In this document: positions 1-64,000 of the stretch, piece after piece | Position numbering within the stretch: the stretch's first letter is position 1 | Layout: every line of letters begins with the position of its first letter | Assembly: GCF_014174255.1 (NCBI RefSeq) | Contig: NZ_JABEQJ010000019.1 | Span: forward strand, 1-64,000 | DNA length: 64,000 nucleotides | From: Gluconacetobacter sacchari | GTDB taxonomy: Bacteria; Pseudomonadota; Alphaproteobacteria; Acetobacterales; Acetobacteraceae | Direction: 5' to 3' | Made by a program: the position numbers and the translations under genes | The notes under the pieces: model-generated | Databases searched by the model: none | Seen by the model: the letters and a program-made list of their open reading frames with translations, nothing else | Told to the model about the DNA's origin: nothing

Positions 1-79
1 GCTCGATCATCTCATGCTGCGCAAGCAGAAGGTCGTTCTTCTCCGCATCGGTCAGTTCATGAAAAAGGGGCGGTGCCAT
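1..79 (-). CDS. Transposase N-terminus (partial, IS66-like)
   Basis: The first 26 codons of a gene that runs off the left edge. They read MAPPLFHELTDAEKN and continue with a Leu/Gln-rich stretch ending in HEMIE. This looks like the N-terminal leader before the coiled coil of IS66-type TnpC transposases. The ATG is at 77-79. The terminal sequence ending at 145 supports a mobile element. Too little is present to prove the family. Confidence 0.45.
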   Translation of the reverse strand, partial: MAPPLFHELTDAEKNDLLLAQHEMIE

Positions 80-145
80 TCGTAGGGTGAATCAAATTTC
101 AGCACCCTCCGTAAGCCCTTCGCTGCCAACCCCGTGAGCAGTTAC
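1..145 (-). mobile_element. Left end of an insertion sequence, probably IS66 family (ISBst12-like)
   Basis: The window opens inside a mobile element. A minus-strand reading frame starts at position 79. Just outside it, the minus strand reads GTAACTGCTCACGGGGTTGG from position 145 inward. A GTAA tip is typical of IS66-family ends, and the lack of tnpA and tnpB genes before the transposase would fit the ISBst12 subgroup. The other end and any target duplication lie outside the window, so the family call is inference. Confidence 0.45.
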
Positions 146-194
146 GCGCGCGGGACGAGCGGCCGGTCACCAGAATCGTCTTTTATCATTGTTT

Positions 195-3100
195 TCAGGA
201 AGAGAGACCCATGAAGGAGTCCTGTGTCATGAGGGGGCCTTGATATGCACCCTTATCCAGCGCCGCCATGATCGACTCAGCATAATGGTTTAGATTTTCT
301 ACACTATGATCGAAAACGTAGCTGGTACGGATTGTAGAGTCAGGGACAGCGGCGGAGGAAAAATCTCTGAGGAAACGATGATTATCCATGGATGATAGAA
401 CGTGTGCCGATATGGCATCGTCGTGCAATGCGCTTGTCTGAAAGGTATATGCGCTTATATCTGTGCCACTCTCCGGAGCGAGAAATTTCAATGTGACTTC
501 GGCGGCAGTGCCTTGAGTACGATCCTTGAGAGTCACGATGTGATCGGCACCGATAATATTTCCATTTTGAAATGTGCTTTCCGTTCCTGCTCCCGTGAGG
601 TCGAACGAGGTTATGTCAGTCGCAGAGAGAGGAATGACATCGGACGACAGCGCGGTTTGAGATGTGCCATTATAAGTCCATATGCCAAGCGAGTTCCAGA
701 TTGGATCGCTATTGCTGATTTTTCCATCGTGGTTGGTGTCATATTTCTCAAGTGTAGAGAAAGTCGAAACGAGATCCTTTCCAGTCAAGTTGGCCCCATT
801 GCTCTTGTCGAGATAGACAAGTAATGATTCGCCATTATCGATCCACCCAGTCGGATTACTGTAGCCAGACTGGGAATAGTCAAAGGAAAAATGTGATGCA
901 TCTATAGATGTGGTTTGAATATCGGTGCCGTGCGTGTTGATCACGATGGGATCGTCGCTTTCATACCAATCTTCATCGACATCCGGATCTGTATATCCGT
1001 AGCCTTGGTCGTAATCGAATAGAGAAGTATAAAATTCCTGGTTAAACATTCCATAGTTTATGGAGCCGTTCAGATATGAATTTGCAACGAAAGGATTCGA
1101 TGTTGTGCCGTCGTAGTAAATATAATTTCCGTCTGATATGTATATGTTATTATTGTATATAACTGAAGAATATGATGCAAGATATAAGCTTGATGAGTCT
1201 GATGTTGTGGTGGCTACATTCCCGTTTCCTGATAGCAGGAGGGATGAATTTTCCCCAATAGTTATATTTGAGTTTTTTGATTGTATGTAATTATTTGTTG
1301 ATCCTGATGTTATATTATATTTGTTTTCACCGGATGTATCATAATATGTGTTGCTTGACCCGTTTCCTTCAATGTTATTATTCGACCCGAAGACGTTGAT
1401 TGTCGATCCGGAAGCTAAACCAATAGAGTTATTGTTACCGTAAACGTTGGCCCATGCTCCACCATCGAGATAGAGGCCGGCGGCCTCGCCGTCGGTTGCG
1501 GTTGCGTTGGCGAGATTGCTGGCGGTGACGGTGTTGAGGCTGTTGGGGGCGCCAGGGGCGTCCAGGTAGATGCGGGTGGCGTTACCGGTGGCGGTGATGG
1601 CGTTGTTGGTGCCGAAGACGCCGATTGCCGAGCCGGCATTGAGACCGATGGTGTTGCCATTGCCATAGAGATTGGCGCGGGCGCCGCCATCGAGATAGAG
1701 GCCGGCGGCCTCGCCGTCGGTTGCGGTTGCGTTGGCGAGATTGCTGGCGGTGACGGTGTTGAGGCTGTTGGCGGTGCCTGGCGCGTTCAGGTAAACATGG
1801 GTGGCGTTTCCGGTGGCGGTGATGGCGTTGTTGGTGCCGAAGACGCCGATTGCCGAGCCGGTGTTGAGGCTGATGGTGTTGCTGTTGCCATAGAGATTGG
1901 CGCGGGCACCGCCGTCGAGATAGAGGCCGGCGGCCTCGCCGTCGGTTGCGGTTGCGTTGGCGAGATTGCTGGCGGTGACGGTGTTGAGGCTGTTGGCGGT
2001 GCCTGGGGCGTTCAGGTAGACATGGGCGTTTCCGGTGGCGGTGATGGCGTTGTTGGTGCCGAAGACACCGATAGCCGAGCCGGCATTGAGGCTGATGGTG
2101 TTGCTGTTGCCATAGAGATTGGCGCGGGCACCGCCGTCGAGATAGAGACCGGCGGCCTCGCCGTCGGTTGCGGTTGCGTTGGCGAGATTGCTGGCGGTGA
2201 CGGTGTTGAGGCTGTTGGCGGTGCCTGGCGCGTCCAGGTAGATGCGGGTGGCATTGCCGGTGGCGGTGATGGCGTTGTTGGTGCCGAAGACGCCGATTGC
2301 CGAGCCGGTGTTGAGACTGATGGTGTTGCCGTTGCCGTAGAGATTGGCGCGGGCGCCACCATCGAGATAGAGGCCGGCGGCCTCGCCGTCGGTTGCGGTT
2401 GCGTTGGCGAGATTGCTGGCGGTGACGGTGTTGAGGCTGTTGGCGGTGCCTGGGGCGTTCAGGTAGACATGGGTGGCGTTGCCGGTGGCGGTGATGGCGT
2501 TGTTGGTGCCGAAAACGCCGATAGCCGAGCCGGCATTGAGGCGGATAGTGTTGCTGTTGCCGTAGATGTTGGCGCGAGCATCGAAAAAAGTGATCGTCGC
2601 ATTGGATGCAGAAAGGATACTTCCAGAAGAATAAAGTTCGATAGTTGTATTGTTTCCTGAAACGTTTACGTTTGCTCCGCTCCCTGTTACTTCAACATCT
2701 TGATTGTTTCCTGAAACATTGGTTGTTTCATTATCTCCAACAATTCTTGATGATCCCGCTTCTCCATTTCCAGTGGGCAGGTTGTCGGGAGGAGGAGAAC
2801 CGGAAGAGCCACCATCACCCGTGGTAGGGGGCGATGCGAGATATTTTTCCGATGCAGGCCCAAGAACGTCCAAAACCCTCTGAGCACCCGCCAGATTATC
2901 TCCGGGGTTGAGGCTGACACTTCCATATAAGTCGAGGAGATCGGCACGTGATATGCCATTGATAGATGTGACATTTTCATTGAGAAGGAGGCGGGGGAGT
3001 TCTATTTGAGCGAATACTGCACCCTTGTAATTGTCAACACTTCCAACAATTGCGCCATTGACGAAAGCGACGAGATCGCCGCCTGCTTGTGCAGCATAAA

Positions 3101-3443
3101 TTTTTGAGGCTTCTGTCCATGCTTGGTCTATTAGAGAATTTTCTACATCTGTATTATCTTCCGCCCATTCTAGAAAAGAACCATCTCTAATGAAAGAATC
3201 TATTTTCTGTCCAACGTCAGTGTCGTTAATCCAATACGTTGTTGATGTGTTTTCTTTGTTCAGGTTTTCGGCATTTTTCCAGTTCCCATATACGGCGAGA
3301 TCTCCATTCTCCTTTTTATATTCTTGATAAGATGCGCTGGATTTTGGAGGCGTACCTGAATAAAATATAACGCTCTTGCTCGGTTCAGAAGCGGACCATT
3401 TCTTGCTGGATATATCTGTTATTAAATCATTGAAGCTGTACAT
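195..3443 (-). CDS. Large repeat-rich secreted-type protein (candidate polymorphic toxin or adhesin)
   Basis: A 1082-residue protein. Residues 1-205 form a unique N-terminal domain without a signal peptide. A Gly/Ser/Pro linker and Asn/Gly-rich beta-strand repeats follow, including five near-identical 75-residue units (one is 74). The C-terminal third has the DPIVINTHGTDI segment, an EF-hand-like loop DTNHDGKIS and IWNSLGIWTYN, matching the calcium-binding C-terminal module common in type I secreted RTX-like proteins. Start: ATG at 3443 with AAAAGGA overlapping the stop of the upstream small gene, 15 bp away, so the two are probably cotranscribed. Flanks of the repeats are AT-rich and the repeats GC-rich, unlike neighbouring genes. 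Toxin, adhesin or matrix roles are all possible; no enzymatic motif is seen. Confidence 0.75.
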   Translation of the reverse strand: MYSFNDLITDISSKKWSASEPSKSVIFYSGTPPKSSASYQEYKKENGDLAVYGNWKNAENLNKENTSTTYWINDTDVGQKIDSFIRDGSFLEWAEDNTDVENSLIDQAWTEASKIYAAQAGGDLVAFVNGAIVGSVDNYKGAVFAQIELPRLLLNENVTSINGISRADLLDLYGSVSLNPGDNLAGAQRVLDVLGPASEKYLASPPTTGDGGSSGSPPPDNLPTGNGEAGSSRIVGDNETTNVSGNNQDVEVTGSGANVNVSGNNTTIELYSSGSILSASNATITFFDARANIYGNSNTIRLNAGSAIGVFGTNNAITATGNATHVYLNAPGTANSLNTVTASNLANATATDGEAAGLYLDGGARANLYGNGNTISLNTGSAIGVFGTNNAITATGNATRIYLDAPGTANSLNTVTASNLANATATDGEAAGLYLDGGARANLYGNSNTISLNAGSAIGVFGTNNAITATGNAHVYLNAPGTANSLNTVTASNLANATATDGEAAGLYLDGGARANLYGNSNTISLNTGSAIGVFGTNNAITATGNATHVYLNAPGTANSLNTVTASNLANATATDGEAAGLYLDGGARANLYGNGNTIGLNAGSAIGVFGTNNAITATGNATRIYLDAPGAPNSLNTVTASNLANATATDGEAAGLYLDGGAWANVYGNNNSIGLASGSTINVFGSNNNIEGNGSSNTYYDTSGENKYNITSGSTNNYIQSKNSNITIGENSSLLLSGNGNVATTTSDSSSLYLASYSSVIYNNNIYISDGNYIYYDGTTSNPFVANSYLNGSINYGMFNQEFYTSLFDYDQGYGYTDPDVDEDWYESDDPIVINTHGTDIQTTSIDASHFSFDYSQSGYSNPTGWIDNGESLLVYLDKSNGANLTGKDLVSTFSTLEKYDTNHDGKISNSDPIWNSLGIWTYNGTSQTALSSDVIPLSATDITSFDLTGAGTESTFQNGNIIGADHIVTLKDRTQGTAAEVTLKFLAPESGTDISAYTFQTSALHDDAISAHVLSSMDNHRFLRDFSSAAVPDSTIRTSYVFDHSVENLNHYAESIMAALDKGAYQGPLMTQDSFMGLSS
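1459..2585 (-). repeat. Five in-frame 225-bp tandem repeats within the large protein
   Basis: The landmark TCGAGATAGAG recurs with start steps of 225, 225, 222 and 225 bases (near 1464, 1689, 1914, 2136, 2361). Each unit encodes 75 residues, running from ARANLYGNGNTI to AAGLYLDGG. One unit lacks a single Thr codon, giving the 222-base step. Copies differ at only a few bases, which suggests recent expansion or gene conversion. A degenerate half unit continues toward the C-terminus. Confidence 0.9.
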
Positions 3444-3458
3444 AAAATATTAATCCTT

Positions 3459-3899
3459 TTAGCAGGAAACTTCTGTTATTTCGTAGTTTGTAGGAATAAA
3501 TCCTGGGTCTGGTCGGTCCTTTCGCCAAAGCGGTAATGCTTCGTGTAGGTGAACTCTGATGGAATCGATTTCCTCCTTGGTCGGGGTATAATCCTCCTTG
3601 TTTCCATCTTCTATATTTCCAATTATTTTCATGTATGTGGCAAAGCCAGGACGAAGAGGCGCCGAAACGAACATATTTTTCTTATTCTCGGGGTCAAGAT
3701 CTTGGGTGGCGTAAATGCATACTTCTAAGGCGCCTTTTCTATAAACAAGTGTTCTGATATTTGCTATCGGGACGGTAACTGTCCACATAATGATAACACC
3801 ATCATCTGATGCAATTGCCTGGCAACGTTGCGGCTTTTTCAGGGGGTATTTTCTGCCTGGGGTACCGTAGAGCATTCCGGATGTGAGCGTCCATTTCAT
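3459..3899 (-). CDS. Small partner protein of the large repeat protein, copy 1 (unknown family)
   Basis: A 146-residue cytosolic-looking protein with no signal peptide or membrane segment. I do not recognise the family. It begins MKWTLTSGMLYGTP and carries a C-terminal motif EEIDSIRVHLHEALPLW that is shared with two other genes in this island. It ends 15 bp before the large repeat gene, whose ribosome site overlaps its stop. Copy 2 at 4991-5431 matches at about 120 of 146 positions counted by eye. Position before a large secreted-type gene and multiplication in paralogous copies resemble immunity proteins or dedicated chaperones, but this is inference from arrangement only. Confidence 0.7.
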   Translation of the reverse strand: MKWTLTSGMLYGTPGRKYPLKKPQRCQAIASDDGVIIMWTVTVPIANIRTLVYRKGALEVCIYATQDLDPENKKNMFVSAPLRPGFATYMKIIGNIEDGNKEDYTPTKEEIDSIRVHLHEALPLWRKDRPDPGFIPTNYEITEVSC

Positions 3900-4064
3900 G
3901 ATCTAATCGCTTTCTGGTGGTTGGAGGATGTCATTTTTCGTAACGATATTCACTGAATCGGAAGAGATTTGTCCATTGGAAGAGGAATGCGATCAAGTTC
4001 CTTTTGATTCGGTTGGTGTTTTCTGTCGAGTGGGCATAGAGGATACGAATTATTGATGTGCATT

Positions 4065-4199
4065 TCAAAAGTGCTTTATACGGAATAGCTTAGAAGCAAT
4101 ATCAGTAGGAAACTCGTTAATATTTTCCTTATCTGTTCGATATTCCTGATGGCGTGAATCAGAAGGTGATTTGATTAATTTTTCGCGGAACTCCGAAAA
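4065..4199 (-). pseudogene. Possible C-terminal gene remnant next to the IS relic
   Basis: On the minus strand a frame without a start stays open for about 44 codons up to TGA at 4065-4067, with Glu/Lys/Asp-rich content such as RHQEYRTDKENINEF. It begins where the decayed IS5-like transposase ends. It may be the 3' end of a gene cut by the insertion. The stretch is short enough to be chance. Confidence 0.25.
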
Positions 4200-4205
4200 T
4201 ACCAG

Positions 4206-4690
4206 TGATCATCAGTCATACTTGGGATGAGGAGGGCAAAGTCCGCATCAGGCAAAGCGGCCTTCGACGATTCAGCGTTCGGGCCGGGGAAACAAAGAGC
4301 GTATCCTGCTCGCTATCAGCCGCTTACCGTCGCGATCCTGAACATCGACGGGATGGACGACGATCGCTACGACATGATTCAGCATGTTGGTCTGCGATCT
4401 GCCTCATGGTCCGGTAATCCTCTTGTTCGTGTCATAACCGCGCGGGCCGTCACTTTCAGCGGTTTCGACCGATTGGCTATCGATAACGCCCAGAGAAGGC
4501 GTAGCATCTCATCCATTCTGTTCACAGGGCAGGATCACAAGAATATGGTTCATGGCCGCTTACTGTCCTTCATGTATCCATCGGTAGAAATAACCTTGCA
4601 CAGTCGTGAAGGCGGGAAAGTGTCGGGGCAATTACCGCCATTGGTCGCTGGCCGTGACGATATGGAGGATCGCCGTCCATGACGCGACGC
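4206..4690 (-). pseudogene. Decayed IS5-family transposase
   Basis: Translated on the minus strand with frameshifts and stops, the region still shows classic IS5-family blocks in order: AILHIVTASDQWR, LPRHFPAFTTVQGYFYRW, GVIDSQSVETAESDGPRGYD, then VAIVVHPVDVQDRDG. The DSQS segment holds the first catalytic Asp of the DDE triad. The C-terminal third is missing and no terminal repeats are obvious, so the element is inactive. It separates two copies of the island module. Confidence 0.8.
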
Positions 4691-4859
4691 AATCAGCGCC
4701 GATTCTGCATCGTGCAGGTCATTTGCCTATTCTCGAACGTTCCGAGGATATTGCGCGCGGGGGATGATTTTAATCCAAGCCATCTTGATCTCATCAGGTT
4801 CTCGTATGACATTGAACCATAACATGCTAAAATTAGAAAATTTATGTTTAATCATGCAT

Positions 4860-4975
4860 TAGATATGCTGGATTTTGAATGAGTGGCAGAATAAAATAGA
4901 GCGAATTTTTTCAGATGTGTAATAATATAATTCGTCGTTGGATATATCTGTTATTAATTCATTGACGGTGTATAT
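4860..4975 (-). pseudogene. 5' stub of a second copy of the large repeat gene, start codon lost
   Basis: Downstream of small-gene copy 2, the minus strand repeats the beginning of the large gene. The ATG of the intact gene (3441-3443) is ATA here (4973-4975). Codons that follow read YTVNELITDIS against YSFNDLITDIS in the intact copy. The match fades through SEKIRSILF against SEPSKSVIF and hits a stop near 4861. The shared ribosome site AAAAGGATTAATAT is still present. This is a truncated, start-less relic. Confidence 0.8.
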
Positions 4976-4990
4976 AAAATATTAATCCTT

Positions 4991-5431
4991 TTAACAGGAA
5001 ACTTCTGTTATTTCATATTTTGTGGTAATGAAGCCAGATTCCGGTGGGTCCTTTCGCCAAAGCGGCAATGCTTCATGTAAGTGAATGCCGATGGAGTCGA
5101 TTTCCTCCTTGGTTGGGGTGTAATACTCCTTTTTTCCATCTTCTATATTTCCTATTATTTTCATATATGTGGCAAGACCAGGACGAAGAGGTGCCGAAAC
5201 AAAAATATTTTTTTCGTTCTCGGGATCAAATTCTCTTATGGCATAAATGCATACTTCCAATTCGTCTTTTCTATAAACAAGTGTTATGATATTTGCTATC
5301 GGAACGGTAGCTGTCCACATAATGATAACACCATCATCTGATGCTATTGCCGGGCGGCGCTCCGGCTTTTCCAGGGGATTTTTACCGCCTGGGGTACCGT
5401 AGAGCATTCCGGATGTGAGCGTCCATTTCAT
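4991..5431 (-). CDS. Small partner protein, copy 2 (unknown family)
   Basis: A 146-residue paralogue of the gene at 3459-3899, of the same length and alignable end to end, with the same EEIDSI..HLHEALPLW motif near the C-terminus. The duplicated block also includes about 30 bp upstream of the ATG and the first part of the large downstream gene, so a whole module was copied. Its own large partner is now only a stub. An intact small gene beside a dead partner is what orphan immunity genes look like, but no function is known from the sequence. Confidence 0.65.
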   Translation of the reverse strand: MKWTLTSGMLYGTPGGKNPLEKPERRPAIASDDGVIIMWTATVPIANIITLVYRKDELEVCIYAIREFDPENEKNIFVSAPLRPGLATYMKIIGNIEDGKKEYYTPTKEEIDSIGIHLHEALPLWRKDPPESGFITTKYEITEVSC

Positions 5432-5465
5432 GATTTGATCGCTTTCTGGTGGTTGGGAGGCGGCT

Positions 5466-6089
5466 TTACAAGATCATGTTAACATCGCCGGATGCTTGTT
5501 CAGCAAAGCGCTTTGCCGCTGCGTCCCACAATTGATTTTCCTCGGATATGCGAAAGGGCGCGTCATCGGCAATATTTTCGGTGATGGCTTTTTCGATGTT
5601 GAAGCCGAGTTCCGTGCTGTTGAGCCAGTATGCCGATTGACGGGGATCACTGGCGCGTTCCTCGGCCAGATACCAATTCAGCCGTTCCGTCGAAAGCTTG
5701 ATGCCGGCAAGCGGTCCGTCATCTGGATGGAAGAGGTTTTTCCATTGAGGAAGGGCTTCGGCCAGGTTCCGCTTGATCTGGTCGACTTCGTCTGGTGAAA
5801 TAGTATAGGGATTAGGCTTGCCGATATTCTTGCGAATAAAATTCGCGAGATCGGACAGAAGGAAAAGATCGAGAGAGATACAATCAATATTGTTCATTTT
5901 TATTTTTTTCTTCAATATTGAGAGGTCTATTGAAAATTTTGATGTTTTGTATTTGAAAACATTGAAGCCCCCCCAGATCGATTTATCGAAGAGGATAGAG
6001 ATCCCGTCGTCATTGGTAAGGAGGGGGTGACGGATGGTGCCACCTTTGTATGAAGACGGCAGCGATATGATTTCTTGTTTCCAGGCCAT
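5466..6089 (-). CDS. Chimeric protein: small-partner domain fused to the start of a large repeat protein
   Basis: A 207-residue protein with two sections. Residues 1 to about 125 are a diverged member of the small-partner family, recognisable by DEVDQIKRNLAEALPQW. Residues from about 140 align with the N-terminal domain of the large repeat protein: YWLNSTELG against YWINDTDVG, and FAEQASGD against YAAQAGGD. It stops abruptly at 5466, exactly where the duplicated block carrying copy 2 begins. It looks like a third module whose two genes fused in frame and then lost the rest of the large gene. It may be expressed but is probably non-functional as a large-protein partner. Confidence 0.6.
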   Translation of the reverse strand: MAWKQEIISLPSSYKGGTIRHPLLTNDDGISILFDKSIWGGFNVFKYKTSKFSIDLSILKKKIKMNNIDCISLDLFLLSDLANFIRKNIGKPNPYTISPDEVDQIKRNLAEALPQWKNLFHPDDGPLAGIKLSTERLNWYLAEERASDPRQSAYWLNSTELGFNIEKAITENIADDAPFRISEENQLWDAAAKRFAEQASGDVNMIL

Positions 6090-6175
6090 TGCGTACCGTT
6101 CCCTGCCAAAGATTTAAACGCACACTATGCTGGCATGGAAGAGTTTGGATGCACAAGTCAAAGAGATGCTATCAT

Positions 6176-6194
6176 TCTGACGATTCCGGTCAGA
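6176..6194. promoter_or_regulatory. Inverted repeat upstream of the island genes
   Basis: TCTGAC, seven bases, then GTCAGA; the outer bases extend the match to 8 of 9 per arm (6173-6197). It lies between a minus-strand -10-like hexamer (6233-6238) and the first gene start at 6089, in the likely leader or operator position. Confidence 0.35.
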
Positions 6195-6232
6195 GTGACT
6201 TTGAAGACAGACAGATACTATTTTCAATAGAT

Positions 6233-6238
6233 ATTATA
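6233..6238 (-). promoter_or_regulatory. Candidate -10 box for the island operon
   Basis: On the minus strand the sequence reads TGTATAAT, an extended -10 match (TG, then TATAAT without a gap base), in an AT-rich stretch. No good -35 is seen. Transcription would enter the minus-strand island genes after a leader of about 140 nt. The rest of 6240-6603 shows no convincing gene. Confidence 0.35.
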
Positions 6239-6603
6239 CAAAAATAAATAATCGCCGTGATGGCGTTGATTGAGCAGACATTCAGAGCCGAAGGCGGGTG
6301 CTGTATCTGGGGCGACTGTTTCTGGAAAATGGATTGATCATGGGAGAAATCGCGCAAGGGCTTCCATGTCGGAGAGGAAATCTTCCCCGTACGTGCCGTT
6401 GAGAACGGGCTTGTTATACGACCGGGCGGGACGTTGCTGCCGGTGCATGCACCTGTGTCGACCTGACGGAAACGATGCCGGGGGGCAGGTTGCGGTGCGC
6501 GCTTCCCTGGAGAACCTGACCCGGACTGCGCATGGTCATCTTTGCCATGTCACAAGCGCGCGTATCGGAGACGTGTGGCATGGGAAAGCACGCGGGCATG
6601 ATG

Positions 6604-8682
6604 TCAGTGGCCGTTCTGTTGCTGCTTTTTCTCCCATGCAGCGCGCACCTGGGCCGCTGATTTCCGTGCGGCGGGATGGGCTGCGTGGGCCCGGCCTGTT
6701 TTCGCGGCAGCGGAGGGGCGGAGGCCGGTGGTGGCGCCGGGGGCGATGCCGGCGGCGGGGTGGGTGTAGGCTTGTTGCACCGCCTGTTCGCAGGCCGATC
6801 CCTTGCCGACGCCGAACTGGATGGTGGGGATGATGGCGGCGGGAGGGAAGACGGCGGCGAGGGCGCCGGTCGCGGCGAGGCGGCCGGCGATTTCGGCGCC
6901 GGGCAGGATCGTGGGGGCGCGCAGGGGGCCGGTGATATGGACCGCGCCGGGGAACGAGGCGATGGTGAAATGGATGGCGCGGGTCGTGAGGGCGTAATTC
7001 AGCGTGTTGTCGCGGAAATCGACCGTGCCGTCGCCGGTCGTGCGGGTGTCGCCCGTCTGGATCAGGAACGAGCGCGTGGACAGGATCCCGTCCCTGAGCG
7101 GCATGTCGGCGATGAAGCAGTGCAGGGGCGTCCGGTTGGGCAGGCCCAGCGCCGACAGCAGCGCGTTGCCCAGTTGCAGGCCCAGCAGGTCGGGCAGGAT
7201 GGCGGAGAGATGGCCGCCCTGGTCGAGCACGAGCGTGATGCCGCCCGTGCCGCGCGCGACCAGGTTGGCGACCGAATGGCCGGTGGATGACAGGGTGACG
7301 TGGCCGCCGATGGTGCCCTGGCCCTCCAGCCCCGCAGCGCCCCGCATCAGGCGCGCCAGCGGGACGCGCGCGACGTCGAGCTTGAAGCGGGTGCTGAAAT
7401 CGTCGTTGGCGGCGGGGGTGAGGGTGGCGGTGGAGGCGAGCGTGCCGGTGCCGACGGCGAAGTCGAGCTTGCGGACGTCGATCGCGCCGTTCCGGACCGT
7501 GGCGTCGACTTCGATATTATCCAGCGGGATGCGTTTGTTTTCGATATGGTCGCCATGATAGGCGATATGGGCGTTGACGGCGTTGAGCTTCGGCACGTCG
7601 ATGCGCTGGTCGGGCAGGACGTTGCTGTCCGCCGTGTTCGCGGTCTTCGCATGGCCGGGCTCGCCGCCGACGAAGCCGGCGAGATCGGCCAGGTCCACGA
7701 GGTGGGAATGCAGGGCGGCCTCGACGAAGGGGACCGTCTGGTGCGGGTCGATGGTGATGTCGCCATTGAGATCGGAGCCGCCGAGATGGCCCTCGAAGCC
7801 GGTGAAGCGGATTCTGGCTTCCGTATAATCGAGTTTTCCGGAAACCGAATAGCGCGGCGTGTGCGGAATGGGGATACCGGTCAGCGGGTAGAGCCGCGAC
7901 ATGTCGGGGCCGGCGAGGGTCAGGCCGAGATGCGCGCCGGCGAGATGCAGCGGATCGTCCACCGTGCCGCGCAGGGTCACGGATGTGGGGCCGTTGGCCA
8001 CGCGCAGATCGACGGGATAGGGGTTTCGCGCATCCGCCAGCGTCAGCAGCGCGCCGCCGACGAAATGGCCGGTGATCGGCTGCGCGGCGTAGCGGCCCGT
8101 GGCCTCCGCCACGATCGTGCCCGGCTTGCCCTCCGCCGGCGGGGTAGTGTGCAGGGCCAGGCGGAAATCGCTGCGCAGGCGCGCCAGGGCGACGCGGATA
8201 TCGCCGTCGGTGATCCGCAGTTCTCCGATATTCGGCAGGGCGGGTGGGGCGGTGTCGGCTGGCCTGCCGTCCGTCGTGACGCTGTAATTGTCGCGGCCGT
8301 CCGGCAGGGCCACGATATCGCCGTGCGGTGCGTCGAAGGCGACCAGCGGCAGCGTCAGCCCGCGCCCGACGAGGAAGGGCCATGGCTTGACCGCGACGGT
8401 GATGGACCGGGCGCCGGCGAAATCCTGCTTTTCCGAGGTGAAGCCGGCCGGTTGCCCGATATGGACGTCGTCCAGCGTGATCGTGGTCGTCCAGCCCGGG
8501 CGGACATGCAGGTGGGCGATCGTTACCGGGCGATGGAGGGCCGCCGCGGCCCGGCGCTCGATCAGGGGGAGGAACCAGTCCCAGTTCCACAGCGCGGCCA
8601 GCAGGATGAGTGCCAGGGCGAGCAGGCCGGCCAGAATGGCCAGCGTCCGGCGAAGCGGGTGGGGGACGGGTCGTTCGGTCAA
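6604..8682 (-). CDS. AsmA family protein
   Basis: A 692-residue inner-membrane-anchored protein. An N-terminal membrane segment (about residues 12-32, ILAGLLALALILLAALW) precedes the AsmA-type opening FLPLIERRAAAALHRPV. A long beta-rich periplasmic domain follows, and the C-terminal region has the usual AsmA_2-like repeats. AsmA-like proteins are linked to outer-membrane assembly or phospholipid transport between membranes. The TTG start at 8682 has GGAG upstream. The C-terminal about 60 residues are Ala/Lys/Gln-rich and look disordered. It is alone on its strand and divergent from the reductase at 8902. Confidence 0.85.
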   Translation of the reverse strand: MTERPVPHPLRRTLAILAGLLALALILLAALWNWDWFLPLIERRAAAALHRPVTIAHLHVRPGWTTTITLDDVHIGQPAGFTSEKQDFAGARSITVAVKPWPFLVGRGLTLPLVAFDAPHGDIVALPDGRDNYSVTTDGRPADTAPPALPNIGELRITDGDIRVALARLRSDFRLALHTTPPAEGKPGTIVAEATGRYAAQPITGHFVGGALLTLADARNPYPVDLRVANGPTSVTLRGTVDDPLHLAGAHLGLTLAGPDMSRLYPLTGIPIPHTPRYSVSGKLDYTEARIRFTGFEGHLGGSDLNGDITIDPHQTVPFVEAALHSHLVDLADLAGFVGGEPGHAKTANTADSNVLPDQRIDVPKLNAVNAHIAYHGDHIENKRIPLDNIEVDATVRNGAIDVRKLDFAVGTGTLASTATLTPAANDDFSTRFKLDVARVPLARLMRGAAGLEGQGTIGGHVTLSSTGHSVANLVARGTGGITLVLDQGGHLSAILPDLLGLQLGNALLSALGLPNRTPLHCFIADMPLRDGILSTRSFLIQTGDTRTTGDGTVDFRDNTLNYALTTRAIHFTIASFPGAVHITGPLRAPTILPGAEIAGRLAATGALAAVFPPAAIIPTIQFGVGKGSACEQAVQQAYTHPAAGIAPGATTGLRPSAAAKTGRAHAAHPAARKSAAQVRAAWEKKQQQNGH

Positions 8683-8901
8683 GAAGGGGCTCCGTCAATC
8701 CGTGGGGCGTGCCGTGGGGGACTGTACCGAAAATGTGCGGCCGGCGATAAAGCGATCAGGTTCAATCTTTTACGGTCGAGCGCCGTCGCGGTTCCCCGCC
8801 AGGGGCACGGGGCGGGGGCGCATCGCGATTGCGCGGGGCGCGCCGGGTGTGAAACATGGCGGGACAGGGCGCGCGGGATGCGCCATGGTCGGAGGCGTAT
8901 C

Positions 8902-9471
8902 ATGACGGATCCGGTTCCTCTTCGTTTCGTGACGCTGCTGGGCAGCCTGCGCGGGAAATCCTTCAATGGCGCGGTGGCGAGGACGTTGCCCGCGCTGGCG
9001 CCCGAGGGGGTGACCGTCGGCGCCCTGGGGCCGGTCGGGGCGTTTCCGCTCTATGACGCCGATGTGCAAGCGCGGGGATTTCCCGCGCCCGTCCTGCTGA
9101 TGGCGGAGCAGATCCGGGCGGCGGACGGGGTGATTATCGTGACGCCCGAATATAATTACTCGATGCCCGGTGTGTTGAAGAACGCCATCGACTGGCTGTC
9201 ACGCGTCGCGCCGCAGCCGCTGGCGGGGAAGCCGCTGGCGATCGTGACGGCGTCGCCCGGCGTGATCGGCGGGGCGCGAGCGCAATATCATCTGCGGCAG
9301 AGCCTGGTTTTCCTCGATGCCATGGTGCTGAACCGGCCCGAGGTGATGATCGGGCTGGCCGGGGAGAAAATCGATGTGGAGGCGATGGAACTGATCGACA
9401 GCGGTACGCGGGACGTCGTGGCCAGGCAGTTGCGGGCGCTGGCCGCCCTGGCGCGGAGGCCGAGGGCGTAG
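8902..9471 (+). CDS. NADPH-dependent FMN reductase (ChrR/YieF type)
   Basis: A 189-residue flavodoxin-like enzyme. The phosphate loop GSLRGKSFN (residues 14-22) and the TPEYNYSMPGVLKNAIDW block are signatures of the NADPH:FMN/quinone reductase family, which reduces quinones, chromate or azo compounds in the cytoplasm using FMN. The ATG at 8902 is preceded by GGAGG at good spacing; the frame is open far upstream but without homology. Length is normal. The substrate cannot be told from sequence. Confidence 0.9.
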   Translation: MTDPVPLRFVTLLGSLRGKSFNGAVARTLPALAPEGVTVGALGPVGAFPLYDADVQARGFPAPVLLMAEQIRAADGVIIVTPEYNYSMPGVLKNAIDWLSRVAPQPLAGKPLAIVTASPGVIGGARAQYHLRQSLVFLDAMVLNRPEVMIGLAGEKIDVEAMELIDSGTRDVVARQLRALAALARRPRA

Positions 9472-9496
9472 GGATGGAAAAAAGAACCGAAAAACC

Positions 9497-10147
9497 TTGA
9501 TTCGGTCGGGCGCTTTTTTATTTCTGCCGGCGCTGGGCATGTTGCTGGCTGGATGCGCCGGAGCCCGCGTGTCGTCGGCGTGCCGGCTGGTGGCGGGGAA
9601 TGCGGTCTATCTGGTCGATCGGGGGTGGCATACCGAGATCGGCCTGCCGGTGGCGGCGTTGTCGGGAAGACTGGCGGTGTTTCGCGAGATCTTTCCCGGC
9701 GCGCGGACCGTCCTGTTCGGCTACGGCAAGAAGACGTTCTTTACCGCGCCGGCCAGCAGCATTGAGGAATATCTGATCGGGCCGTTTCCCGGGCCGGCGG
9801 TGGTGCAGGTCTTTGCCATGACGACGACGCCCGACCGGGCGTACGGCCCCGGTGCGGTGGTGGTGCTGCCGATGCGCCGCGCGGAAACCGATCGGCTGTC
9901 GGATTTTATCGGGCGCGACCTGGAGACCGGGCGCGACGGGCGGCCGCGCCTGGTCGCGGTCGGGCATCGGCCGGAGAGCCTGTTCTATGCCGCGCGCAGC
10001 CGCTACACGCTGTTCCATACCTGCAACGGGTGGGTGGCGCAGGCGCTGGGGCGGGCGGGACTGCCGGTTTCCGATGCCGGCGTGGTGTTCGCCGGCCAGG
10101 TCATGGCGCGCGCCGCCCCGTTGGCGTGCCGCCCGGCGGGGCGGTGA
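9497..10147 (+). CDS. DUF2459 lipoprotein
   Basis: A 216-residue protein with a lipobox LLAGC near residue 19, so the mature protein is probably anchored to a membrane. The body matches the DUF2459 family (first noted beside urease genes): YLVDRGWHTEIGLP, LFGYGKKTFF and HTCNGWVAQAL are its conserved blocks. The HTCNGW motif suggests a Cys/His catalytic site of NlpC/P60-like character, but activity is not established. Start chosen: TTG at 9497; the next ATG (9539) would cut the signal peptide. It follows the FMN reductase by 25 bp and may be cotranscribed. Confidence 0.8.
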   Translation: MIRSGAFLFLPALGMLLAGCAGARVSSACRLVAGNAVYLVDRGWHTEIGLPVAALSGRLAVFREIFPGARTVLFGYGKKTFFTAPASSIEEYLIGPFPGPAVVQVFAMTTTPDRAYGPGAVVVLPMRRAETDRLSDFIGRDLETGRDGRPRLVAVGHRPESLFYAARSRYTLFHTCNGWVAQALGRAGLPVSDAGVVFAGQVMARAAPLACRPAGR

Positions 10148-10161
10148 TCGTCCTTACGGGT

Positions 10162-10356
10162 TTACGGGCAGGGGGGATGGCTGCCGTCGGGGCAGACCAC
10201 ATCGGTGCCGCGCGGCACGACGATGACCTTGCGGTCGCGGGGCGGGTGGTCGTCGCCTTCGCCGCTGGCGGAACTGCATGCGGCCAGCGGGAGAAGGATC
10301 AGGCACAGGGCGGCGGGAAGGCGGAGCGGGGAGCGCTTTGACGAGATGTCGGTCAT
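10162..10356 (-). CDS. Small lipoprotein of unknown function
   Basis: A 64-residue protein with a clean signal peptide and lipobox LPLAAC (Cys near residue 27), followed by a short polar tail ending in VVCPDGSHPPCP with two further cysteines. It is convergent with the DUF2459 lipoprotein gene, with a 14-bp gap. I see no domain. The well-formed lipobox is the reason to call it a gene. Confidence 0.65.
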   Translation of the reverse strand: MTDISSKRSPLRLPAALCLILLPLAACSSASGEGDDHPPRDRKVIVVPRGTDVVCPDGSHPPCP

Positions 10357-10435
10357 GAAGGACGCCTTGCGGGAGAAATACGGGCAACCGACTCAAGCGC
10401 GCGGCTTTCGCTTCGGTTGCCGGCCGGCCGTCATT

Positions 10436-12289
10436 TTACCCCGACAGTCGCCTGCCGGCGATCCGAGCCGGGGCCTTGACGTGACAGTCGAGGATCAGGA
10501 GGTCGTTGCCTGTCGGGCGCAGGAATTCGGCCGGGCAGAAGAGGCGGTGCTGCGGGCCGATCGACCAGAAGCGGCCCAGTGCGTGCCCGTTGGCCCAGAC
10601 ATGGCCTTTCCGCCATTCCGACAGGTCGAGATAGGTGCCGCCCGGGCCGGGCATGTCGAAGCGCGCGCGGTACAGGTCCACGGGAAGGCCGGGTTCCGGC
10701 GGGTGCCGGGTGGCCCGCGCGCGCTGGTCGGCATCGAGCGGCAGGCCGAAGATCGTCCAGCCGACCAGGGGGAGGCCCCCCAGCGTGACGGGGCCATCCA
10801 GGCCCTTGCGGTCGCCCATGGCGGGCCCGAAGCCGACATGGCCGAAACTGTCCACCAGGATGTCTAGGCGCCTGGGGCGCGGGGCGGGCGCGATGACCGG
10901 GGGAGACGGTGCCGGGAACAGGCGGGACAGCGTGCAGAGATCCGTGCCGTCGAGGATCAGGCGCGCATCGTCATGGACCGGCGGCAGACGCAGCGCGCCG
11001 CCGCGCCCGGCCGGGATGACGCAGCGATAGAGCGCCATGCCGGCGGGCTGGCGCAGGCCGCGTTCCATCGAGACCGGATCGGGCGCGTGGATGGGATCGC
11101 CCAGGGCGCTCCAGAGCGATCCGGCGGCGCGGGCCATGACCGGGGCGAAGCCCAGGATCGGCGGATCGGCGGGAACCGGCGGGGATGGGCGGCCGGTGGC
11201 GTCGGCGATCATGGCGCGCAGGGCGTGATATTTCGGGGTGGCGCGTCCGGCCTCGTCGATCGGCGCGTCGTAGTCGTAGCTGGTGACGACCGGCTGGAAG
11301 CGGCTGCCGTCGCGACGGGCGTTCGCGCCCGCGCCGAAGCCGAAATTCGTCCCGCCATGGACGACGTAGAGATTGAACGATGCTTTTTGTAACAGGATTT
11401 TTCTGAAATCCGGCGCGAAGTCGACCGTCGCCATGCGCCTGTCGCCCCAATGGGTCAGCCAGCCGGGATAGGCCTCGCTGATCCAGAGCGGTGCGTCCGG
11501 CGCGAGGTCGCGCGCCTGGTCGAGCGCGTAATCGCCGTCCAGCCCCATGGCGCAGGCGGGCAGGATGGTGCGCCTCTCGCGCAGTTGGGCCAGCCCGTCG
11601 GCGGTCGTGCAGGCGCCGGAGAGGCCGTGCCGGCGCCAGGCGTCGCGGGTCCAGGCCATATAGGCGGGATCGGCGCCGAAGGACGCGTATTCGTTTTCGA
11701 TCTGCGTCATCAGGATCGGGCCGCCGCGATCGGCCAGGAAGGGGCGCACCGCCTGGGCGATGGTGGCGATATAGCGCTCGGCGGCGGCGAGGAAGGCGGG
11801 GTCCATGCTACGGACGCGGATCGCGCCGTCATAGAGCAGCCATGCGGGCAGGCCGCCGAAATCCCACTCGCCGCAGACATAGGGGCCGGGGCGCAGGAAG
11901 ACCCAGAGCCCGGCCTGCCGGCACAGGGTCAGGAAGGCGCGGAAATCGCGCCGGTCCGTGGTGAGGTCGAACTGTCCGGGCGCGGCTTCGAGCGTGTTCC
12001 ACATCAGGTAGATGGCGATGGTGTTCAGCCCCATCGCCTTCGCCATCGCGATCCGCGCCGGCCATTCGGCGCGCGGGATGCGGATCGGGTGCATCTCGCC
12101 CGAGCGGACCTGGAAGGGGGCGCCGTCCAGGCGGAAGCCGTCGCGGTGCAGCGTGAAGGCGTGGGGGCGGCCGTCCGGGATCGGTTCCGGCAGCGGTTCG
12201 CGGCCGGCGGCGAGCAACCGGCCGCCGGCGGTGAACAGGCCGATGGCCATCGACCCCGACAGGAGGGCGCGGCGCCCCGTGCGCCGCAT
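10436..12289 (-). CDS. Exported GH35 beta-galactosidase
   Basis: A 617-residue enzyme with a twin-arginine-like or Sec signal (MRRTGRRALLSGS...) and the GH35 TIM barrel. Landmarks are YLMWNTLEAAPGQFD, RPGPYVCGEWDFGG, the acid/base Glu in QIENEYASFG near residue 200, and the nucleophile Glu in SEAYPGWLTHWGD near 275. The family cleaves terminal beta-galactose from glycans, here probably in the periplasm. Its ATG overlaps the stop of the GH36-like gene as TGATG, so translation is coupled. The C-terminal jelly-roll ends with the usual galactose-binding-like fold. Confidence 0.9.
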   Translation of the reverse strand: MRRTGRRALLSGSMAIGLFTAGGRLLAAGREPLPEPIPDGRPHAFTLHRDGFRLDGAPFQVRSGEMHPIRIPRAEWPARIAMAKAMGLNTIAIYLMWNTLEAAPGQFDLTTDRRDFRAFLTLCRQAGLWVFLRPGPYVCGEWDFGGLPAWLLYDGAIRVRSMDPAFLAAAERYIATIAQAVRPFLADRGGPILMTQIENEYASFGADPAYMAWTRDAWRRHGLSGACTTADGLAQLRERRTILPACAMGLDGDYALDQARDLAPDAPLWISEAYPGWLTHWGDRRMATVDFAPDFRKILLQKASFNLYVVHGGTNFGFGAGANARRDGSRFQPVVTSYDYDAPIDEAGRATPKYHALRAMIADATGRPSPPVPADPPILGFAPVMARAAGSLWSALGDPIHAPDPVSMERGLRQPAGMALYRCVIPAGRGGALRLPPVHDDARLILDGTDLCTLSRLFPAPSPPVIAPAPRPRRLDILVDSFGHVGFGPAMGDRKGLDGPVTLGGLPLVGWTIFGLPLDADQRARATRHPPEPGLPVDLYRARFDMPGPGGTYLDLSEWRKGHVWANGHALGRFWSIGPQHRLFCPAEFLRPTGNDLLILDCHVKAPARIAGRRLSG

Positions 12290-14202
12290 CAGGGGGTCAG
12301 TTCCAGCGTCATGACCTCGAACGGCGCCAACCGGATGACCACGGGCGTCGCGGCGTCCAGGATCCGGGGGGCGGGGGACCTGGCCCACAGCGCATGCACC
12401 GTGTAGCGCGTCGGCGCGTCCTCGGGCAGTTCGAGCGCCTTGCCGGGTTCGATCAGGATGCCGCGCGGTACCTGGTCGGGGTTGCGCAGGGTCAGGAAGG
12501 CCTTTTTCGGCGTCCATGCGGCCCAGCCATAGGGTTCGAGCCGGCCGGGGTCGCCGCCGACCCAGTGGCTGTCCTTCAGGATTTCGGCGTTGGCCCGCGC
12601 CCATTTCGCCGTGTCGGCGATCACGTCCCAATCGGCGGGCTTGAGCAGGTCGGGTGTGACATAGAGTTCCTGCTCGTCGGTGCCGGTGGCGAAGAAGCTG
12701 TGGACCTCGTCGGGAAAATCGTGGCCGGGATCGGCGTTGAGGCGCTGGTTCTTCCGGGCGTAGATGATGCCGTGCAGCATCAGCGCGTTGAGGGGGAAGA
12801 GCGGCGCCTTGACGACGATGTTGTGGTAAGTGTCGGAATCGCGGTACGTGATCCAGCGCTGGCGTTTGGTGCCCACGCCGCGCAGCATGTCGTCCTCGCC
12901 GCCGCGCCAGATGGAATCGGCGGTGCGCAGCCAGAAGGGCGACGGGAAGGTGCCCGTCGTCAGGTTGATGAACGTGTTGGGGCGCGCGGCATAGATGTCG
13001 GCGATCAGGTGGATGGCGGCGTCGAAATCGCTGTTGAAGACGCTGCCGGGCGCGACCTGGTCGGCATTGCCGGTGCCGTCGAACTTGAACTGGTTGATGC
13101 AGTCGTCCTTCAGCATGCGCATGACCGCGTCGTGGAAGACGGCGTAATATCGCGGACCCGAAAGATCGAACCCGTCGCCGCGGATTTCCAGGCCCGCCTT
13201 GCGCCCGTTGGCGAGGCGTATCCGCTGCGGCGTGCCGTAGCCGCCCCAGGGGGAAAGCCAGACGCCGGGAGCGGCGCCATAGGACGAGGCCAGCGCGCAG
13301 AGCGGCTTGAAGCCCGAGGGAAAGTCCTTGCTGAACCGCCAGAAGCCGCTCCGGTCGTCCCAGCCGTCGTCGAAGAGGTAGGAATCGAGAACCACGCCGC
13401 GTTTGCGCACCAGTTCCTCGCCGATGGCGCGAATGCGGTCCTCGGCGTCCTGCCGGGTGTAGGGTGTGAAATAGCCGATATCGTACCAGGAATTGTAGTT
13501 GAGGAACGGGCGGTAGGGATGGCTGCGCTCGCGCTCGACATAGATCTGGAAATCGCGGCGCAACTGGCCATGGCGGACGACGCCCGCGACGGCGGAGACG
13601 CTCAGCGCGTGGCCGGGCTGGATCGGGAGCGCCTGCGCCAGCGCCAGATGCGACCGGCCGTTGAACACGAGGCTGCTGGCCAGCGGATTTTCGATGCCGA
13701 AATAGCTGTCGTCGATGACGGCCGGCGAGCCCTGCACGTCGCCGGCGACCTCGCCGGTTTCCACGTTGGCGTCGAACAGGGAGACGCTTTTCAACGAGAG
13801 GGGGCGGCCCCGGGGCGTCAGCGCGATGGTTTCGCGAAGATAGGGCGATCCGTCGCGCTGTTCCAGCCGCCAGGCGATCGTGAAGCGGCCTTTCGGGTCG
13901 GCGAGGTGCGCGGTGACGGCCTGGCCGGGCAGGCGGTCGGCCGCGCGCGCGCTGGCGGCATCGGGCGCGATCGCCTCGGCGCGCGGGGGGCTGGTCATCG
14001 TGAGGTCGGCGCTCGAGATCGCCGTGCCGTCGGCGAGGGTGAGCGTGAACAGGCCGCGCAGCGTGAGCGTCCTGTCATGGACGAGATCGGAAAAGCGGGG
14101 ATCGGCGAGGGTGGCGGCCCCCGGAGGGCCCTGGCTGAACGGCCCGCTGATCTCGTTCGTGCAGGTTGCGTTTTCCCTTGACGATGTCGGGGCATTTTTC
14201 AT
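12289..14202 (-). CDS. GH36-like alpha-galactosidase, N-terminus probably truncated
   Basis: The 637-residue frame carries a clan GH-D barrel: NYNSWYDIGYFTPY, DSYLFDDGWDD, WLSPWGGYGTP and the likely nucleophile Asp in FKFDGTGN. The family removes alpha-galactose or alpha-GalNAc. Its GH35 partner is exported but this frame has no signal peptide. Its first about 30 residues are simply the antisense of the opposing transporter gene, with no ribosome site of its own. I infer the true 5' end was lost at a rearrangement near 14110. Homology starts around LADPRFSDLVHD. Confidence 0.75.
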   Translation of the reverse strand: MKNAPTSSRENATCTNEISGPFSQGPPGAATLADPRFSDLVHDRTLTLRGLFTLTLADGTAISSADLTMTSPPRAEAIAPDAASARAADRLPGQAVTAHLADPKGRFTIAWRLEQRDGSPYLRETIALTPRGRPLSLKSVSLFDANVETGEVAGDVQGSPAVIDDSYFGIENPLASSLVFNGRSHLALAQALPIQPGHALSVSAVAGVVRHGQLRRDFQIYVERERSHPYRPFLNYNSWYDIGYFTPYTRQDAEDRIRAIGEELVRKRGVVLDSYLFDDGWDDRSGFWRFSKDFPSGFKPLCALASSYGAAPGVWLSPWGGYGTPQRIRLANGRKAGLEIRGDGFDLSGPRYYAVFHDAVMRMLKDDCINQFKFDGTGNADQVAPGSVFNSDFDAAIHLIADIYAARPNTFINLTTGTFPSPFWLRTADSIWRGGEDDMLRGVGTKRQRWITYRDSDTYHNIVVKAPLFPLNALMLHGIIYARKNQRLNADPGHDFPDEVHSFFATGTDEQELYVTPDLLKPADWDVIADTAKWARANAEILKDSHWVGGDPGRLEPYGWAAWTPKKAFLTLRNPDQVPRGILIEPGKALELPEDAPTRYTVHALWARSPAPRILDAATPVVIRLAPFEVMTLELTP

Positions 14203-15295
14203 TCCTTTTGTCTTCTACCTGTCCTACTTCCTGTTCGCGCTGCCGTCTTCGGCGGTCGCGCGGCGGATCGGGCTGAAGCGCGGGCTGGCGTCGGCCCTGC
14301 TGGTCATGGCGGCGGGGACGGCGCTGTTCGGAGAGTGCGTCGCCGGGCGCTGGTATGCCGGCGCGCTGGCGGGGCTGCTGGTGCTGGGCGCCGGACTGAC
14401 GCTGTTGCAGGTGACGGTGAACCCCTATGTCAGCCTGCTGGGGCCGCCGGAGCGGGCCGCCCAGCGCATCGCCATCATGGGGATCTGCAACAAATGCGCG
14501 GGTATCCTGGCGCCGCTGGCGCTTGCCCTGCTGGTCATGCGCGATATCGGCGGCGTGGCGGAGCGCGCGCGGGCGGCGCGCGACCCGGCGGTGCGCGAGG
14601 CGATCCTGGCCGGGTTCATGCGGGCGATCTACTGGCCCTATATGGGCATGGCGGCGATCCTGGTGGCGATGGCGGCCCTGATCGCGCTCTCGCCGCTTCC
14701 GGAACTGGACGTGCCGTTGTCGCGCCGGCCGGACGACGCCTGGCGGGCGCGTATCCTGCGCCCGCGCCTGCTGGCGGGGATCGGGGCGATGTTCCTGTAT
14801 GTCGGCGTCGAGGTCATGGCGGGGGATGCGATCGGCACCTATGCGAGGGGGATGGGATTGCCGCTGGAGCAGACCCGTTTCCTCACCGCGCTGACGCTGG
14901 CGGCGATGATGCTGGGCTACCTCGCCGGGCTGCTGGCGGTGCCGCGCCTGCTGTCGCAGGAGCGCTGCATGGAATTGTCCTGCCTGGCGGGGTGCGGGCT
15001 GACCGTGCTGGCCTGGGCCACGCACGGCACCCTGTCGGTACTGTGCGTGGCGTTGCTGGGATTGAGCAATGCGATGATCATGCCGGCATTGTTTCCGATC
15101 GCCATCCGGGGGGCGGGTGCCGCCACGCCGCTGGCCTCGGCGTTGCTGGTCATGGCGTTCAGCGGTGGCGCGGTCATGCCGCAGCTTTATGTCCGGTTGA
15201 AGCCGGTGATGGGCTTCCAGCCTGTGTTCGCAATGCTGATGCTGCCGTCCTATCTTGCCATTCTGCTCTATGGCCGGCATGTCGGACGCGAGTGA
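14111..15295 (+). CDS. NagP/FucP-like sugar MFS transporter, first helix truncated
   Basis: The frame encodes an FHS-family sugar:proton symporter. VNPYVSLLGPPERAAQRI and MGICNKCAGILAP are hallmarks of the N-acetylglucosamine permease NagP group, which fits the nagA gene 20 bp downstream. Normal members have a full first helix before the WLNGPL motif. Here WLNGPLISFVQVAF is preceded directly by sequence antisense to the GH36-like gene. In-frame GTG codons at 14063 or 14111 are the only nearby starts. The protein probably lacks half of helix 1 and may not work. Confidence 0.7.
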   Translation: MAAPGGPWLNGPLISFVQVAFSLDDVGAFFIPFVFYLSYFLFALPSSAVARRIGLKRGLASALLVMAAGTALFGECVAGRWYAGALAGLLVLGAGLTLLQVTVNPYVSLLGPPERAAQRIAIMGICNKCAGILAPLALALLVMRDIGGVAERARAARDPAVREAILAGFMRAIYWPYMGMAAILVAMAALIALSPLPELDVPLSRRPDDAWRARILRPRLLAGIGAMFLYVGVEVMAGDAIGTYARGMGLPLEQTRFLTALTLAAMMLGYLAGLLAVPRLLSQERCMELSCLAGCGLTVLAWATHGTLSVLCVALLGLSNAMIMPALFPIAIRGAGAATPLASALLVMAFSGGAVMPQLYVRLKPVMGFQPVFAMLMLPSYLAILLYGRHVGRE

Positions 15296-15315
15296 TCGTC
15301 GATAGCGGAGGAAGG

Positions 15316-16434
15316 ATGCGTTCGTTGCCAATGCTGGAGGGGCGGATCGTGCTGCCCGGGCGGATCATGCCGGGGCGGATCGGGTTCGACGGACGGATCC
15401 GCGAGATCGCGGCGAGCCCGGACGCGCCGCGCCATTATATCCTGCCGGGCTTCATCGACTGCCATGTCCATGGCGGCGACGGGGCGGATACGATGGACGG
15501 GGTGGCGGCGATCGGGCGGCTGTCGCGCTTTCATCTGTCGCACGGCACCACCACGATCCTGCCGACCACCATCACCCGGCCCTGGCGGGACGTGATGGAT
15601 GCGCTGGAGGCGGTTGCCGAGGTGCGCCGGACGGGCGTGCCGCACGGGCCCGACATTCATGGCGCGCATCTGGAAGGGCCGTTCGTCAGCCCGCACAAGC
15701 TGGGCGCGCAGCCGCCCTTCGCCGTGCCGCCCCGGCCCGAACTGGTGCGCGAGGTGCTGGAGACCGGCGTGGTGCGCGTGGTGACCCTGGCGCCCGAGCT
15801 GGACCATGCCGAGAGCGCCATGGAGGCCTTCGCCCGCGCGGGCGTGCGGGTGAGCCTGGGCCATATGACGGCCGATTACGAGCGGACCGAGCAGGCGATC
15901 TGCACCATCTGCGCCGCCGGCGGCACGGTGGGGGCGACGCATCTGTTCAACGCCATGGCGCCGGTCGAGGGGCGCCGGCCCGGCCCGGCCACGGCGCTGA
16001 TGTGCAGCGACGCGGCCTATGCCGAGATGATCCTGGACACGCATCATGTGCATCCCGCCATCTTCCGCATGGCGGCGCGGCTGATGGATGGACGGCTGCT
16101 GCTGGTGACCGACGCGATGCGCGGCACCGGCCTGCCGGACGGGCCGAGCCAGTTGGGCGGGCAGGACGTGATGATCCGCGACGGCGTGGTGCGGCTGCCC
16201 GGTGGATCGCTGGCGGGGAGCGTGCTGACCCTGGATGTCGCCCTGCGCAACGCGGTGGAGAGCGGGGGCGTGTCGCTGCCGCGGGCCGCCGACCTGGTGA
16301 GCGGTGCGCCGGCCCGGTATCTGGGCCTGCATGATCGGGGTGTCGTGGCCGTGGGGCGGCGGGCCGATTTCGTCGTGATGGATGAGAAATTGCGGGTCCG
16401 GCAGGTGTGGGTGGCGGGACAGCAGGTGATTTGA
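15316..16434 (+). CDS. nagA: N-acetylglucosamine-6-phosphate deacetylase
   Basis: A 372-residue amidohydrolase-superfamily enzyme that converts GlcNAc-6-P to GlcN-6-P and acetate. Metal and substrate motifs are present: GFIDCHVHGGDG, HLEGPFVSPHKLGA, SLGHMTADY, GATHLFNAM, and the catalytic Asp in LVTDAMRGTG. It ends with the usual ADFVVMD block. The ATG at 15316 lies 20 bp after the transporter stop, behind GGAGGAAGG. No glucosamine-6-P deaminase or kinase is adjacent, so the rest of the pathway must be elsewhere. Confidence 0.93.
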   Translation: MRSLPMLEGRIVLPGRIMPGRIGFDGRIREIAASPDAPRHYILPGFIDCHVHGGDGADTMDGVAAIGRLSRFHLSHGTTTILPTTITRPWRDVMDALEAVAEVRRTGVPHGPDIHGAHLEGPFVSPHKLGAQPPFAVPPRPELVREVLETGVVRVVTLAPELDHAESAMEAFARAGVRVSLGHMTADYERTEQAICTICAAGGTVGATHLFNAMAPVEGRRPGPATALMCSDAAYAEMILDTHHVHPAIFRMAARLMDGRLLLVTDAMRGTGLPDGPSQLGGQDVMIRDGVVRLPGGSLAGSVLTLDVALRNAVESGGVSLPRAADLVSGAPARYLGLHDRGVVAVGRRADFVVMDEKLRVRQVWVAGQQVI

Positions 16435-16454
16435 GGGGCCGCCAGGAGGCGCTG

Positions 16455-16664
16455 TCAGGGATCGCTTTCCGGGGGGCTTTCGGCCAGGCGCCGACCGCGC
16501 CGGGCGAGGGCCTCGCGCAGCAGGATTTCGATCTGGGCGTTCACGCTGCGCAGGTCGGCATCCGCACTGCGGCGGATGGCCGCCAGCAGGGCGGGGTCGA
16601 GGCGGAGGGCGAATGCCGCCTTGTCCGGTCCGCGCGGCCGGCCCCTGCGGCCTTCGGCGGTCAC
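16455..16664 (-). CDS. Arc/RHH-type DNA-binding protein
   Basis: A 69-residue protein with an Arg-rich start (GRRGRPRGPDK) followed by FALRLDPALLAAIRR and a helix with VNAQIEILLREAL, the strand-helix-helix pattern of Arc/MetJ-type ribbon-helix-helix repressors. The GTG start overlaps the SPFH gene stop by four bases (GTGA), so the two are translationally coupled. Small RHH genes downstream of SPFH genes are a recurring arrangement in proteobacteria. It may repress its own operon through the palindrome at 17631-17650 (inference). Confidence 0.8.
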   Translation of the reverse strand: MTAEGRRGRPRGPDKAAFALRLDPALLAAIRRSADADLRSVNAQIEILLREALARRGRRLAESPPESDP

Positions 16665-17608
16665 GAATAGAGCGTGCCCGTATTGACCACCGGCGTGACG
16701 TCGCGGTCGCCCACCAGCACCACCAGCAGGTTGGACACCATGGCGGCCTTGCGCTCGGCGTCGAGCACGCCGCCGAGACGGTCTTCCAGTTCGTTCAGGG
16801 CCTGTTCCACGATCGCCACCGCGCCGGAGGTGATCGTCCGCCGGGCGGCGATGACGGCGCTGGCCGCCTGTTTGCGCAGCATGGTCGCGGCGATCTCGGG
16901 CGCGTAGGCCAGGTGGGACAGCCGGGCCTCCTGCACCACCAGGCCGGCCAGCGCCATCCGCTCGCGCAGGTCGGCGCTCAGGGTGGCGGTCAGCCGGTCG
17001 CCGCCGTCGCGCAGGGACAGCACGCCGCCCTCGGCCTGCCGCGCGGCCCCGGCCTGGCGGGTGGCCAGGGACTCGCGATATTCCTCGTCGTCATAGGGGT
17101 GGCGGCTGGCCAGGCTGCGCAGGGCGGTTTCGCCCTGGGCCGTGACATAGGACGGGTAGTTTTCCACGTCGAACACCGCCCGCGAGGCCTCGGCCACGCG
17201 CCAGGTCAGCACCATGCCGATCTCGACCGGGTTGCCCGCCGCGTCGTTGACCTTCAGCGGGCCGATTTCCTGCGTGACCAGGCGCCGCGTGACCCGCTTG
17301 CGTGCCGCCAGGGGGTTGACCAGCCAGAATCCGTCCTGGTTCACCGTTCCTGAATATTTCCCCAGGAATGTCAGGACCAGGGATTCGTTGGGTTGCAGGG
17401 TGGCGAGCCCCCGCAGCAGCAGCAGGACGCCGAGGCCGCAGAGACCCGCGCCGGCAAGAAGGAGCACGTCGGCGCCGGCGGAGGGGACATACCCGGTGGA
17501 GAGGAGGCCGAGCAGGCCCGCCAGGACCAGCAGCAGGATGAGGCCGACCCCGGTGAAACCGGAGAGGGAACGGGCCGTGGTTTCTGCCGTGCCGATGTTT
17601 GAACCCAT
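16661..17608 (-). CDS. SPFH/band 7 membrane protein
   Basis: A 315-residue protein with two N-terminal membrane segments (about residues 20-40 and 45-65). An SPFH/prohibitin-like domain follows, from LQPNESLVLTFLGKYSGT through VLTWRV and FDVENYPSYVTAQGETALR, and then a helical C-terminus with AERKAAMVSNLLVVL. Such proteins form oligomeric scaffolds in membranes. The ATG at 17608 is preceded by GGGAG. It is followed by the overlapping RHH gene, and a 20-bp palindrome sits directly upstream. Confidence 0.87.
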   Translation of the reverse strand: MGSNIGTAETTARSLSGFTGVGLILLLVLAGLLGLLSTGYVPSAGADVLLLAGAGLCGLGVLLLLRGLATLQPNESLVLTFLGKYSGTVNQDGFWLVNPLAARKRVTRRLVTQEIGPLKVNDAAGNPVEIGMVLTWRVAEASRAVFDVENYPSYVTAQGETALRSLASRHPYDDEEYRESLATRQAGAARQAEGGVLSLRDGGDRLTATLSADLRERMALAGLVVQEARLSHLAYAPEIAATMLRKQAASAVIAARRTITSGAVAIVEQALNELEDRLGGVLDAERKAAMVSNLLVVLVGDRDVTPVVNTGTLYS

Positions 17609-17630
17609 GTCGGATGCTCCCTGTTTTTTT

Positions 17631-17650
17631 ATATCATATATTTATGATAT
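17631..17650. promoter_or_regulatory. Palindromic operator candidate upstream of the SPFH-RHH operon
   Basis: ATATCATA TATT TATGATAT, two perfect 8-bp arms around a 4-base spacer, ending 22 bp upstream of the SPFH ATG and inside the probable promoter (AT-rich, -10-like TATAAA on the minus strand). An RHH dimer encoded by the same operon is the obvious candidate binder. Confidence 0.6.
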
Positions 17651-17772
17651 CAAAAATAAGCAAGGCGCATTCTGCGGGAAGATGGTCGGGGGGGTCTTCA
17701 AAACGATGCGGCCGCCGGACGATGTGTCCGGCGGCCGCATGTTGGAGCGCTGTTCGGGACGTTTGCGGAAAC

Positions 17773-19407
17773 TCAGCCGTGCTTCAGGTCGGCGAGGATC
17801 GCGTCGCCGGCGCGCAGCGACAGCGCAGCCATGGTCAGGGTGGAGTTGACCGTGCCGGACGCCGCCATCGCGGCACCCGTCGCCAGGAACAGGTTGGGGT
17901 GGTCGTGCGTGCGCAGCCAACTGTCGACGACCGAATCATTGGGGTCGTGGCCCATGATCGTGCCGCCGGTGATGTGGTTGTTCGGCGTGAAGAACGACGA
18001 CATCTCGATTTCCGTGCCGCCCATCGCCTGGGCGATCCGGGTCAGATGCTGGCGCGACAGGGCGGCGGATTTGTGGACATATTCGCCGACATCGTAGGTG
18101 ACTTCCGGGTGCGGAATGCCCAGCGCGTCGCGATGGTCCTTGGACAGGACCAGGCGGTTCTCCGGGTTCGGCAGGACCTCGTGGTTGGCGTAGATATCGA
18201 CGCCGTGCGCCGTGCGGCGGCGGATTTCCTCGTCCAGCTTCCGGCCGACCAGGCCCATGGACAGGGCCTTCATCCCGGCGCGGGAGTTCTGGGCGGTGTT
18301 GTTGTAGCCGATCTGGATCGCCGCGTATTCGGAGCGGAACGGACCGTCGCGGAAATTGGTGATCGAACTCATCTGCACCGAGCCGCCGCCGGCCCAGACG
18401 GGTTCGGCCGACTGGAAGCTCATGCCGATGCCCGGATGGTCCATCATGTTGCGGCCGACCTGGTCGGACGAGTTGGCGATGCCGTTCGGGTTGCGGTCGT
18501 TGGCGGCGAGCAGCAGCAGCTTGGGCGTCTCGATGCCGTTGGCCGCGATGACGAAGGTCTTGGCGACGACGCGATGCGAGCCCTTGTCGGGATCGTAGTA
18601 GTTCATCGCCACGATGGTGTTCTTCGCGTCGGTCTCGATCGAATAGACGACGGCGTTGGGGATGATCCGCGCGCCGTGCCGCTCGGCCTTCATCGCCGAA
18701 TAGACGCCGTGATACATGGCGCCGATCGGGCAGATCGGCATGCAGTTATTGTTGCCGCAGCACTGGGGACGGCCGTCGAAGGGACGGCTGTTGCGCGCCT
18801 GGGGCACCGGCGTGTTGTCATAGCCCAGCGGCTTGACGATGCTGGTGAACAGCCGGTCGCCCGGGCCGTACGGCATGGAATCCATCGGCCAGGGGTTCTT
18901 GCGCGGCGCGGAGGGGACGATCTCCTGCCCGTTGGGGCCCTTGACGCCCATTTCGCACTCGGCCTCGTAATAATAGGCTTCCAGCTCGTCATAGCTGAGG
19001 GCGTAGTCGCGGCCGACGCCATAGGTCGATTTCAGGCGGAAATCGTTCGGCAGGTAGCGCCAGCTCGACGCCGCCCAGTGCCAGGTGGTGCCGCCCACGC
19101 CCTTGATGATGCCCTGGCGATAGGCGCTGGCATCGGGGCCCTTGACGATCAGATAGTTGTTGTCGGGGAAATAATTGGTGTGCGGCGCCCAGGGCACGGA
19201 CGGGTAGGGGGTCGCGTAGTCATATTGCGACTTGTTGTTCGGCGGCATGTTCCGCCAGTTCTCGACGATCTGGTCGCGGTCGCGATAGGGGCCGGCATCG
19301 AGCAGGATGACCGACACGCCGTTGCGCGCGAGCTTGTGCGCCAGCATGGCGCCGCAGATGCCGGCACCGGCGATGACGACGTCCGCCGTCAGCGTTTCTT
19401 GAGCCAT
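17773..19407 (-). CDS. GMC-family flavoprotein, large subunit of an SLDH-like membrane dehydrogenase
   Basis: A 544-residue FAD enzyme. The FAD-binding motif VVIAGAGICGAMLAHKLA is near the N-terminus. The Cys-rich segment CCGNNNCMPICPIGAMYHG is typical of the gluconate/sorbitol dehydrogenase branch, where it binds an iron-sulfur cluster. The GMC C-terminal block GGTIMGHDPNDSVVD and a conserved NST end the protein. It oxidises a sugar alcohol or sugar acid in the periplasm and passes electrons to the cytochrome subunit. ATG at 19407, AGGAGAG upstream. It is the last of three genes. The exact substrate cannot be told from sequence. Confidence 0.9.
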   Translation of the reverse strand: MAQETLTADVVIAGAGICGAMLAHKLARNGVSVILLDAGPYRDRDQIVENWRNMPPNNKSQYDYATPYPSVPWAPHTNYFPDNNYLIVKGPDASAYRQGIIKGVGGTTWHWAASSWRYLPNDFRLKSTYGVGRDYALSYDELEAYYYEAECEMGVKGPNGQEIVPSAPRKNPWPMDSMPYGPGDRLFTSIVKPLGYDNTPVPQARNSRPFDGRPQCCGNNNCMPICPIGAMYHGVYSAMKAERHGARIIPNAVVYSIETDAKNTIVAMNYYDPDKGSHRVVAKTFVIAANGIETPKLLLLAANDRNPNGIANSSDQVGRNMMDHPGIGMSFQSAEPVWAGGGSVQMSSITNFRDGPFRSEYAAIQIGYNNTAQNSRAGMKALSMGLVGRKLDEEIRRRTAHGVDIYANHEVLPNPENRLVLSKDHRDALGIPHPEVTYDVGEYVHKSAALSRQHLTRIAQAMGGTEIEMSSFFTPNNHITGGTIMGHDPNDSVVDSWLRTHDHPNLFLATGAAMAASGTVNSTLTMAALSLRAGDAILADLKHG

Positions 19408-19435
19408 GAGTGAATCTCTCCTGTTTTCCGGCGGC

Positions 19436-20884
19436 TTACGCGGCGCGTCTGGACTTGAGGACAAAACGGAGCGCCAGGGCGAGCACGCCCAGAATGACCA
19501 GGCCGGCAATGGCGAGGACCGCGAGAACGCGGGGTTCGGAAAGCTGCGCGATGGCCGGCTTGGGGCCGCCGGCGCGGATGGTGGCGACGGATTCGGCGGT
19601 GACGGCGGCCTGGGCGTTGCCGAAATGGCCCAGCACGTAATTGGCGAGGGTCGCGACCTGCTGGTCGTCCAGCGGCTGGACCAGGGAGTCCGGACCGAAG
19701 CCCGGCATCAGGATCTGATGGCCGTCGACCGTGCGGTCGACGCCGAACAGGATGCTGGCGACCAGGTCGTCGGGGTTGCGCTGGCCCGTGGTCGTGTTGC
19801 CGACCAGCGAGGGGTAGTAGCCGTCGGCCGAGCCCCTGCCGTCGGTCTGGTGGCAGCTCGCGCAGACATTCTCATACAGCACGTTGCCCTGGGTGATGCC
19901 CTTGAGGGTGCTGCTGTTGCGGCGGGCGTTGGCGGCGGCGTAATCGAACGGGGCGGCCTTGCCACCGTGGGAGAAGTTCGCAGCGGTCTGCCCGGGCTCG
20001 GCGATCGCCGGCACCGTCTTGAGATAGGCGGCCATCGCGGCCAGGTCGGCCGGCGTCAGATACTGGAAGCTGTGTTCGACCGCTTCGGCCATCGGGCCGG
20101 CGGCGCGCGCGTGGGTGGAGCGGCCCGTCCGCAGATAGTCTTGCAGGTCCTGGGCGGACCAGCCGCCGATCCCTGCCGTCGCATCGCTGGTGATGTTGGG
20201 CGCGCGCCAGGAGCCGAGATCGCCGCCGGCGAGATAGGCCGAGGCGCTTGGCGCCATCAGCATGTTGCGCGGCGTGTGGCATTCGCCGCAATGCGCCAGC
20301 GTATCGACCAGGTATTTGCCGCGATTCCATGCCGCGTCATGCGCCGGATCGGCCACGTAGGGCGTGCCCTCGACGCCGCTGAGCAGCTTCCAGCCCCACA
20401 GCGAGGCCCGGATCGAGAAGGGGAAGGGCAGGTTGGTCTTCGGCGCGGGCCGGTCGACCGGCTCGACCTCGTGCATCAGGTAATCATACAGCGCCGCGAC
20501 GTCTTCGTCGGTCAGCCGGCTGTACGAGCCATAGGGCATGGCCGGATAGAGCTGCGCGCCGTCGGCGCGCACGCCGTGGCGGATCGCCCGCGAAAATTGA
20601 TCGAGCGTGTAGGTGCCGATGCCGTAGGTCTTGGAGGGCGTGATGTTGGTCGAATAGATCACGCCCAGCGGCGAGGCGATGGGGTAGCCGCCGGCCAGTT
20701 TCGCGCCGTCATGGCCGTTGGTGTGGCAGGCGGCGCAGTCGGCCGCGATGGCGAGATAATGGCCGCGGCTCAGGGCCGGGGCGGACGGATCGGCATGCGC
20801 GGTCGCATGCCCCGCCAGGACCAGGGGGGCGGCCAGCCAGAAGCTGCGGAGGAGCCTCCGGGGTGTCGATACGGATTTCTTCAT
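19436..20884 (-). CDS. Triheme cytochrome c subunit of the SLDH-like dehydrogenase
   Basis: A 482-residue protein with a signal peptide, three heme c sites (CAACH near residue 55, CGECH near 205, CASCH near 340) and a C-terminal membrane helix followed by KSRRAA. This is the standard layout of the cytochrome subunit of acetic-acid-bacterial membrane dehydrogenases, which sends electrons to ubiquinone. It lies 12 bp after the small-subunit gene and 28 bp before the flavoprotein gene. The order small-cytochrome-large differs from the usual small-large-cytochrome. Confidence 0.93.
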   Translation of the reverse strand: MKKSVSTPRRLLRSFWLAAPLVLAGHATAHADPSAPALSRGHYLAIAADCAACHTNGHDGAKLAGGYPIASPLGVIYSTNITPSKTYGIGTYTLDQFSRAIRHGVRADGAQLYPAMPYGSYSRLTDEDVAALYDYLMHEVEPVDRPAPKTNLPFPFSIRASLWGWKLLSGVEGTPYVADPAHDAAWNRGKYLVDTLAHCGECHTPRNMLMAPSASAYLAGGDLGSWRAPNITSDATAGIGGWSAQDLQDYLRTGRSTHARAAGPMAEAVEHSFQYLTPADLAAMAAYLKTVPAIAEPGQTAANFSHGGKAAPFDYAAANARRNSSTLKGITQGNVLYENVCASCHQTDGRGSADGYYPSLVGNTTTGQRNPDDLVASILFGVDRTVDGHQILMPGFGPDSLVQPLDDQQVATLANYVLGHFGNAQAAVTAESVATIRAGGPKPAIAQLSEPRVLAVLAIAGLVILGVLALALRFVLKSRRAA

Positions 20885-20896
20885 GATACGCCCCGG

Positions 20897-21454
20897 TCAG
20901 AATTGCGGCATCTGCTCGACGGGAGCAGGCTCGGCGACCCAGTAGTTCGGTCCGTTATGCGCGTAGGTCGGGATGACCACGACATCGCGCGCGGGCTGGT
21001 ACATCAGGGCATTTTCGTAGGCATAGACCTGGGCGTTGGTGCCGTCCTCGATCACGCCGGAATACCAGGCCCGGACGATGCGGAGCAGCGTGTCGTGCAG
21101 CGGGCCGTCGCGCAGGGATTCCTCAAGCGCCTCGACATCGGCGGGCTTGCTGTCGGCGACCGTCTTGACCAGTGCGGCGAGTTGGGCCGGAAATTGCGCG
21201 TTCTGCGCGCGCAGGGCGGCGAGAAGCGACTGGCCGACCAGCGGGTCGAGCGCGCTGTGTCCGGTCGCGAAACGGGAAAAGCCGATGAAATCCGCGACGT
21301 CGCCGGTGGTCGTGCCGGCAGCGGCCTCGGCCGCGTCGGGCCGGATGGCGGGCAGGAGCGTGCCAACCGCCGATGCGGCGGACAGCATCAGCATATGGCG
21401 GCGGGATACAGGGCCGCGCATGGGCCTCCCCCGCCGATTATCGGAATTTCCCAT
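20897..21454 (-). CDS. Tat-exported small subunit of the SLDH-like dehydrogenase
   Basis: A 185-residue protein with a twin-arginine signal (VSRRHMLMLSAASAVG), needed to export the folded FAD partner with it. The body matches the FAD-SLDH small-subunit family: FIGFSRFATG, WYSGVIED and ALMYQPARDVVVIPTY near the C-terminus. I chose ATG 21454; a TTG at 21475 is in frame but would lengthen the region before the RR motif. It is the first gene of the operon. Confidence 0.87.
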   Translation of the reverse strand: MGNSDNRRGRPMRGPVSRRHMLMLSAASAVGTLLPAIRPDAAEAAAGTTTGDVADFIGFSRFATGHSALDPLVGQSLLAALRAQNAQFPAQLAALVKTVADSKPADVEALEESLRDGPLHDTLLRIVRAWYSGVIEDGTNAQVYAYENALMYQPARDVVVIPTYAHNGPNYWVAEPAPVEQMPQF

Positions 21455-21490
21455 GTTTTTCCCAGATGAATTCAAGGCATGAATCGCATA

Positions 21491-21531
21491 ATATCAAGAG
21501 CTACGAATGATCTTCGCGATATCCTTGATAT
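21491..21531. promoter_or_regulatory. Spaced inverted repeat upstream of the SLDH-like operon
   Basis: ATATCAAG (21491-21498) and CTTGATAT (21524-21531) are exact inverted copies whose centres are 33 bp apart, about three helical turns. They lie 37-77 bp upstream of the small-subunit ATG, a position for regulator binding. The remaining AT-rich stretch to 22020 (very T-rich around 21720-21990) holds no convincing gene. Confidence 0.35.
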
Positions 21532-21945
21532 GTGAAGCACCGTTGACGGATGCCAATCCATAATCGTCGGAATTTCAGAACGCAATGGATTGATACGGTG
21601 CGCGAAAGAGCGAGAAGTGATAACGTTTTTTTGATCGTGAGAGGAATTTTGAATAGCGCGCCAAGTTTCCGGAATTTAATGATTAAAGAAGAAGAGAAAG
21701 GTGTTGCGACCCGGTCGTCGCAAGTTGATATATTTATACTTTGCTATATTTTTTGTTGTATATTTGCAAATATTTTGTGGTTTATAGAATAGTGTTATAA
21801 ACATTTCCGTTGATAATCTAAAAATTAGTATATATTTATAAATTTTAGGATAAATTATTATTTTAATTTTGTAGTCTATCATAAAATCAGCGATAGAAGA
21901 TTTTTTTTCGCGATTTTGTCCGAAAACTAAATTATTTTTTAATGG

Positions 21946-21957
21946 GAAAACGTTTTC
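21946..21957. promoter_or_regulatory. LacI-type palindrome upstream of the porin gene
   Basis: GAAAACGTTTTC, a perfect 12-bp palindrome with a central CG, the shape of LacI/GalR-family operators. It sits in the AT-rich gap between the divergent SLDH-like operon and the OprB-like gene, 278 bp before the latter's ATG. No LacI-type regulator is in the window. Confidence 0.35.
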
Positions 21958-22234
21958 TAATTTGTATTCACGAACATAGCTTGAGCGCCGAGTTTTGTTA
22001 AAAAAACTTTACGTCAGGCTGGTTTGGACATAGGTGTCCGTCTGGACATGACGGGTCCGCCAGGATCAGGCACGGCCGCCACAAGGCCGCAATCGGGTCA
22101 GGCTGTATTTTGTCGCTTTATGGAGAAATGGGTTTTTCAAAAAAGAAAGATCACCCGATGCCCCTCCGTTGCCCATAACGAGACGAAGCGTTTCCCTGAG
22201 AAAAAGTTTCGCCATTTCCCCGAGTAGGACTCCG

Positions 22235-23728
22235 ATGATCGGACATAGTGAATGTCACCGGTCGCGTCACTTTGTGAAAAGTGCCAGACGGTTTTTTGCG
22301 TTTTTCGTTCTGCTATCCTGTCTTCAGATCGGTGACGGCCTGGCCCAGTCGTCGACCAGCAAGGGCGAGGCCGTCGAGGCCGGTGCCGTGTCGCCGCGGG
22401 CCGCCTATCAGCCGACCGCGTATCCGCTGGACGATGTGGGCGGATTTACCGTCGGGCCCATCATCCCGACCCTCGCGGGGGCGCCGCATCTGTTCGGTGA
22501 CTGGTATGGTGTCCAGCCCTGGCTGCTCAAGCACGGGATCTTCCTGAACCTGGCCCTGAACGAGGAATATGTCGGCAACGTCACCGGCGGCAAGACCCGG
22601 TCGAACGTGCTGGCGGGACAGGTTGCCGGAGAACTGGATATCGACTGGCATCGCCTGGCCGGCCTGGAGGGGGTGTGGACCCACATGCTGGTGGTGAACG
22701 GACATGGCCGCAGCTTCAGCCTCAATTCCGGCGATTCGGTCACGAATCCGGAGCAGATCTATGGCGCGCGCGGCAATGTCGTCGCGCATCTGGTCGAGAT
22801 GTATGCGGACAAGAGCTTTTTCAACAAGCGCGTCATCGTTTCGGTCGGCGACATTCCGACCGGCAGTTTCTTCTCGTTCGATTATACGGCTTGCTTTTTC
22901 ATGAACGTCTCGGTGTGCAGCAACTGGGCGCCGGGCAAATACAATCCGGGCGGCCGTGACTGGCCCTCGGGCAATGTCGGCGGTGTGCTGAAGATCCGCC
23001 CGACCCAGCAGACCTATATCGAAGGAGGCGTGTTCCTGGTCAGCCCGCATGCCTATAACGGCGGGATCTCGGGGTGGGCGATCGCCCAGGATGGCATGAA
23101 CAAGGTGACGTCGCAGGTCGAAATCGGGTGGATGCCGGAGTTCGGCCGGGACAAGCTGCGCGGCAACTACAAGATCGGCTACTGGTACGACAATTCGCGC
23201 TATCCGAACCTGTTCGAGGATATCCACGGCAATTCCTTCCAGGCGACCGGCCAGCCGCGCCGTTATGAAGCGGGCATGAGCGTCGCGTGGTTCATGTTCA
23301 ACCAGATGCTGGTCCGCAACGGGGCGGGCCTGACCAACGGGTTGATCATCGAGGGCGGCGCGGGCTATGCACAGGGCAACCTGGTCGCGATGCGTGATCG
23401 CGAGTGGGTCGGTTTCGTGGAAAGCGGCACGCCGTGGCATCGTCCCAACGATGCGATGGGCATCATGTTCCAGCATTACGACATGAGCCGTACCGTCAGC
23501 CTGCAACAGGAATCGTCGCAGGCCCTGGGGCTTCCGTTCATGTCCAACCAGTGGGGACCGGTCTATGGTATCCAGAACTGGGAAAATGCCTATGAGGCCT
23601 TCTACAGCATCAATCTGGCGCCGGCGACCAACCTGATGGCCGACTTCCAGTACATGCAGCATCCGGGCGCCACGACGACGTTCAAGGATATTGCGATCCT
23701 TGGCGGGCAGTTCACGACCAATTTCTGA
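22235..23728 (+). CDS. OprB-family carbohydrate-selective porin
   Basis: A 497-residue outer-membrane protein with a signal peptide (about residues 1-38, ending GLAQ) and the OprB pattern: LFGDWYGVQPWL near residue 90, alternating beta-strands throughout, and a terminal Phe (FTTNF) as in outer-membrane barrels. OprB porins admit sugars and polyols, which fits the dehydrogenase complex divergent from it. The ATG at 22235 has AGGA six bases upstream; an earlier in-frame ATG at 22169 would spoil the signal peptide. Confidence 0.88.
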   Translation: MIGHSECHRSRHFVKSARRFFAFFVLLSCLQIGDGLAQSSTSKGEAVEAGAVSPRAAYQPTAYPLDDVGGFTVGPIIPTLAGAPHLFGDWYGVQPWLLKHGIFLNLALNEEYVGNVTGGKTRSNVLAGQVAGELDIDWHRLAGLEGVWTHMLVVNGHGRSFSLNSGDSVTNPEQIYGARGNVVAHLVEMYADKSFFNKRVIVSVGDIPTGSFFSFDYTACFFMNVSVCSNWAPGKYNPGGRDWPSGNVGGVLKIRPTQQTYIEGGVFLVSPHAYNGGISGWAIAQDGMNKVTSQVEIGWMPEFGRDKLRGNYKIGYWYDNSRYPNLFEDIHGNSFQATGQPRRYEAGMSVAWFMFNQMLVRNGAGLTNGLIIEGGAGYAQGNLVAMRDREWVGFVESGTPWHRPNDAMGIMFQHYDMSRTVSLQQESSQALGLPFMSNQWGPVYGIQNWENAYEAFYSINLAPATNLMADFQYMQHPGATTTFKDIAILGGQFTTNF

Positions 23729-23764
23729 TCGTCCCGTGGCGATCCAGGTAGAGGTGACGACATC

Positions 23765-24283
23765 ATGACCATATTCTCCGGCCTGTCCTGCTCTCCCATC
23801 GCCGCGATGCGCGGCGCGGTGGCCGCGTCCTGCCTGCTGATGGCCGGGACGGTACTTCCGCATGCGGCGCTGGCGCATGAGCACGGCATGGACCTGAAGA
23901 CCGCGCTCGCCTTCATCGAGCGTGCGAAGCAGGCCGCCGAGGCCAAGCACGCCCATGTCGCCATCGCGATCGTCGATGAGGGGGCCAATCTGGTCGCGTT
24001 CGAGAAGATGGACGACACGCAACTGGGAAGCGTCAAGCTGGCGATCCTGAAGGCGAAGACCTCGGTGGCGTATGCGCGCCCGTCGGCGGACATGGAGCAT
24101 GCGCTGAATGCCGGCAACTACATGATCGGCACGCTACCCGACACGCTGCCGGCCGGCGGCGGCTATCCGATCACGGTCGGCGGCCGGCTGGTCGGTGCGC
24201 TGGGCCTGAGCGGCGGCGAGGGCGAGACGGATGCCAACCTGGCCAAGGAGGCCGTGACCTCGGCCGCGCCGTCCGCCAGGTGA
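23765..24283 (+). CDS. Exported GlcG/HbpS-like protein
   Basis: A 172-residue protein with a signal peptide cut after LAHEHG or nearby, then a GlcG/HbpS domain (DUF336): KTALAFIERAKQAAEAK, IAIVDEGANLVAFEKMDD, SVKLAILKAKTSVAYAR and the Gly-rich GGGYPITVGGRLVGALGLSG. Family members bind heme or other small ligands; many sit in operons for glycolate or aromatic use. It lies 37 bp after the porin gene and is closed by a strong hairpin at 24298-24328, so porin and this gene likely form one transcript. Confidence 0.8.
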   Translation: MTIFSGLSCSPIAAMRGAVAASCLLMAGTVLPHAALAHEHGMDLKTALAFIERAKQAAEAKHAHVAIAIVDEGANLVAFEKMDDTQLGSVKLAILKAKTSVAYARPSADMEHALNAGNYMIGTLPDTLPAGGGYPITVGGRLVGALGLSGGEGETDANLAKEAVTSAAPSAR

Positions 24284-24297
24284 CGGTCCCGCCGTTG

Positions 24298-24328
24298 CCC
24301 CGCCGTGACCGGCATGGTCGCGGCGGGG
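24298..24328 (+). terminator. Hairpin after the porin-GlcG operon
   Basis: A 13-bp stem with 12 pairs (CCCCGCCGTGACC / GGTCGCGGCGGGG) and loop GGCAT, 15 bp after the stop. No T-run follows, as is common in GC-rich genomes. Confidence 0.6.
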
Positions 24329-24375
24329 CGTGCGATGCGCGCGGGTCGAACGGCGCCTGTTGCATCGGGACGCGG

Positions 24376-24385
24376 AACGATGTTG
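24376..24385. promoter_or_regulatory. AACGATGTTG core upstream of the APC permease
   Basis: This 10-base core is identical to the centre of the 15-bp palindrome at 26802-26816. It lies 59 bp upstream of the permease GTG, in a plausible promoter. It is a candidate second site for the IclR regulator at 26064. Confidence 0.4.
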
Positions 24386-24443
24386 GTTGGCCGGATCGCG
24401 GGTGGTCCGCCCGCCCATCTCATCATTCCGGAGTCTGCCCGAC

Positions 24444-26036
24444 GTGTCGTCCCGTCTGAATCGTGCCCTTGGCCCCTGGCAACTGATGTTTACCGGGCTG
24501 AGCGCCATGATCGGGTCTGGGTGGCTGTTCGGGGCCGCTCGGGCGGCATCGACCGCCGGGCCGGCCGCCATCCTGGCGTGGATGCTCGGTGCGTTCATTG
24601 CGCTGGTCATCGCCGCGACGGCGACCGAACTGGGCGGCATGTTTCCGGTCGCGGGCGGCATGGTCCGCTATGCCAACCTGACGCACGGACCGCTGGTCGG
24701 CTTCATGGCCGCCGGGGCGAACTGGCTGTCGATCGTCAGCGTCGTGCCGGTCGAGGCGGAAGCCTCGGTGCAATATATGAGTTCCTGGCCGTTCCCCTGG
24801 GCGCGGGGGATGTATCATGACGGGGTGCTGGCGCCGGACGGGCTGGCGGCGGCCGCCGTGCTGGTGGTGGTGTATTTCCTGCTCAATTTCTGGGGCGTGC
24901 GCTTCTTCGCGCGGTTCAATGCCGCCATCACCGTCTTCAAGCTGATCGTGCCGGCGATGACGGCGGTGCTGCTGATGGCCGCCAGCTTCCATGCCGGCAA
25001 CCTGACCGGCGCGGCGACGGGGGGCTTCATGCCCTATGGCCTTTCGGGCGTGCTGACGGCGGTGGCGACCTCGGGCATCGTCTTTGCCTTCAACGGTTTC
25101 CAGAGCCCGCTGAACCTGGCGGGCGAGGCGCGCGATCCGGGCCGCAGCATCCCGTTCGCCGTGATCGGGTCGGTGGCGACGGCGACCGTGATCTATCTGC
25201 TGCTGCAATGCGCCTATCTGGGGGCGGTGCGGCCGGGGGCCGGGGGATGGGCGGGATTGTCCTTTTCCTCGCCCTTCGCGCAACTGGCCATGGCCTTCAA
25301 CCTCAACTGGGTGGCGATGCTGCTGTATCTCGATGCCTTCCTCGCGCCCAGCGGGGCGGGGGCGACGCATCTGGCATCGAGCACGCGCATGACGCTGGGC
25401 ATGCAGCGCAACGGCACGCTGCCCGACCTGCTGGGGGCGATCCATCCGGAATATGGCGTGCCGCGCCCGGCGCTGTGGTTCAATCTCGGCGCGGCCTATG
25501 TGTTTCTGTTCTGCTTTCGCGGCTGGGGCATTCTGGCGGCGGTGATTTCGGTGTGTACGGTGATTTCGTACCTGATGCTACCGATCTCGGCGCTGGCGCT
25601 GCGGCGCACGCTCGCGGACCGGCCGCGCCCGGTGCGGATACCGGTGATGCGCGTGACCGGGGCGCTGGCCTTCATGTTTTCGTCTCTGCTGCTGTACTGG
25701 GCGCGCTGGCCGCTCAGCGGGGATATCATCCTGCTGATGCTGCTGTTGCTGCCGCTTTACCTGTGGTGCCGCCGGCAGGATAGCTGGGCGCAGCACCGGG
25801 CGGCGGCGCGGCACGGTATCTGGTTCATGGTCTATCTGCCGGTGATCGCCGCGCTGTCCTGGGCGGGCAGCACGCAATTCGGCGGGCATGGTTGGATTGC
25901 CTATGGCTGGGACCTGATCGTGGTGGCCGTGGTGTCGCTGCTGTTCTGCCTGTGGGCGGTACGCAGCGCCGTGCCCGTGCCGGACCTGTCGCTGATGGAT
26001 GAAGCGGATGACGGGCTGCCGGCTATCGGGCACTGA
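24444..26036 (+). CDS. APC-family amino acid or amine permease
   Basis: A 530-residue inner-membrane protein with about 12 helices. The opening GLSAMIGSGWLFGA is the helix-1 signature of the amino acid-polyamine-organocation superfamily, and NGFQSPLNLAGEARDPGRS lies in the helix-6 to helix-7 region. The GTG start at 24444 (MSSRLNRALGPW) has GGAG upstream and gives a normal N-terminus. It is followed after 27 bp by an IclR regulator gene, suggesting regulated uptake of one specific substrate, which I cannot name. Confidence 0.87.
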   Translation: MSSRLNRALGPWQLMFTGLSAMIGSGWLFGAARAASTAGPAAILAWMLGAFIALVIAATATELGGMFPVAGGMVRYANLTHGPLVGFMAAGANWLSIVSVVPVEAEASVQYMSSWPFPWARGMYHDGVLAPDGLAAAAVLVVVYFLLNFWGVRFFARFNAAITVFKLIVPAMTAVLLMAASFHAGNLTGAATGGFMPYGLSGVLTAVATSGIVFAFNGFQSPLNLAGEARDPGRSIPFAVIGSVATATVIYLLLQCAYLGAVRPGAGGWAGLSFSSPFAQLAMAFNLNWVAMLLYLDAFLAPSGAGATHLASSTRMTLGMQRNGTLPDLLGAIHPEYGVPRPALWFNLGAAYVFLFCFRGWGILAAVISVCTVISYLMLPISALALRRTLADRPRPVRIPVMRVTGALAFMFSSLLLYWARWPLSGDIILLMLLLLPLYLWCRRQDSWAQHRAAARHGIWFMVYLPVIAALSWAGSTQFGGHGWIAYGWDLIVVAVVSLLFCLWAVRSAVPVPDLSLMDEADDGLPAIGH

Positions 26037-26063
26037 GACCGCGCCGGCCAGGCGGGGGCGGCC

Positions 26064-26756
26064 ATGATCCAGTCGGTCGAGCGGGCTGCCGCGATCCTGG
26101 AAATCATTGCCCAGGAAGGCGGCCGCGCGCATCTGCGCACGATTCACGAACGGATGGGAATCGGCAAGACGACCGTCCACAATATTCTGAAAACGCTTGA
26201 CCGGCTGGGCTATGTGCAGCGCGTGCCCGGGGATATGCGCTATCGTCTGGGAAGCCGGATCCTGAACATCGCGCGTATGGCGGGGAATGATGCCATGCTG
26301 CGCGATCGGGTGCGGCCGGTACTGGAAGCGGTCGCGCGGGCGTGCGATGCCACGGTGTTGCTGGCCGTGCCGAGCGGCGACGAGGTGACGTATCTCGACA
26401 TGATCGAAGCGCCGGCCTGGAGCCTGCACGGTGTCGGATTCGGGCAGCGGGAGAAGCTGGAAGGATCGGCGTTGGGACTGGTGTTTCTCGCGTTTTTTCC
26501 GGGTGTCGAGAAGAGGATGGCCTTCGCGCGGCACCGGCCGTTGAGCGCGGCATTTGTCTCCCGCATCGAGCAGGTGCGGGCCAAGGGATATGCGCTCGAC
26601 CTTGAGGCCTGCCGTCCCGGATGGAACTGCGTGGCCGTGCCGTGGCGGGACGGCGGCCTGATGCAGGCCGGGATCAGCGTGACCGGGCCGGCCGACAGGC
26701 TCCCCCGGCGCCGGCTGATCGACCTGAGCTGGACGCTGATGACGCTGGCGGCCTGA
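26064..26756 (+). CDS. IclR-family transcriptional regulator
   Basis: A 230-residue regulator. The N-terminal winged helix-turn-helix (SVERAAAILEIIAQEGG ... GIGKTTVHNILKTLDRLGYV) spans residues 3-55, and the effector domain (IclR/GAF-like) contains VARACDATVLLAVPSGDEVTYLD and a C-terminal CVAVPWRDG block. It is 27 bp after the permease gene and 153 bp before a GlcG-like/MFS pair. Matching operator-like sequences lie before both units, so it probably controls this whole group. Confidence 0.9.
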   Translation: MIQSVERAAAILEIIAQEGGRAHLRTIHERMGIGKTTVHNILKTLDRLGYVQRVPGDMRYRLGSRILNIARMAGNDAMLRDRVRPVLEAVARACDATVLLAVPSGDEVTYLDMIEAPAWSLHGVGFGQREKLEGSALGLVFLAFFPGVEKRMAFARHRPLSAAFVSRIEQVRAKGYALDLEACRPGWNCVAVPWRDGGLMQAGISVTGPADRLPRRRLIDLSWTLMTLAA

Positions 26757-26801
26757 AAACCCGCGTCGCGGGTGTGTCCACGGCCCAATCGAGGCAGGAA
26801 G

Positions 26802-26816
26802 TTCAACGATGTTGAA
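26802..26816. promoter_or_regulatory. IclR-type operator candidate
   Basis: TTCAAC GAT GTTGAA, a perfect 6-3-6 palindrome, 45 bp after the iclR stop and about 95 bp before the GlcG-like ATG. IclR-family sites are commonly 15-bp palindromes of this kind. Its core recurs upstream of the permease at 24376. Confidence 0.5.
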
Positions 26817-26909
26817 TAAATCCGGAATTGCAGGACGCGGCCATTCCCTGCGTGCCTGTCCCGATGACAGTGTGAGCATGCGTTTTCGACATTTTTGAAA
26901 GTCCTTTCC

Positions 26910-27305
26910 ATGAAGCTTGCATCTGCTACCCTCATGCTTTCCGCAGCCCGCGTGGAGGCGGAACGTCTGGGCGTCATCGTGTGCGTGTCGGTCGTGGACG
27001 CGGCCGGCTACCCCGTTGCCTTCCTGCGCATGGATGGGCTTGCGCTGGGTTGCATCGACGTCTGCATCAAGAAGGCCAGGACTGCTGCCCTGTTTCATAT
27101 GGACAGCGCGGATTTCGCCCGGGTCGCCTGCCCCGGCGGCGGGGCCTATTCCCTGGAACTGACCAATGGCGGGCTGACCAGCTTTGGCGGCGGGCTGGCT
27201 GTGCGGGACAGGAATGGGGTCGTGGTCGGCGGGATCGGCGTTTCCGGCGCCAGTACCGAAGACGATATCGCGATCGGCCTCGTCGGCCTGGCTGCTCTTT
27301 CGTAA
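26910..27305 (+). CDS. Cytosolic GlcG/HbpS-like protein
   Basis: A 131-residue member of the same family as the exported protein at 23765, but without a signal peptide. Conserved blocks are VCVSVVDAAGYPVAFLRMD, KKARTAALF, and GGLAVRDRNGVVVGGIGVSG. I prefer ATG 26910; a TTG 15 bases earlier is in frame. The downstream MFS gene starts 27 bp later, so the two are probably cotranscribed. The ligand is unknown. Confidence 0.8.
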   Translation: MKLASATLMLSAARVEAERLGVIVCVSVVDAAGYPVAFLRMDGLALGCIDVCIKKARTAALFHMDSADFARVACPGGGAYSLELTNGGLTSFGGGLAVRDRNGVVVGGIGVSGASTEDDIAIGLVGLAALS

Positions 27306-27332
27306 AATACCGTGGAGTCCTGGACCGAGCCG

Positions 27333-28553
27333 ATGACGACAGAGATGATTCCGGACGGGCACGGCATTGCCCGGGTTCCGCCGCCGCACGGCGCGGCGCT
27401 GGCCTTCCTGACGCTGACATTCGGTACATTCGTCGTCGGTACCGGCGAATTCGCGATCATGGGGATGTTGCCCGCGTTCGCGTCGTCACTGCATGTTTCG
27501 GAGGCCCGGGCCGGTTATGCCATCACGGCCTATGCGCTGGGGGTGGTGGTCGGTGCGCCGTTCTTCACCATTCTGGGGGCGCGGCTTTCGCGCCGCGAGC
27601 TTCTGCTGGCGCTGTTCGCCTTTTTCTGCTTCGGGAATGTCCTGGGTATCCTGATGCCGACGCCGGGCCTGGTCGATGGGGCCCGCTTTATCGCCGGCCT
27701 GCCGCATGGCGCGTTGTTCGGGATTTCGGCGCTCGTCGGGGCGTCGATGGTCGATCGGTCGCGGCGGGGGTGGGCGGTCGGCCGGGTGCTGTCGGGCATT
27801 GCGATCGCCACCTTGATCGGGGCGCCGTTTTCGACCTTCGCCGCCGATCATCTCGGCTGGCGGGCCGCCTATGCCGTGATCGCGGCGGGTGGCGTCGTGA
27901 CCCTGCTGGGCGTGTGGCGCTATATTCCGGCGGACCGGCCCGATCGTGCCGTGACGCCGCTGGGCGAATTGCAGGGGCTGGCCAATGCGCAGGTGCTGCT
28001 GACCCTGCTGACGGCGGCCATCGGTTTCGGCGGCATGTTCACGCTTTATACGTTCCTGACCAGCATCCTGGACAATGTGACCCATGTTCCGGAATGGATG
28101 GTCATGGTCTATATGGTGGTCTGGGGCGCGGGGATGCTGGCGGGCGCCAATGTCGGGGCCTGGATTGTCGATCGCACCCTGAATGCGGCGGTGTTCTTCG
28201 CGCTCGGCGGCAGCATGGCCACCATGCTGGTGCTGCCGTACGTGCTGCATAGCCGCATCGGGCTGATGGTCGATGTCTTTCTCGTGCCGACCTTCTTCAA
28301 CGCGCTGGGGCCGGCGTTGCAGACGCGGCTGATGGATTATGCCGGCACCGCGCAGACGCTGGCCGCGTCGCTCAATCATTCCGCCTTCAATATCGCGAAT
28401 GCGCTGGGCGCCGTGCTGGGCAGCGTTTTGCTGGCGCATCAGTTCGGCTATGGCGCGCTCGGCATGGGGGGAGCGCTGCTGTCGACCGGTGGCGTGCTGG
28501 TCTATCTCGTGGCGCTGCTGGCGTTGGGGCGGCGCGGCGCCCGGTCCGCCTGA
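27333..28553 (+). CDS. MFS transporter (AraJ/DHA1-like efflux carrier)
   Basis: A 406-residue, 12-helix carrier. The helix-1 motif GTGEFAIMGMLP and the motif-A-like GAPFFTILGARLSRRELL mark the AraJ/YdhP branch of drug:proton antiporters, usually exporting sugars or drugs. ATG 27333 is preferred; an in-frame GTG at 27312 is possible. It follows the cytosolic GlcG-like gene and is convergent with the LysR gene, 22 bp apart. Confidence 0.87.
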   Translation: MTTEMIPDGHGIARVPPPHGAALAFLTLTFGTFVVGTGEFAIMGMLPAFASSLHVSEARAGYAITAYALGVVVGAPFFTILGARLSRRELLLALFAFFCFGNVLGILMPTPGLVDGARFIAGLPHGALFGISALVGASMVDRSRRGWAVGRVLSGIAIATLIGAPFSTFAADHLGWRAAYAVIAAGGVVTLLGVWRYIPADRPDRAVTPLGELQGLANAQVLLTLLTAAIGFGGMFTLYTFLTSILDNVTHVPEWMVMVYMVVWGAGMLAGANVGAWIVDRTLNAAVFFALGGSMATMLVLPYVLHSRIGLMVDVFLVPTFFNALGPALQTRLMDYAGTAQTLAASLNHSAFNIANALGAVLGSVLLAHQFGYGALGMGGALLSTGGVLVYLVALLALGRRGARSA

Positions 28554-28575
28554 GAGAGTGGTTGCGGCCGGGCTT

Positions 28576-29484
28576 TCAAAGGGCCGCCCGGGGAGGGAGG
28601 GCGCTCGGCAACGTGCGTTCGAGCAGGGCCGCCAGCGTCCGGATCCGCGGCGGGATCGGTCGCGTCGCCGGGTAGAGCAGACTGAGATCGAAGCCGGGCA
28701 GCCCGCAGTCCGGCAGGATGCGCCTGAGACGTCCGGACGCCAGATCCATGGCGCAGACGGGCTCCTGCAAGACGCCGATCGCCCCGCCTCCGCGCAGGAC
28801 GGCGTGCAACGGTCGCCAGTTGCTCATGGTCATGACGATGTCGATCGGCGCCGGCGTCGGTCGCCCGTCGGCCGCTTGCAGGGGAAGACGGCCGGTATTG
28901 AACAGGCCGGACACCCGTGCGAAGGGATGGCGGATCAGGTCGTCCGGCGTCATCGGCGTGCCATGGCGTTCAAGATACGCGGGTGACGCGACCAGGACGC
29001 GGGAAACATGGCCCAGCCTGCGCGCCACGAAGTGACCTTCTCCGGGGTCGCCGAGCCGGAGCGAGATATCCACCCCCTCGGTCGTGGGATCGACGATCCG
29101 GTCGTTGAGGATCAGGTCTATCTTGAGTTCGGGATGGCGATCGCGGAGATCGAGGAGGATGGGCGGCAACACGACCTCTCCCACTCCGTGGGGTGCCGCG
29201 ATCCTCACGGTGCCGCGCAACGGCGTGTCGTCCCGCGCGCCGGCCAGGGCATCGTCGGCGGCTTCGACGGCGCGTTTGCATCGTTCGTAAAACACGGCGC
29301 CGACATCCGAGACGGAAATCGTTCGCGTATTCCGTCGCAGCAGGCGCGTGCCCAGATGGGTTTCCAGACGCTCGATCCGTTCGCTGACGGCTGGCTGCCC
29401 TATGCCGAGATCGCGAGCCGCCGCGGACATGCTGCCGCGCTCGACCACCCGCATGTAGACCCGCATTGCCGCCAGATAATCCAT
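28576..29484 (-). CDS. LysR-family transcriptional regulator
   Basis: A 302-residue regulator with an N-terminal helix-turn-helix (SMSAAARDLGIGQPAVSERIERLE, residues 18-41) and a periplasmic-binding-like effector domain. It is divergent from the metallo-hydrolase gene at 29627, the classic LysR arrangement, and a 17-bp T-N11-A palindrome lies 10 bp upstream of its own ATG. It therefore probably represses itself and controls the hydrolase. Confidence 0.92.
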   Translation of the reverse strand: MDYLAAMRVYMRVVERGSMSAAARDLGIGQPAVSERIERLETHLGTRLLRRNTRTISVSDVGAVFYERCKRAVEAADDALAGARDDTPLRGTVRIAAPHGVGEVVLPPILLDLRDRHPELKIDLILNDRIVDPTTEGVDISLRLGDPGEGHFVARRLGHVSRVLVASPAYLERHGTPMTPDDLIRHPFARVSGLFNTGRLPLQAADGRPTPAPIDIVMTMSNWRPLHAVLRGGGAIGVLQEPVCAMDLASGRLRRILPDCGLPGFDLSLLYPATRPIPPRIRTLAALLERTLPSALPPRAAL

Positions 29485-29494
29485 GACCGGTATA

Positions 29495-29511
29495 TATCGG
29501 GTTTGCCGATA
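29495..29511. promoter_or_regulatory. LysR-type binding site (T-N11-A)
   Basis: TATCGG GTTTG CCGATA, a perfect 6-5-6 palindrome containing the T-N11-A pattern of LysR boxes. It lies between the divergent lysR and metallo-hydrolase genes, 10 bp from the lysR ATG. Confidence 0.6.
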
Positions 29512-29626
29512 AATGAAAACGGATCCGACGGTCTACCGATCGGGTCGGGCGTTTCGCACAATAGGCCCCGAGGCTTCGCCCGAGGGAAGGGCGGAGACCG
29601 ATTTCAATCATTCGGATCGCTGGCCC

Positions 29627-30418
29627 ATGAGCACCATCAGGCTTTACATGCTTCAGTCCGGCACCCAGCATTGCAAGGTGCATGACATCAAGATGAACCA
29701 GGGCGACGGAGCTGATTGCGAAATACCAGTCCCCTGGTTCCTGCTCCTTCACCCCCGGGGGAACGTCGTCATAGACGGCGGCCTGGCGGCGGAGGGGCTG
29801 GGCGATCCGCGCGGCTACTGGGGGGCTTCGGTGGAGTCCTACCGGCCCGTGATGACGGAAAGCCAGGCATGTGTCGCACAGTTGGCGGCGCTCGGCCTGA
29901 TGCCCGAGGATGTCCGCTTCGTCGTGCTTTCCCATCTTCATTCCGACCATACCGGCGCGATCGGGCGCTTCCCATGCGCGCGGCACGTCGTCCAGCGGCG
30001 TGAACACGAATATGCGTTCGCGCCCGACTGGTTCGCCGCCGGGGCTTATGCGCGGAAGGATTTCGACCGCCCCGGATTATGCTGGCAATTCCTGGAGGGC
30101 GATGCGACCGATCATTATGACCTGTTCGGCGACGGCGTTCTTCGGATCGTCTTTACGCCGGGTCACACGCCGGGCCATCAATCCATTCTCGTGAGCTTGC
30201 CCAACAGTCGCCCCATCCTGCTGGCGGCGGACGCGGTCTATACGATGGATCATTGGCATGAGAGGGCGCTGCCCGGATTTCTGGCCTCGGCCGTGGATAC
30301 CGTGCGCTCGGTGCGCAAATTGCATGCGCTCGTCGAGCGGGTGGGGGCAATGCTCGTGCCGGGTCATGACCCGGTGATGTGGTCGCGGTTCAGACTTGCG
30401 CCGGATTTTTATGATTGA
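29627..30418 (+). CDS. Metallo-beta-lactamase-fold hydrolase, AHL-lactonase-like
   Basis: A 263-residue enzyme. Zinc ligands are in HLHSDHTG (about residue 110), GHTPGHQS, the Asp in AADAVYT, and the final GHDP. Spacing and the DGG segment (VVIDGGLA) resemble N-acyl-homoserine lactonases of the AttM/AiiB group, which open the lactone ring of quorum signals, though other lactones are possible. No quorum synthase or receptor is in the window. It overlaps the 3' end of the convergent MFS gene by 29 bp. Confidence 0.8.
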   Translation: MSTIRLYMLQSGTQHCKVHDIKMNQGDGADCEIPVPWFLLLHPRGNVVIDGGLAAEGLGDPRGYWGASVESYRPVMTESQACVAQLAALGLMPEDVRFVVLSHLHSDHTGAIGRFPCARHVVQRREHEYAFAPDWFAAGAYARKDFDRPGLCWQFLEGDATDHYDLFGDGVLRIVFTPGHTPGHQSILVSLPNSRPILLAADAVYTMDHWHERALPGFLASAVDTVRSVRKLHALVERVGAMLVPGHDPVMWSRFRLAPDFYD

Positions 30419-31634
30419 GACGAGGGACGGTCATGCTTCTGCGGAGCCGTGCGGCGGCGGCCAGGGCGGCGGCCAGCAGCAGCAGGCAGAAGAGGGCGAC
30501 CCCGTTCCATCCCAGGTCCGCCCACCACCAGCCGCCGATCGAGCCGGCGATGCTGGAGCCGAGATAATAGGCCAGCAGGTAGAGCGACGTCGCGTGGCCC
30601 CGGTCGACGCGGGCCAGGTGGCCCACCCAGCCGCTGGCCACCGCGTGGGCGGTGAAGAAGCCGATGGTCAGCAGCACGATGCCGAGGACGATGCACGGCA
30701 TCGCGCGCGGCAGGGTCAGCGCGATGCCCGCCGCCATGATCAGGATGCCGGCTGACAGGACGCGCCCGCGCCCCATGCGGTCGGACAGCGCGCCCGCGGC
30801 CGACGAGGCCGCGATGCCGAACACATAGACCGAAAAGAGCATGCCGAGGCCGGTCTGGTCCATCATGTAGGGCGGGGCCATCAGCCGGTAGCCGGCATAG
30901 TTGAAGAGGGTGACGAACGCGCCCATCACCGTGAAGCCGATGGCATAGAGCGCCGGCAATGCCGGGCCCCGCAGATGGCGCGCCCAGGACAGGAGATGGT
31001 GGCGCGCGCTCAGTCCCGGCCGGCGGGTGAAATGGCGCGACGGCGGCAGCAGGGCCAGGAAGCCGAGGGCGGCGAGCAGGCCGGCGGCGCCGATGATGGT
31101 CATGGCGGCGCGCCAGGAGAGCATGTCGGTGAGGATGCCCGTGCCGACCCGGCCGATCATGCCGCCGAACGCGGTGCCGGCGACATAGAGGCCCATGGCC
31201 AGGCCCAGTTCGCCGGGGTGGATCTCCTCGGCCAGGTAGGTCATCGCCACGGCGGGGACGCCGCCCAGCACGAAGCCCTCGGCCATGCGGGCCGCCAGCA
31301 GGGCCGGCCAGACCGGCGCCCAGGCGGCGGCGATATTCAGCAGGGCCGAAAGGACCATGGACAGGGCCATGATGTCGCGCCGGCCGAGACGCTCGGACAG
31401 GGCGGCGGCGATCAGGATGGCGACGGCGAGGGCGCTGGTGGCGAGGGAGAGCGACAGCGAACTGCCGGCCGCGCCGATGCCGAACCGGCTGGAGAAGACC
31501 GGCAGCAGCGGCTGCACGCAATAGAGCAGCGAGAAGGCCGCGAAGCCCGCGAGGAACAGCGCCAGCCCGGCGCGGCGGTAGGCCGGGCTGCCACGGGTGA
31601 TGAACGGGACGGCATCCGCCGGTGCGGGGGGCAT
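30390..31634 (-). CDS. MFS transporter (YnfM-like)
   Basis: A 414-residue 12-helix carrier: YCVQPLLPVFSSRFG in helix 1, SERLGRRDIMALSM as motif A, and AYYLGSSIAGSIGGWWW near helix 11. These are features of the YnfM arabinose-efflux-like branch. ATG 31634 is used; an in-frame ATG at 31700 would overlap the adenine deaminase gene. It follows that gene and may share its transcript. Confidence 0.85.
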   Translation of the reverse strand: MPPAPADAVPFITRGSPAYRRAGLALFLAGFAAFSLLYCVQPLLPVFSSRFGIGAAGSSLSLSLATSALAVAILIAAALSERLGRRDIMALSMVLSALLNIAAAWAPVWPALLAARMAEGFVLGGVPAVAMTYLAEEIHPGELGLAMGLYVAGTAFGGMIGRVGTGILTDMLSWRAAMTIIGAAGLLAALGFLALLPPSRHFTRRPGLSARHHLLSWARHLRGPALPALYAIGFTVMGAFVTLFNYAGYRLMAPPYMMDQTGLGMLFSVYVFGIAASSAAGALSDRMGRGRVLSAGILIMAAGIALTLPRAMPCIVLGIVLLTIGFFTAHAVASGWVGHLARVDRGHATSLYLLAYYLGSSIAGSIGGWWWADLGWNGVALFCLLLLAAALAAAARLRRSMTVPRLNHKNPAQV

Positions 31635-31671
31635 GAGGGTGTCCGGTCGCGGGTCGGTCAGCCGATCACGG

Positions 31672-33396
31672 TCATCCGATGACGGCCATCCGGCCGACAT
31701 CGACCAGCCCGTGATCGGTGATCTTCAGGTGCGGGACCACCGGCAGGGGGAGGAAGGCCAGTTGCAGGAACGGTTCCTCCAGCGTCACGCCCATGTCCCG
31801 CGTTGCGGCGCGCAGGATTTCCAGTTGCGCGCGTACGGTCTCGAAGGGTGCGTCGCTCATCAGGCCGGCGATCGGCAGGCGCAGTTCGGCGCGCACGGTG
31901 CCCTGCGCGACGACCACGAAGCCGCCGCCGATTTCGGCGAGCCGGTTGACCGCGACGGCCATGTCCGAATCATCGGTGCCGACGACGCAGATATTGTGCG
32001 CGTCGTGCCCGACCGACGAGGCCAGGGCCCCGCCGCGCAGCCCGAAGCCGCGTACGAAGCCCCGGCCGATATTGCCGTTCAGCCCGTGCCGCGCGACGAC
32101 GGCGACCTTGGCGAGGTCGCGGTCGGCGTCGGCCAGGACGCGGCCGTCGGCCTCGGCCAGGTCCTCGGTCAGGAAGGTGGTGATGATCTGGCCGGGGACG
32201 ATGCCCATGACCGGGCGGCGGGCGCCGCTGCCGGGAATCGCGAAATCCGTCGCCGTGACCGGGCGGTTGAGGATGACGCTGTCGCGGCCGGGGGCGGGGA
32301 TCGGCTTTCGCGCCGCCAGCGCCGGCCCGATGGGGCGGCCGCCGGCCAGCACGTCGGACACCGCGCAGCCTTCCAGATCGTCGAGGAAGACGATATCGGC
32401 GCGCTTGCCCGGCGCCAGCATGCCGCGATCGGTCAGGCCGAAGGCGCGCGCCGCCGTGAGGCTGGCGGCGCGGTAGGCGGCCAGCGGCGGCACGCCGCGC
32501 GCGATGGCGCTGCGGATCAGGAAGTCGATATGGCCCTCATGCGCGATTTCCAGCGGGTTGCGGTCGTCGGTGCAGAAGGCGAGGAAGGGCGAGGTTTCGA
32601 CCGTCAGCAGCGGGGCGAGGGCCGCCAGGTCCTTGCAGACCGAGCCTTCGCGGATCAGGACGGTCATGCCCTTGCGGATCTTTTCCAGCGCCTCGTCGGC
32701 GCGGGTGGCCTCGTGATCGGTGGAGATGCCGCCCGAGAGGTAGCCGTTCAGGGCCTTGCCGCGCATCAGCGGCGCGTGGCCGTCGATGTGCCGGCCGGCG
32801 AAGGCGGCCAGCTTGTCCATGCAGCCCGGGTCGCCGGACAGCACGCCCGGCATGTTCATGAATTCCGCCAGGCCGATGACCTTGGGGTGGTTCATCAGGG
32901 GGGCCAGGTCGTCGGCCATCAGCACCGCGCCCGAGGTTTCGACCGGCGAGGACGGCACGCAACTGGACAGGTTGACCCGCAGGTCCATCACCATGCGGCT
33001 GGCGGCGTCGAGGAAATAGCGCAGGGCGGGGACGCCCAGAACGTTCGCCATCTCATGCGGGTCGCAGATCGCGGTGGTGACGCCGTGCGGCAGCACGCAG
33101 CGTTCGAATTCGAACGGGGTGACCAGCGAGGATTCGACATGCAGGTGGGTGTCGATGAAGCCGGGGACGACGATGCGGCCGCGCCCGTCGATGGCCTCGG
33201 AGCCGTCGTAGCGGTCCAGCGTGCCGACGATGGTGTCGCCGCAGAGGGCGATGTCGGTTTCGATCAGCGCGCCGGTGACCAGATCGAACAGTCGGACGTC
33301 GCGGATGACGAGATCGGCGGGTTCCGCGCCGGTGCCCTGGCGAATGCGGCGGGCGATCAGATCGGGAGGGATGTGTGCCATGTCGTTCTTAAACAT
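31672..33396 (-). CDS. ade: Adenine deaminase
   Basis: A 574-residue amidohydrolase that turns adenine into hypoxanthine and ammonia for purine salvage. The metal motif DTHLHVESS, the block [35 protein letters not shown] and the C-terminal [13 protein letters not shown] are all typical of bacterial Ade. Length is normal. ATG at 33396, or 33381. It sits 19 bp after an MHS-type transporter gene and before an MFS gene, suggesting purine uptake plus salvage. Confidence 0.93.
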
Positions 33397-33415
33397 GGCC
33401 GGGCGCGACCGTCCA

Positions 33416-34726
33416 TCAAATCCGTGTCCTTTGCCGGGCGGCGGGCAGGGCGGTGACGTCGGGCATCGCCCACAGCGCGGCGCCGCCGGCCAGGGCGGTG
33501 CCGATCACATACAGCGCGGGCGCGCGCGGGTCGTGCCCCACCAGGGCCGAGACGCAGGCCGGGGTCAGGCCGCCGAAGACCGCGTAGGACAGGTTGTACG
33601 AGAAGGACAGGCCGGAGAAGCGGATCGCGGGCGGGAAGGCCCGCACCATCGCGATCGGCACCAGGCTGACATAGCCCGCGCCGACCCCCGCCAGGGCCGC
33701 CAGGGCCAGGAACCAGGACGGATGGGCGGGGGCGACCGCGTACAGGCCCCACGCGCCCGCGATCAGCAGCGCGACGACCGGCGGGATGACGCCACGCAGG
33801 CCCCAGCGGTCGGTCGCCGCCCCGATGGCCACCGCGGCGAGGGTGATGGCGAGCGTGGCGACCAGGCTGGCGCGCATGGTGTCGGCGGCGGAAAAACCGT
33901 GCAGGCTTTGCAGCAGGGCCGGCATCATCAGCAGCAGCACCACGATCGCGGCGGTCAGCGTCCAGGTGCCGATGACCGACAGCACGATCGCGCGGCGGCC
34001 GGCGCGCAGCACGGCCAGCAGCGGGGCCTGGCGCGCCAGCGCGTCGTGGGCCTGCATTTCGGCGAAGACCGGGGTTTCGTGCAGCCAGCGGCGCAGGCGC
34101 ATGGCGACCAGCCCGAACACGCCGCCCAGCAGGAACGGCAGCCGCCATCCCCAGTCGGCGATCGCGGCGGGGGACAGGGCCGCGTTGAGCCCCAGTGCGA
34201 CCAGCGAGCCGATGAGCATGCCGGCCGTGAGCCCGCCGGTCAGCAGGCCGCAGGCCAGGCCGGTATGGCGCGCGCTGGCATGTTCCGCGACGAAGACCCA
34301 GCCGCCCGGGGCCTCGCCGCCGATGGCCGCCCCCTGGGCCATGCGCAGCAGCAGCAGAGCCAGCGGCGCGCCCACCCCCAGCGTGCCGAAGCCGGGCAGC
34401 AGGCCCATCAGCAGCGTCGGTGCCGCCATCAGCAGCACGCTGAAGGCGAACATCTTCTTGCGGCCGTGGAGATCGCCGAAATGCGCCATGATGATGCCGC
34501 CCAGCGGCCGGGCCAGGTAGCCGGCGCCGAACAGGCCGAAGGTTTCGGTCTGGCGCAGCCAGTCGGGCTGGCTGGCGGGGAAGAAATGCTGGGCGATGAT
34601 CTTCGCGAAATAGGCGAAAATGACGAAATCATAAAATTCCAGCGCGCCGCCCAGCGCGGCGAGGCAGAGCGTGCGCAGGTCCTTCCATGTCAGGCTGGCG
34701 TGGGGCGGGGGAGGGGATGCGGGCAT
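33416..34726 (-). CDS. MHS-family MFS transporter (ProP/citrate type)
   Basis: A 436-residue carrier with the metabolite:H+ symporter signature: [19 protein letters not shown] in helix 1, [11 protein letters not shown]-like motif A (here [12 protein letters not shown]), and [15 protein letters not shown] in helix 4. ATG 34726 fits the family's N-terminus. It is the first gene of a three-gene minus-strand set with adenine deaminase and a second MFS gene. A purine or organic acid substrate is possible but not shown. Confidence 0.87.
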
Positions 34727-34926
34727 GATGGGGGCTTGGTTCGCTGGAGGTGATCGATCCGGGTGACACGGCCCGCGTTCCATATGTCTTGTCAAGGGAC
34801 GGCCCGGCGCACGATTCGCAAAGAATGTCTTGCGTTTTGGCCCTATAGAATTCGAAACTGGGGAACGGCTTCCAGCAGGCGGCCGGTGCGAGCGCATAAA
34901 AAAAACAAGAACGCGAGTATTCCATA

Positions 34927-35259
34927 ATGGTCGATACAGGCCTGACCCGTTCCGAGGAACGGTTCATCCGCTGGTCCTTCGGGACGTATTCGGGCAGTAA
35001 TCCCTCGTTGTCGGATGGCATTATCCTGCCGACATGGAAAAGCGGGCCGCAGATCGGCGAGCCGCGCATTCCGGCTTCGATCCGCGACCTCGTCGCGCGC
35101 GGCCTGCTGCGGGTTTCGACCGAGGAGGGGCCGCCGCGAGCCTATTTCACCGCCGCCGGCATCGGCGCGGTGCGGCGCATGTTCATCAAGCCCCGGTTCG
35201 ATACGCAGCGTTATGTCCATCTCTGGCGGGAGGTCGCGCATCGGGCGGGATGCGAATAG
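34927..35259 (+). CDS. Hypothetical winged-helix-like protein
   Basis: A 110-residue cytosolic protein that I do not recognise. The middle and end (ASIRDLVARGLLRVSTE, then RAYFTAAGIGAVRRMF) resemble the last helix and wing of a small winged-helix fold. Codon use and composition match neighbouring genes. It is divergent from the MHS transporter (200-bp gap) and 110 bp before the Nudix gene. Confidence 0.6.
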   Translation: MVDTGLTRSEERFIRWSFGTYSGSNPSLSDGIILPTWKSGPQIGEPRIPASIRDLVARGLLRVSTEEGPPRAYFTAAGIGAVRRMFIKPRFDTQRYVHLWREVAHRAGCE

Positions 35260-35369
35260 GGCGGCTGCCTCCCCGACATGCCCACTGGATTTATCCACGG
35301 AAATGAGGACAATCCTTCGGACAGGCCGGGGTCATATCGCGACCCGTTCCGGGGAGGGCAGCAGAGTCC

Positions 35370-36092
35370 ATGGAGGCGGTCGACCGCGTTCCCATCACCT
35401 TCGCCGCGAGCGTGCCCGAGGTGCTGCGGGCCGACGTGCTCGCGGCCCCGCATGTCCGCCGCTGGCTGGAGCAGGCGGCCGGGCGTTTCGACCTGCGCGG
35501 CGTGGCGGTGCGGGATGTGGTGTTTTTCGGCCGGCGGGTGGGTTTCGTCCTGGTCGAGGCCGATGCCTGGCATGAGGGGCGGAAGGTGCCGGGGGCCGCG
35601 CTGCTGCGCGGGGATGCGGTGTCGGTCCTGGTGGTGCTGCACTGCCCCGGCCATGCCGAGCGGACCATCCTGACCTGCGAGCCGCGCCTGCCGGTCGCCT
35701 GTCCCGACCTGCTGGCGTTGCCGGCGGGCATGGTCGATGGCGGCGAACTGGTCAGCACCGCCCTGCGCGAGCTGGGGGAGGAAGTCGGCACCGACCTGGT
35801 GGTGCCGGCGGACCGGCTGGTGGCGCTTGCGACCGTCTGGCCCTCGCCGGGCGGGTGCGACGAGGCGGTCACGCTGTATTCCGTGGACCTGGAGATCGGC
35901 GAGGCGGCGGTGCGGGCGCTGGACGGCCGGCGCGCCGGGAACGCCGAAGAGCATGAATCGATCCGGCTGCGCGTGGTGGCGCTGGACGACCTGCCGCGGA
36001 TCGGCCGGACCGATGCGAAGACGCTGCTGTCCTATCATCTTTATCGGGCGCGGGCGGGCGGCGCGGAGACGGGTGTGGCGACAGGGTGCTGA
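35370..36092 (+). CDS. Nudix hydrolase with a one-residue-short Nudix box
   Basis: A 240-residue protein related to ADP-sugar pyrophosphatases. The box reads GMVDGGELVSTALRELGEEVG. Compared with the canonical pattern G-x5-E-x7-R-E, only six residues separate the first Glu from Arg-Glu, while the REL.EE.G core is intact. Such enzymes cleave nucleoside diphosphates linked to other groups. The ATG at 35370 is used, with GGAGGG ahead of it. Its stop overlaps the PAP2 GTG start. Confidence 0.8.
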   Translation: MEAVDRVPITFAASVPEVLRADVLAAPHVRRWLEQAAGRFDLRGVAVRDVVFFGRRVGFVLVEADAWHEGRKVPGAALLRGDAVSVLVVLHCPGHAERTILTCEPRLPVACPDLLALPAGMVDGGELVSTALRELGEEVGTDLVVPADRLVALATVWPSPGGCDEAVTLYSVDLEIGEAAVRALDGRRAGNAEEHESIRLRVVALDDLPRIGRTDAKTLLSYHLYRARAGGAETGVATGC

Positions 36093-36778
36093 CCGTCTTC
36101 CTGACCGACCTGGCCGACCAGGACGTTCTTCTGCCGGTCGAGGCGCTGGTGCTGCTGGCCCTGCTGGCGCTGCGGCGCTGGCGCGTGGCGCTGGCCTGGG
36201 CGGTGGTGATGGCGAGCGGGTCCGTGCTGACCCTGGTCCTGAAACTGGCGCTGGAGGCGTGCGGCCCGACGCCCGATCGGGTGCTGTACAGCCCCAGCGG
36301 GCACACGATGGCCGGGACGATGGTCTATGGCTGCCTGCTGGCGATGGCGGGATTGCGGCTGCCGGTCGTGATCGGGGGGGCGGGGGCGATCGCCTGCGTG
36401 CTGGCCTGGTCGCGCCTGGCGCTGGGCGCCCATACGCTGGTCGAGGTCGTGGTCGGTGGGGTTCTGGGCGTGGCGATGGTCTGTCTGTTCCGTCGCCTGG
36501 CCGGGCCGGGCGCCGCCATGTCCGGGCGGACGGTCCGCGTCCTGTCGGTCGTGGTCATCGGGCTGATCGCCGTGTGTCACGGCCATCGCTCGACGGTCGA
36601 AATCGCGATCCAGCATGTTTCGCGGTTCGATCTGGGGCCGCTTTTATGCCGCGCGGCGCCGGGGGCGCCCGTTTACGGTCATGCCGTGTCGCCGGCCGCG
36701 CTTGCCATGCCGAGCCCGTCCAGCAGCGGCCGCAGCGTTTCGTCATCGGGGCGCCAGCGTCCGACCGCGCTGCGGTAG
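36086..36778 (+). CDS. PAP2-family membrane phosphatase
   Basis: The frame encodes 230 residues with several hydrophobic helices. PAP2 motif 2 (SPSGHT) and motif 3 (SRLALGAHTLVEV) are present. Motif 1 would be K-x6-RP, but here KLALEACGP has Gly in place of the Arg. The family dephosphorylates lipid phosphates at the membrane. The GTG start overlaps the Nudix stop. The last about 33 codons overlap the convergent sulfotransferase gene by 100 bp, so the natural C-terminus is uncertain. Confidence 0.75.
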   Translation: MLTVFLTDLADQDVLLPVEALVLLALLALRRWRVALAWAVVMASGSVLTLVLKLALEACGPTPDRVLYSPSGHTMAGTMVYGCLLAMAGLRLPVVIGGAGAIACVLAWSRLALGAHTLVEVVVGGVLGVAMVCLFRRLAGPGAAMSGRTVRVLSVVVIGLIAVCHGHRSTVEIAIQHVSRFDLGPLLCRAAPGAPVYGHAVSPAALAMPSPSSSGRSVSSSGRQRPTALR

Positions 36779-38238
36779 ATCGGCCGGCGGACCTGGGCCA
36801 CGCTGGATGTCCTGACCAGGCGGCGGGATTCGTGGAAGCGCAGGCAGGCTTCGTCCCATGGCAGGTCGCAATAGGCGATGATGCGCCGCGCGCCGGTCTC
36901 CAGGTCCGCGACGATATCCTCGTAGCGGACATCCAGGATCGTGCCCGGCGGCAGTACCTGGCGCCAGTGGGTCATCTGGTCCTGGTAGTGACGATGATAG
37001 CGGCCTAGCTCGCCCAGGTCGAAGGTGAACGCCAGCTTGTCGAAGGGGATCGAGAAGCAGGACAGGCAGGTATCGATCGGGTCGCGGAGCGTATGGATGA
37101 TGCGCGCGTTGGGCCATAGCTGGCGGATGAGCCCGATATGGAAGAAATTATCCAGCGTCTTGTTGGAGATGCGCGCCGGCGGCCGGTCGCCCGTCCAGCC
37201 CGTGACCAGCCTGTCCAGCCGGTGGAGATAGTCTTCGGCGATGGCATGCCGGTCTCTTGCGCTCAGGCCGGTCAGCGGCGTGCCCACCCGCCAGTCCGGA
37301 AACCGCTTGGCGGCGTCCTGGAGCGTGTCGGACAGGGTGCCGACTTCGCCGGCGCCGAAGACGAGCGGATGGCTGGCCAGGATCTGCTCCACCAGGGTCG
37401 ATCCGGAGCGCGGCATGCCGACGATGAAGACCGGGCGCGGCGAGGGATGGCCGGACGCGGCGGTCGCCGCGATGACATCGGCCGTGAAGCGCGCGCGTAT
37501 CGCCCGGGCGCCCCGGGCGATACGCTGTTCGTCGTACGGCGTCTGGGCGCGCCGGATCGCGTTGGCTTTCAGCAGGTGGTCGAAGGAGGCGCGGTGGTGG
37601 CCGCTGTCGGCCAGCGCCTTGCCCAGTGCGAAATGGAGCCGCATTCTGCCCTGGTCGTCCAGCGTGCCTGCACGCCCGGCGAGCGCCTGCATGGCCGCCA
37701 GCGCGGGGTCGTCGGCCGGGAGGGCCGACAGGCGGGTGAGCCCCAGGTAATAATTGGGCTCGTCCGGCGCCAGGGCGATCGCCCGGCGCAGATGCGCGAT
37801 CGCCGCGTCGATGTGCCCGAGTTCCTGCAACACCAGGGCCAGCACCGCATGGACCGGCGCGTCGTCGGGCTGGAGCGCGTGGGCCTGTTCCAGATGATGC
37901 AGGGCCTCGGCATGGCGCCCGGTGTTGCGCAGCAGCGTGCCCAGTCCGGCATGAATGGCATGCAGGCTCGGGTCGTGGTCCAGGACCGTGCGATAGCAGG
38001 CGATCGCCTCGTCCACGCGGCCGAGTTCGACCAGGGTGCGGGCCAGGTCGCGTGCCGTCCCGGCGCTGGCCGGATCGCGCGCCAGGGCTTCGCGGAGGGT
38101 TTCGACGGCCAGGAGCGCGCGATACCGGTCGATCCTGGTCCTGTCAGCGTCCTGCATCCTGCCGCGAGTGTCGTCGAGGCCGGAATGCGTGTCAATCGAC
38201 GCCGGAGGCGTGTTGTGTCGCGCCGGCCGGTACGGCAT
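36679..38238 (-). CDS. TPR-sulfotransferase fusion protein
   Basis: A 519-residue protein. Residues about 20-170 hold tetratricopeptide repeats (for example AHALQPDDAPVHAVLALVL). The C-terminal half is a sulfotransferase: the PAPS 5'-phosphosulfate loop GMPRSGSTLVEQIL, the 3'-phosphate segment IIHTLRDPIDTCLSCF, and LDVRYEDIV. Such enzymes move sulfate from PAPS to a protein or small molecule. ATG 38238 is preferred over an upstream TTG. It is divergent from MYG1 with a very short gap. Confidence 0.88.
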   Translation of the reverse strand: MPYRPARHNTPPASIDTHSGLDDTRGRMQDADRTRIDRYRALLAVETLREALARDPASAGTARDLARTLVELGRVDEAIACYRTVLDHDPSLHAIHAGLGTLLRNTGRHAEALHHLEQAHALQPDDAPVHAVLALVLQELGHIDAAIAHLRRAIALAPDEPNYYLGLTRLSALPADDPALAAMQALAGRAGTLDDQGRMRLHFALGKALADSGHHRASFDHLLKANAIRRAQTPYDEQRIARGARAIRARFTADVIAATAASGHPSPRPVFIVGMPRSGSTLVEQILASHPLVFGAGEVGTLSDTLQDAAKRFPDWRVGTPLTGLSARDRHAIAEDYLHRLDRLVTGWTGDRPPARISNKTLDNFFHIGLIRQLWPNARIIHTLRDPIDTCLSCFSIPFDKLAFTFDLGELGRYHRHYQDQMTHWRQVLPPGTILDVRYEDIVADLETGARRIIAYCDLPWDEACLRFHESRRLVRTSSVAQVRRPIYRSAVGRWRPDDETLRPLLDGLGMASAAGDTA

Positions 38239-38285
38239 GAGGGGCGCTTGAGACAATCCCCCACCTGTCGGCGGTCCTTACGAAT

Positions 38286-39305
38286 ATGACGGAATACACA
38301 CCCATCGGTCTCGGTCCCGGGACGGAGCCGGTCGCGGCGCTGACCCATTCGGGCAATTTTCATGCCGACGAGACGCTGGGCTACGTCATCCTGCATTACG
38401 CGCTGGCACCGCATGGCGACCTGCGGGGGCGGGTGCTGGGCGAGGGGCCGGGCGATCGGCTGACCTTCACGCGGTCGCGCGTGCCGGGACGGATCCAGGC
38501 CGCGGATATCGTCTTCGATGTCGGCGGGGTGTACGACCCGGCGGCGGGACGGTACGACCACCATATGAAGAACAAGCCGCTGCGCGAGGACGGCACGCCC
38601 TACAGCGCGGCGGGGCTGCTGTGGAAGGATTACGGCCGGGCCGCGATCGGCAACATGCTGGCCGAGCCGGTGGACGACGCGATGGCCGCCGCCATCTGGC
38701 AGGCGGTGGACAAGGCGCTGATCCTGCCCGTCGACCAGGACGATAACGGGGTGGCGAAAATGGGCCGGCTGTCGCTGGCCGAGATCGTGTCGACCTGCGG
38801 CGCGGCGTGGGACACGGCCGAACTGCATGGCGGCGAGGAAGCCGCGAGGCGGGAGATGGCGGGATTCGCCGACGCGGCGGGGATCGTCGCCCGCTATCTG
38901 GCCGGCGTCGTCGACCGGGCGCGGGCGAGCCTGAAGGCCGCCGACCGCGTGCTGGGCGCGTTCGCGCGGGCGGAGGACAAGCGCATCCTGGTACTGGAGA
39001 CGGGCATGCCGGCCGAGAAGGTGATCTTCGAGCGCGACCTGCCGGTCGTCTATGTCGTCTCGCCCGCCGGCGGCGGGCAATGGAACGTCAAGGCCGTGCC
39101 GCCGGCACGCGGCGAGTTCGGCCAGCGCGTGCCGCTGCCGGAAGGCTGGGGCGGGCTGGAGGGCCGGGCGCTGGCCGAAATCTCGGGGGTCGGGGACGCG
39201 GTGTTCGCCCATCCGGCGCGCTTCATCTGCGGGGCGGGCAGCCGGGAGGGGGCGCTGGCCATGGCGCGCCGGGCGCTGGCGATCGGCGCGCCCCGAGTGC
39301 CCTGA
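38286..39305 (+). CDS. MYG1-family predicted metal-dependent phosphoesterase
   Basis: A 339-residue protein of the MYG1/UPF0160 family, related to DHH phosphoesterases. SGNFHADETLGYVIL near the N-terminus and YDHHMKNKPLREDGTPYSAAGLLW near residue 85-110 are the family's metal-binding blocks; eukaryotic MYG1 is a nuclease. Its role in bacteria is not settled. A hairpin follows at 39336. Confidence 0.87.
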   Translation: MTEYTPIGLGPGTEPVAALTHSGNFHADETLGYVILHYALAPHGDLRGRVLGEGPGDRLTFTRSRVPGRIQAADIVFDVGGVYDPAAGRYDHHMKNKPLREDGTPYSAAGLLWKDYGRAAIGNMLAEPVDDAMAAAIWQAVDKALILPVDQDDNGVAKMGRLSLAEIVSTCGAAWDTAELHGGEEAARREMAGFADAAGIVARYLAGVVDRARASLKAADRVLGAFARAEDKRILVLETGMPAEKVIFERDLPVVYVVSPAGGGQWNVKAVPPARGEFGQRVPLPEGWGGLEGRALAEISGVGDAVFAHPARFICGAGSREGALAMARRALAIGAPRVP

Positions 39306-39335
39306 ACGACCCGGTCCGCTCGGGGCGCGCGTGCG

Positions 39336-39355
39336 GCCCCCCTTGCCCGGGGGGC
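39336..39355 (+). terminator. Hairpin after MYG1
   Basis: Stem GCCCCCC / GGGGGGC with a six-base loop, 30 bp after the stop and before the SDR ribosome site. Confidence 0.4.
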
Positions 39356-39402
39356 GGGAGACGGCCCATGATCGTCCGGCGACAAGCGGGAGGACCATCG
39401 CG

Positions 39403-40143
39403 GTGGCGGAACATCAGCCGACCATGCTCCTGACGGGCGCCAGCCGGGGGATCGGTCATGCCACGGTCAAGCTGTTCCAGGAACGGGGCTGGCGAATCCT
39501 GACCGTTTCGCGGCAGGCGTTCGACCCGGCCTGCGCCTGGCCCGCCGCGCGGATGAGCCATATCACCGCCGACCTGAGCGACCTGGCGGGCATCGGGCGG
39601 CTGGCCGACGACGTGCGGGCGCGCCTGCCGGAGGGCCGGCTGCACGCCCTGGTCAACAACGCCGGCATTTCGCCCAAGGGAGCGGATGGCGCGCGGCTGG
39701 GCGTGCTGGACAGCGACCTGGACGTGTGGACCAGCGTGCTGAACGTCAACCTGGTCTCGATCGCGCTGCTGGTGCGGGCGCTGGCACCGGAACTGGAGGC
39801 GGCCGGGGGCTCGGTCGTCAATGTCACCTCGATCGTGGGCTCGCGCGTCCATCCCTTCGCCGGGGCGGCCTATGCGGTGTCCAAGGCCGGGCTGGCGGCG
39901 CTGACCCGGGAAATGGCGCACGAACTCGGGCAGCGGAACGTGCGGGTGAACGCGATCGCGCCGGGCGAGATCTCGACCGCCATCCTTTCGCCCGGGACCG
40001 ACCGGCTGGTGGCGTCGGACGTGCCGATGAAACGGCTGGGGGCGCCGCGCGAAGTGGCGGAGACGATCCATTTCCTGTGTTCGTCGGCCTCGTCCTATAT
40101 CAACGGGGCCGAAATCCATATCAATGGCGGCCAGCACGTCTGA
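39403..40143 (+). CDS. Short-chain dehydrogenase/reductase
   Basis: A 246-residue Rossmann enzyme: cofactor loop TGASRGIG near residue 11, NNAG near 80, catalytic YAVSK near 155, and the C-terminal INGAEIHINGGQHV. It oxidises or reduces a carbonyl or hydroxyl group with NAD(P)(H). GTG start at 39403 behind GGGAGG. It lies 76 bp before an aldehyde dehydrogenase gene, possibly the same pathway (alcohol to acid). Confidence 0.9.
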   Translation: MAEHQPTMLLTGASRGIGHATVKLFQERGWRILTVSRQAFDPACAWPAARMSHITADLSDLAGIGRLADDVRARLPEGRLHALVNNAGISPKGADGARLGVLDSDLDVWTSVLNVNLVSIALLVRALAPELEAAGGSVVNVTSIVGSRVHPFAGAAYAVSKAGLAALTREMAHELGQRNVRVNAIAPGEISTAILSPGTDRLVASDVPMKRLGAPREVAETIHFLCSSASSYINGAEIHINGGQHV

Positions 40144-40219
40144 CGCGGGTGCTTTGACCGGGATGGACGGATGCGGCAAGCTGCCGCTCCGTTCGTCCCG
40201 AGGCCGGAGGCTGCCTGAC

Positions 40220-41665
40220 ATGTCGTCCTATCCCGACACCCTGCTGTTCATCGACGGTCAGTGGACCGCGGCGCGGGAGGGGCGGTTCATCGATGTGGTC
40301 AATCCCGCGACCGAGCAGGTCATCGGCCGCGTGGCCCATGCCGGCCAGCCGGACCTGGCCGCCGCCGTGGCGGCCGCCGAGCGGGGCTTCGCGCTGTGGA
40401 GCCGCATGTCGGTCTTCGATCGCTATCGGATCATGCGGGAGGCGGCGACGCTGCTGCGCGGACGGGTCGATGCGATCGCGCCGGTCCTGACCCTGGAACA
40501 GGGCAAGCCGCTGGCCGAGGCGCGGACGGAGCTGCTGGGGGCGGCGGATACGATCGACTGGCTGGCCGAGGAAGGGCGCCGGGCCTATGGACGGCTGATC
40601 CCGTCGCGGGCGGTGGGGGTGAGCCAGGCGGTGATCCGCAGCCCGGTCGGGCCGGTGGCCGCGTTCTCGCCGTGGAATTTCCCGGTCAACCAGGTGGTGC
40701 GCAAGGTCGGGGCGGCGCTGGCGACCGGCTGTTCGATCATCGTCAAGGCCGCCGAGGAGACTCCGGCCTCGCCCGCCGCGCTGATCCGCGCCTTTGCCGA
40801 TGCCGGCGTGCCGGCGGGGGTGATCGGGCTGGTCTACGGCACGCCGTCGGAGATCTCGGAGACGCTGATCGCGCATCCCGCGATCCGCAAGGTGACGTTT
40901 ACCGGCTCGACCGTGGTGGGCAAGATGCTGGCGGCGCTGGCCGGGTCGCACATGAAGCGCGCGACGATGGAGCTGGGCGGCCATGGGCCGGCCATCATCA
41001 GCGCCGATGCCGATATCGACCACGCGGCGGCGACGCTGGCGGCGGCGAAATTCCGCAATGCCGGGCAGGTCTGCGTTTCGCCGACCCGTTTCCTGGTGGA
41101 ACGGCCGGCATTCGGCCGGTTCGTGGAGCGGTTCGCGGCCGTGGCCCGGGAGATCCGCGTCGGCGACGGGCTGCTGCCCGACACGAAGATGGGACCGATG
41201 GCCAATGTCCGGCGCGTGGATGCGATGGAAGCGCTGATCGGCGACGCGACCGCCAGGGGGGCGACGATCGTGACCGGCGGCCAGCGGATCGGCAATGCCG
41301 GCTATTTCTTCGCGCCGACGGTGCTGACCGGCCTGACCACCGACATGCGGATCATGAACGAGGAGCCGTTCGGCCCGGTGGCGCTGATGAACCCGTTCGA
41401 TACGCTGGACGAGGCGGTGGCCGAGGCCAATCGCCTGCCATACGGCCTGGCGGCCTATGCCTTCACCGGCTCGGCCCCCACGGCGGCGCGCCTGCGCGAC
41501 GAGGTGCGGGCCGGGATGCTGACGGTGAACCATCTGGGACTGGCGCTGCCGGAGGTGCCGTTTGGCGGGATCGGCGATTCCGGCTACGGCTCGGAAGGGG
41601 GCAGCGAGGCGCTGGAAGCGTATCTGGATACCCGCTTCGTCACCATCCGCGACTACAATGCCTGA
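40220..41665 (+). CDS. NAD(P)-dependent aldehyde dehydrogenase (succinate-semialdehyde type)
   Basis: A 481-residue class enzyme. FSPWNFPVNQ, the catalytic Glu in TMELGGHGPA, the catalytic Cys in GQVCVSPTRF, and EEPFGPVA are all in place. The closest types are succinate-semialdehyde or alpha-ketoglutaric-semialdehyde dehydrogenases. It oxidises an aldehyde to an acid in the cytoplasm. The ATG at 40220 has GGAGG upstream. It follows the SDR gene. Confidence 0.9.
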   Translation: MSSYPDTLLFIDGQWTAAREGRFIDVVNPATEQVIGRVAHAGQPDLAAAVAAAERGFALWSRMSVFDRYRIMREAATLLRGRVDAIAPVLTLEQGKPLAEARTELLGAADTIDWLAEEGRRAYGRLIPSRAVGVSQAVIRSPVGPVAAFSPWNFPVNQVVRKVGAALATGCSIIVKAAEETPASPAALIRAFADAGVPAGVIGLVYGTPSEISETLIAHPAIRKVTFTGSTVVGKMLAALAGSHMKRATMELGGHGPAIISADADIDHAAATLAAAKFRNAGQVCVSPTRFLVERPAFGRFVERFAAVAREIRVGDGLLPDTKMGPMANVRRVDAMEALIGDATARGATIVTGGQRIGNAGYFFAPTVLTGLTTDMRIMNEEPFGPVALMNPFDTLDEAVAEANRLPYGLAAYAFTGSAPTAARLRDEVRAGMLTVNHLGLALPEVPFGGIGDSGYGSEGGSEALEAYLDTRFVTIRDYNA

Positions 41666-41776
41666 AGCAGGCATGTTCGGGGCGGCTGGTCTCGCCGCGT
41701 GGCCGGGACCGTCAGCGTGCGGCGCCGGGCTGTGCGCCGCGATAGGGTGACCTGGGCTCTGGCAGGAATGAATCGC

Positions 41777-42628
41777 ATGCGCCGCCGCGACTTTTTGCAC
41801 TCCGCTCCGTTTCTGCTGGCGTCTCCGGGTTTCGCGCAAACGCCTGATCCGATCGCGCTCTATGAGCGCGCGACGGGCGGGCATGTGGGCGTGTTCGCCG
41901 AGAACCTGTCCAGCGGAAGGACCTTTGCCTGGCGGCATGCCGACCGGTTTGTGATGTGCAGCACCTTCAAGGCGTCGCTGGCCGCCTATGTGCTGGCACT
42001 GTGCGACCGGGGGCGGGCGGATCTCGGCGAGGTCGTCAGGTTCACGGCCGCGGATATCGGCGACATGTATGCGCCGGTCGCGAGGGCGAACCTGGGCAAG
42101 GGCGCCCTGTCCCTGCGCCAGATGTGCGCGGGCGCCGTCGAACGGAGCGACAATGTCTGCGCCAACAAGCTGCTGGCGCGGATCGGCGGCCCGGGGATGC
42201 TGACGCATTTCTGGCGTGAGATCGGGGATAACGTGACGCGGCTGGACGACAGCGAGCCCGAACTGAACCGCACGCCGCCGGGGGGTGTGCGGAACACGAC
42301 GACCCCGGTGGCGATGGCGGAAACCATCCGGACGCTTGCCCTGGGGGACGTGTTGTCGGCGGGAGCGCGCAAGACCTTGAAGACCTGGCTGGTCAACTGC
42401 CAGACCGGCAGGCACCGGCTGCGGGCGGGCCTGCCCCATGGCTGGATCGTGGGGGACAAGACGGGCAATAACGGCAAGGATGCCGCGGGCGACATCGCGA
42501 TCGGCTGGCCCGAGGCGGGCGGGCCGATCGTCGTGGTCGCCTACACGCGGGGCGGGTTTCCGACCGAGGCGCAGCGGGCCGCGCTTTTCGCGGGAATCGG
42601 GCGGCATGTCGCGGCGGTACTGGCCTAG
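41777..42628 (+). CDS. bla: Class A beta-lactamase
   Basis: A 283-residue periplasmic serine enzyme that hydrolyses beta-lactam rings. All class A motifs are intact: the nucleophile STFK near residue 60, SDN near 120, EPELN (omega-loop Glu) near 155, and KTG near 222. The signal begins MRRRDFLHS, a twin-arginine-like motif. ATG 41777 lies nine bases after AGGA; the ATG at 41768 touches it and is unlikely. No mobile element or AmpR-like regulator is adjacent, so it looks like a resident gene. Confidence 0.93.
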   Translation: MRRRDFLHSAPFLLASPGFAQTPDPIALYERATGGHVGVFAENLSSGRTFAWRHADRFVMCSTFKASLAAYVLALCDRGRADLGEVVRFTAADIGDMYAPVARANLGKGALSLRQMCAGAVERSDNVCANKLLARIGGPGMLTHFWREIGDNVTRLDDSEPELNRTPPGGVRNTTTPVAMAETIRTLALGDVLSAGARKTLKTWLVNCQTGRHRLRAGLPHGWIVGDKTGNNGKDAAGDIAIGWPEAGGPIVVVAYTRGGFPTEAQRAALFAGIGRHVAAVLA

Positions 42629-42747
42629 GCGCCGCGCGGAAGAGATCCGTGGGGAGGCGGGCTTGACGCGCCGCGTGATCTGGGGACTCTGACCGATCGG
42701 AGCGCGCCGTGGGGCGCGGGCCGCCTTTGTGGTGAGAGAGCAGGATC

Positions 42748-43842
42748 ATGGACAGCGCCGATCAATTCCGTTTCACGCATCTTCCGCACCCCGCGCCGGT
42801 ATCGGTGGCGCAGCGTACGGAATTGCTGGCCAATCCGGGGTTCGGGCGCGTCTTTACCGACCACATGGCGGTCGTCCGCTACAAGGAAGGGCAGGGCTGG
42901 CATAACCCGACGATCGAGGCGCGGGCGCCGATCGCGCTCGATCCGGCCGCGGCGGTGCTGCATTACGCGCAGGAGATCTTCGAGGGCATGAAGGCCTATC
43001 GCGCCGCCGATGGCGGCGTGGTGATGTTCCGCCCCGATGCCAATGCCCGCCGCTTCCGCCAGTCGGCCGAGCGCATGGCGATGGCCGAGGTGCCCGAGGC
43101 GCTGTTCCTGGACGCGGTGCGGGAACTGGTGCGGGCCGATCGCGACTGGATCCCGTCCGGCGAGAGCGCCAGCCTTTATCTGCGCCCGTTCATGATCGCC
43201 AGCGAGGCGTTTCTGGGCGTGAAGCCGTCGTCGGAATATCTGTTCATCGTCATCGCATCGCCGGTCGGGGCGTATTTCAGCGGTGGCGCGGTGTCGGTCT
43301 GGGTGTCGGAGGAGTATACCCGCGCCGCGCCCGGCGGCACGGGGGCGGCCAAGTGCGGGGGCAATTATGCCGCCAGCCTGCTGGCCCAGCGCGAGGCGAA
43401 GCGCCAGAATTGCGACCAGGTGCTGTTCCTGGATGCCGCCGAGCATCGGTGGATCGAGGAAATGGGCGGCATGAACGTCTTCTTCGTGATGGATGACGGC
43501 ACGCTGGTGACGCCGCCGCTGGGCGGGACGATCCTGCCCGGCATCACCCGCGACACGCTGCTGACGCTGGCGCGCGACAGGGGGCTGACGGTGCGCGAGG
43601 AGCGCTATGGCATCGATCAGTGCTATGCGGACGCGGCCAGCGGGCGGCTGGTCGAGGCGTTTGCCTGCGGCACGGCGGCGGTGGTGACCCCGATCGGCCG
43701 TTTCCGCGGGCATCGGGGCGAGATCGTGATCGGCGCGGGCAATGGCGCCGACCCGGTGACCGGAGATCTGCGCGAGGCGCTGATCGGGATCCAGCGCGGC
43801 CAGCGGCCCGACCCCCATGGCTGGGTGCAGCGCATCGACTGA
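42748..43842 (+). CDS. ilvE: Branched-chain amino acid aminotransferase
   Basis: A 364-residue fold-type IV PLP enzyme for the last step of valine, leucine and isoleucine synthesis. AQEIFEGMKAYR near residue 75, the PLP lysine in AAKCGGNYAASLLAQ near 205, and EEMGGMNVFFV are hallmarks of the BCAT family. Length is normal for this type. It is monocistronic and convergent with the RidA gene. Confidence 0.93.
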   Translation: MDSADQFRFTHLPHPAPVSVAQRTELLANPGFGRVFTDHMAVVRYKEGQGWHNPTIEARAPIALDPAAAVLHYAQEIFEGMKAYRAADGGVVMFRPDANARRFRQSAERMAMAEVPEALFLDAVRELVRADRDWIPSGESASLYLRPFMIASEAFLGVKPSSEYLFIVIASPVGAYFSGGAVSVWVSEEYTRAAPGGTGAAKCGGNYAASLLAQREAKRQNCDQVLFLDAAEHRWIEEMGGMNVFFVMDDGTLVTPPLGGTILPGITRDTLLTLARDRGLTVREERYGIDQCYADAASGRLVEAFACGTAAVVTPIGRFRGHRGEIVIGAGNGADPVTGDLREALIGIQRGQRPDPHGWVQRID

Positions 43843-43872
43843 CGCCGGCCAGGGTCAAGGCGCCGGCAAGGG

Positions 43873-44226
43873 TTACGGCAGCGCGGCGATCGCGGTCAGT
43901 TCCACCCGCCAGGCGGGGTCGGCCAGCGCGGCCTCGACGGTGGCGCGGGCCGGCTTGTTGCCATGGTCCAGCCATTCGTCCCAGGCGCGGTTCATGTCCG
44001 CCAGTTCGTTCATGTCGGCCAGGAAGATCTGGACCGACAGCAGGCGGCTCTTGTCCGTGCCGGCTTCGGCCAGCAGGGCGTCCACCTGGTGCAGGATGTC
44101 GGCCGTCTGGCCTGCCGTATCCAGCGACGAATCTTCGGCGACCTGGCCGGCCAGGTAGACCAGCCCGTTATGGATGGTCGCGCCGGACAGGCGGGTTTCG
44201 GGCTGCAGGCGGGTGATCGGACTCAT
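43873..44226 (-). CDS. Cytosolic RidA/YjgF-family protein
   Basis: A 117-residue RidA-fold protein: VYLAGQVAED near residue 25, LLSVQIFLADMNELADMN, and KPARATVEAAL with the conserved Arg. RidA hydrolyses reactive enamines and imines from PLP enzymes. The usual VEIEAIA near the end is VELTAIA here, so it may belong to a diverged subgroup. Its ATG lies 59 bases inside the end of the upstream peroxidase gene, so the two are coupled; SD is GGAGAG. The gene next door on the other strand is ilvE, a PLP enzyme. Confidence 0.87.
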   Translation of the reverse strand: MSPITRLQPETRLSGATIHNGLVYLAGQVAEDSSLDTAGQTADILHQVDALLAEAGTDKSRLLSVQIFLADMNELADMNRAWDEWLDHGNKPARATVEAALADPAWRVELTAIAALP

Positions 44227-45574
44227 GGTCGGTCTCTCCGTTCTCGGGTCGATGGGATGGTCCGTGGGATACCACATGATCGGTCAGCATCCGCAGGAAG
44301 GCGATGATGTCCCGCCGCTCGCGCGGGGTCAGGGCCGGCGGGTCGCCCGGGTGGCGGTCGAAGGGGGCGTCTGTGACGTCGAGATTGGCGCGGTAGGGCG
44401 GCGGCAGGTCGTCATAGCGGAGGACCCGGCCGCCGGCGTCCTTGGGGTAGATGCGCGCGGGCGCGACATCGCGCAGGGCGTAGAAATCCAGCACCCCGTC
44501 CAGCGTATGATAGGCGCCATTGTGGAAAAAGGCGTGTCGGGTGGCGACGTTGCGCAGGCCGGGCGTGATGAACAGGCCGCACATGTCCGTGCGGGCCGCC
44601 ATGTCGGTGCGGACCGGGCCGCATAATCCCAGATCGTGAAATCCCGGGTCGCGGTTGGCGGCCAGCGCGCGGTTGCGCGGCACGCCCAGGGCCTCGAACT
44701 GGTGGTCGGTCAGGAGGGGGGGCGTGCCGTCCGGCCCCGGGCGGTCGGGGTGGCAGGCGGCGCAATTGCCCTTGGCCGGGTCGTTGAACAGCAGGTAGCC
44801 CCGGCGCTGGGCGGGTGTCATGCGGAGGCGGCCTTCCAGCCAGTCGTCGTACGGACTGGCATAGGGATGGAAGGACGGGTCTTCGATCTGGTAGCGCGCG
44901 ATGGCGAACAGGGCTTCGGCCAGCAGCAGATCGTCCGAATGGCCGACGGCCTGGCCGCCCAGGCGGCGCAGCATGGGCGCGTAGGGGCCCCGGGCGAGGC
45001 GGGCGAGGACGATGGCGCGGCTGGAGGCCATTTCGTCGGGGTTGAACAGCGGGCCGGCGACCTGCTGTTGCAGCGTGTCGGCCCGACCGTCCCAGAACAG
45101 GCCGCCCTGCGGGACCAGGTTGGCGGCGGACGCGGCATTGTTCCGGGCCGTCTTGGCGCCGTGCGGACCGACGGCGACGGTGGAGGGCGTGGGGGCGGTT
45201 TCGTTTTCCGCCGTGTCGGGGCCGATGCTGAAGGGTGGACGGGTTTCCAGATAGGTCAGGGTGGGCACCGCGCGCAGGCCGTCGCGGGTGAGGTCTGTGC
45301 CGCCCAGTGCCACGGCGGAGGCGCCCGCCGGGGCGTAATGATGGGCGGGGTCGTGGCAGGAGGCGCAGGATTGCCGCCCCGATCCGGACAGGGCGGGATC
45401 GTGGAACAGGGTGCGCCCGAGTTGCGCCATCGCCGAGAGCGGGGCGGTGGATGGGCGGCGCAGGTTGACCGGGCAGGGGTTGCCGCCGTCGGCCGCCGGA
45501 GCGCACGCCGGTGGCGTGGCCGCGAAGGCCGGGACGGCGAGGAGGCTCAGGACGACGGTAAGTTTGAAAATCAC
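44168..45574 (-). CDS. Diheme cytochrome c peroxidase/MauG-like protein
   Basis: A 468-residue exported protein with a signal peptide and two heme c sites (CASCHDP near residue 70 and CAACHPD near 275). Other conserved blocks are GRTLFHDPALSG, GGLFWDGRADTL and TPGLRNVATRHAFFHNG. It reduces peroxide in the periplasm or oxidises a protein substrate. The last about 20 residues overlap the RidA gene in another frame and are His/Pro-rich. Confidence 0.9.
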   Translation of the reverse strand: MIFKLTVVLSLLAVPAFAATPPACAPAADGGNPCPVNLRRPSTAPLSAMAQLGRTLFHDPALSGSGRQSCASCHDPAHHYAPAGASAVALGGTDLTRDGLRAVPTLTYLETRPPFSIGPDTAENETAPTPSTVAVGPHGAKTARNNAASAANLVPQGGLFWDGRADTLQQQVAGPLFNPDEMASSRAIVLARLARGPYAPMLRRLGGQAVGHSDDLLLAEALFAIARYQIEDPSFHPYASPYDDWLEGRLRMTPAQRRGYLLFNDPAKGNCAACHPDRPGPDGTPPLLTDHQFEALGVPRNRALAANRDPGFHDLGLCGPVRTDMAARTDMCGLFITPGLRNVATRHAFFHNGAYHTLDGVLDFYALRDVAPARIYPKDAGGRVLRYDDLPPPYRANLDVTDAPFDRHPGDPPALTPRERRDIIAFLRMLTDHVVSHGPSHRPENGETDHESDHPPAARNPPVRRDHP

Positions 45575-45627
45575 TTTTTCATATCGAGAGAAGTTTTGAG
45601 GGGGCGGCGTCCTGCATGGGCGTGTCG

Positions 45628-47277
45628 TCAGCGCGCGATCGGCTCGCCGGTCTGTGGATCCAGCAGCAGGCGGCCGGTCCGGGGCGGATGGGTGAAATCG
45701 AACAGGTCGCGCAGGTCGGCGGCCTCGGCGTCGAAGGCGCCGCCGCCGAGGCGGGTGCCGTGCAGCCAGTTATCCTCGATGAAGCGGGTGACCGAGCTTT
45801 GGGTCAGCAGGACGTGGCTGATGTAATTGGTCTTCGCCCAGGGCGAGATGACCAGAAGGGGGATGCGGGTGCCGGGACCGCAGCGGCCGTTGACGGGGCG
45901 GCCATCGATGCCCAGCGGCCGGGAGGCGCTGCCGCAGCGGCCCGGACCGTCGAGCTGGTCGACCTCGGGGTCGTTCGAGGAGCGGGTGGGGGGGATGAAG
46001 GCGTGGTCGTACCAGCCGTCGGAATCGTCCCAGGCGATGATGATGGCGGTGTCGCGCCATTCCGGCCGTTGCTGGACCATGTTCAGGATTTCGACCATGC
46101 CCTGCTGTTCGTCCAGCGGGTCGGAATAGCCGGCATGACCGTCGCGGTAGGCCGGGAGCTTGATGAACGAGACCGCCGGCAGGTTGCCGGCGTGCAGGGC
46201 GGCGGCGAAGTCGCGCAGATCATATTCATGATTGGCGGGGTCGCGCGTCGTGCCGTCCGCCGCGACGCTGTGGCCGATGGCGGCGACCGAGGAGGGGCGG
46301 GCGTGGGTCGGGTTGGCGGTGCTGGGGAAATACTGGAACCAGTTATGGTGGGGCATGTAGTCGGGAATCGTCTGGCCGACCACGGGCGAGGGCGTGGACC
46401 GGGCGCAGCCGGTCGTGCCGTTGGGGTTGCGGATGTCGAGCGCGAAGCCGCCCATGAAGCCGCCCCAGGTGATGCCGGCCTGGTTCAGCAGGTCGCCGAT
46501 ATTGCGGCCGCGCATGGTGACCTGGTTGTCGGGCACCGAGCAGACGTCATAGGCCGGGTCGATGTCGTTGATCATCGTCCAGCCGCCCTGGCCGTCGGCG
46601 ATATAGGGGGTGGCGGCGTGCCTGGTCGCCGGCTTCTGCGTCGTCCTGACGATCTGCATGCCGTTGGTCTGGCCCGCGACGACCTCCAGCGCGCCGGGGG
46701 TGGAGGGGCCGTAGGTGTCGGTGTAGGTGGCGTCGCTCATCGCGAAATGCTGGGCGTATTGCCACAGCGCGGTGACGGTGTTGCCGTCGAAATAGCCCAT
46801 CACCTGGCCCCGCGTGCCGAAGGCGCCCACGCCGCCGGGGCTGGCGCGGCCGGTATGGAGGGGGAACAGGTCGGCCTTGCCGCCGTGATAGGCCAGTTGC
46901 TCGGCGGTGTAGGCGTGGTTCTGGTCGGCGGTGGCGGCCTGGGTGCGGTCGAGGCGGAAGGGCAGGCTGGCGTCGCGGCCGTTGGCAGGGCCGGCATTGG
47001 GGTTGCTGGCCAGCAGTCCGGCGGCGGCCAGCGTGTTGGCCGGCGGCGTGCCGGGCCGGGCCGTGAAGGCCGGTTCGCCGGGCGGGTTGGCGGCCTGCGG
47101 ATAGGTGGCGAAATAATGGTCGAACGAGACGTTCTCGTCATACAGCACGATCAGGTGCCTGATCGGCGTGGCGGTGGCGGGTGCCGGCTGGTCCTGCCGG
47201 GGGGCGGCGATGGCGGGCGTGGCGGCGAGCAGGGCCGCCAGGGTGCTGGCGAGGCGGACTGGGGTCGGGAAGATCAT
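45628..47277 (-). CDS. Exported phosphoesterase (acid phosphatase AcpA / phospholipase C superfamily)
   Basis: A 549-residue periplasmic enzyme with a signal peptide (cut near AIAAP). The superfamily opening is LIVLYDENVSFDHYFATYP, with the metal-binding ENxSFDHYF block. IIIAWDDSDGWYDHAF and RIPLLVISPWAKTNYISH follow as in phospholipase C and AcpA acid phosphatases. It cleaves a phosphomonoester or phosphodiester to release phosphate. ATG 47277 fits the signal peptide. It is divergent from the alcohol dehydrogenase gene. Confidence 0.88.
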   Translation of the reverse strand: MIFPTPVRLASTLAALLAATPAIAAPRQDQPAPATATPIRHLIVLYDENVSFDHYFATYPQAANPPGEPAFTARPGTPPANTLAAAGLLASNPNAGPANGRDASLPFRLDRTQAATADQNHAYTAEQLAYHGGKADLFPLHTGRASPGGVGAFGTRGQVMGYFDGNTVTALWQYAQHFAMSDATYTDTYGPSTPGALEVVAGQTNGMQIVRTTQKPATRHAATPYIADGQGGWTMINDIDPAYDVCSVPDNQVTMRGRNIGDLLNQAGITWGGFMGGFALDIRNPNGTTGCARSTPSPVVGQTIPDYMPHHNWFQYFPSTANPTHARPSSVAAIGHSVAADGTTRDPANHEYDLRDFAAALHAGNLPAVSFIKLPAYRDGHAGYSDPLDEQQGMVEILNMVQQRPEWRDTAIIIAWDDSDGWYDHAFIPPTRSSNDPEVDQLDGPGRCGSASRPLGIDGRPVNGRCGPGTRIPLLVISPWAKTNYISHVLLTQSSVTRFIEDNWLHGTRLGGGAFDAEAADLRDLFDFTHPPRTGRLLLDPQTGEPIAR

Positions 47278-47457
47278 GCCGGGCGCGTATCCTGCTGATG
47301 TCGGTTTCGAGCCGGAGGAGTGGGCGAGCGGGGCGCGCGGGACGATCACCCCCCGGCGATCGGCCCACGTTCTATAAGGTGTCGTCCGGCGGTTGGCCAG
47401 AATGGAACGGAAGGGGAAGAGTGTGAATTCTTGATGATGGCGGCGAAAGCGGCGGTC

Positions 47458-47471
47458 TTGACGTAGATCAC
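47458..47471. promoter_or_regulatory. FNR/CRP-type site upstream of alcohol dehydrogenase
   Basis: TTGAC GTAG ATCAC resembles the FNR consensus TTGAT-N4-ATCAA, with two mismatches. It lies 78 bp before the ADH ATG. Regulation by an oxygen-sensing FNR-like protein is possible. Confidence 0.35.
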
Positions 47472-47548
47472 GGTTCGCCGGTCGCGGACGGGTTAGCGTG
47501 ATGACCAGGGCGCCGCGCGCGCCACCCCATGCAAGGCGAGGAACGACC

Positions 47549-48577
47549 ATGAGCGCGAAGATGAAGGCGGCCGTCGTCCGCGAATTCGGCAAGCCGCTGA
47601 CGATCGAGGAACTGGATATTCCCGCGATCCGTCCCGACCAGATCCTGGTGCGGCTGGATGCGTGCGGCGTGTGCCATACCGACCTGCATGCCGCCCGGGG
47701 GGACTGGCCCGTCAAGCCGAAGCCGCCCTTCGTGCCCGGGCACGAGGGCGTCGGGCACGTCGTGTCGGTGGGGAGTGCCGTCAAATGGGTGAAGGAAGGC
47801 GACGTGGTCGGCGTGCCCTGGCTGTATTCGGCCTGCGGCCATTGCGAACATTGCCTGGGCGGGTGGGAGACGCTGTGCCCCGCGCAGGAGGATACGGGCT
47901 ATAGCGTCAATGGCTGTTTCGCCGAGTATGTGGTGGCCGACCCCGATTACGTGGCGCATCTGCCGAAGAGCGTCGACCCGTTGCAGGTCGCGCCGGTGCT
48001 GTGCGCGGGGCTGACCGTCTACAAGGGGTTGAAGATGACCGACACCCGCCCGGGGCAGTGGGTGGCGGTGTCGGGCGTCGGCGGGCTGGGCCAGATGGCG
48101 GTGCAATATGGCGTGGCCATGGGCCTGAACGTGATCGCCATCGATATCGACGACGACAAGCTGGCGACTGCCAGGGTGCTGGGGGCCGCGCTGACGGTGA
48201 ATGCGCGGGCGGTCGATCCCGCGCCCTACATCCAGTCGCAGGTGGGCGGCGCGCATGGCGTGCTGGTGACGGCGGTGTCGCGCACCGCCTTCGCGCAGGC
48301 GATGGGCTTCGCCCGGCGGGGCGGCACGATCGTGCTGAACGGGCTGCCGCCGGGGGAATTCCCGATTTCCATCTTCGACATGGTGATGGCCGGGACCACG
48401 GTGCGCGGGTCGATCGTCGGCACGCGGCTGGACATGATCGAGGCGGTGTCCTTCTTCGCCGACGGCAAGGTCAAGACGGTGATCGAGCCCGACCGGCTGG
48501 AGAATATCAACCAGATCTTCGCCGACCTGGAGGCGGGCAACGTGCAGGGGCGCAAGGTGCTCGACCTGCGGGGCTGA
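47549..48577 (+). CDS. adhP: Zinc-dependent alcohol dehydrogenase
   Basis: A 342-residue medium-chain dehydrogenase: catalytic-zinc Cys in GVCHTDLHAARGDW, GHEGVGHVV, the structural zinc cluster CGHCEHCLGGWETLC, and the NAD loop GVGGLGQMAVQYG. It interconverts ethanol and acetaldehyde in the cytoplasm with NAD, separately from the membrane PQQ route of acetic acid bacteria. ATG 47549 behind GAGGA. Confidence 0.9.
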   Translation: MSAKMKAAVVREFGKPLTIEELDIPAIRPDQILVRLDACGVCHTDLHAARGDWPVKPKPPFVPGHEGVGHVVSVGSAVKWVKEGDVVGVPWLYSACGHCEHCLGGWETLCPAQEDTGYSVNGCFAEYVVADPDYVAHLPKSVDPLQVAPVLCAGLTVYKGLKMTDTRPGQWVAVSGVGGLGQMAVQYGVAMGLNVIAIDIDDDKLATARVLGAALTVNARAVDPAPYIQSQVGGAHGVLVTAVSRTAFAQAMGFARRGGTIVLNGLPPGEFPISIFDMVMAGTTVRGSIVGTRLDMIEAVSFFADGKVKTVIEPDRLENINQIFADLEAGNVQGRKVLDLRG

Positions 48578-48647
48578 GGGGAGCGTGGCCGCCGGGCGGC
48601 GTTATGGTCTATGATCCCGCCATCATGGGTGGTGGTGAGGACGGGCT

Positions 48648-50072
48648 ATGCGGAACAGCGCGCGGATCTGGGAGTGCGTCGAGGCCCGCAAGGCGCCGCT
48701 GATCGCGCTGAGCGACGCGGTGTGGGCGGTGCCGGAACTGAATTTCGGCGAGTTCCGCTCGGTCGCGCTGCATGACGCGGCGCTGGAGCAGGCGGGCTTT
48801 CGCATCACCCGCGAGGTGGCGGGGCTGCCGACCGCGATCATGGGCGAGGCCGGGGAGGGCGGGCCCGTCATCGCCTTCCTGGGCGAATATGACGCGCTGC
48901 CGGGGCTGAGCCAGCAGGCCGGGGCGATGGTTCACCAGCCGTTGCCGGGCCCGGGCAACGGCCATGCCTGCGGGCACAACCTGCTGGGCTCGGCGTCGCT
49001 GCTGGCGGCGGCGGCGCTGAAGGACTGGCTGGCCGAGAGCGGGATGAAGGGGCGGGTGCGCTATTATGGCTGCCCGGCGGAGGAAGGCGGCGCCGGCAAG
49101 GGCTTCATGGTGCGGGCCGGCGCGTTCGACGATGTCGATGTCGCGATTTCGTGGCATCCGTATGCGTTCTCCACCGTCTTTCCACCGGCGGCGCTGGCCA
49201 ACATGCGCCTGGATTTCACCTTCACCGGGCGGTCGGCCCATGCCGCCGCCGCGCCGCATCTGGGCCGTTCGGCGCTGGATGCGGCGGAACTGATGAATGT
49301 CGGGGTGAACTATCTGCGCGAGCATATGCTGCCGAGTTCGCGCATTCATTACGCCTATCAGGATGCGGGGGGCGAGGCGCCGAACGTGGTGCAGTCGCGG
49401 GTGGTCATCCGCTATACGGTCCGCGCCGCGGAGCTGGAGGACATGCTGGCCCTGGCCGCGCGCGTGCGCCGGGTGGCGGACGGCGCCGCGATGATGACCG
49501 AAACCCGGGTCGCGTGCGCGGTGGTCAGCGGCATGGCCAACCTGCTGCCGAACCCGCCGCTGGAGGCGGCGATGCAGGCGAACCTGGAGCGGCTGGGGCC
49601 GCCGCCCTTCGACGCCGCCGACCGGGCCTTCGCCCGGGAGATGCAGAAGACCTTCACCCCCGACGATATCGCGGCGGCCTTCCGCCAGGTGGGCCTGCCG
49701 CCCTCGACCGACATGCCGCTGTGCGATGTCGTGCTGCCCTATCCGTCGCCGGCCGGGCCGATCCTGCTCGGGTCGACCGATGTGGGGGATGTCAGTTGGA
49801 CGGTGCCGACGGTGCAGGCGCTGGGCGCGACCTGTGCCATCGGCACCGCGCTGCATTCGTGGCAGATGACCGCGCAGGGGCAATCTTCCGTGGCCCATAC
49901 CGGCATGGTCCATGTCGCCAAGGTGATGGCGGCGACGGCGGTGGATGTGCTGTCCGACCCCGAGTTGCTGGCGCGGGCCCGGCAGGACCATGCCGCGCGG
50001 CTGGCCGAGCGCCCCTATGTCAGCCCGATGCCGGACGATTTGATGCCGCCGATCGTGCGGCGGGAGGCCTGA
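48648..50072 (+). CDS. M20-family amidohydrolase (AbgB-like)
   Basis: A 474-residue zinc hydrolase: FLGEYDALPGLSQQ, GNGHACGHNLLG, YGCPAEEGGAGK and RSAHAAAAPHLGRSALDA are the signature blocks of M20D amidohydrolases, closest to p-aminobenzoyl-glutamate hydrolase subunit B. It hydrolyses an N-acyl bond in the cytoplasm. It follows the alcohol dehydrogenase by 70 bp. No AbgA partner is visible. Confidence 0.87.
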   Translation: MRNSARIWECVEARKAPLIALSDAVWAVPELNFGEFRSVALHDAALEQAGFRITREVAGLPTAIMGEAGEGGPVIAFLGEYDALPGLSQQAGAMVHQPLPGPGNGHACGHNLLGSASLLAAAALKDWLAESGMKGRVRYYGCPAEEGGAGKGFMVRAGAFDDVDVAISWHPYAFSTVFPPAALANMRLDFTFTGRSAHAAAAPHLGRSALDAAELMNVGVNYLREHMLPSSRIHYAYQDAGGEAPNVVQSRVVIRYTVRAAELEDMLALAARVRRVADGAAMMTETRVACAVVSGMANLLPNPPLEAAMQANLERLGPPPFDAADRAFAREMQKTFTPDDIAAAFRQVGLPPSTDMPLCDVVLPYPSPAGPILLGSTDVGDVSWTVPTVQALGATCAIGTALHSWQMTAQGQSSVAHTGMVHVAKVMAATAVDVLSDPELLARARQDHAARLAERPYVSPMPDDLMPPIVRREA

Positions 50073-50355
50073 CCTGGCCGCCGGTCTGTGGATATCGTAA
50101 CGATTTTCGCGCCCGGTGTGCTATTTACGTCACGGCTGGTCGCCGTCGGATTTTTGCCGAGGCCGGAAAGATCCGCAAAAGGAATGGTTTGCCGCCGCAT
50201 GGCCGGCACGGGGGACAAAAAAACCGTTGCGCGAGGGGATCATGTCATTGCCCGCGCATGGCAGCGCCTTATAACTTGCATGGCGTTTCCGTCTCCGGCC
50301 GGTCGGGAACGTCCTTGATGGTGCCGCTTTCTGTCCTGTCTGCTGGGGGAACTTG

Positions 50356-51957
50356 ATGACAAACGCTTTTCGGCGTCCGGTGGCGACACGCCGCCAGATG
50401 CTGACACGAATCGGAATCCTGGGGGGGAGTGCCGCCCTGTACCAGGCCATGACCAGCCTGGGACATGCCGCGGGCACGGATTTCGCCGGGCCGCCCGCCC
50501 TGACCGGCGGCAAGCCCGGCACGAAGGTGCTGGTGCTGGGCGCCGGCCTGGCCGGGATGCTGGCGGCGTATGAATTGCGCAAGGCCGGATACCAGGTCCA
50601 GATCCTGGAGTTTCAGAACCGCGCCGGCGGCCGCAACATTTCGCTGCGCGGCGGGGACACGCTGAGCGAACTGGGCGGCGCTGTGCAGAAAGTGCAGTTC
50701 GCGCCGGGCAATTACATCAATCCCGGCCCGTGGCGGATCCCGTATCATCACCAGGGCCTGCTGCATTACTGCAAGGCCTTCGGCGTGCAACTGGAGCCGT
50801 TTGTCGAGCTGAATCACAATTCGTGGCTGCATGCCGGCAACGCGTTCGGCGGCAAGCCCGTGCGCTATCGCGACTATGCCGCGGATTTCACCGGTTTTAC
50901 GGCGGAGCTGCTGGCCAAGGCGATCGACCAGCACAAGCTGGACGATCCGGTCTCGGCCGATGAGCGCGCCCATGTCGTGGCGGCGATGAGGGGCTGGGGC
51001 GGGCTGACGGCCGACGGGGCCTATCGCAAGGGGAGCATCAGCTCGCTGCGCCGTGGCTTCGCCAAGCCGCAGGGCGGCGGGGTGGACGGTGCGCCCGTGC
51101 CCTCCGACCTGTTCGCGCGGGACGATGTCATGCGGTCGGGCCTGTGGCAGTGGATGGCGTTCCATGAGCGGCTGGACATGCAGACGACGATGTTCCAGCC
51201 GGTCGGCGGCATGGACCAGATCGGCAAGGGCTTCAACCGCCAGGTACACGACCTGATCACGCTGAACTGCAAGGTGACGGCGATCCATCAGGACGATCGG
51301 CATGTGACCGTGACCTACAACGACATGTCGCATGGCGGCGCGGTGAAGCAGGCCGAGGCGGATTACTGCGTCTGCACGATTCCGCTGCCGGTGCTGTCGC
51401 AACTGGACGTGCAGGTCGGCGGCCCGCTGAAGGCGGCGATCGCGGCGGTGCCCTATGCCTCTTCGGTCAAGCTCGGGCTGGAATTCAAGCGCCGGTTCTG
51501 GGAGCAGGACGACCAGATCTATGGCGGCATCAGCTTTACCGATCAGCCGATCAGCCAGATTTCCTACCCCAGCCACGGCTATTTCTCGGACGGGCCGGCG
51601 GTGCTGCTGGGCGGCTACATGTTCGGGCCGGCGGCCTATGATTTCGCCGGCATGACCCCGGCCGAGCGGATCGAGCACGGCCTGGCGCAGGGCCAGGCGA
51701 TCCATGCCAATTATCGCGACGAATTCCGTACCGGCGTGTCGATGGCCTGGAGCCGCATGCCCTGGACCCTCGGCTGCTGTTCCATGTGGTCCGAGCAGGC
51801 GCGCAAGACCCATTACAAGGCGTTGTGCGCGATCGACAACCGGATCGTACTGGCCGGCGAGCATGCCTCGTATATCGGCTGCTGGCAGGAGGGCGCCATC
51901 CTGTCGTCGCTGGACGCCATTACCCGTCTGCACAAACGCGCGCAGGGAGCTGCCTGA
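50356..51957 (+). CDS. Tat-exported flavin amine oxidase-like dehydrogenase
   Basis: A 533-residue flavoprotein. The leader has an RR motif (TRRQMLTRIGILG) for Tat export. The FAD loop is VLVLGAGLAGMLAAYELRKA with the RAGGR motif, and the C-terminal flavin block is VLAGEHASYIGCWQEGAI, as in monoamine and L-amino acid oxidases. Its stop overlaps the ATG of a cytochrome c gene (TGATG), so electrons probably go to that cytochrome and not to oxygen (inference). An exported RidA gene follows. The substrate (amine or amino acid) is unknown. ATG 50356 behind GGGGGA. Confidence 0.87.
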   Translation: MTNAFRRPVATRRQMLTRIGILGGSAALYQAMTSLGHAAGTDFAGPPALTGGKPGTKVLVLGAGLAGMLAAYELRKAGYQVQILEFQNRAGGRNISLRGGDTLSELGGAVQKVQFAPGNYINPGPWRIPYHHQGLLHYCKAFGVQLEPFVELNHNSWLHAGNAFGGKPVRYRDYAADFTGFTAELLAKAIDQHKLDDPVSADERAHVVAAMRGWGGLTADGAYRKGSISSLRRGFAKPQGGGVDGAPVPSDLFARDDVMRSGLWQWMAFHERLDMQTTMFQPVGGMDQIGKGFNRQVHDLITLNCKVTAIHQDDRHVTVTYNDMSHGGAVKQAEADYCVCTIPLPVLSQLDVQVGGPLKAAIAAVPYASSVKLGLEFKRRFWEQDDQIYGGISFTDQPISQISYPSHGYFSDGPAVLLGGYMFGPAAYDFAGMTPAERIEHGLAQGQAIHANYRDEFRTGVSMAWSRMPWTLGCCSMWSEQARKTHYKALCAIDNRIVLAGEHASYIGCWQEGAILSSLDAITRLHKRAQGAA

Positions 51958-52376
51958 TGCGGTCCGTCTATCTGCTTATGGCCGGCCTGGCGGCCGGTGC
52001 GTTTCTGGCGCCCCAGGCGCGGGCCGACAGCGCCAGCGCCGTGGTGGGCAAGATGCAGCCGATGCGCGATGGTGCCGATGTCTACCGGCATGTCTGCCAG
52101 AGCTGCCACATGCCCGACGCCAAGGGCGCCGAGGGCGCGGGTGCCCGCTTTCCGGCGCTGGCGGGGAACGCCAAGCTGGCCAGCGCGGACTACCCCGTCT
52201 ATGTCGTGCTGAACGGCTTCGGCGGCATGCCGTGGTTTTCCGGCATGCTGACCGACCAGCAGGTCGCCGACGTGGTGAATTATATCCGCACCCATTTCGG
52301 CAATCATTATACCGACATGGTGAAGCCGTCGGACGTTGCGGCTCAGCATCCGACCATCCGCTCCGAAGAGGAATGA
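51957..52376 (+). CDS. Periplasmic cytochrome c of the amine dehydrogenase module
   Basis: A 139-residue protein with a signal peptide (cut near ARADS) and one heme c site CQSCH near residue 44. MPWFSGMLTDQQVADVVNYIRTHFGN carries the axial Met and the closing helix of class I cytochromes c. It overlaps the flavoprotein gene by one base and is followed after 7 bp by the exported RidA gene. The likely role is electron transfer from the flavoprotein to the respiratory chain. Confidence 0.9.
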   Translation: MRSVYLLMAGLAAGAFLAPQARADSASAVVGKMQPMRDGADVYRHVCQSCHMPDAKGAEGAGARFPALAGNAKLASADYPVYVVLNGFGGMPWFSGMLTDQQVADVVNYIRTHFGNHYTDMVKPSDVAAQHPTIRSEEE

Positions 52377-52383
52377 CAGGCAT

Positions 52384-52893
52384 ATGACGATTTTCAGGAC
52401 ATGCGGCGTTGCCGTGCTGGCGGCCGCCCTGGCTGGCGGGGCGGTGTCGGCCGCGCGGGCGAAGGACGTGATCCGCCATAGCGACCCGGCCGATCATTTT
52501 CCGATCGCCACCGCGATCGAGGTGCCGCCGGGGGCCTCGACCATCTATCTGAGCGGCCTGGGCGCCCCGCCGATCGACAAGAGCGCCGATCCGAAGACGC
52601 TGGCGGCCTATGGCGACACGGAAACCCAGGTGCGTGGCGCGCTGACGCGCATCCAGGGCGAACTGGCCAAGCTGAAGCTGACCATGGGCGATGTCGTCAA
52701 CATGCATATCTACATGGTCGCCGACCCCAAGCTGGGCAAGATCGATTTCGCGGGGATGATGAAGGCCTACACCGAGTTCTACGGCACGCCGGCCCAGCCC
52801 AGGCTGCCGACGCGCGCGGCGTTCGAGGTTGCCCACCTAGCCAATCCCGGCTGGCTGGTGGAAATCGAAGTGGTTGCGGTCCGCACCCACTGA
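52384..52893 (+). CDS. Exported RidA-family protein
   Basis: A 169-residue protein with a signal peptide (cut near SAARA-KDV) and a full RidA fold: IYLSGLGAPP, VNMHIYMVADP, and the end PTRAAFEVAHLA ... VEIEVVAV with the catalytic Arg and Glu of RidA proteins. RidA normally clears enamines and imines in the cytoplasm. Here it would act in the periplasm, next to an amine-oxidising flavoprotein whose direct product is an imine. A 9-bp hairpin follows the stop. Confidence 0.87.
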   Translation: MTIFRTCGVAVLAAALAGGAVSAARAKDVIRHSDPADHFPIATAIEVPPGASTIYLSGLGAPPIDKSADPKTLAAYGDTETQVRGALTRIQGELAKLKLTMGDVVNMHIYMVADPKLGKIDFAGMMKAYTEFYGTPAQPRLPTRAAFEVAHLANPGWLVEIEVVAVRTH

Positions 52894-52901
52894 GATGCCT
52901 C

Positions 52902-52923
52902 GCCGAGGGGGAAGCCCCTCGGC
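52902..52923 (+). terminator. Hairpin closing the amine dehydrogenase operon
   Basis: Perfect 9-bp stem GCCGAGGGG / CCCCTCGGC with loop GAAG, 9 bp after the exported RidA stop. No T-run follows. Confidence 0.6.
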
Positions 52924-53008
52924 AACCCGCATGGCCGGTCCGCGCGGGGAACCCGAGGCTATGTCCGTGCATTAAGCACGGTGCATAGGCGAGGGGAAGG
53001 ACCGGCAG

Positions 53009-53506
53009 GTGACGGATCTGGTGAAGCGCGCGGCGATTTTCGCGACATCGATCCATGCCGCGACCGGCCGGCGCCTGCGCTACACCAACGAGCCGTTTAT
53101 CGTGCATCCGATGCGCGTTGCCGAACTGGTCGCCGGCACCGGAGCGCGGCCGGAAGTCGTGGCGGCGGCATGGCTGCATGACGTGCTTGAGGATACGCCG
53201 GTGACCCTGGGTGAACTCAGCACGATCTTCGGGGCGGATGTGGCGTCGCTGGTGGATATGGTGACGATGTCGCCGCACTGCCTGGCCGACGATCTGCCGG
53301 GGCCGGTGGATCATGCGCAACTGGCGCGGGCGTCGGACGAGGCGCAGACGATCTGCATCGCCAGCCTGATCGACAATACCACGCAGATCCTGCGCCATGA
53401 AACCAGGCGGCGCGGCCTCTACCTGCATGGAAAGCGCGAAATCCTGCGCGGGCTCGGCAAGGGCGACGCCGGCCTGTACATCATGGCCGCCATGGCCATG
53501 GACTGA
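53009..53506 (+). CDS. Small HD-domain hydrolase (MESH1/SpoT-like)
   Basis: A 165-residue protein matching the hydrolase part of RelA/SpoT: KRAAIFATSIHAATGRR, the PFIVHPMRVAEL block, and the metal-binding AAWLHDVLEDTPVT. LIDNTTQI near residue 118 takes the place of the usual KxxDxxxN helix. It may hydrolyse ppGpp or NADPH, as the small MESH1-type enzymes do. GTG start at 53009. It has no synthetase domain. Confidence 0.8.
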   Translation: MTDLVKRAAIFATSIHAATGRRLRYTNEPFIVHPMRVAELVAGTGARPEVVAAAWLHDVLEDTPVTLGELSTIFGADVASLVDMVTMSPHCLADDLPGPVDHAQLARASDEAQTICIASLIDNTTQILRHETRRRGLYLHGKREILRGLGKGDAGLYIMAAMAMD

Positions 53507-53554
53507 TGTCGCCAGGCCGTGCGGGCCGGCCCGGCGTCAATATCATTCGCCCCG

Positions 53555-55207
53555 TTACGGTGTGGTCGTTCCGGCTACAGACTGGTTGTCTGTGCGGCGG
53601 ATGAAGTCGGCGATGTTGTCGTGCAACTGGGCCAGTGCCGGGATGTTGGCGTAGACCATGTGGCCGGACTGGTACTGGCGAAATTCGATGTTCTTCTGCA
53701 AGGCGGCCGGGATCGGCAGGTGGCGCATTTCGTAGATCCCCTCGTAATATGGGGTCGCCAGGTCGAAATAGCCGGCATTGAGCATGATTTTCAGCGTCGG
53801 GTTGGTCTTCATGGCCTGGGCGAGGTCGGGCATCACATTGGCCGGGCCGTCCGATTCCGGACTGTCGGGGCCGCCCTGCGCGTGGTGGAAATTCCAGTGC
53901 TGGATGTCGATTTCCGGACGGTAGGTCAGGCCGTCGCCGTAATTCAGCGTCTTGCGCACATAGTCGTTGAACAATGACACATAGGCCGAGCTGATGGCGG
54001 CCGATTGCGGGTCGTATCCGGCTTCCTGGCTCAGCGGGTCCAGCGTGGGGCCGGAGAAGCGGGTGTCGAGGCGCCCGGTCGTCATGCCGTCGTCGGATTG
54101 CAGGGTCTTGGAGAACTCGCCGCCGTCGATGCGCAGGTCGGCGCGGCGGATATAGTCGGCGGGCAGGCCGGTATAGGCGTGCAGCCGCTCGACGATCCGT
54201 GCCCGGTCGGCTTCGGGCAGCGCCGCGCCCTGCTGCAATGCCGACAGGTAGTCGGTGCTGGCGAAATGCTCGACCTCGGCCAGGAAGGGTTTCAGGTCCG
54301 CCGGCTGCTGGGGCAGCTTGTGATGATACCACGCCGTTGCGGCATAGGTGGGCAGGGCGAGCACGAACGGCTCGTCCATGCCGGGGTTCTGGGCCGGTTC
54401 GTCCACGCTGTTGTCGTAGCTGAGGATCTGCGACAGCAGGATCACGCCGTTGAAATCGATGTTTTCCTGATTTTGCAGATCGTTGACCAGGACGGCCGAG
54501 CGCATGGTGCCGTAGCTTTCGCCGAACAGGTATTTCGGCGAATTGTAGCGGCCATATTTCGCCAGGAACCGGGTGACGAAGCTGGTGAAGGCCTGGCCGT
54601 CGGCGTCCACGCCCCAGAACAGCTTTTCCTTGTCCTTGCCGTTGATGCGGCCGAAGCCGGTGCCCGGCGCGTCGATGAAGACGAGGTCGGTGACGTCCAG
54701 CAGGCTCTGCGGATTGTCGATCAGCCGGTAGGGGCTGGCGGGGGTGTGGGTGTCGTCGCTCGTCACCACCCGGCGCGGGCCGAAGGCGCCCATGTGCAGC
54801 CACACCGTGGAGGAGCCCGGTCCGCCGTTATAGATGAAGGTGATCGGGCGACTTTCCGGCCGGCTGTCCTTGCGGAAATAGGCGACATAGAACATCGCCG
54901 CCGTGGCGTCGGGGTTGCCGTCGATGGCGTGGGCCTCGCTGCCCGGGGTCTGGTGCTGCACCGTCTCGTCGGAATCGTCCCAGCCATGGGGATGGACCAG
55001 CAGGGTACCGGCGACGGCCTGGTAGGCGATGGATTTGCCGTCGATCGTGATCGTGCCGGTGCTGGTGCGTTCGATGGACGGCAGCGGGTGGGTGGCGTGA
55101 GCGGCGTCGGGATGCGCCGTGTCGGCATGCTCGGCGGCGGCGCGGGCCGGCGACAGGCCCAGGCAGATGAGCGACGCGGAAAGCAGCAGGGAAAGGCGAG
55201 TGGTCAA
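53555..55207 (-). CDS. Exported S10-family serine carboxypeptidase
   Basis: A 550-residue periplasmic peptidase with a signal peptide. YNGGPGSSTVWLHMGAFGPR near residue 145 is the S10 oxyanion block. The catalytic Ser is in FGESYGTMRS, the Asp in AGYFDLATPYY and the His in YQSGHMVY. It trims C-terminal residues from peptides. The TTG start at 55207 has a perfect GGAGGA. It is the last gene of a minus-strand operon with the metallo-hydrolase and PEPC-like genes. Confidence 0.9.
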   Translation of the reverse strand: MTTRLSLLLSASLICLGLSPARAAAEHADTAHPDAAHATHPLPSIERTSTGTITIDGKSIAYQAVAGTLLVHPHGWDDSDETVQHQTPGSEAHAIDGNPDATAAMFYVAYFRKDSRPESRPITFIYNGGPGSSTVWLHMGAFGPRRVVTSDDTHTPASPYRLIDNPQSLLDVTDLVFIDAPGTGFGRINGKDKEKLFWGVDADGQAFTSFVTRFLAKYGRYNSPKYLFGESYGTMRSAVLVNDLQNQENIDFNGVILLSQILSYDNSVDEPAQNPGMDEPFVLALPTYAATAWYHHKLPQQPADLKPFLAEVEHFASTDYLSALQQGAALPEADRARIVERLHAYTGLPADYIRRADLRIDGGEFSKTLQSDDGMTTGRLDTRFSGPTLDPLSQEAGYDPQSAAISSAYVSLFNDYVRKTLNYGDGLTYRPEIDIQHWNFHHAQGGPDSPESDGPANVMPDLAQAMKTNPTLKIMLNAGYFDLATPYYEGIYEMRHLPIPAALQKNIEFRQYQSGHMVYANIPALAQLHDNIADFIRRTDNQSVAGTTTP

Positions 55208-55223
55208 CGGGTCCTCCGGTCTG

Positions 55224-56093
55224 TCAGGGGGCGTCGGCGCGCCAGCCGTCGCGGTCGTGAATGGCGCGACCGTCTTCACGCAATTTTTCGAGGTGCGCCA
55301 GCAGATTCAGTTCCGCCGGGCGGCGAAGCGCGGCCGGGATGGCGCGGTAGACGCGGTGCATCATCTCCTCGGTCGTCGCGGGGGTGGGGCGCAGGGCGGC
55401 CAGGATCGTGGCCTCGCGCGACCGGCGGTGGGCGATCAGGCCCTGGATGCAGGAAGCGGGTTGCGGGATCGGGGGGCCGTGGGCCGGGAGCAGCAGGGTC
55501 GGGGCCAGGGCGCCGATCCGCTCCAGCCCGTCGAGGAACTGGCGCACCGAGCCGTGGGGCGCGGGCGGGACCATGGTCGTCGACCAGCCCATGATGTGGT
55601 CGCCGGTGAAGATGACGCCGCCCTCTGCCAGGAAGCACAGATGGTCGGTCGCGTGGCCCGGCGTGTGCAGCGCCGTGAGGCCGGCGACCGCCGCGCCGTC
55701 GTCGAGCGCGATGTCCGGCGTGAAGGACGCGAGCGCGCTGTGGCGGAAGCCGCAGACCGGCGCGCCGGCCATCCGGCCCAGGGGGCGGGCGCCGGTCACG
55801 TGGTCGGGGTGGGTGTGGGTCAGCAGGATGTGGGTGATCCGCCCGCCGGCGGCGGCGAGGAGAGCGCCGAGATGGGCGGGGTTGTCCGAGCCGGGGTCGA
55901 TGACCGCCGTGCCGCCGGGGTGGTCGACCAGCCAGCTATTGGTGCCGTGCCCGGTCATGGGGCCGGGATTGGGGGCGACGACACGCCGCAGCCCCGGCAG
56001 GTGCTCCGCCGCCGGGAGCGGGCGGCCGGTGGGCGGCGGTGCCTCGCGGACCTGCCAGGCGGGGCGTGGGCGGGTTTCGGAGGGCGTGTTCAG
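55224..56093 (-). CDS. Metallo-beta-lactamase-fold hydrolase (LACTB2-like)
   Basis: A protein of about 289 residues with zinc motif THTHPDHVTG, ALHTPGHATDH, the Asp in FTGDHIMG and LLPAHGPP, plus a C-terminal winged-helix-like tail. NPGPMTGHGTNSWLV is the family opening. No ATG, GTG or TTG lies where the start should be; the only reasonable place is CTG at 56093 overlapping the PEPC-like stop (CTGA). The start therefore is uncertain. Coupled with the neighbours on both sides. Confidence 0.8.
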   Translation of the reverse strand: MNTPSETRPRPAWQVREAPPPTGRPLPAAEHLPGLRRVVAPNPGPMTGHGTNSWLVDHPGGTAVIDPGSDNPAHLGALLAAAGGRITHILLTHTHPDHVTGARPLGRMAGAPVCGFRHSALASFTPDIALDDGAAVAGLTALHTPGHATDHLCFLAEGGVIFTGDHIMGWSTTMVPPAPHGSVRQFLDGLERIGALAPTLLLPAHGPPIPQPASCIQGLIAHRRSREATILAALRPTPATTEEMMHRVYRAIPAALRRPAELNLLAHLEKLREDGRAIHDRDGWRADAP

Positions 56094-58894
56094 CCGAAGG
56101 CTCCGACATGGTGCATCACCGCGACGCTGGTTTCGCGCAGCAGATTGAACAGGCGCAGCATGGGCGCGAAGATTTCGGCATGCTCGCGGACATAGGCGCC
56201 CTCGGAGCGGGGGCTGTGGGACTCGTGGTAATCCAGCTCCAGCCCGCCGCTGGTGACCGAGGGGAAGACGTGATCCATTTCGCGCAGGGCGTCGGGGATT
56301 TCCAGGCACAGCACGCGCGTCGTCAGGACCTCGCGCGAGAACGCGTTGCGCGGCGAGAAATAGGGGATGCGTGTCGAGAGCAGCCAGATCTGCTCGATCA
56401 TGGCGATGCGGATGGCGTGCAGCAGCTTTTCCTCGGTGCTCATGGCCGGTGCCTGCGCCCAGGCGCGGCGCAGGGCCAGATGGTCGGACTGGATGCGGCG
56501 GAACATGGCCTGGGTGCTGGCCCAGAAATTCAGCCGCTCCAGCCCCTGCATCAGGGCCAGGTAGGCGTCGCGCCGCGCCGGGTCGGTTTCCGCCGTCGCG
56601 CGGTTGAGCCACATGTCGGGGTCGAGCATGTAGATGACCGCGCGCAGGACCATGTCGTCGGAATGGGCCAGGGCGTGGGCCGCGAAATCGAGCGCGCGGC
56701 GAAAGCGCGGGCTGCGGCCGAGAAATTCCTCGAACGTTTCCGGATGGCGGGCGGCGGCGGTGCCCAGGCCCTGGATGGTGTTGGCGCACCAGCCGAGCTG
56801 TTGCAGGATCGCGTTGTTGGGGATGGCGCGCAACTGGCTGGGATGGCTGATGCGCGTGGTGGCGGCGCCGGAATCGCTCTGCCGGGCCGAGGGGCGCGAG
56901 CCGGTCTTGTCGATCAGCGACGGGCCGAAGGCGCCCAGCAGGGCGGCATAGCCCGGGTCCTCGACCAGGGCGGCCATGCCCGCGCCGATGGTCGAGAAGA
57001 AATCGGCGGAGAAATCGGGCTCGTCATAGACCGGGTCGCGGTCGCGGGGGGGGTGGGCGAAGGCGTGTTCGGCGATGATGCTGACGGTGGCGTCGGCCAG
57101 CGCGCGCGTGCCGAACAGCAGGTAGCCGTCGCCGCCCTGGAAGGCGGTTTCCTCGCGGATGTTCAGCCCTGCGTCGGCGAAGATGGCGCGGGCCTGCGGC
57201 GGCGACAGATAGTCGAGCCGGTCGGCCAGGCGGAACGGGTGGGCGCCGCGGCCGATGCTCTCGCCATGGGTGTCGAACAGGATGACCTCGACATCCGTCA
57301 GGTCCCACCGGCGCAGCAGGTCGCAGATCTTCAGCCGCAGGCGCTCGATCAGGTAGGTGGCGGCGAGCTGGCCGACATAGCGGCCGGAATCGGAATAGCC
57401 GAATTGCAGGCTCATCCGCCCGGTGCGGCGCAGATAGTCGCGCCAGTGGGGGGAACGCAGCGCTTCCTCGACGATATGGGCGCCGTTTTCCAGCGCCTCC
57501 TGCGTTTCGAACAGCGGCGAGATCTCGACATTGTCGGCGATGCCGAAAATGCGGGCCAGCCAGAGGGCGGCGAGCAGCGTATAGCCGCTCTCGGTCTCGG
57601 CGATCAGGAAGCGGACCGGGCTTTCGCTGTCGATGTGGCGGACGATCTGGCGCACCGTCATCATCAGGCGGGCGGCGGTCGCCTGTTCGACCAGCAGCGA
57701 GCCGAAATCGATCTCGACCGGCTGGACCTGTTCCAGCGCGTCGTTGATCTGCGCCAGCAGCGCGCGGCGCTGCGACGGATTGTCGGGATTGTCCTCGATG
57801 CCCAGGCGCTGGCGGGCGACGTTGTGGATCTGCGTCGAGTTGAGCCGTACATGGGTGTGGGCCGCGCCCATGCCGTGGGCCAGCAGGCCGGCCCGGGCGA
57901 TGGACAGTGCCATCCGGTCGTCGGGCGGGGCGGCGTCGATGGCCGCCTGGAACGGGGCGGCGAGCAGGCTCGCGGCCGGAATCGCCTCGTCGGCGCGGGC
58001 GATCAGCACGGCGGCGAAGGCGGCGACGGCTTCGGGCTGCACGACGGTGCCGGTCGGGCAGGCCGCGATCTGCGCCCCGACGGCCTCCAGCGCGCGGCCG
58101 AGGCGGGCATGAAGGGCCTCGGTCATCGGCAGCAGGGGCGCGACCTGAGCGTGCAGGCGCTCCAGTTGCAGCCTCTTCATGCGGAGCCGCAGGCGGATGG
58201 TGTCCCACCAGCCGATATCGGTGCGGCCGTCGGTGTCGTAACCCACCCAACTGGTCAGGATCACCGGACGGGGGCTGAGGACCGACCATTCGTGCGGCCA
58301 GCGGGCGCGGGCCTCGGCCAGCAGGGCGCCGGTCAGGCGGTCCAGGGCGTCGCGTCCGCGCAGGATCGCGGCCGAGGCGAGGGCGAATTCCTCCTCCAGC
58401 GTCGGGGCGGCGGCGCGGCGGTGGGTTGCCAGCTCCGGCAGGGCCACGGAATCGGACGAGGCCATGGTCGCCAGCAGGTCGTAGACCGGATTGGCCAGGG
58501 CGAAGGTGGGGTGGGCGGTGAAGACGGCCGCGAAGCGGCAGCGTTCCACCGTCTTGCGGAAGGCGCCGAAGGTGGGGGGCGTGCCGTCCGGTCCCGGGGC
58601 GGCGGCGACGGTCCGCGCCACGTCGCGCAGGCGGGCGGCCACCCGCTGATCGTCGGTGCCGTCGACATAGGTGCCCAGCCGGGCGGCCCGGGCGCGAAAG
58701 GCGTCGTCGCGCAGGCGGCGGACCACGCCGTCGAGCATGTCGGTGGTGAGCGTGCCGGCGGTCAGCCGCCGGCCGATTCGGCGTGCCAGGGCGATGATGG
58801 GATTGCCCGCCGACAGGTCCTCGGCCCCCGTGACCGATTGCCGTGCGAGGTCGAGCAGCATTTCCGCCGCATCGCTGATGGAGGTGTCGGTCAT
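56090..58894 (-). CDS. Divergent phosphoenolpyruvate carboxylase-like protein
   Basis: A 934-residue protein aligned over its full length with PEP carboxylase, which makes oxaloacetate from PEP and bicarbonate. Some catalytic segments are kept: FTAHPTF (His), GSRPSAR and LRAIPNNAILQQLGW. Others are altered: SWVGYDTDGRTDI for SWxGGDRDGN, GYSDSGRYVG for GYSDSxKDxG (Lys replaced by Arg), DTHGESIGRGAHP for HGRGGxxGRGG, and no RNTG at the C-terminus. It may be a distinct family member whose carboxylase activity cannot be assumed. ATG 58894; divergent from the DUF445 gene. Confidence 0.8.
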   Translation of the reverse strand: MTDTSISDAAEMLLDLARQSVTGAEDLSAGNPIIALARRIGRRLTAGTLTTDMLDGVVRRLRDDAFRARAARLGTYVDGTDDQRVAARLRDVARTVAAAPGPDGTPPTFGAFRKTVERCRFAAVFTAHPTFALANPVYDLLATMASSDSVALPELATHRRAAAPTLEEEFALASAAILRGRDALDRLTGALLAEARARWPHEWSVLSPRPVILTSWVGYDTDGRTDIGWWDTIRLRLRMKRLQLERLHAQVAPLLPMTEALHARLGRALEAVGAQIAACPTGTVVQPEAVAAFAAVLIARADEAIPAASLLAAPFQAAIDAAPPDDRMALSIARAGLLAHGMGAAHTHVRLNSTQIHNVARQRLGIEDNPDNPSQRRALLAQINDALEQVQPVEIDFGSLLVEQATAARLMMTVRQIVRHIDSESPVRFLIAETESGYTLLAALWLARIFGIADNVEISPLFETQEALENGAHIVEEALRSPHWRDYLRRTGRMSLQFGYSDSGRYVGQLAATYLIERLRLKICDLLRRWDLTDVEVILFDTHGESIGRGAHPFRLADRLDYLSPPQARAIFADAGLNIREETAFQGGDGYLLFGTRALADATVSIIAEHAFAHPPRDRDPVYDEPDFSADFFSTIGAGMAALVEDPGYAALLGAFGPSLIDKTGSRPSARQSDSGAATTRISHPSQLRAIPNNAILQQLGWCANTIQGLGTAAARHPETFEEFLGRSPRFRRALDFAAHALAHSDDMVLRAVIYMLDPDMWLNRATAETDPARRDAYLALMQGLERLNFWASTQAMFRRIQSDHLALRRAWAQAPAMSTEEKLLHAIRIAMIEQIWLLSTRIPYFSPRNAFSREVLTTRVLCLEIPDALREMDHVFPSVTSGGLELDYHESHSPRSEGAYVREHAEIFAPMLRLFNLLRETSVAVMHHVGAFG

Positions 58895-59044
58895 GGCAGG
58901 CCTGTCTATTGCATCGTCATCCGGGCGTCCGGACCGCGGCAGGGTTCCATGTTCCCGTTCCCATCGCAATGTCTGCCGGGACGGATCACGCCGATTTTCG
59001 GGCGGCGCTTGGGTCGGCGCGGGTGGAATGCTATCCAGCGGGGG

Positions 59045-60358
59045 ATGAAGACGAGCCCCGATGCGGAAAATGCCTTGTCGGACGCGGATCGCGCCGCCTG
59101 GCGGACATTGCGCCGCTATCGCCATGCCGCCGGCGGCATGCTGGCCGGCATGGGCGTGCTGACCCTGGCGACCTATGCCGCGCCGGCCGCCGGCCTGGTG
59201 GGCGAGGCGCTGTGGCTGGACGTGCTGCGCGCGGGAGCCAAGGCCGGGGTGGTGGGCGGACTGGCCGACTGGTTCGCGGTGACTGCCCTGTTCCGCCGGC
59301 CCATGGGGCTGCCGATTCCGCATACCGCCATCCTGCCGGCGCAGAAGGCGCGGCTGGGCGAGGCGCTGGGCCGCTTCGTGGCGACCCATGTCTTTACCGA
59401 GGCGGACGTGGCGGCGGCGCTGGAGCGGATCGACCTGCCGGGACTCGTCGCCGGGCTGCTGGACGACCCGGCCACCGCCCAGACCGTGTGGCGCACGCTG
59501 GGCGGCGCGGCCCCGGCGGTGATGGCGCGGCTGGAGGACGGGCGGGCCGGATCGGCCATGACGCGGATGCTGCCGCTGCTGCTGGGGGGCGAGGAGGTGG
59601 CGCCGGTCGTGGCGCGGACCCTGCGGGCGCTGGTGGAGGGCGACCGCCATCAGGAGGTCCTGTCCTTCGTGCTGGCGCGGATGAAGGACGGGCTGAAGGC
59701 CAAGGAAGAATCGCTGCGCGCCATGATCGAGGACCGCGTGCGCGAGCAGGGCGGGCGCATCCTGGGCTGGGCCATCGGCGGGTCGATCGCGACCAAGGTG
59801 CTGGTCGCCGTCAACCAGGAGCTGGACCGGATCGATCCGCAGAATTCGGAGCTGCGCGAGGGCTTCACCACCTGGGTGCGGAGCGAGATCGACCGGATCG
59901 AGACCGACCCGGAGCGGCGCCGCGAGATCACGGGCGCGATCCAGGGCGTGATGACCCATGACAGCATCCGCGACTGGGGCGGCGATGTCTGGCGGCGGAT
60001 GCGGCAGATGATCGTGGCGGACATGGCCTGTCCCGACGGCTGGAGCGCCTCGATCGTGCGGGACACGCTGCTGCGCCTGGCCGACCAGATGCGCACCGAC
60101 GAGGCGCTGCGCGCGCGCGTGGTCGGGTGGGCGCGGCGCATGATCCTGGGCAGCCTGCCCTTCGTGCGCGAGCGGCTGTCGCGCTTCATCGCCGGGGTGG
60201 TGGCGGGGTGGGATACCGACATGCTGGTCTCGCGGCTGGAACTGCGGGTGGGCAAGGACCTGCAATTCGTGCGGCTGAACGGCACGCTGGTCGGCTTTCT
60301 GGCCGGGGCCGCGCTGGCGCTGGCGCTGCACCTGGTTTTCGGGGCGCGGGCGGGATGA
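59045..60358 (+). CDS. DUF445 family membrane protein
   Basis: A 437-residue protein of the DUF445 family (YjiN-like). An N-terminal membrane segment (about residues 33-53) precedes the family block GGLADWFAVTALFRRPMGLPIPHTAI. A long helical region follows, and a second membrane helix lies at the C-terminus (GFLAGAALALALHLVFG). Function unknown. The ATG at 59045 gives the usual N-terminus; the frame is open far upstream only because it is antisense to the PEPC-like gene. Confidence 0.87.
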   Translation: MKTSPDAENALSDADRAAWRTLRRYRHAAGGMLAGMGVLTLATYAAPAAGLVGEALWLDVLRAGAKAGVVGGLADWFAVTALFRRPMGLPIPHTAILPAQKARLGEALGRFVATHVFTEADVAAALERIDLPGLVAGLLDDPATAQTVWRTLGGAAPAVMARLEDGRAGSAMTRMLPLLLGGEEVAPVVARTLRALVEGDRHQEVLSFVLARMKDGLKAKEESLRAMIEDRVREQGGRILGWAIGGSIATKVLVAVNQELDRIDPQNSELREGFTTWVRSEIDRIETDPERRREITGAIQGVMTHDSIRDWGGDVWRRMRQMIVADMACPDGWSASIVRDTLLRLADQMRTDEALRARVVGWARRMILGSLPFVRERLSRFIAGVVAGWDTDMLVSRLELRVGKDLQFVRLNGTLVGFLAGAALALALHLVFGARAG

Positions 60359-60444
60359 GCGGGACGCGCCATGCGCGGTTTGCACTTGACGATGGCGCCG
60401 CGGGGCATCATCTGGTTCCTGAAACAGGACTGAATTGGTCCGCT

Positions 60445-60966
60445 ATGCCGGTGACGAAAGGGAAGGGCAGGGTGCTGAGACTCTCGAAGCTGACCGACTA
60501 TGCCGTCGTCGCCCTCGTCCATCTGGCGCGGCAGGACGGGGTGACGACATCGCCCGCGCTGTCGCAGGCCACGGGTATTCCGGAGCCCACGGTGGCCAAG
60601 GTGCTGAAGATCCTGGCGACCGACGACCTGGTGGTGTCCCTGCGCGGTGCGCGGGGGGGATACCGGCTGGCGCGGCCGCTGAACGAAATTTCGGTGGCGC
60701 GGGTCATCGCCGCCGTCGATGGTCCGATCTCGCTGACGGCATGCGTCGATGGCGGGGAATGCGATGCGCGCACCCTGTGCGGCCTGTGCGGGCAGTGGGA
60801 TGCGGTCAATGACGCGATCCGGGGGGCCTTGTCCTCGATCACGCTGGCCGACATGCAGACGAGCGGGCAGGCGCCGCGAGGACCGGGGGGCGCGTGCGCG
60901 GCCCATGACCAAGCCCGTGACATAGCCCATGACATATCCGCTGCCGGCCCGGCCGTCGCAGTCTGA
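60445..60966 (+). CDS. Rrf2-family regulator of the suf operon
   Basis: A 173-residue regulator with an N-terminal winged helix ([19 protein letters not shown], then [14 protein letters not shown]) and a cluster of Cys ([19 protein letters not shown]) that probably holds an iron-sulfur cluster. It matches the SUF-system regulator of alphaproteobacteria and sits 14 bp before sufB. It likely senses Fe-S status and controls this operon. The last about 35 residues are Ala/Gly-rich and look disordered. Confidence 0.9.
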
Positions 60967-60980
60967 GGGAGCAGGAAGAC

Positions 60981-62471
60981 ATGCCAGCGATTGCCGAAAC
61001 CCGCGATACGGTCGAGAGTCTGGGCCAGTCCACCTATAAATGGGGTTTCGAGACCGAGATCGAGATGGACATGGCCCCCAAGGGCCTGACCGAAGAGACG
61101 ATCCGCCTGATCTCGCACCGCAAGCAGGAGCCCGAGTGGCTGCTGGAATGGCGGCTGAAGGCGTTTCAGGCCTGGCAGGGCATGACCGAGCCGGGCTGGG
61201 CCAAGGTCAGCCATCCGCCGATCGATTTCCAGGACGCGCATTATTATGCCGCGCCGAAGAAGAAGGCCGGGCCGAAATCGCTGGAGGAGGTCGATCCGGA
61301 ACTGCTGCGCACCTATGAGAAGCTGGGGATTCCGCTGCACGAGCAGGCGCTGCTGGCGGGCGTGGAACTGCCCGAGGGCGAGGTGGCGCGGCCGCCGGTG
61401 GCGGTGGATGCGGTGTTCGACAGCGTGTCGGTGGTGACCACCTTCCGCGAGACGCTGGCCAAGGCCGGCGTGATCTTCTGCCCCATTTCCGAGGCGGTGC
61501 GCGAGCATCCCGACCTGGTGCGCCGCTATCTGGGCAGCGTGGTGCCGGCGGCCGACAATTTCTATGCGGCGCTCAATTCGGCCGTCTTTACCGACGGGTC
61601 GTTCGTCTACGTGCCCGAGGGCGTGCGCTGCCCGATGGAGCTTTCGACCTATTTCCGCATTAATGCGCGCAATACCGGACAGTTCGAGCGCACGCTGATC
61701 GTGGTCGAGGACGGGGCGTCGGTCTCGTACCTGGAGGGCTGCACCGCGCCGATGCGCGACGAGAACCAGTTGCACGCGGCGGTGGTCGAACTGGTGGCGA
61801 TGACGGATTCGTCGATCAAATATTCGACCGTGCAGAACTGGTATCCGGGCGACGAGCAGGGGCGCGGCGGGATCTATAATTTCGTGACCAAGCGCGGCGT
61901 GTGCCGCGGTGACCGGTCCAAGATCTCGTGGACGCAGGTGGAGACCGGATCGGCCATCACCTGGAAATATCCGTCCTGCATCCTTCAGGGCGACGGCGCG
62001 GTGGGCGAGTTCTATTCGGTCGCGGTGACCAACAACCACCAGCAGGCCGATACCGGGACCAAGATGATCCATCTGGGGCGCAATACGCGCTCGACGATCA
62101 TCGCCAAGACCATCAGCGCCGGGCAGTCCGACAGCACCTATCGCGGGCTGGTGCGGATGATGCCCAAGGCGGCGGGCGCGCGGAACTTCACCCAGTGCGA
62201 CAGCCTGCTGATCGGCGACCGGTGCGGGGCGCATACCGTGCCCTATATCGAAAGCCGCAACCTGTCGGCCAAGATCGAGCACGAGGCGACGACCTCGAAG
62301 ATTTCGGAAGACCAGTTGTTCTATTGCCGCCAGCGCGGCCTGTCCGAGGAAGACGCGGTGGGCCTGATCGTGAACGGCTTCTGCAAGGACGTGCTGAAGG
62401 AACTGCCGATGGAATTCGCGGTCGAGGCCCAGAAGCTGTTGCAGATCAGCCTTGAAGGCAGCGTGGGCTGA
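60981..62471 (+). CDS. sufB: Fe-S cluster assembly protein SufB
   Basis: A 496-residue scaffold subunit of the SufBCD complex, which builds iron-sulfur clusters in the cytoplasm. [10 protein letters not shown] near the start, [21 protein letters not shown], and [16 protein letters not shown] are typical. The segment [20 protein letters not shown] holds the conserved Cys. ATG 60981 behind AGGAAG. sufC follows after 6 bp. Confidence 0.95.
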
Positions 62472-62477
62472 ACGGAG

Positions 62478-63260
62478 ATGAGTGACGTGAGCAACGAATT
62501 TTTGCGGATTGCCGGCCTGTGCGCCCGGATTTCGGACAATGGCGTGGACAAGGAGATCCTGCGCGGCGTCGACCTGGAGATTCCGGCCGGGGAGATCCAT
62601 GCCATCATGGGACCGAACGGGTCGGGCAAATCCACGCTCTCCTACGTCCTGGCCGGGCGCGAGGATTACGAGGTGACGGCCGGCAGCGCGACCTTCAAGG
62701 GCCAGGACCTGCTGGCGCTGGAGCCGGAGGAGCGCGCGGCGCTGGGGCTGTTCCTGGCGTTTCAGGCGCCGGTCGAACTGCCGGGCGTCAATAACGCGAA
62801 TTTCCTGCGGACGGCGGTGAACGCGGTGCGGCGCGCGCGCGGGCAGGAGGAACTGGACGCGGTGGCCTTCCTGAAGGCGGTGCGGCAGGAGACGAAGCAC
62901 CTGTCGATGTCCGACGACATGCTGAAGCGCAACGTGAATGTCGGCTTCTCGGGTGGCGAGAAGAAGCGCAACGAGGTGTTGCAGATGCGGATGCTGAACC
63001 CGTCTTTCGCCATTCTGGACGAGACGGACAGCGGGCTGGACATCGACGCGCTGCGTATCGTGGCCGAGGGCGTCAATTCATTGCGCGCGCCGGATTTCTC
63101 GGCGCTGGTCATCACCCATCACCAGCGGCTGCTGGATTATATCGTGCCCGACCGGATCCATGTGATGGCCCGCGGGCGCATCATCCATAGCGGCGGCCCG
63201 GAACTGGCCAAGCAGCTTGAGGCCCAGGGCTATGCCCGTTTCCTGGCGGAGGCCGCGTGA
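62478..63260 (+). CDS. sufC: Fe-S cluster assembly ATPase SufC
   Basis: A 260-residue ABC-type ATPase that powers the SufBCD scaffold. Walker A GPNGSGKST near residue 52, Q-loop LAFQAPVELPG, signature FSGGEKKRNEVLQM, Walker B AILDETDSGLDID and the switch His in ITHHQRLL are all intact. Its TGA overlaps the sufD GTG by four bases. Confidence 0.95.
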   Translation: MSDVSNEFLRIAGLCARISDNGVDKEILRGVDLEIPAGEIHAIMGPNGSGKSTLSYVLAGREDYEVTAGSATFKGQDLLALEPEERAALGLFLAFQAPVELPGVNNANFLRTAVNAVRRARGQEELDAVAFLKAVRQETKHLSMSDDMLKRNVNVGFSGGEKKRNEVLQMRMLNPSFAILDETDSGLDIDALRIVAEGVNSLRAPDFSALVITHHQRLLDYIVPDRIHVMARGRIIHSGGPELAKQLEAQGYARFLAEAA

Positions 63261-64000
63261 ACGCGATCGCGCCCGTCGGCGTCAGCGCCGCCGCGTTCCT
63301 GAGCCGCTGCGCGGACGTGGACGGGAACGCCGTGCGGCTGGCCGCGGCGGACCTGCTGCGCCGGGTGGGGTTGCCCCGGGCGGGGGTCGAGGCGTGGAAA
63401 TATACCTCGCTGCGGACGCTGGCGGATATTCCGTTCGCCGGCGCGCCGGCGCGGCCCGATGGGGCGGCGGTCGACCGCCTGCTGGCCGATCTGGCGCGGG
63501 TCCATGCGCTGGAGGCCGATCTGCCGCGTGCGGTCATGGTCAATGGCCGTTTCGCGCCCGAGCTGTCGCGCCTGCCGGATGGGGTGTCGGTGGCGCGTTT
63601 CTCCGCCGCCGGGGATCTGGCGCCGCATGGCGATGTCGCCAGCGCGCTGAATGCGCTGCTGGCCGAGGACGGGCTGACGCTGACGGTGGCGGCCGGCGTC
63701 GATGCCGGGCGGATGGCGCTGCTGTCGGTTGTGGTCGCGCCCGATGGCGCCGTGCTGTCGGTTCATCCCCGGCACCGGATCGTGCTGGAGGGGGGGGCGC
63801 GCCTGTCGGTGCTGGACCTGTCGGTCGGGCGGGGGGATTATCTGAACAATCCGGTGCTGGATATCGCGGTCGCGGAGGGCGCGCATCTGGTCCATGCCAA
63901 GTTGCAGGCCGAGGATGCCGCCGCCCGGCATCTGGCGGTGGTGCATGCCGAAATCGGGGCCGATGCGTCCTATGACAGCTTTACCCTGACGTTGGGAGGT
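63257..64000 (+). CDS. sufD: Fe-S cluster assembly protein SufD (partial)
   Basis: A frame from GTG 63257 (GTGA overlap with sufC) open to the right edge, 248 codons. WKYTSLRTLADIPF near residue 52 and RHRIVLEGGARLSVLDLS near 175 match SufD, the second scaffold protein, with a beta-helical core. The C-terminal third is outside the window. It completes sufBCD; sufS and sufE or sufU would be expected beyond. Confidence 0.9.
   Translation, partial: MNAIAPVGVSAAAFLSRCADVDGNAVRLAAADLLRRVGLPRAGVEAWKYTSLRTLADIPFAGAPARPDGAAVDRLLADLARVHALEADLPRAVMVNGRFAPELSRLPDGVSVARFSAAGDLAPHGDVASALNALLAEDGLTLTVAAGVDAGRMALLSVVVAPDGAVLSVHPRHRIVLEGGARLSVLDLSVGRGDYLNNPVLDIAVAEGAHLVHAKLQAEDAAARHLAVVHAEIGADASYDSFTLTLGG

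Follow-up and report, generated by a model that had tools for sequence, protein, structure and literature searches.

Organization of the locus

The window analysed here is a stretch of 64,000 nucleotides from Gluconacetobacter sacchari, and the locus of interest lies within its first 6,089 positions, where the following features were delineated:

1–145, strand not assigned: IS66-like edge, 77% similar to a stretch annotated as IS66 family transposase on a Novosphingobium plasmid
195–3443, minus strand: large ORF of 1082 amino acids, with an N-terminal ARC-like domain, a DUF3060 beta-repeat array and a C-terminal region as in RTX-type proteins
420–959, minus strand: C-terminal region of the large protein (residues about 829–1008), common to proteins in five other genomes of the family
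1387–2583, minus strand: repeat array of the DUF3060 type, about six 75-residue repeats, GC-rich
2937–3383, minus strand: ARC (CD38/Tox-ARC-like) domain, residues about 21–169 of the large protein
3459–3899, minus strand: small gene copy 1, 146 amino acids, candidate immunity protein
about 4330–4600 (limits approximate), minus strand: degenerate stretch whose frame translation contains stops
4858–4975, minus strand: relic, a second copy of the 5′ end of the large gene that belongs to a 599-bp duplication
4991–5431, minus strand: small gene copy 2, 146 amino acids, 82% identity to copy 1
5466–6089, minus strand: half-ARC fusion gene, 207 amino acids

The ORF coordinates confirmed the initial annotation of this DNA in placing a 146-codon gene 15 bp ahead of a 1082-codon gene, and the 26 differences in 146 residues that had been counted by eye between the two small genes proved exact on alignment. 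At the nucleotide level these intact copies differed at 59 of 441 positions, with 15, 8 and 36 differences at the first, second and third codon positions, respectively, and a dN/dS of 0.21. Because of this codon-position pattern and the low dN/dS, we conclude that both small ORFs behave as genes. The three units proposed in the same annotation, however, were not equal to one another. A single 599-bp block was duplicated (4858–5456 versus 3327–3924, 84% identity), comprising the small gene and ∼115 bp from the 5′ end of the large gene, and in the upstream copy this 5′ end was reduced to a relic. The remaining unit is the 207-residue fusion.

Outside the repeat array, the GC content was 40–48%, as compared to 66% for the window. 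Downstream of the large gene, the IS66-like stretch lies at the end of the contig, and the 194 bp left between this gene and the contig end contained no other immunity candidate. The degenerate stretch around 4330–4600 presumably represents an IS5-type transposase with stops. A horizontally acquired island is the best explanation for the locus, with the low GC content and the IS66-like edge counted in its favour.

The large protein carries an N-terminal ARC domain

The first 193 residues of the large protein matched Tac1 (9ouf) at 2.1e-5 and ARCtox (9ro8) at 5.6e-5 in phmmer searches, and PF02267 matched the protein at 2.7e-5 with 24.1 bits, just below the curated cut-off of 25. A profile of three other ARC proteins, from which window sequences had been excluded, was searched against 2005 sequences including 2000 shuffles. 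It matched the first 200 residues at 3.9e-17 (59.3 bits), with none of the shuffles exceeding 10.2 bits. Residue E148, located in the segment IELPRLL, aligned with the essential E356 of ARCtox, and W109 aligned with ARCtox W323. The counterpart of W273 may be Y28, W55 or W71, and that of E299 was D82 in one alignment and otherwise missing. Judged from these sequence comparisons, the N-terminus of the large protein is an ARC domain, which belongs to a described toxin family. The possibility that the module as a whole is undescribed was therefore not supported. The presence of this toxin-kind, CD38-type domain does fit the earlier guess of an exoprotein of the conflict type and an immunity-like partner, although a fixed pairing of small and large genes was not supported.

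In toxins, the usual place of the ARC domain is C-terminal. With its ARC domain at the N-terminus, the large protein lacks the C-terminal toxin domain that marks a classical polymorphic toxin, and the Pfam and NCBIfam scans revealed none of the trafficking domains PAAR, Rhs, VgrG, LXG or TPS in it. ARCtox (PANA_2924) of Pantoea ananatis (PMC12605009, PDB 9ro8) has the second Trp, the essential Glu and an ELPRL...N.NVT segment in common with the large protein. However, it carries its ARC domain at the C-terminal end of a T6SS PAAR protein, and its immunity gene lies downstream, whereas in the window the N-terminus of a beta-repeat protein bears the domain and the partner gene is found upstream. 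Tac1/Tci1 of Streptococcus parasanguinis (PMC12356396, PDB 9ouf) likewise includes an ARC NADase domain, but Tac1 is a T7SS LXG toxin with Imm74 immunity, and the small protein showed no relation to Imm74. For some T6SS-associated ARC toxins, the same source describes a neighbour gene other than Imm74. The Tox-ARC proteins with Imm74 or Imm63 (Zhang et al. 2012, PMC3482391) are of the same toxin domain class as the large protein; in contrast, no Pfam family matched the small protein above its cut-off, and the passages on these systems do not include a half-ARC fusion.

Matches to the repeat signature started at residues 289, 364, 439, 513, 588 and 663 of the large protein, which has a pI of 4.2 and contains no Cys. 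Its C-terminal region resembles that of RTX-type proteins of the Acetobacteraceae. GGxGxD-type repeats occurred in proteins from two of the five other genomes that have this region, but the large protein itself contained none. HlyD gave two matches over the cut-off, T6SS VipB was looked for and not found, and no secretion genes were seen adjoining the large gene. The HlyD matches, the absence of VipB and the RTX-like C-terminal region speak for export of a type I kind. Since the protein is devoid of GGxGxD repeats and no secretion genes adjoin its gene, the type I-like route by which it is probably exported is a guess.

The small protein defines a candidate immunity family

As had been noted initially, no family could be recognised for the small protein. 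Neither Pfam nor NCBIfam yielded a match to the window copies at E values up to 1, and no Pfam match over the cut-off was obtained when their relatives were included. The copy that was scanned had no PADLOC match and a single marginal PHROG match (0.075), and the best hit of the family profile in the PDB was not significant (E 1.1). Structures were predicted for both the small and the 207-residue protein, but no convincing fold match was found for the small protein. PF15603 (Imm74) did not appear in the Pfam scans of the window copies (E up to 1) or of three relatives (E up to 10), and it had no matches in the window's own genome. A comparison with Imm74 by hhalign gave 0.4%, a weak test in that two of the four sequences used pass the cut-off of PF15603, one lies below it and one was picked by eye. 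In the best reading, the small protein represents a new candidate immunity family.

A half-ARC fusion is retained without the essential glutamate

The initial annotation had listed part of the 207-residue protein as a third, diverged small domain. Indeed, the N-terminal domain of this protein (residues 1 to about 133) is a homologue of the small protein, as was well supported by hhalign (96.1%, E 3.5e-9). Its motif, DEVDQIKRNLAEALPQW, however, differs from the exact EEIDxI..HLxEALPxW, and rather than standing alone the domain is joined to a partial ARC-like domain, which ends in GDVNMIL. The essential catalytic Glu is absent: all four aligned proteins stop at GDV plus 3–4 residues and lack the Glu-bearing lobe. 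Homology of the half-ARCs to the helical region of ARC domains was nevertheless supported. A half-ARC profile matched the ARC domain of the large protein at 1.3e-5 but found no match in the PDB, and PF02267 reached only 0.09 and 0.08 with the half-ARC proteins. With the profile of other ARC proteins, all four half-ARCs scored above the 2000 shuffles, the best at E 5.9e-4 and the worst at 0.046, the latter only 0.2 bits over the top shuffle. The segment YWINDTDVGQKID / YWxxSTExGxxIE is common to the large ARC domain and the half-ARCs, and it is an insert relative to that profile. This suggests a shared history of the two. The comparison of the half-ARC genes of A. malorum and A. farinalis gave a dN/dS of 0.12 (0.10 for the ARC part), indicative of purifying selection. 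The half-ARC, whose Glu is gone and which is yet under purifying selection, is the odd part of the locus.

In the genomes searched, the small protein was found in Acetobacteraceae only, with a patchy distribution. Matches were present in 6 of 49 Acetobacter genomes, three of which also carried the half-ARC gene, there followed by the small gene. Half-ARC and small gene were adjacent in all four half-ARC genomes, namely the window's own, A. malorum, A. farinalis and G375, where the small gene is split. The half-ARC is consequently the steadier partner of the small gene. None of the small-gene relatives outside the window lay beside the large gene or any complete ARC domain in the flanks that were read. 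The concern that the small gene might occur mostly away from the large gene was thus borne out in part. In this form, the N-terminal domain of the large protein was found in the window's own genome only, among 397 genomes of the family. A. farinalis has three copies of the small gene (dN/dS 0.20–0.24), while two copies of its half-ARC gene are broken and a third lacks the 5′ part. Acetobacter genome G410 has an intact small gene, no half-ARC match and no large ORF of this kind near the small gene.

Interpretation of the locus

We consider it about an even chance that the locus is a horizontally acquired island encoding an ARC NAD(P)-depleting toxin, a candidate immunity protein and a half-ARC accessory. 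The large protein would present its ADP-ribosyl cyclase/NAD(P) glycohydrolase domain at the N-terminus, on a beta-repeat stalk with an RTX-protein-type C-terminal region, and once exported it would probably kill via NAD(P)+ hydrolysis. The 146-residue protein encoded just upstream would be the best immunity candidate, blocking the ARC cleft. Its gene was duplicated in the window, and relatives elsewhere would be kept as their ARC partner decays. The 207-residue half-ARC would be a related accessory, in which an immunity-like domain is joined to a partial ARC. Since the known mechanism of NAD hydrolysis is not open to the latter, it is most likely a binder or decoy. Against this reading as a whole stand the lack of an Imm74 relation in the hhalign test and of a convincing fold match for the small protein, the absence of a complete ARC next to the small gene at every locus read outside the window, the active site, in which first Trp and second Glu are ambiguous, and the PF02267 score just under the cut-off.

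Immunity genes usually come after the toxin gene, and the order of small gene and then toxin at this locus counts against an immunity function, as does the fusion of a paralogous domain to the half-ARC, which would be odd for an immunity protein. A gene immediately upstream could equally encode a chaperone. Indeed, in an ARC locus of Pantoea agglomerans the PAAR-ARC gene is preceded by a DcrB-related gene, a chaperone type, and followed by a gene annotated as Imm74. Nevertheless, we consider it unlikely that the small protein acts in the secretion of ARC-bearing proteins as a chaperone or adaptor, because its gene follows the half-ARC gene in Acetobacter and is kept in G410. Immunity is favoured by the small size of the protein, the absence of a signal sequence by eye, the 15-bp distance to the ARC gene and the lack of a rival candidate in the 194 bp left downstream. 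In addition, the low dN/dS values show that the small gene is constrained in the window and also in A. farinalis, where the half-ARC copies are broken or lack the 5′ part, and G410 keeps the small gene intact although it has no half-ARC match.

The adjacency of half-ARC and small gene in all four genomes, the strong constraint on the half-ARC, and the finding of the large N-terminal domain in only one of the 397 genomes could also mean that these two genes are the true module, a pair with a regulatory or defence role in Acetobacteraceae that would bind NAD or ADP-ribose, with the large ARC gene as a chance neighbour. We regard this as improbable, since the large ARC domain and the half-ARCs have the YWINDTDVGQKID / YWxxSTExGxxIE segment in common and the 599-bp duplication took the small gene and the start of the large gene together. 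The long repeat array and the uncertain front Trp/Glu pair would suit a large protein that functions as an adhesin or at the surface and whose ARC domain is inactive and without a toxic role, but this appears very unlikely, as the protein retains its essential Glu and downstream Trp, and in both 2025 papers (PMC12605009 and PMC12356396) the ARC domains tested in conflict settings hydrolyse NAD(P)+.

It was not until 2025 that bacterial ARC (CD38-type) toxins were characterised. To these, the locus adds a further candidate immunity family and a repeat protein in which the ARC domain is N-terminal and not, as is usual, C-terminal. More speculatively, and with rather low confidence, the half-ARC may constitute a new functional class in which an immunity-type beta domain replaces the second CD38-type lobe while a Trp/Glu/Trp face of the NAD pocket is kept; it might then sense NAD by binding it, act as a decoy, or form a split enzyme together with the small protein, whose family would in that case be new and comprise inhibitors or partners specific to ARC folds. 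Since the conserved half-ARC lacks the essential Glu, it would allow a direct test of the capabilities of a single lobe of the CD38 fold.

Gene order and duplication in the module

The module occupies the first 6.1 kb of the window, on the minus strand. It is transcribed in the order 207-aa ORF, 146-aa ORF, relics, 146-aa ORF and 1082-aa ORF:

5466-6089, minus strand: half-ARC ORF, 207 aa, in which a small-protein-like domain is fused to part of an ADP-ribosyl cyclase (ARC) domain
4991-5431, minus strand: small gene copy 2, 146 aa
3459-3899, minus strand: small gene copy 1, 146 aa
195-3443, minus strand: large ORF, 1082 aa, starting 15 bp past small gene copy 1

Self-comparison revealed a single duplication of 599 bp (4858-5456 versus 3327-3924, 84% identity). 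The duplicated block comprises the small gene and ~115 bp from the 5′ end of the large gene, of which the upstream copy retains the start as a relic, and the two units are separated by a degenerate stretch that we take to be an IS5-type transposase. The small proteins differ at 26 of their 146 residues, and the dN/dS between the two gene copies is 0.21. Since the GC content of the module without its GC-rich repeat array is 40-48%, compared to 66% for the window, and since the adjoining contig end resembles an IS66 transposase, the module appears, on sequence grounds, to be an acquired island.

The large protein carries an N-terminal ARC domain

In the full large protein, Pfam detected DUF3060 repeats at 5.3e-19, whereas the match to ADP-ribosyl cyclase was weak. 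The isolated first 193 residues matched PF02267 at 2.7e-5 (24.1 bits; cut-off 25), and a single-sequence phmmer search with them retrieved the two solved bacterial ARC toxins, Tac1 of Streptococcus parasanguinis (9ouf, 2.1e-5) and ARCtox of Pantoea ananatis (9ro8, 5.6e-5). A profile built from three other ARC proteins only (Pantoea agglomerans, Gloeothece and the relative genome G326) scored this N-terminus at 59.3 bits, while the best of 2000 shuffles reached 10.2. The catalytic residues of ARCtox are given as W273, E299, W323 and E356 (PMC12605009). W109 of the large protein aligned with W323 and E148 with E356; the counterpart of W273 is ambiguous, being Y28, W55 or W71 depending on the alignment, and so is that of E299, which stood opposite D82 in one alignment.

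The repeat array consists of about six units of 75 residues. At the DNA level (1387-2583) these 75-codon repeats are near-identical with ~64% GC, compared to 40-48% for the rest of the gene, suggesting that the array expanded recently or that the repeats have an origin of their own. Residues ~829-1008 are common to proteins in five other genomes (6 of 150 from the family, including its own), and two of these proteins carry GGxGxD-type repeats; none were found in the large protein itself. The host genome encodes two HlyD proteins over the cut-off, and no T6SS VipB was found in it.

The small protein and its relatives

Neither Pfam nor NCBIfam yielded a match for the small proteins of the window at E ≤ 1; copy 1 also matched nothing in PADLOC, and its single PHROG hit was marginal. 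Pfam matches of the relatives were all under cut-off, and a PDB search with the family profile gave a best E of 1.1. AlphaFold2 on six sequences yielded a best of five models with pLDDT 76.6 (others 52-58), which predicts one long helix in a beta-rich fold; fold searches returned no convincing match.

With a single small protein as query, 4 of 397 family genomes matched at E 0.01 or better: its own, Acetobacter farinalis, G375 and G111, the last being treated as chance. A scan of genome contigs matched A. farinalis and A. malorum. Within Acetobacter, the small-protein profile was found in 6 and the half-ARC profile in 3 of 49 genomes, and a class-wide search returned only the window's own genome with either profile (1/337 each). 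A. malorum carries a clean pair, half-ARC then small gene, with 37 bp between them, the half-ARC measuring 208 aa from the second Met or 216 from the first. In A. farinalis, three tandem pairs lie 1060 bp apart (contig 24; locus L009, 7014-10078); all three small genes are intact, while two half-ARCs are broken and the third lacks its 5′ part. A 641-aa protein, presumably a Hint-type exoprotein, adjoins these pairs. G410 has an intact lone small gene (L038, 3898-5323) and no half-ARC match; the split gene beside it, which we assume to be transposase-like, may have replaced the partner of the small gene. G375 carries the half-ARC together with a small gene broken across two frames, the match in G316 is interrupted by one stop, and that in G427 is a 39-residue fragment.

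The N-terminus of the large protein had five matches in the 397 family genomes. Beyond its own, these were a T6SS-type protein in G326 and the half-ARC of G375; the remaining two were treated as chance. This sample left out A. malorum, G410 and G427, in which the half-ARC profile, finding the window's large ARC at 1.3e-5, detected no large ARC gene. Neither was one present in the few kb of flank examined there.

The half-ARC is a conserved fusion

The half-ARC begins with ~130 residues that show homology with the small protein (hhalign 96.1%, E 3.5e-9) and ends with ~75 that are similar to the helical region of ARC. The large ARC as query retrieved the 207-aa protein at 1.0e-3, and with the profile of the three other ARC proteins all four half-ARCs outranked 2000 shuffles, the weakest barely (10.4 versus 10.2 bits). 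No PDB chain was matched by the half-ARC profile alone, and the structure model was too poor for use on the ARC part. All four aligned half-ARCs end at a common point, GDV plus 3-4 residues, ahead of the part bearing the essential Glu, and share invariant Trp, YW, E-K and LW positions. Between A. malorum and A. farinalis, dN/dS was 0.12 for the half-ARC, 0.10 for its ARC part (dS about 1.6) and 0.14-0.31 for the small genes, with dS near saturation. Between the window and A. malorum, 47/89 residues of the ARC part and 35/118 of the N-domain are identical. The shared end point, the invariant residues and the low dN/dS speak against a dead fragment. We infer that the half-ARC most likely serves as a binder or decoy.

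Relation to known ARC systems

Tox-ARC, with Imm74 as its main immunity, was predicted in 2012 (PMC3482391) and characterised in 2025 (PMC12605009, PMC12356396), so that the toxin domain was already known. An ARC domain at the N-terminus is unusual, but not unique: as in the large protein, it is N-terminal in a 282-aa protein, annotated hypothetical, on Gloeothece verrucosa plasmid Cy782202 (L059, 2231-3079). That gene lies near a type IV secretion gene, and the plasmid is typed as conjugative. A canonical-looking ARC toxin also exists within the bacterial family of the window. No description of the small family or the half-ARC fusion was found in the literature searched.

The gene order and the fusion of a small-protein-like domain to the half-ARC are awkward for an immunity function. 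Alternatively, the small protein could be a secretion chaperone for ARC-bearing proteins; this idea is kept alive by Pantoea agglomerans, where the PAAR-ARC gene stands between a DcrB-related gene upstream and a gene annotated as Imm74 downstream. Small genes that persist while their ARC partners decay are what an immunity function would lead one to expect. The reading we favour, at about even chances, is that the large protein is an ARC toxin, which would deplete NAD(P), with the small protein as the candidate immunity that would protect against it.
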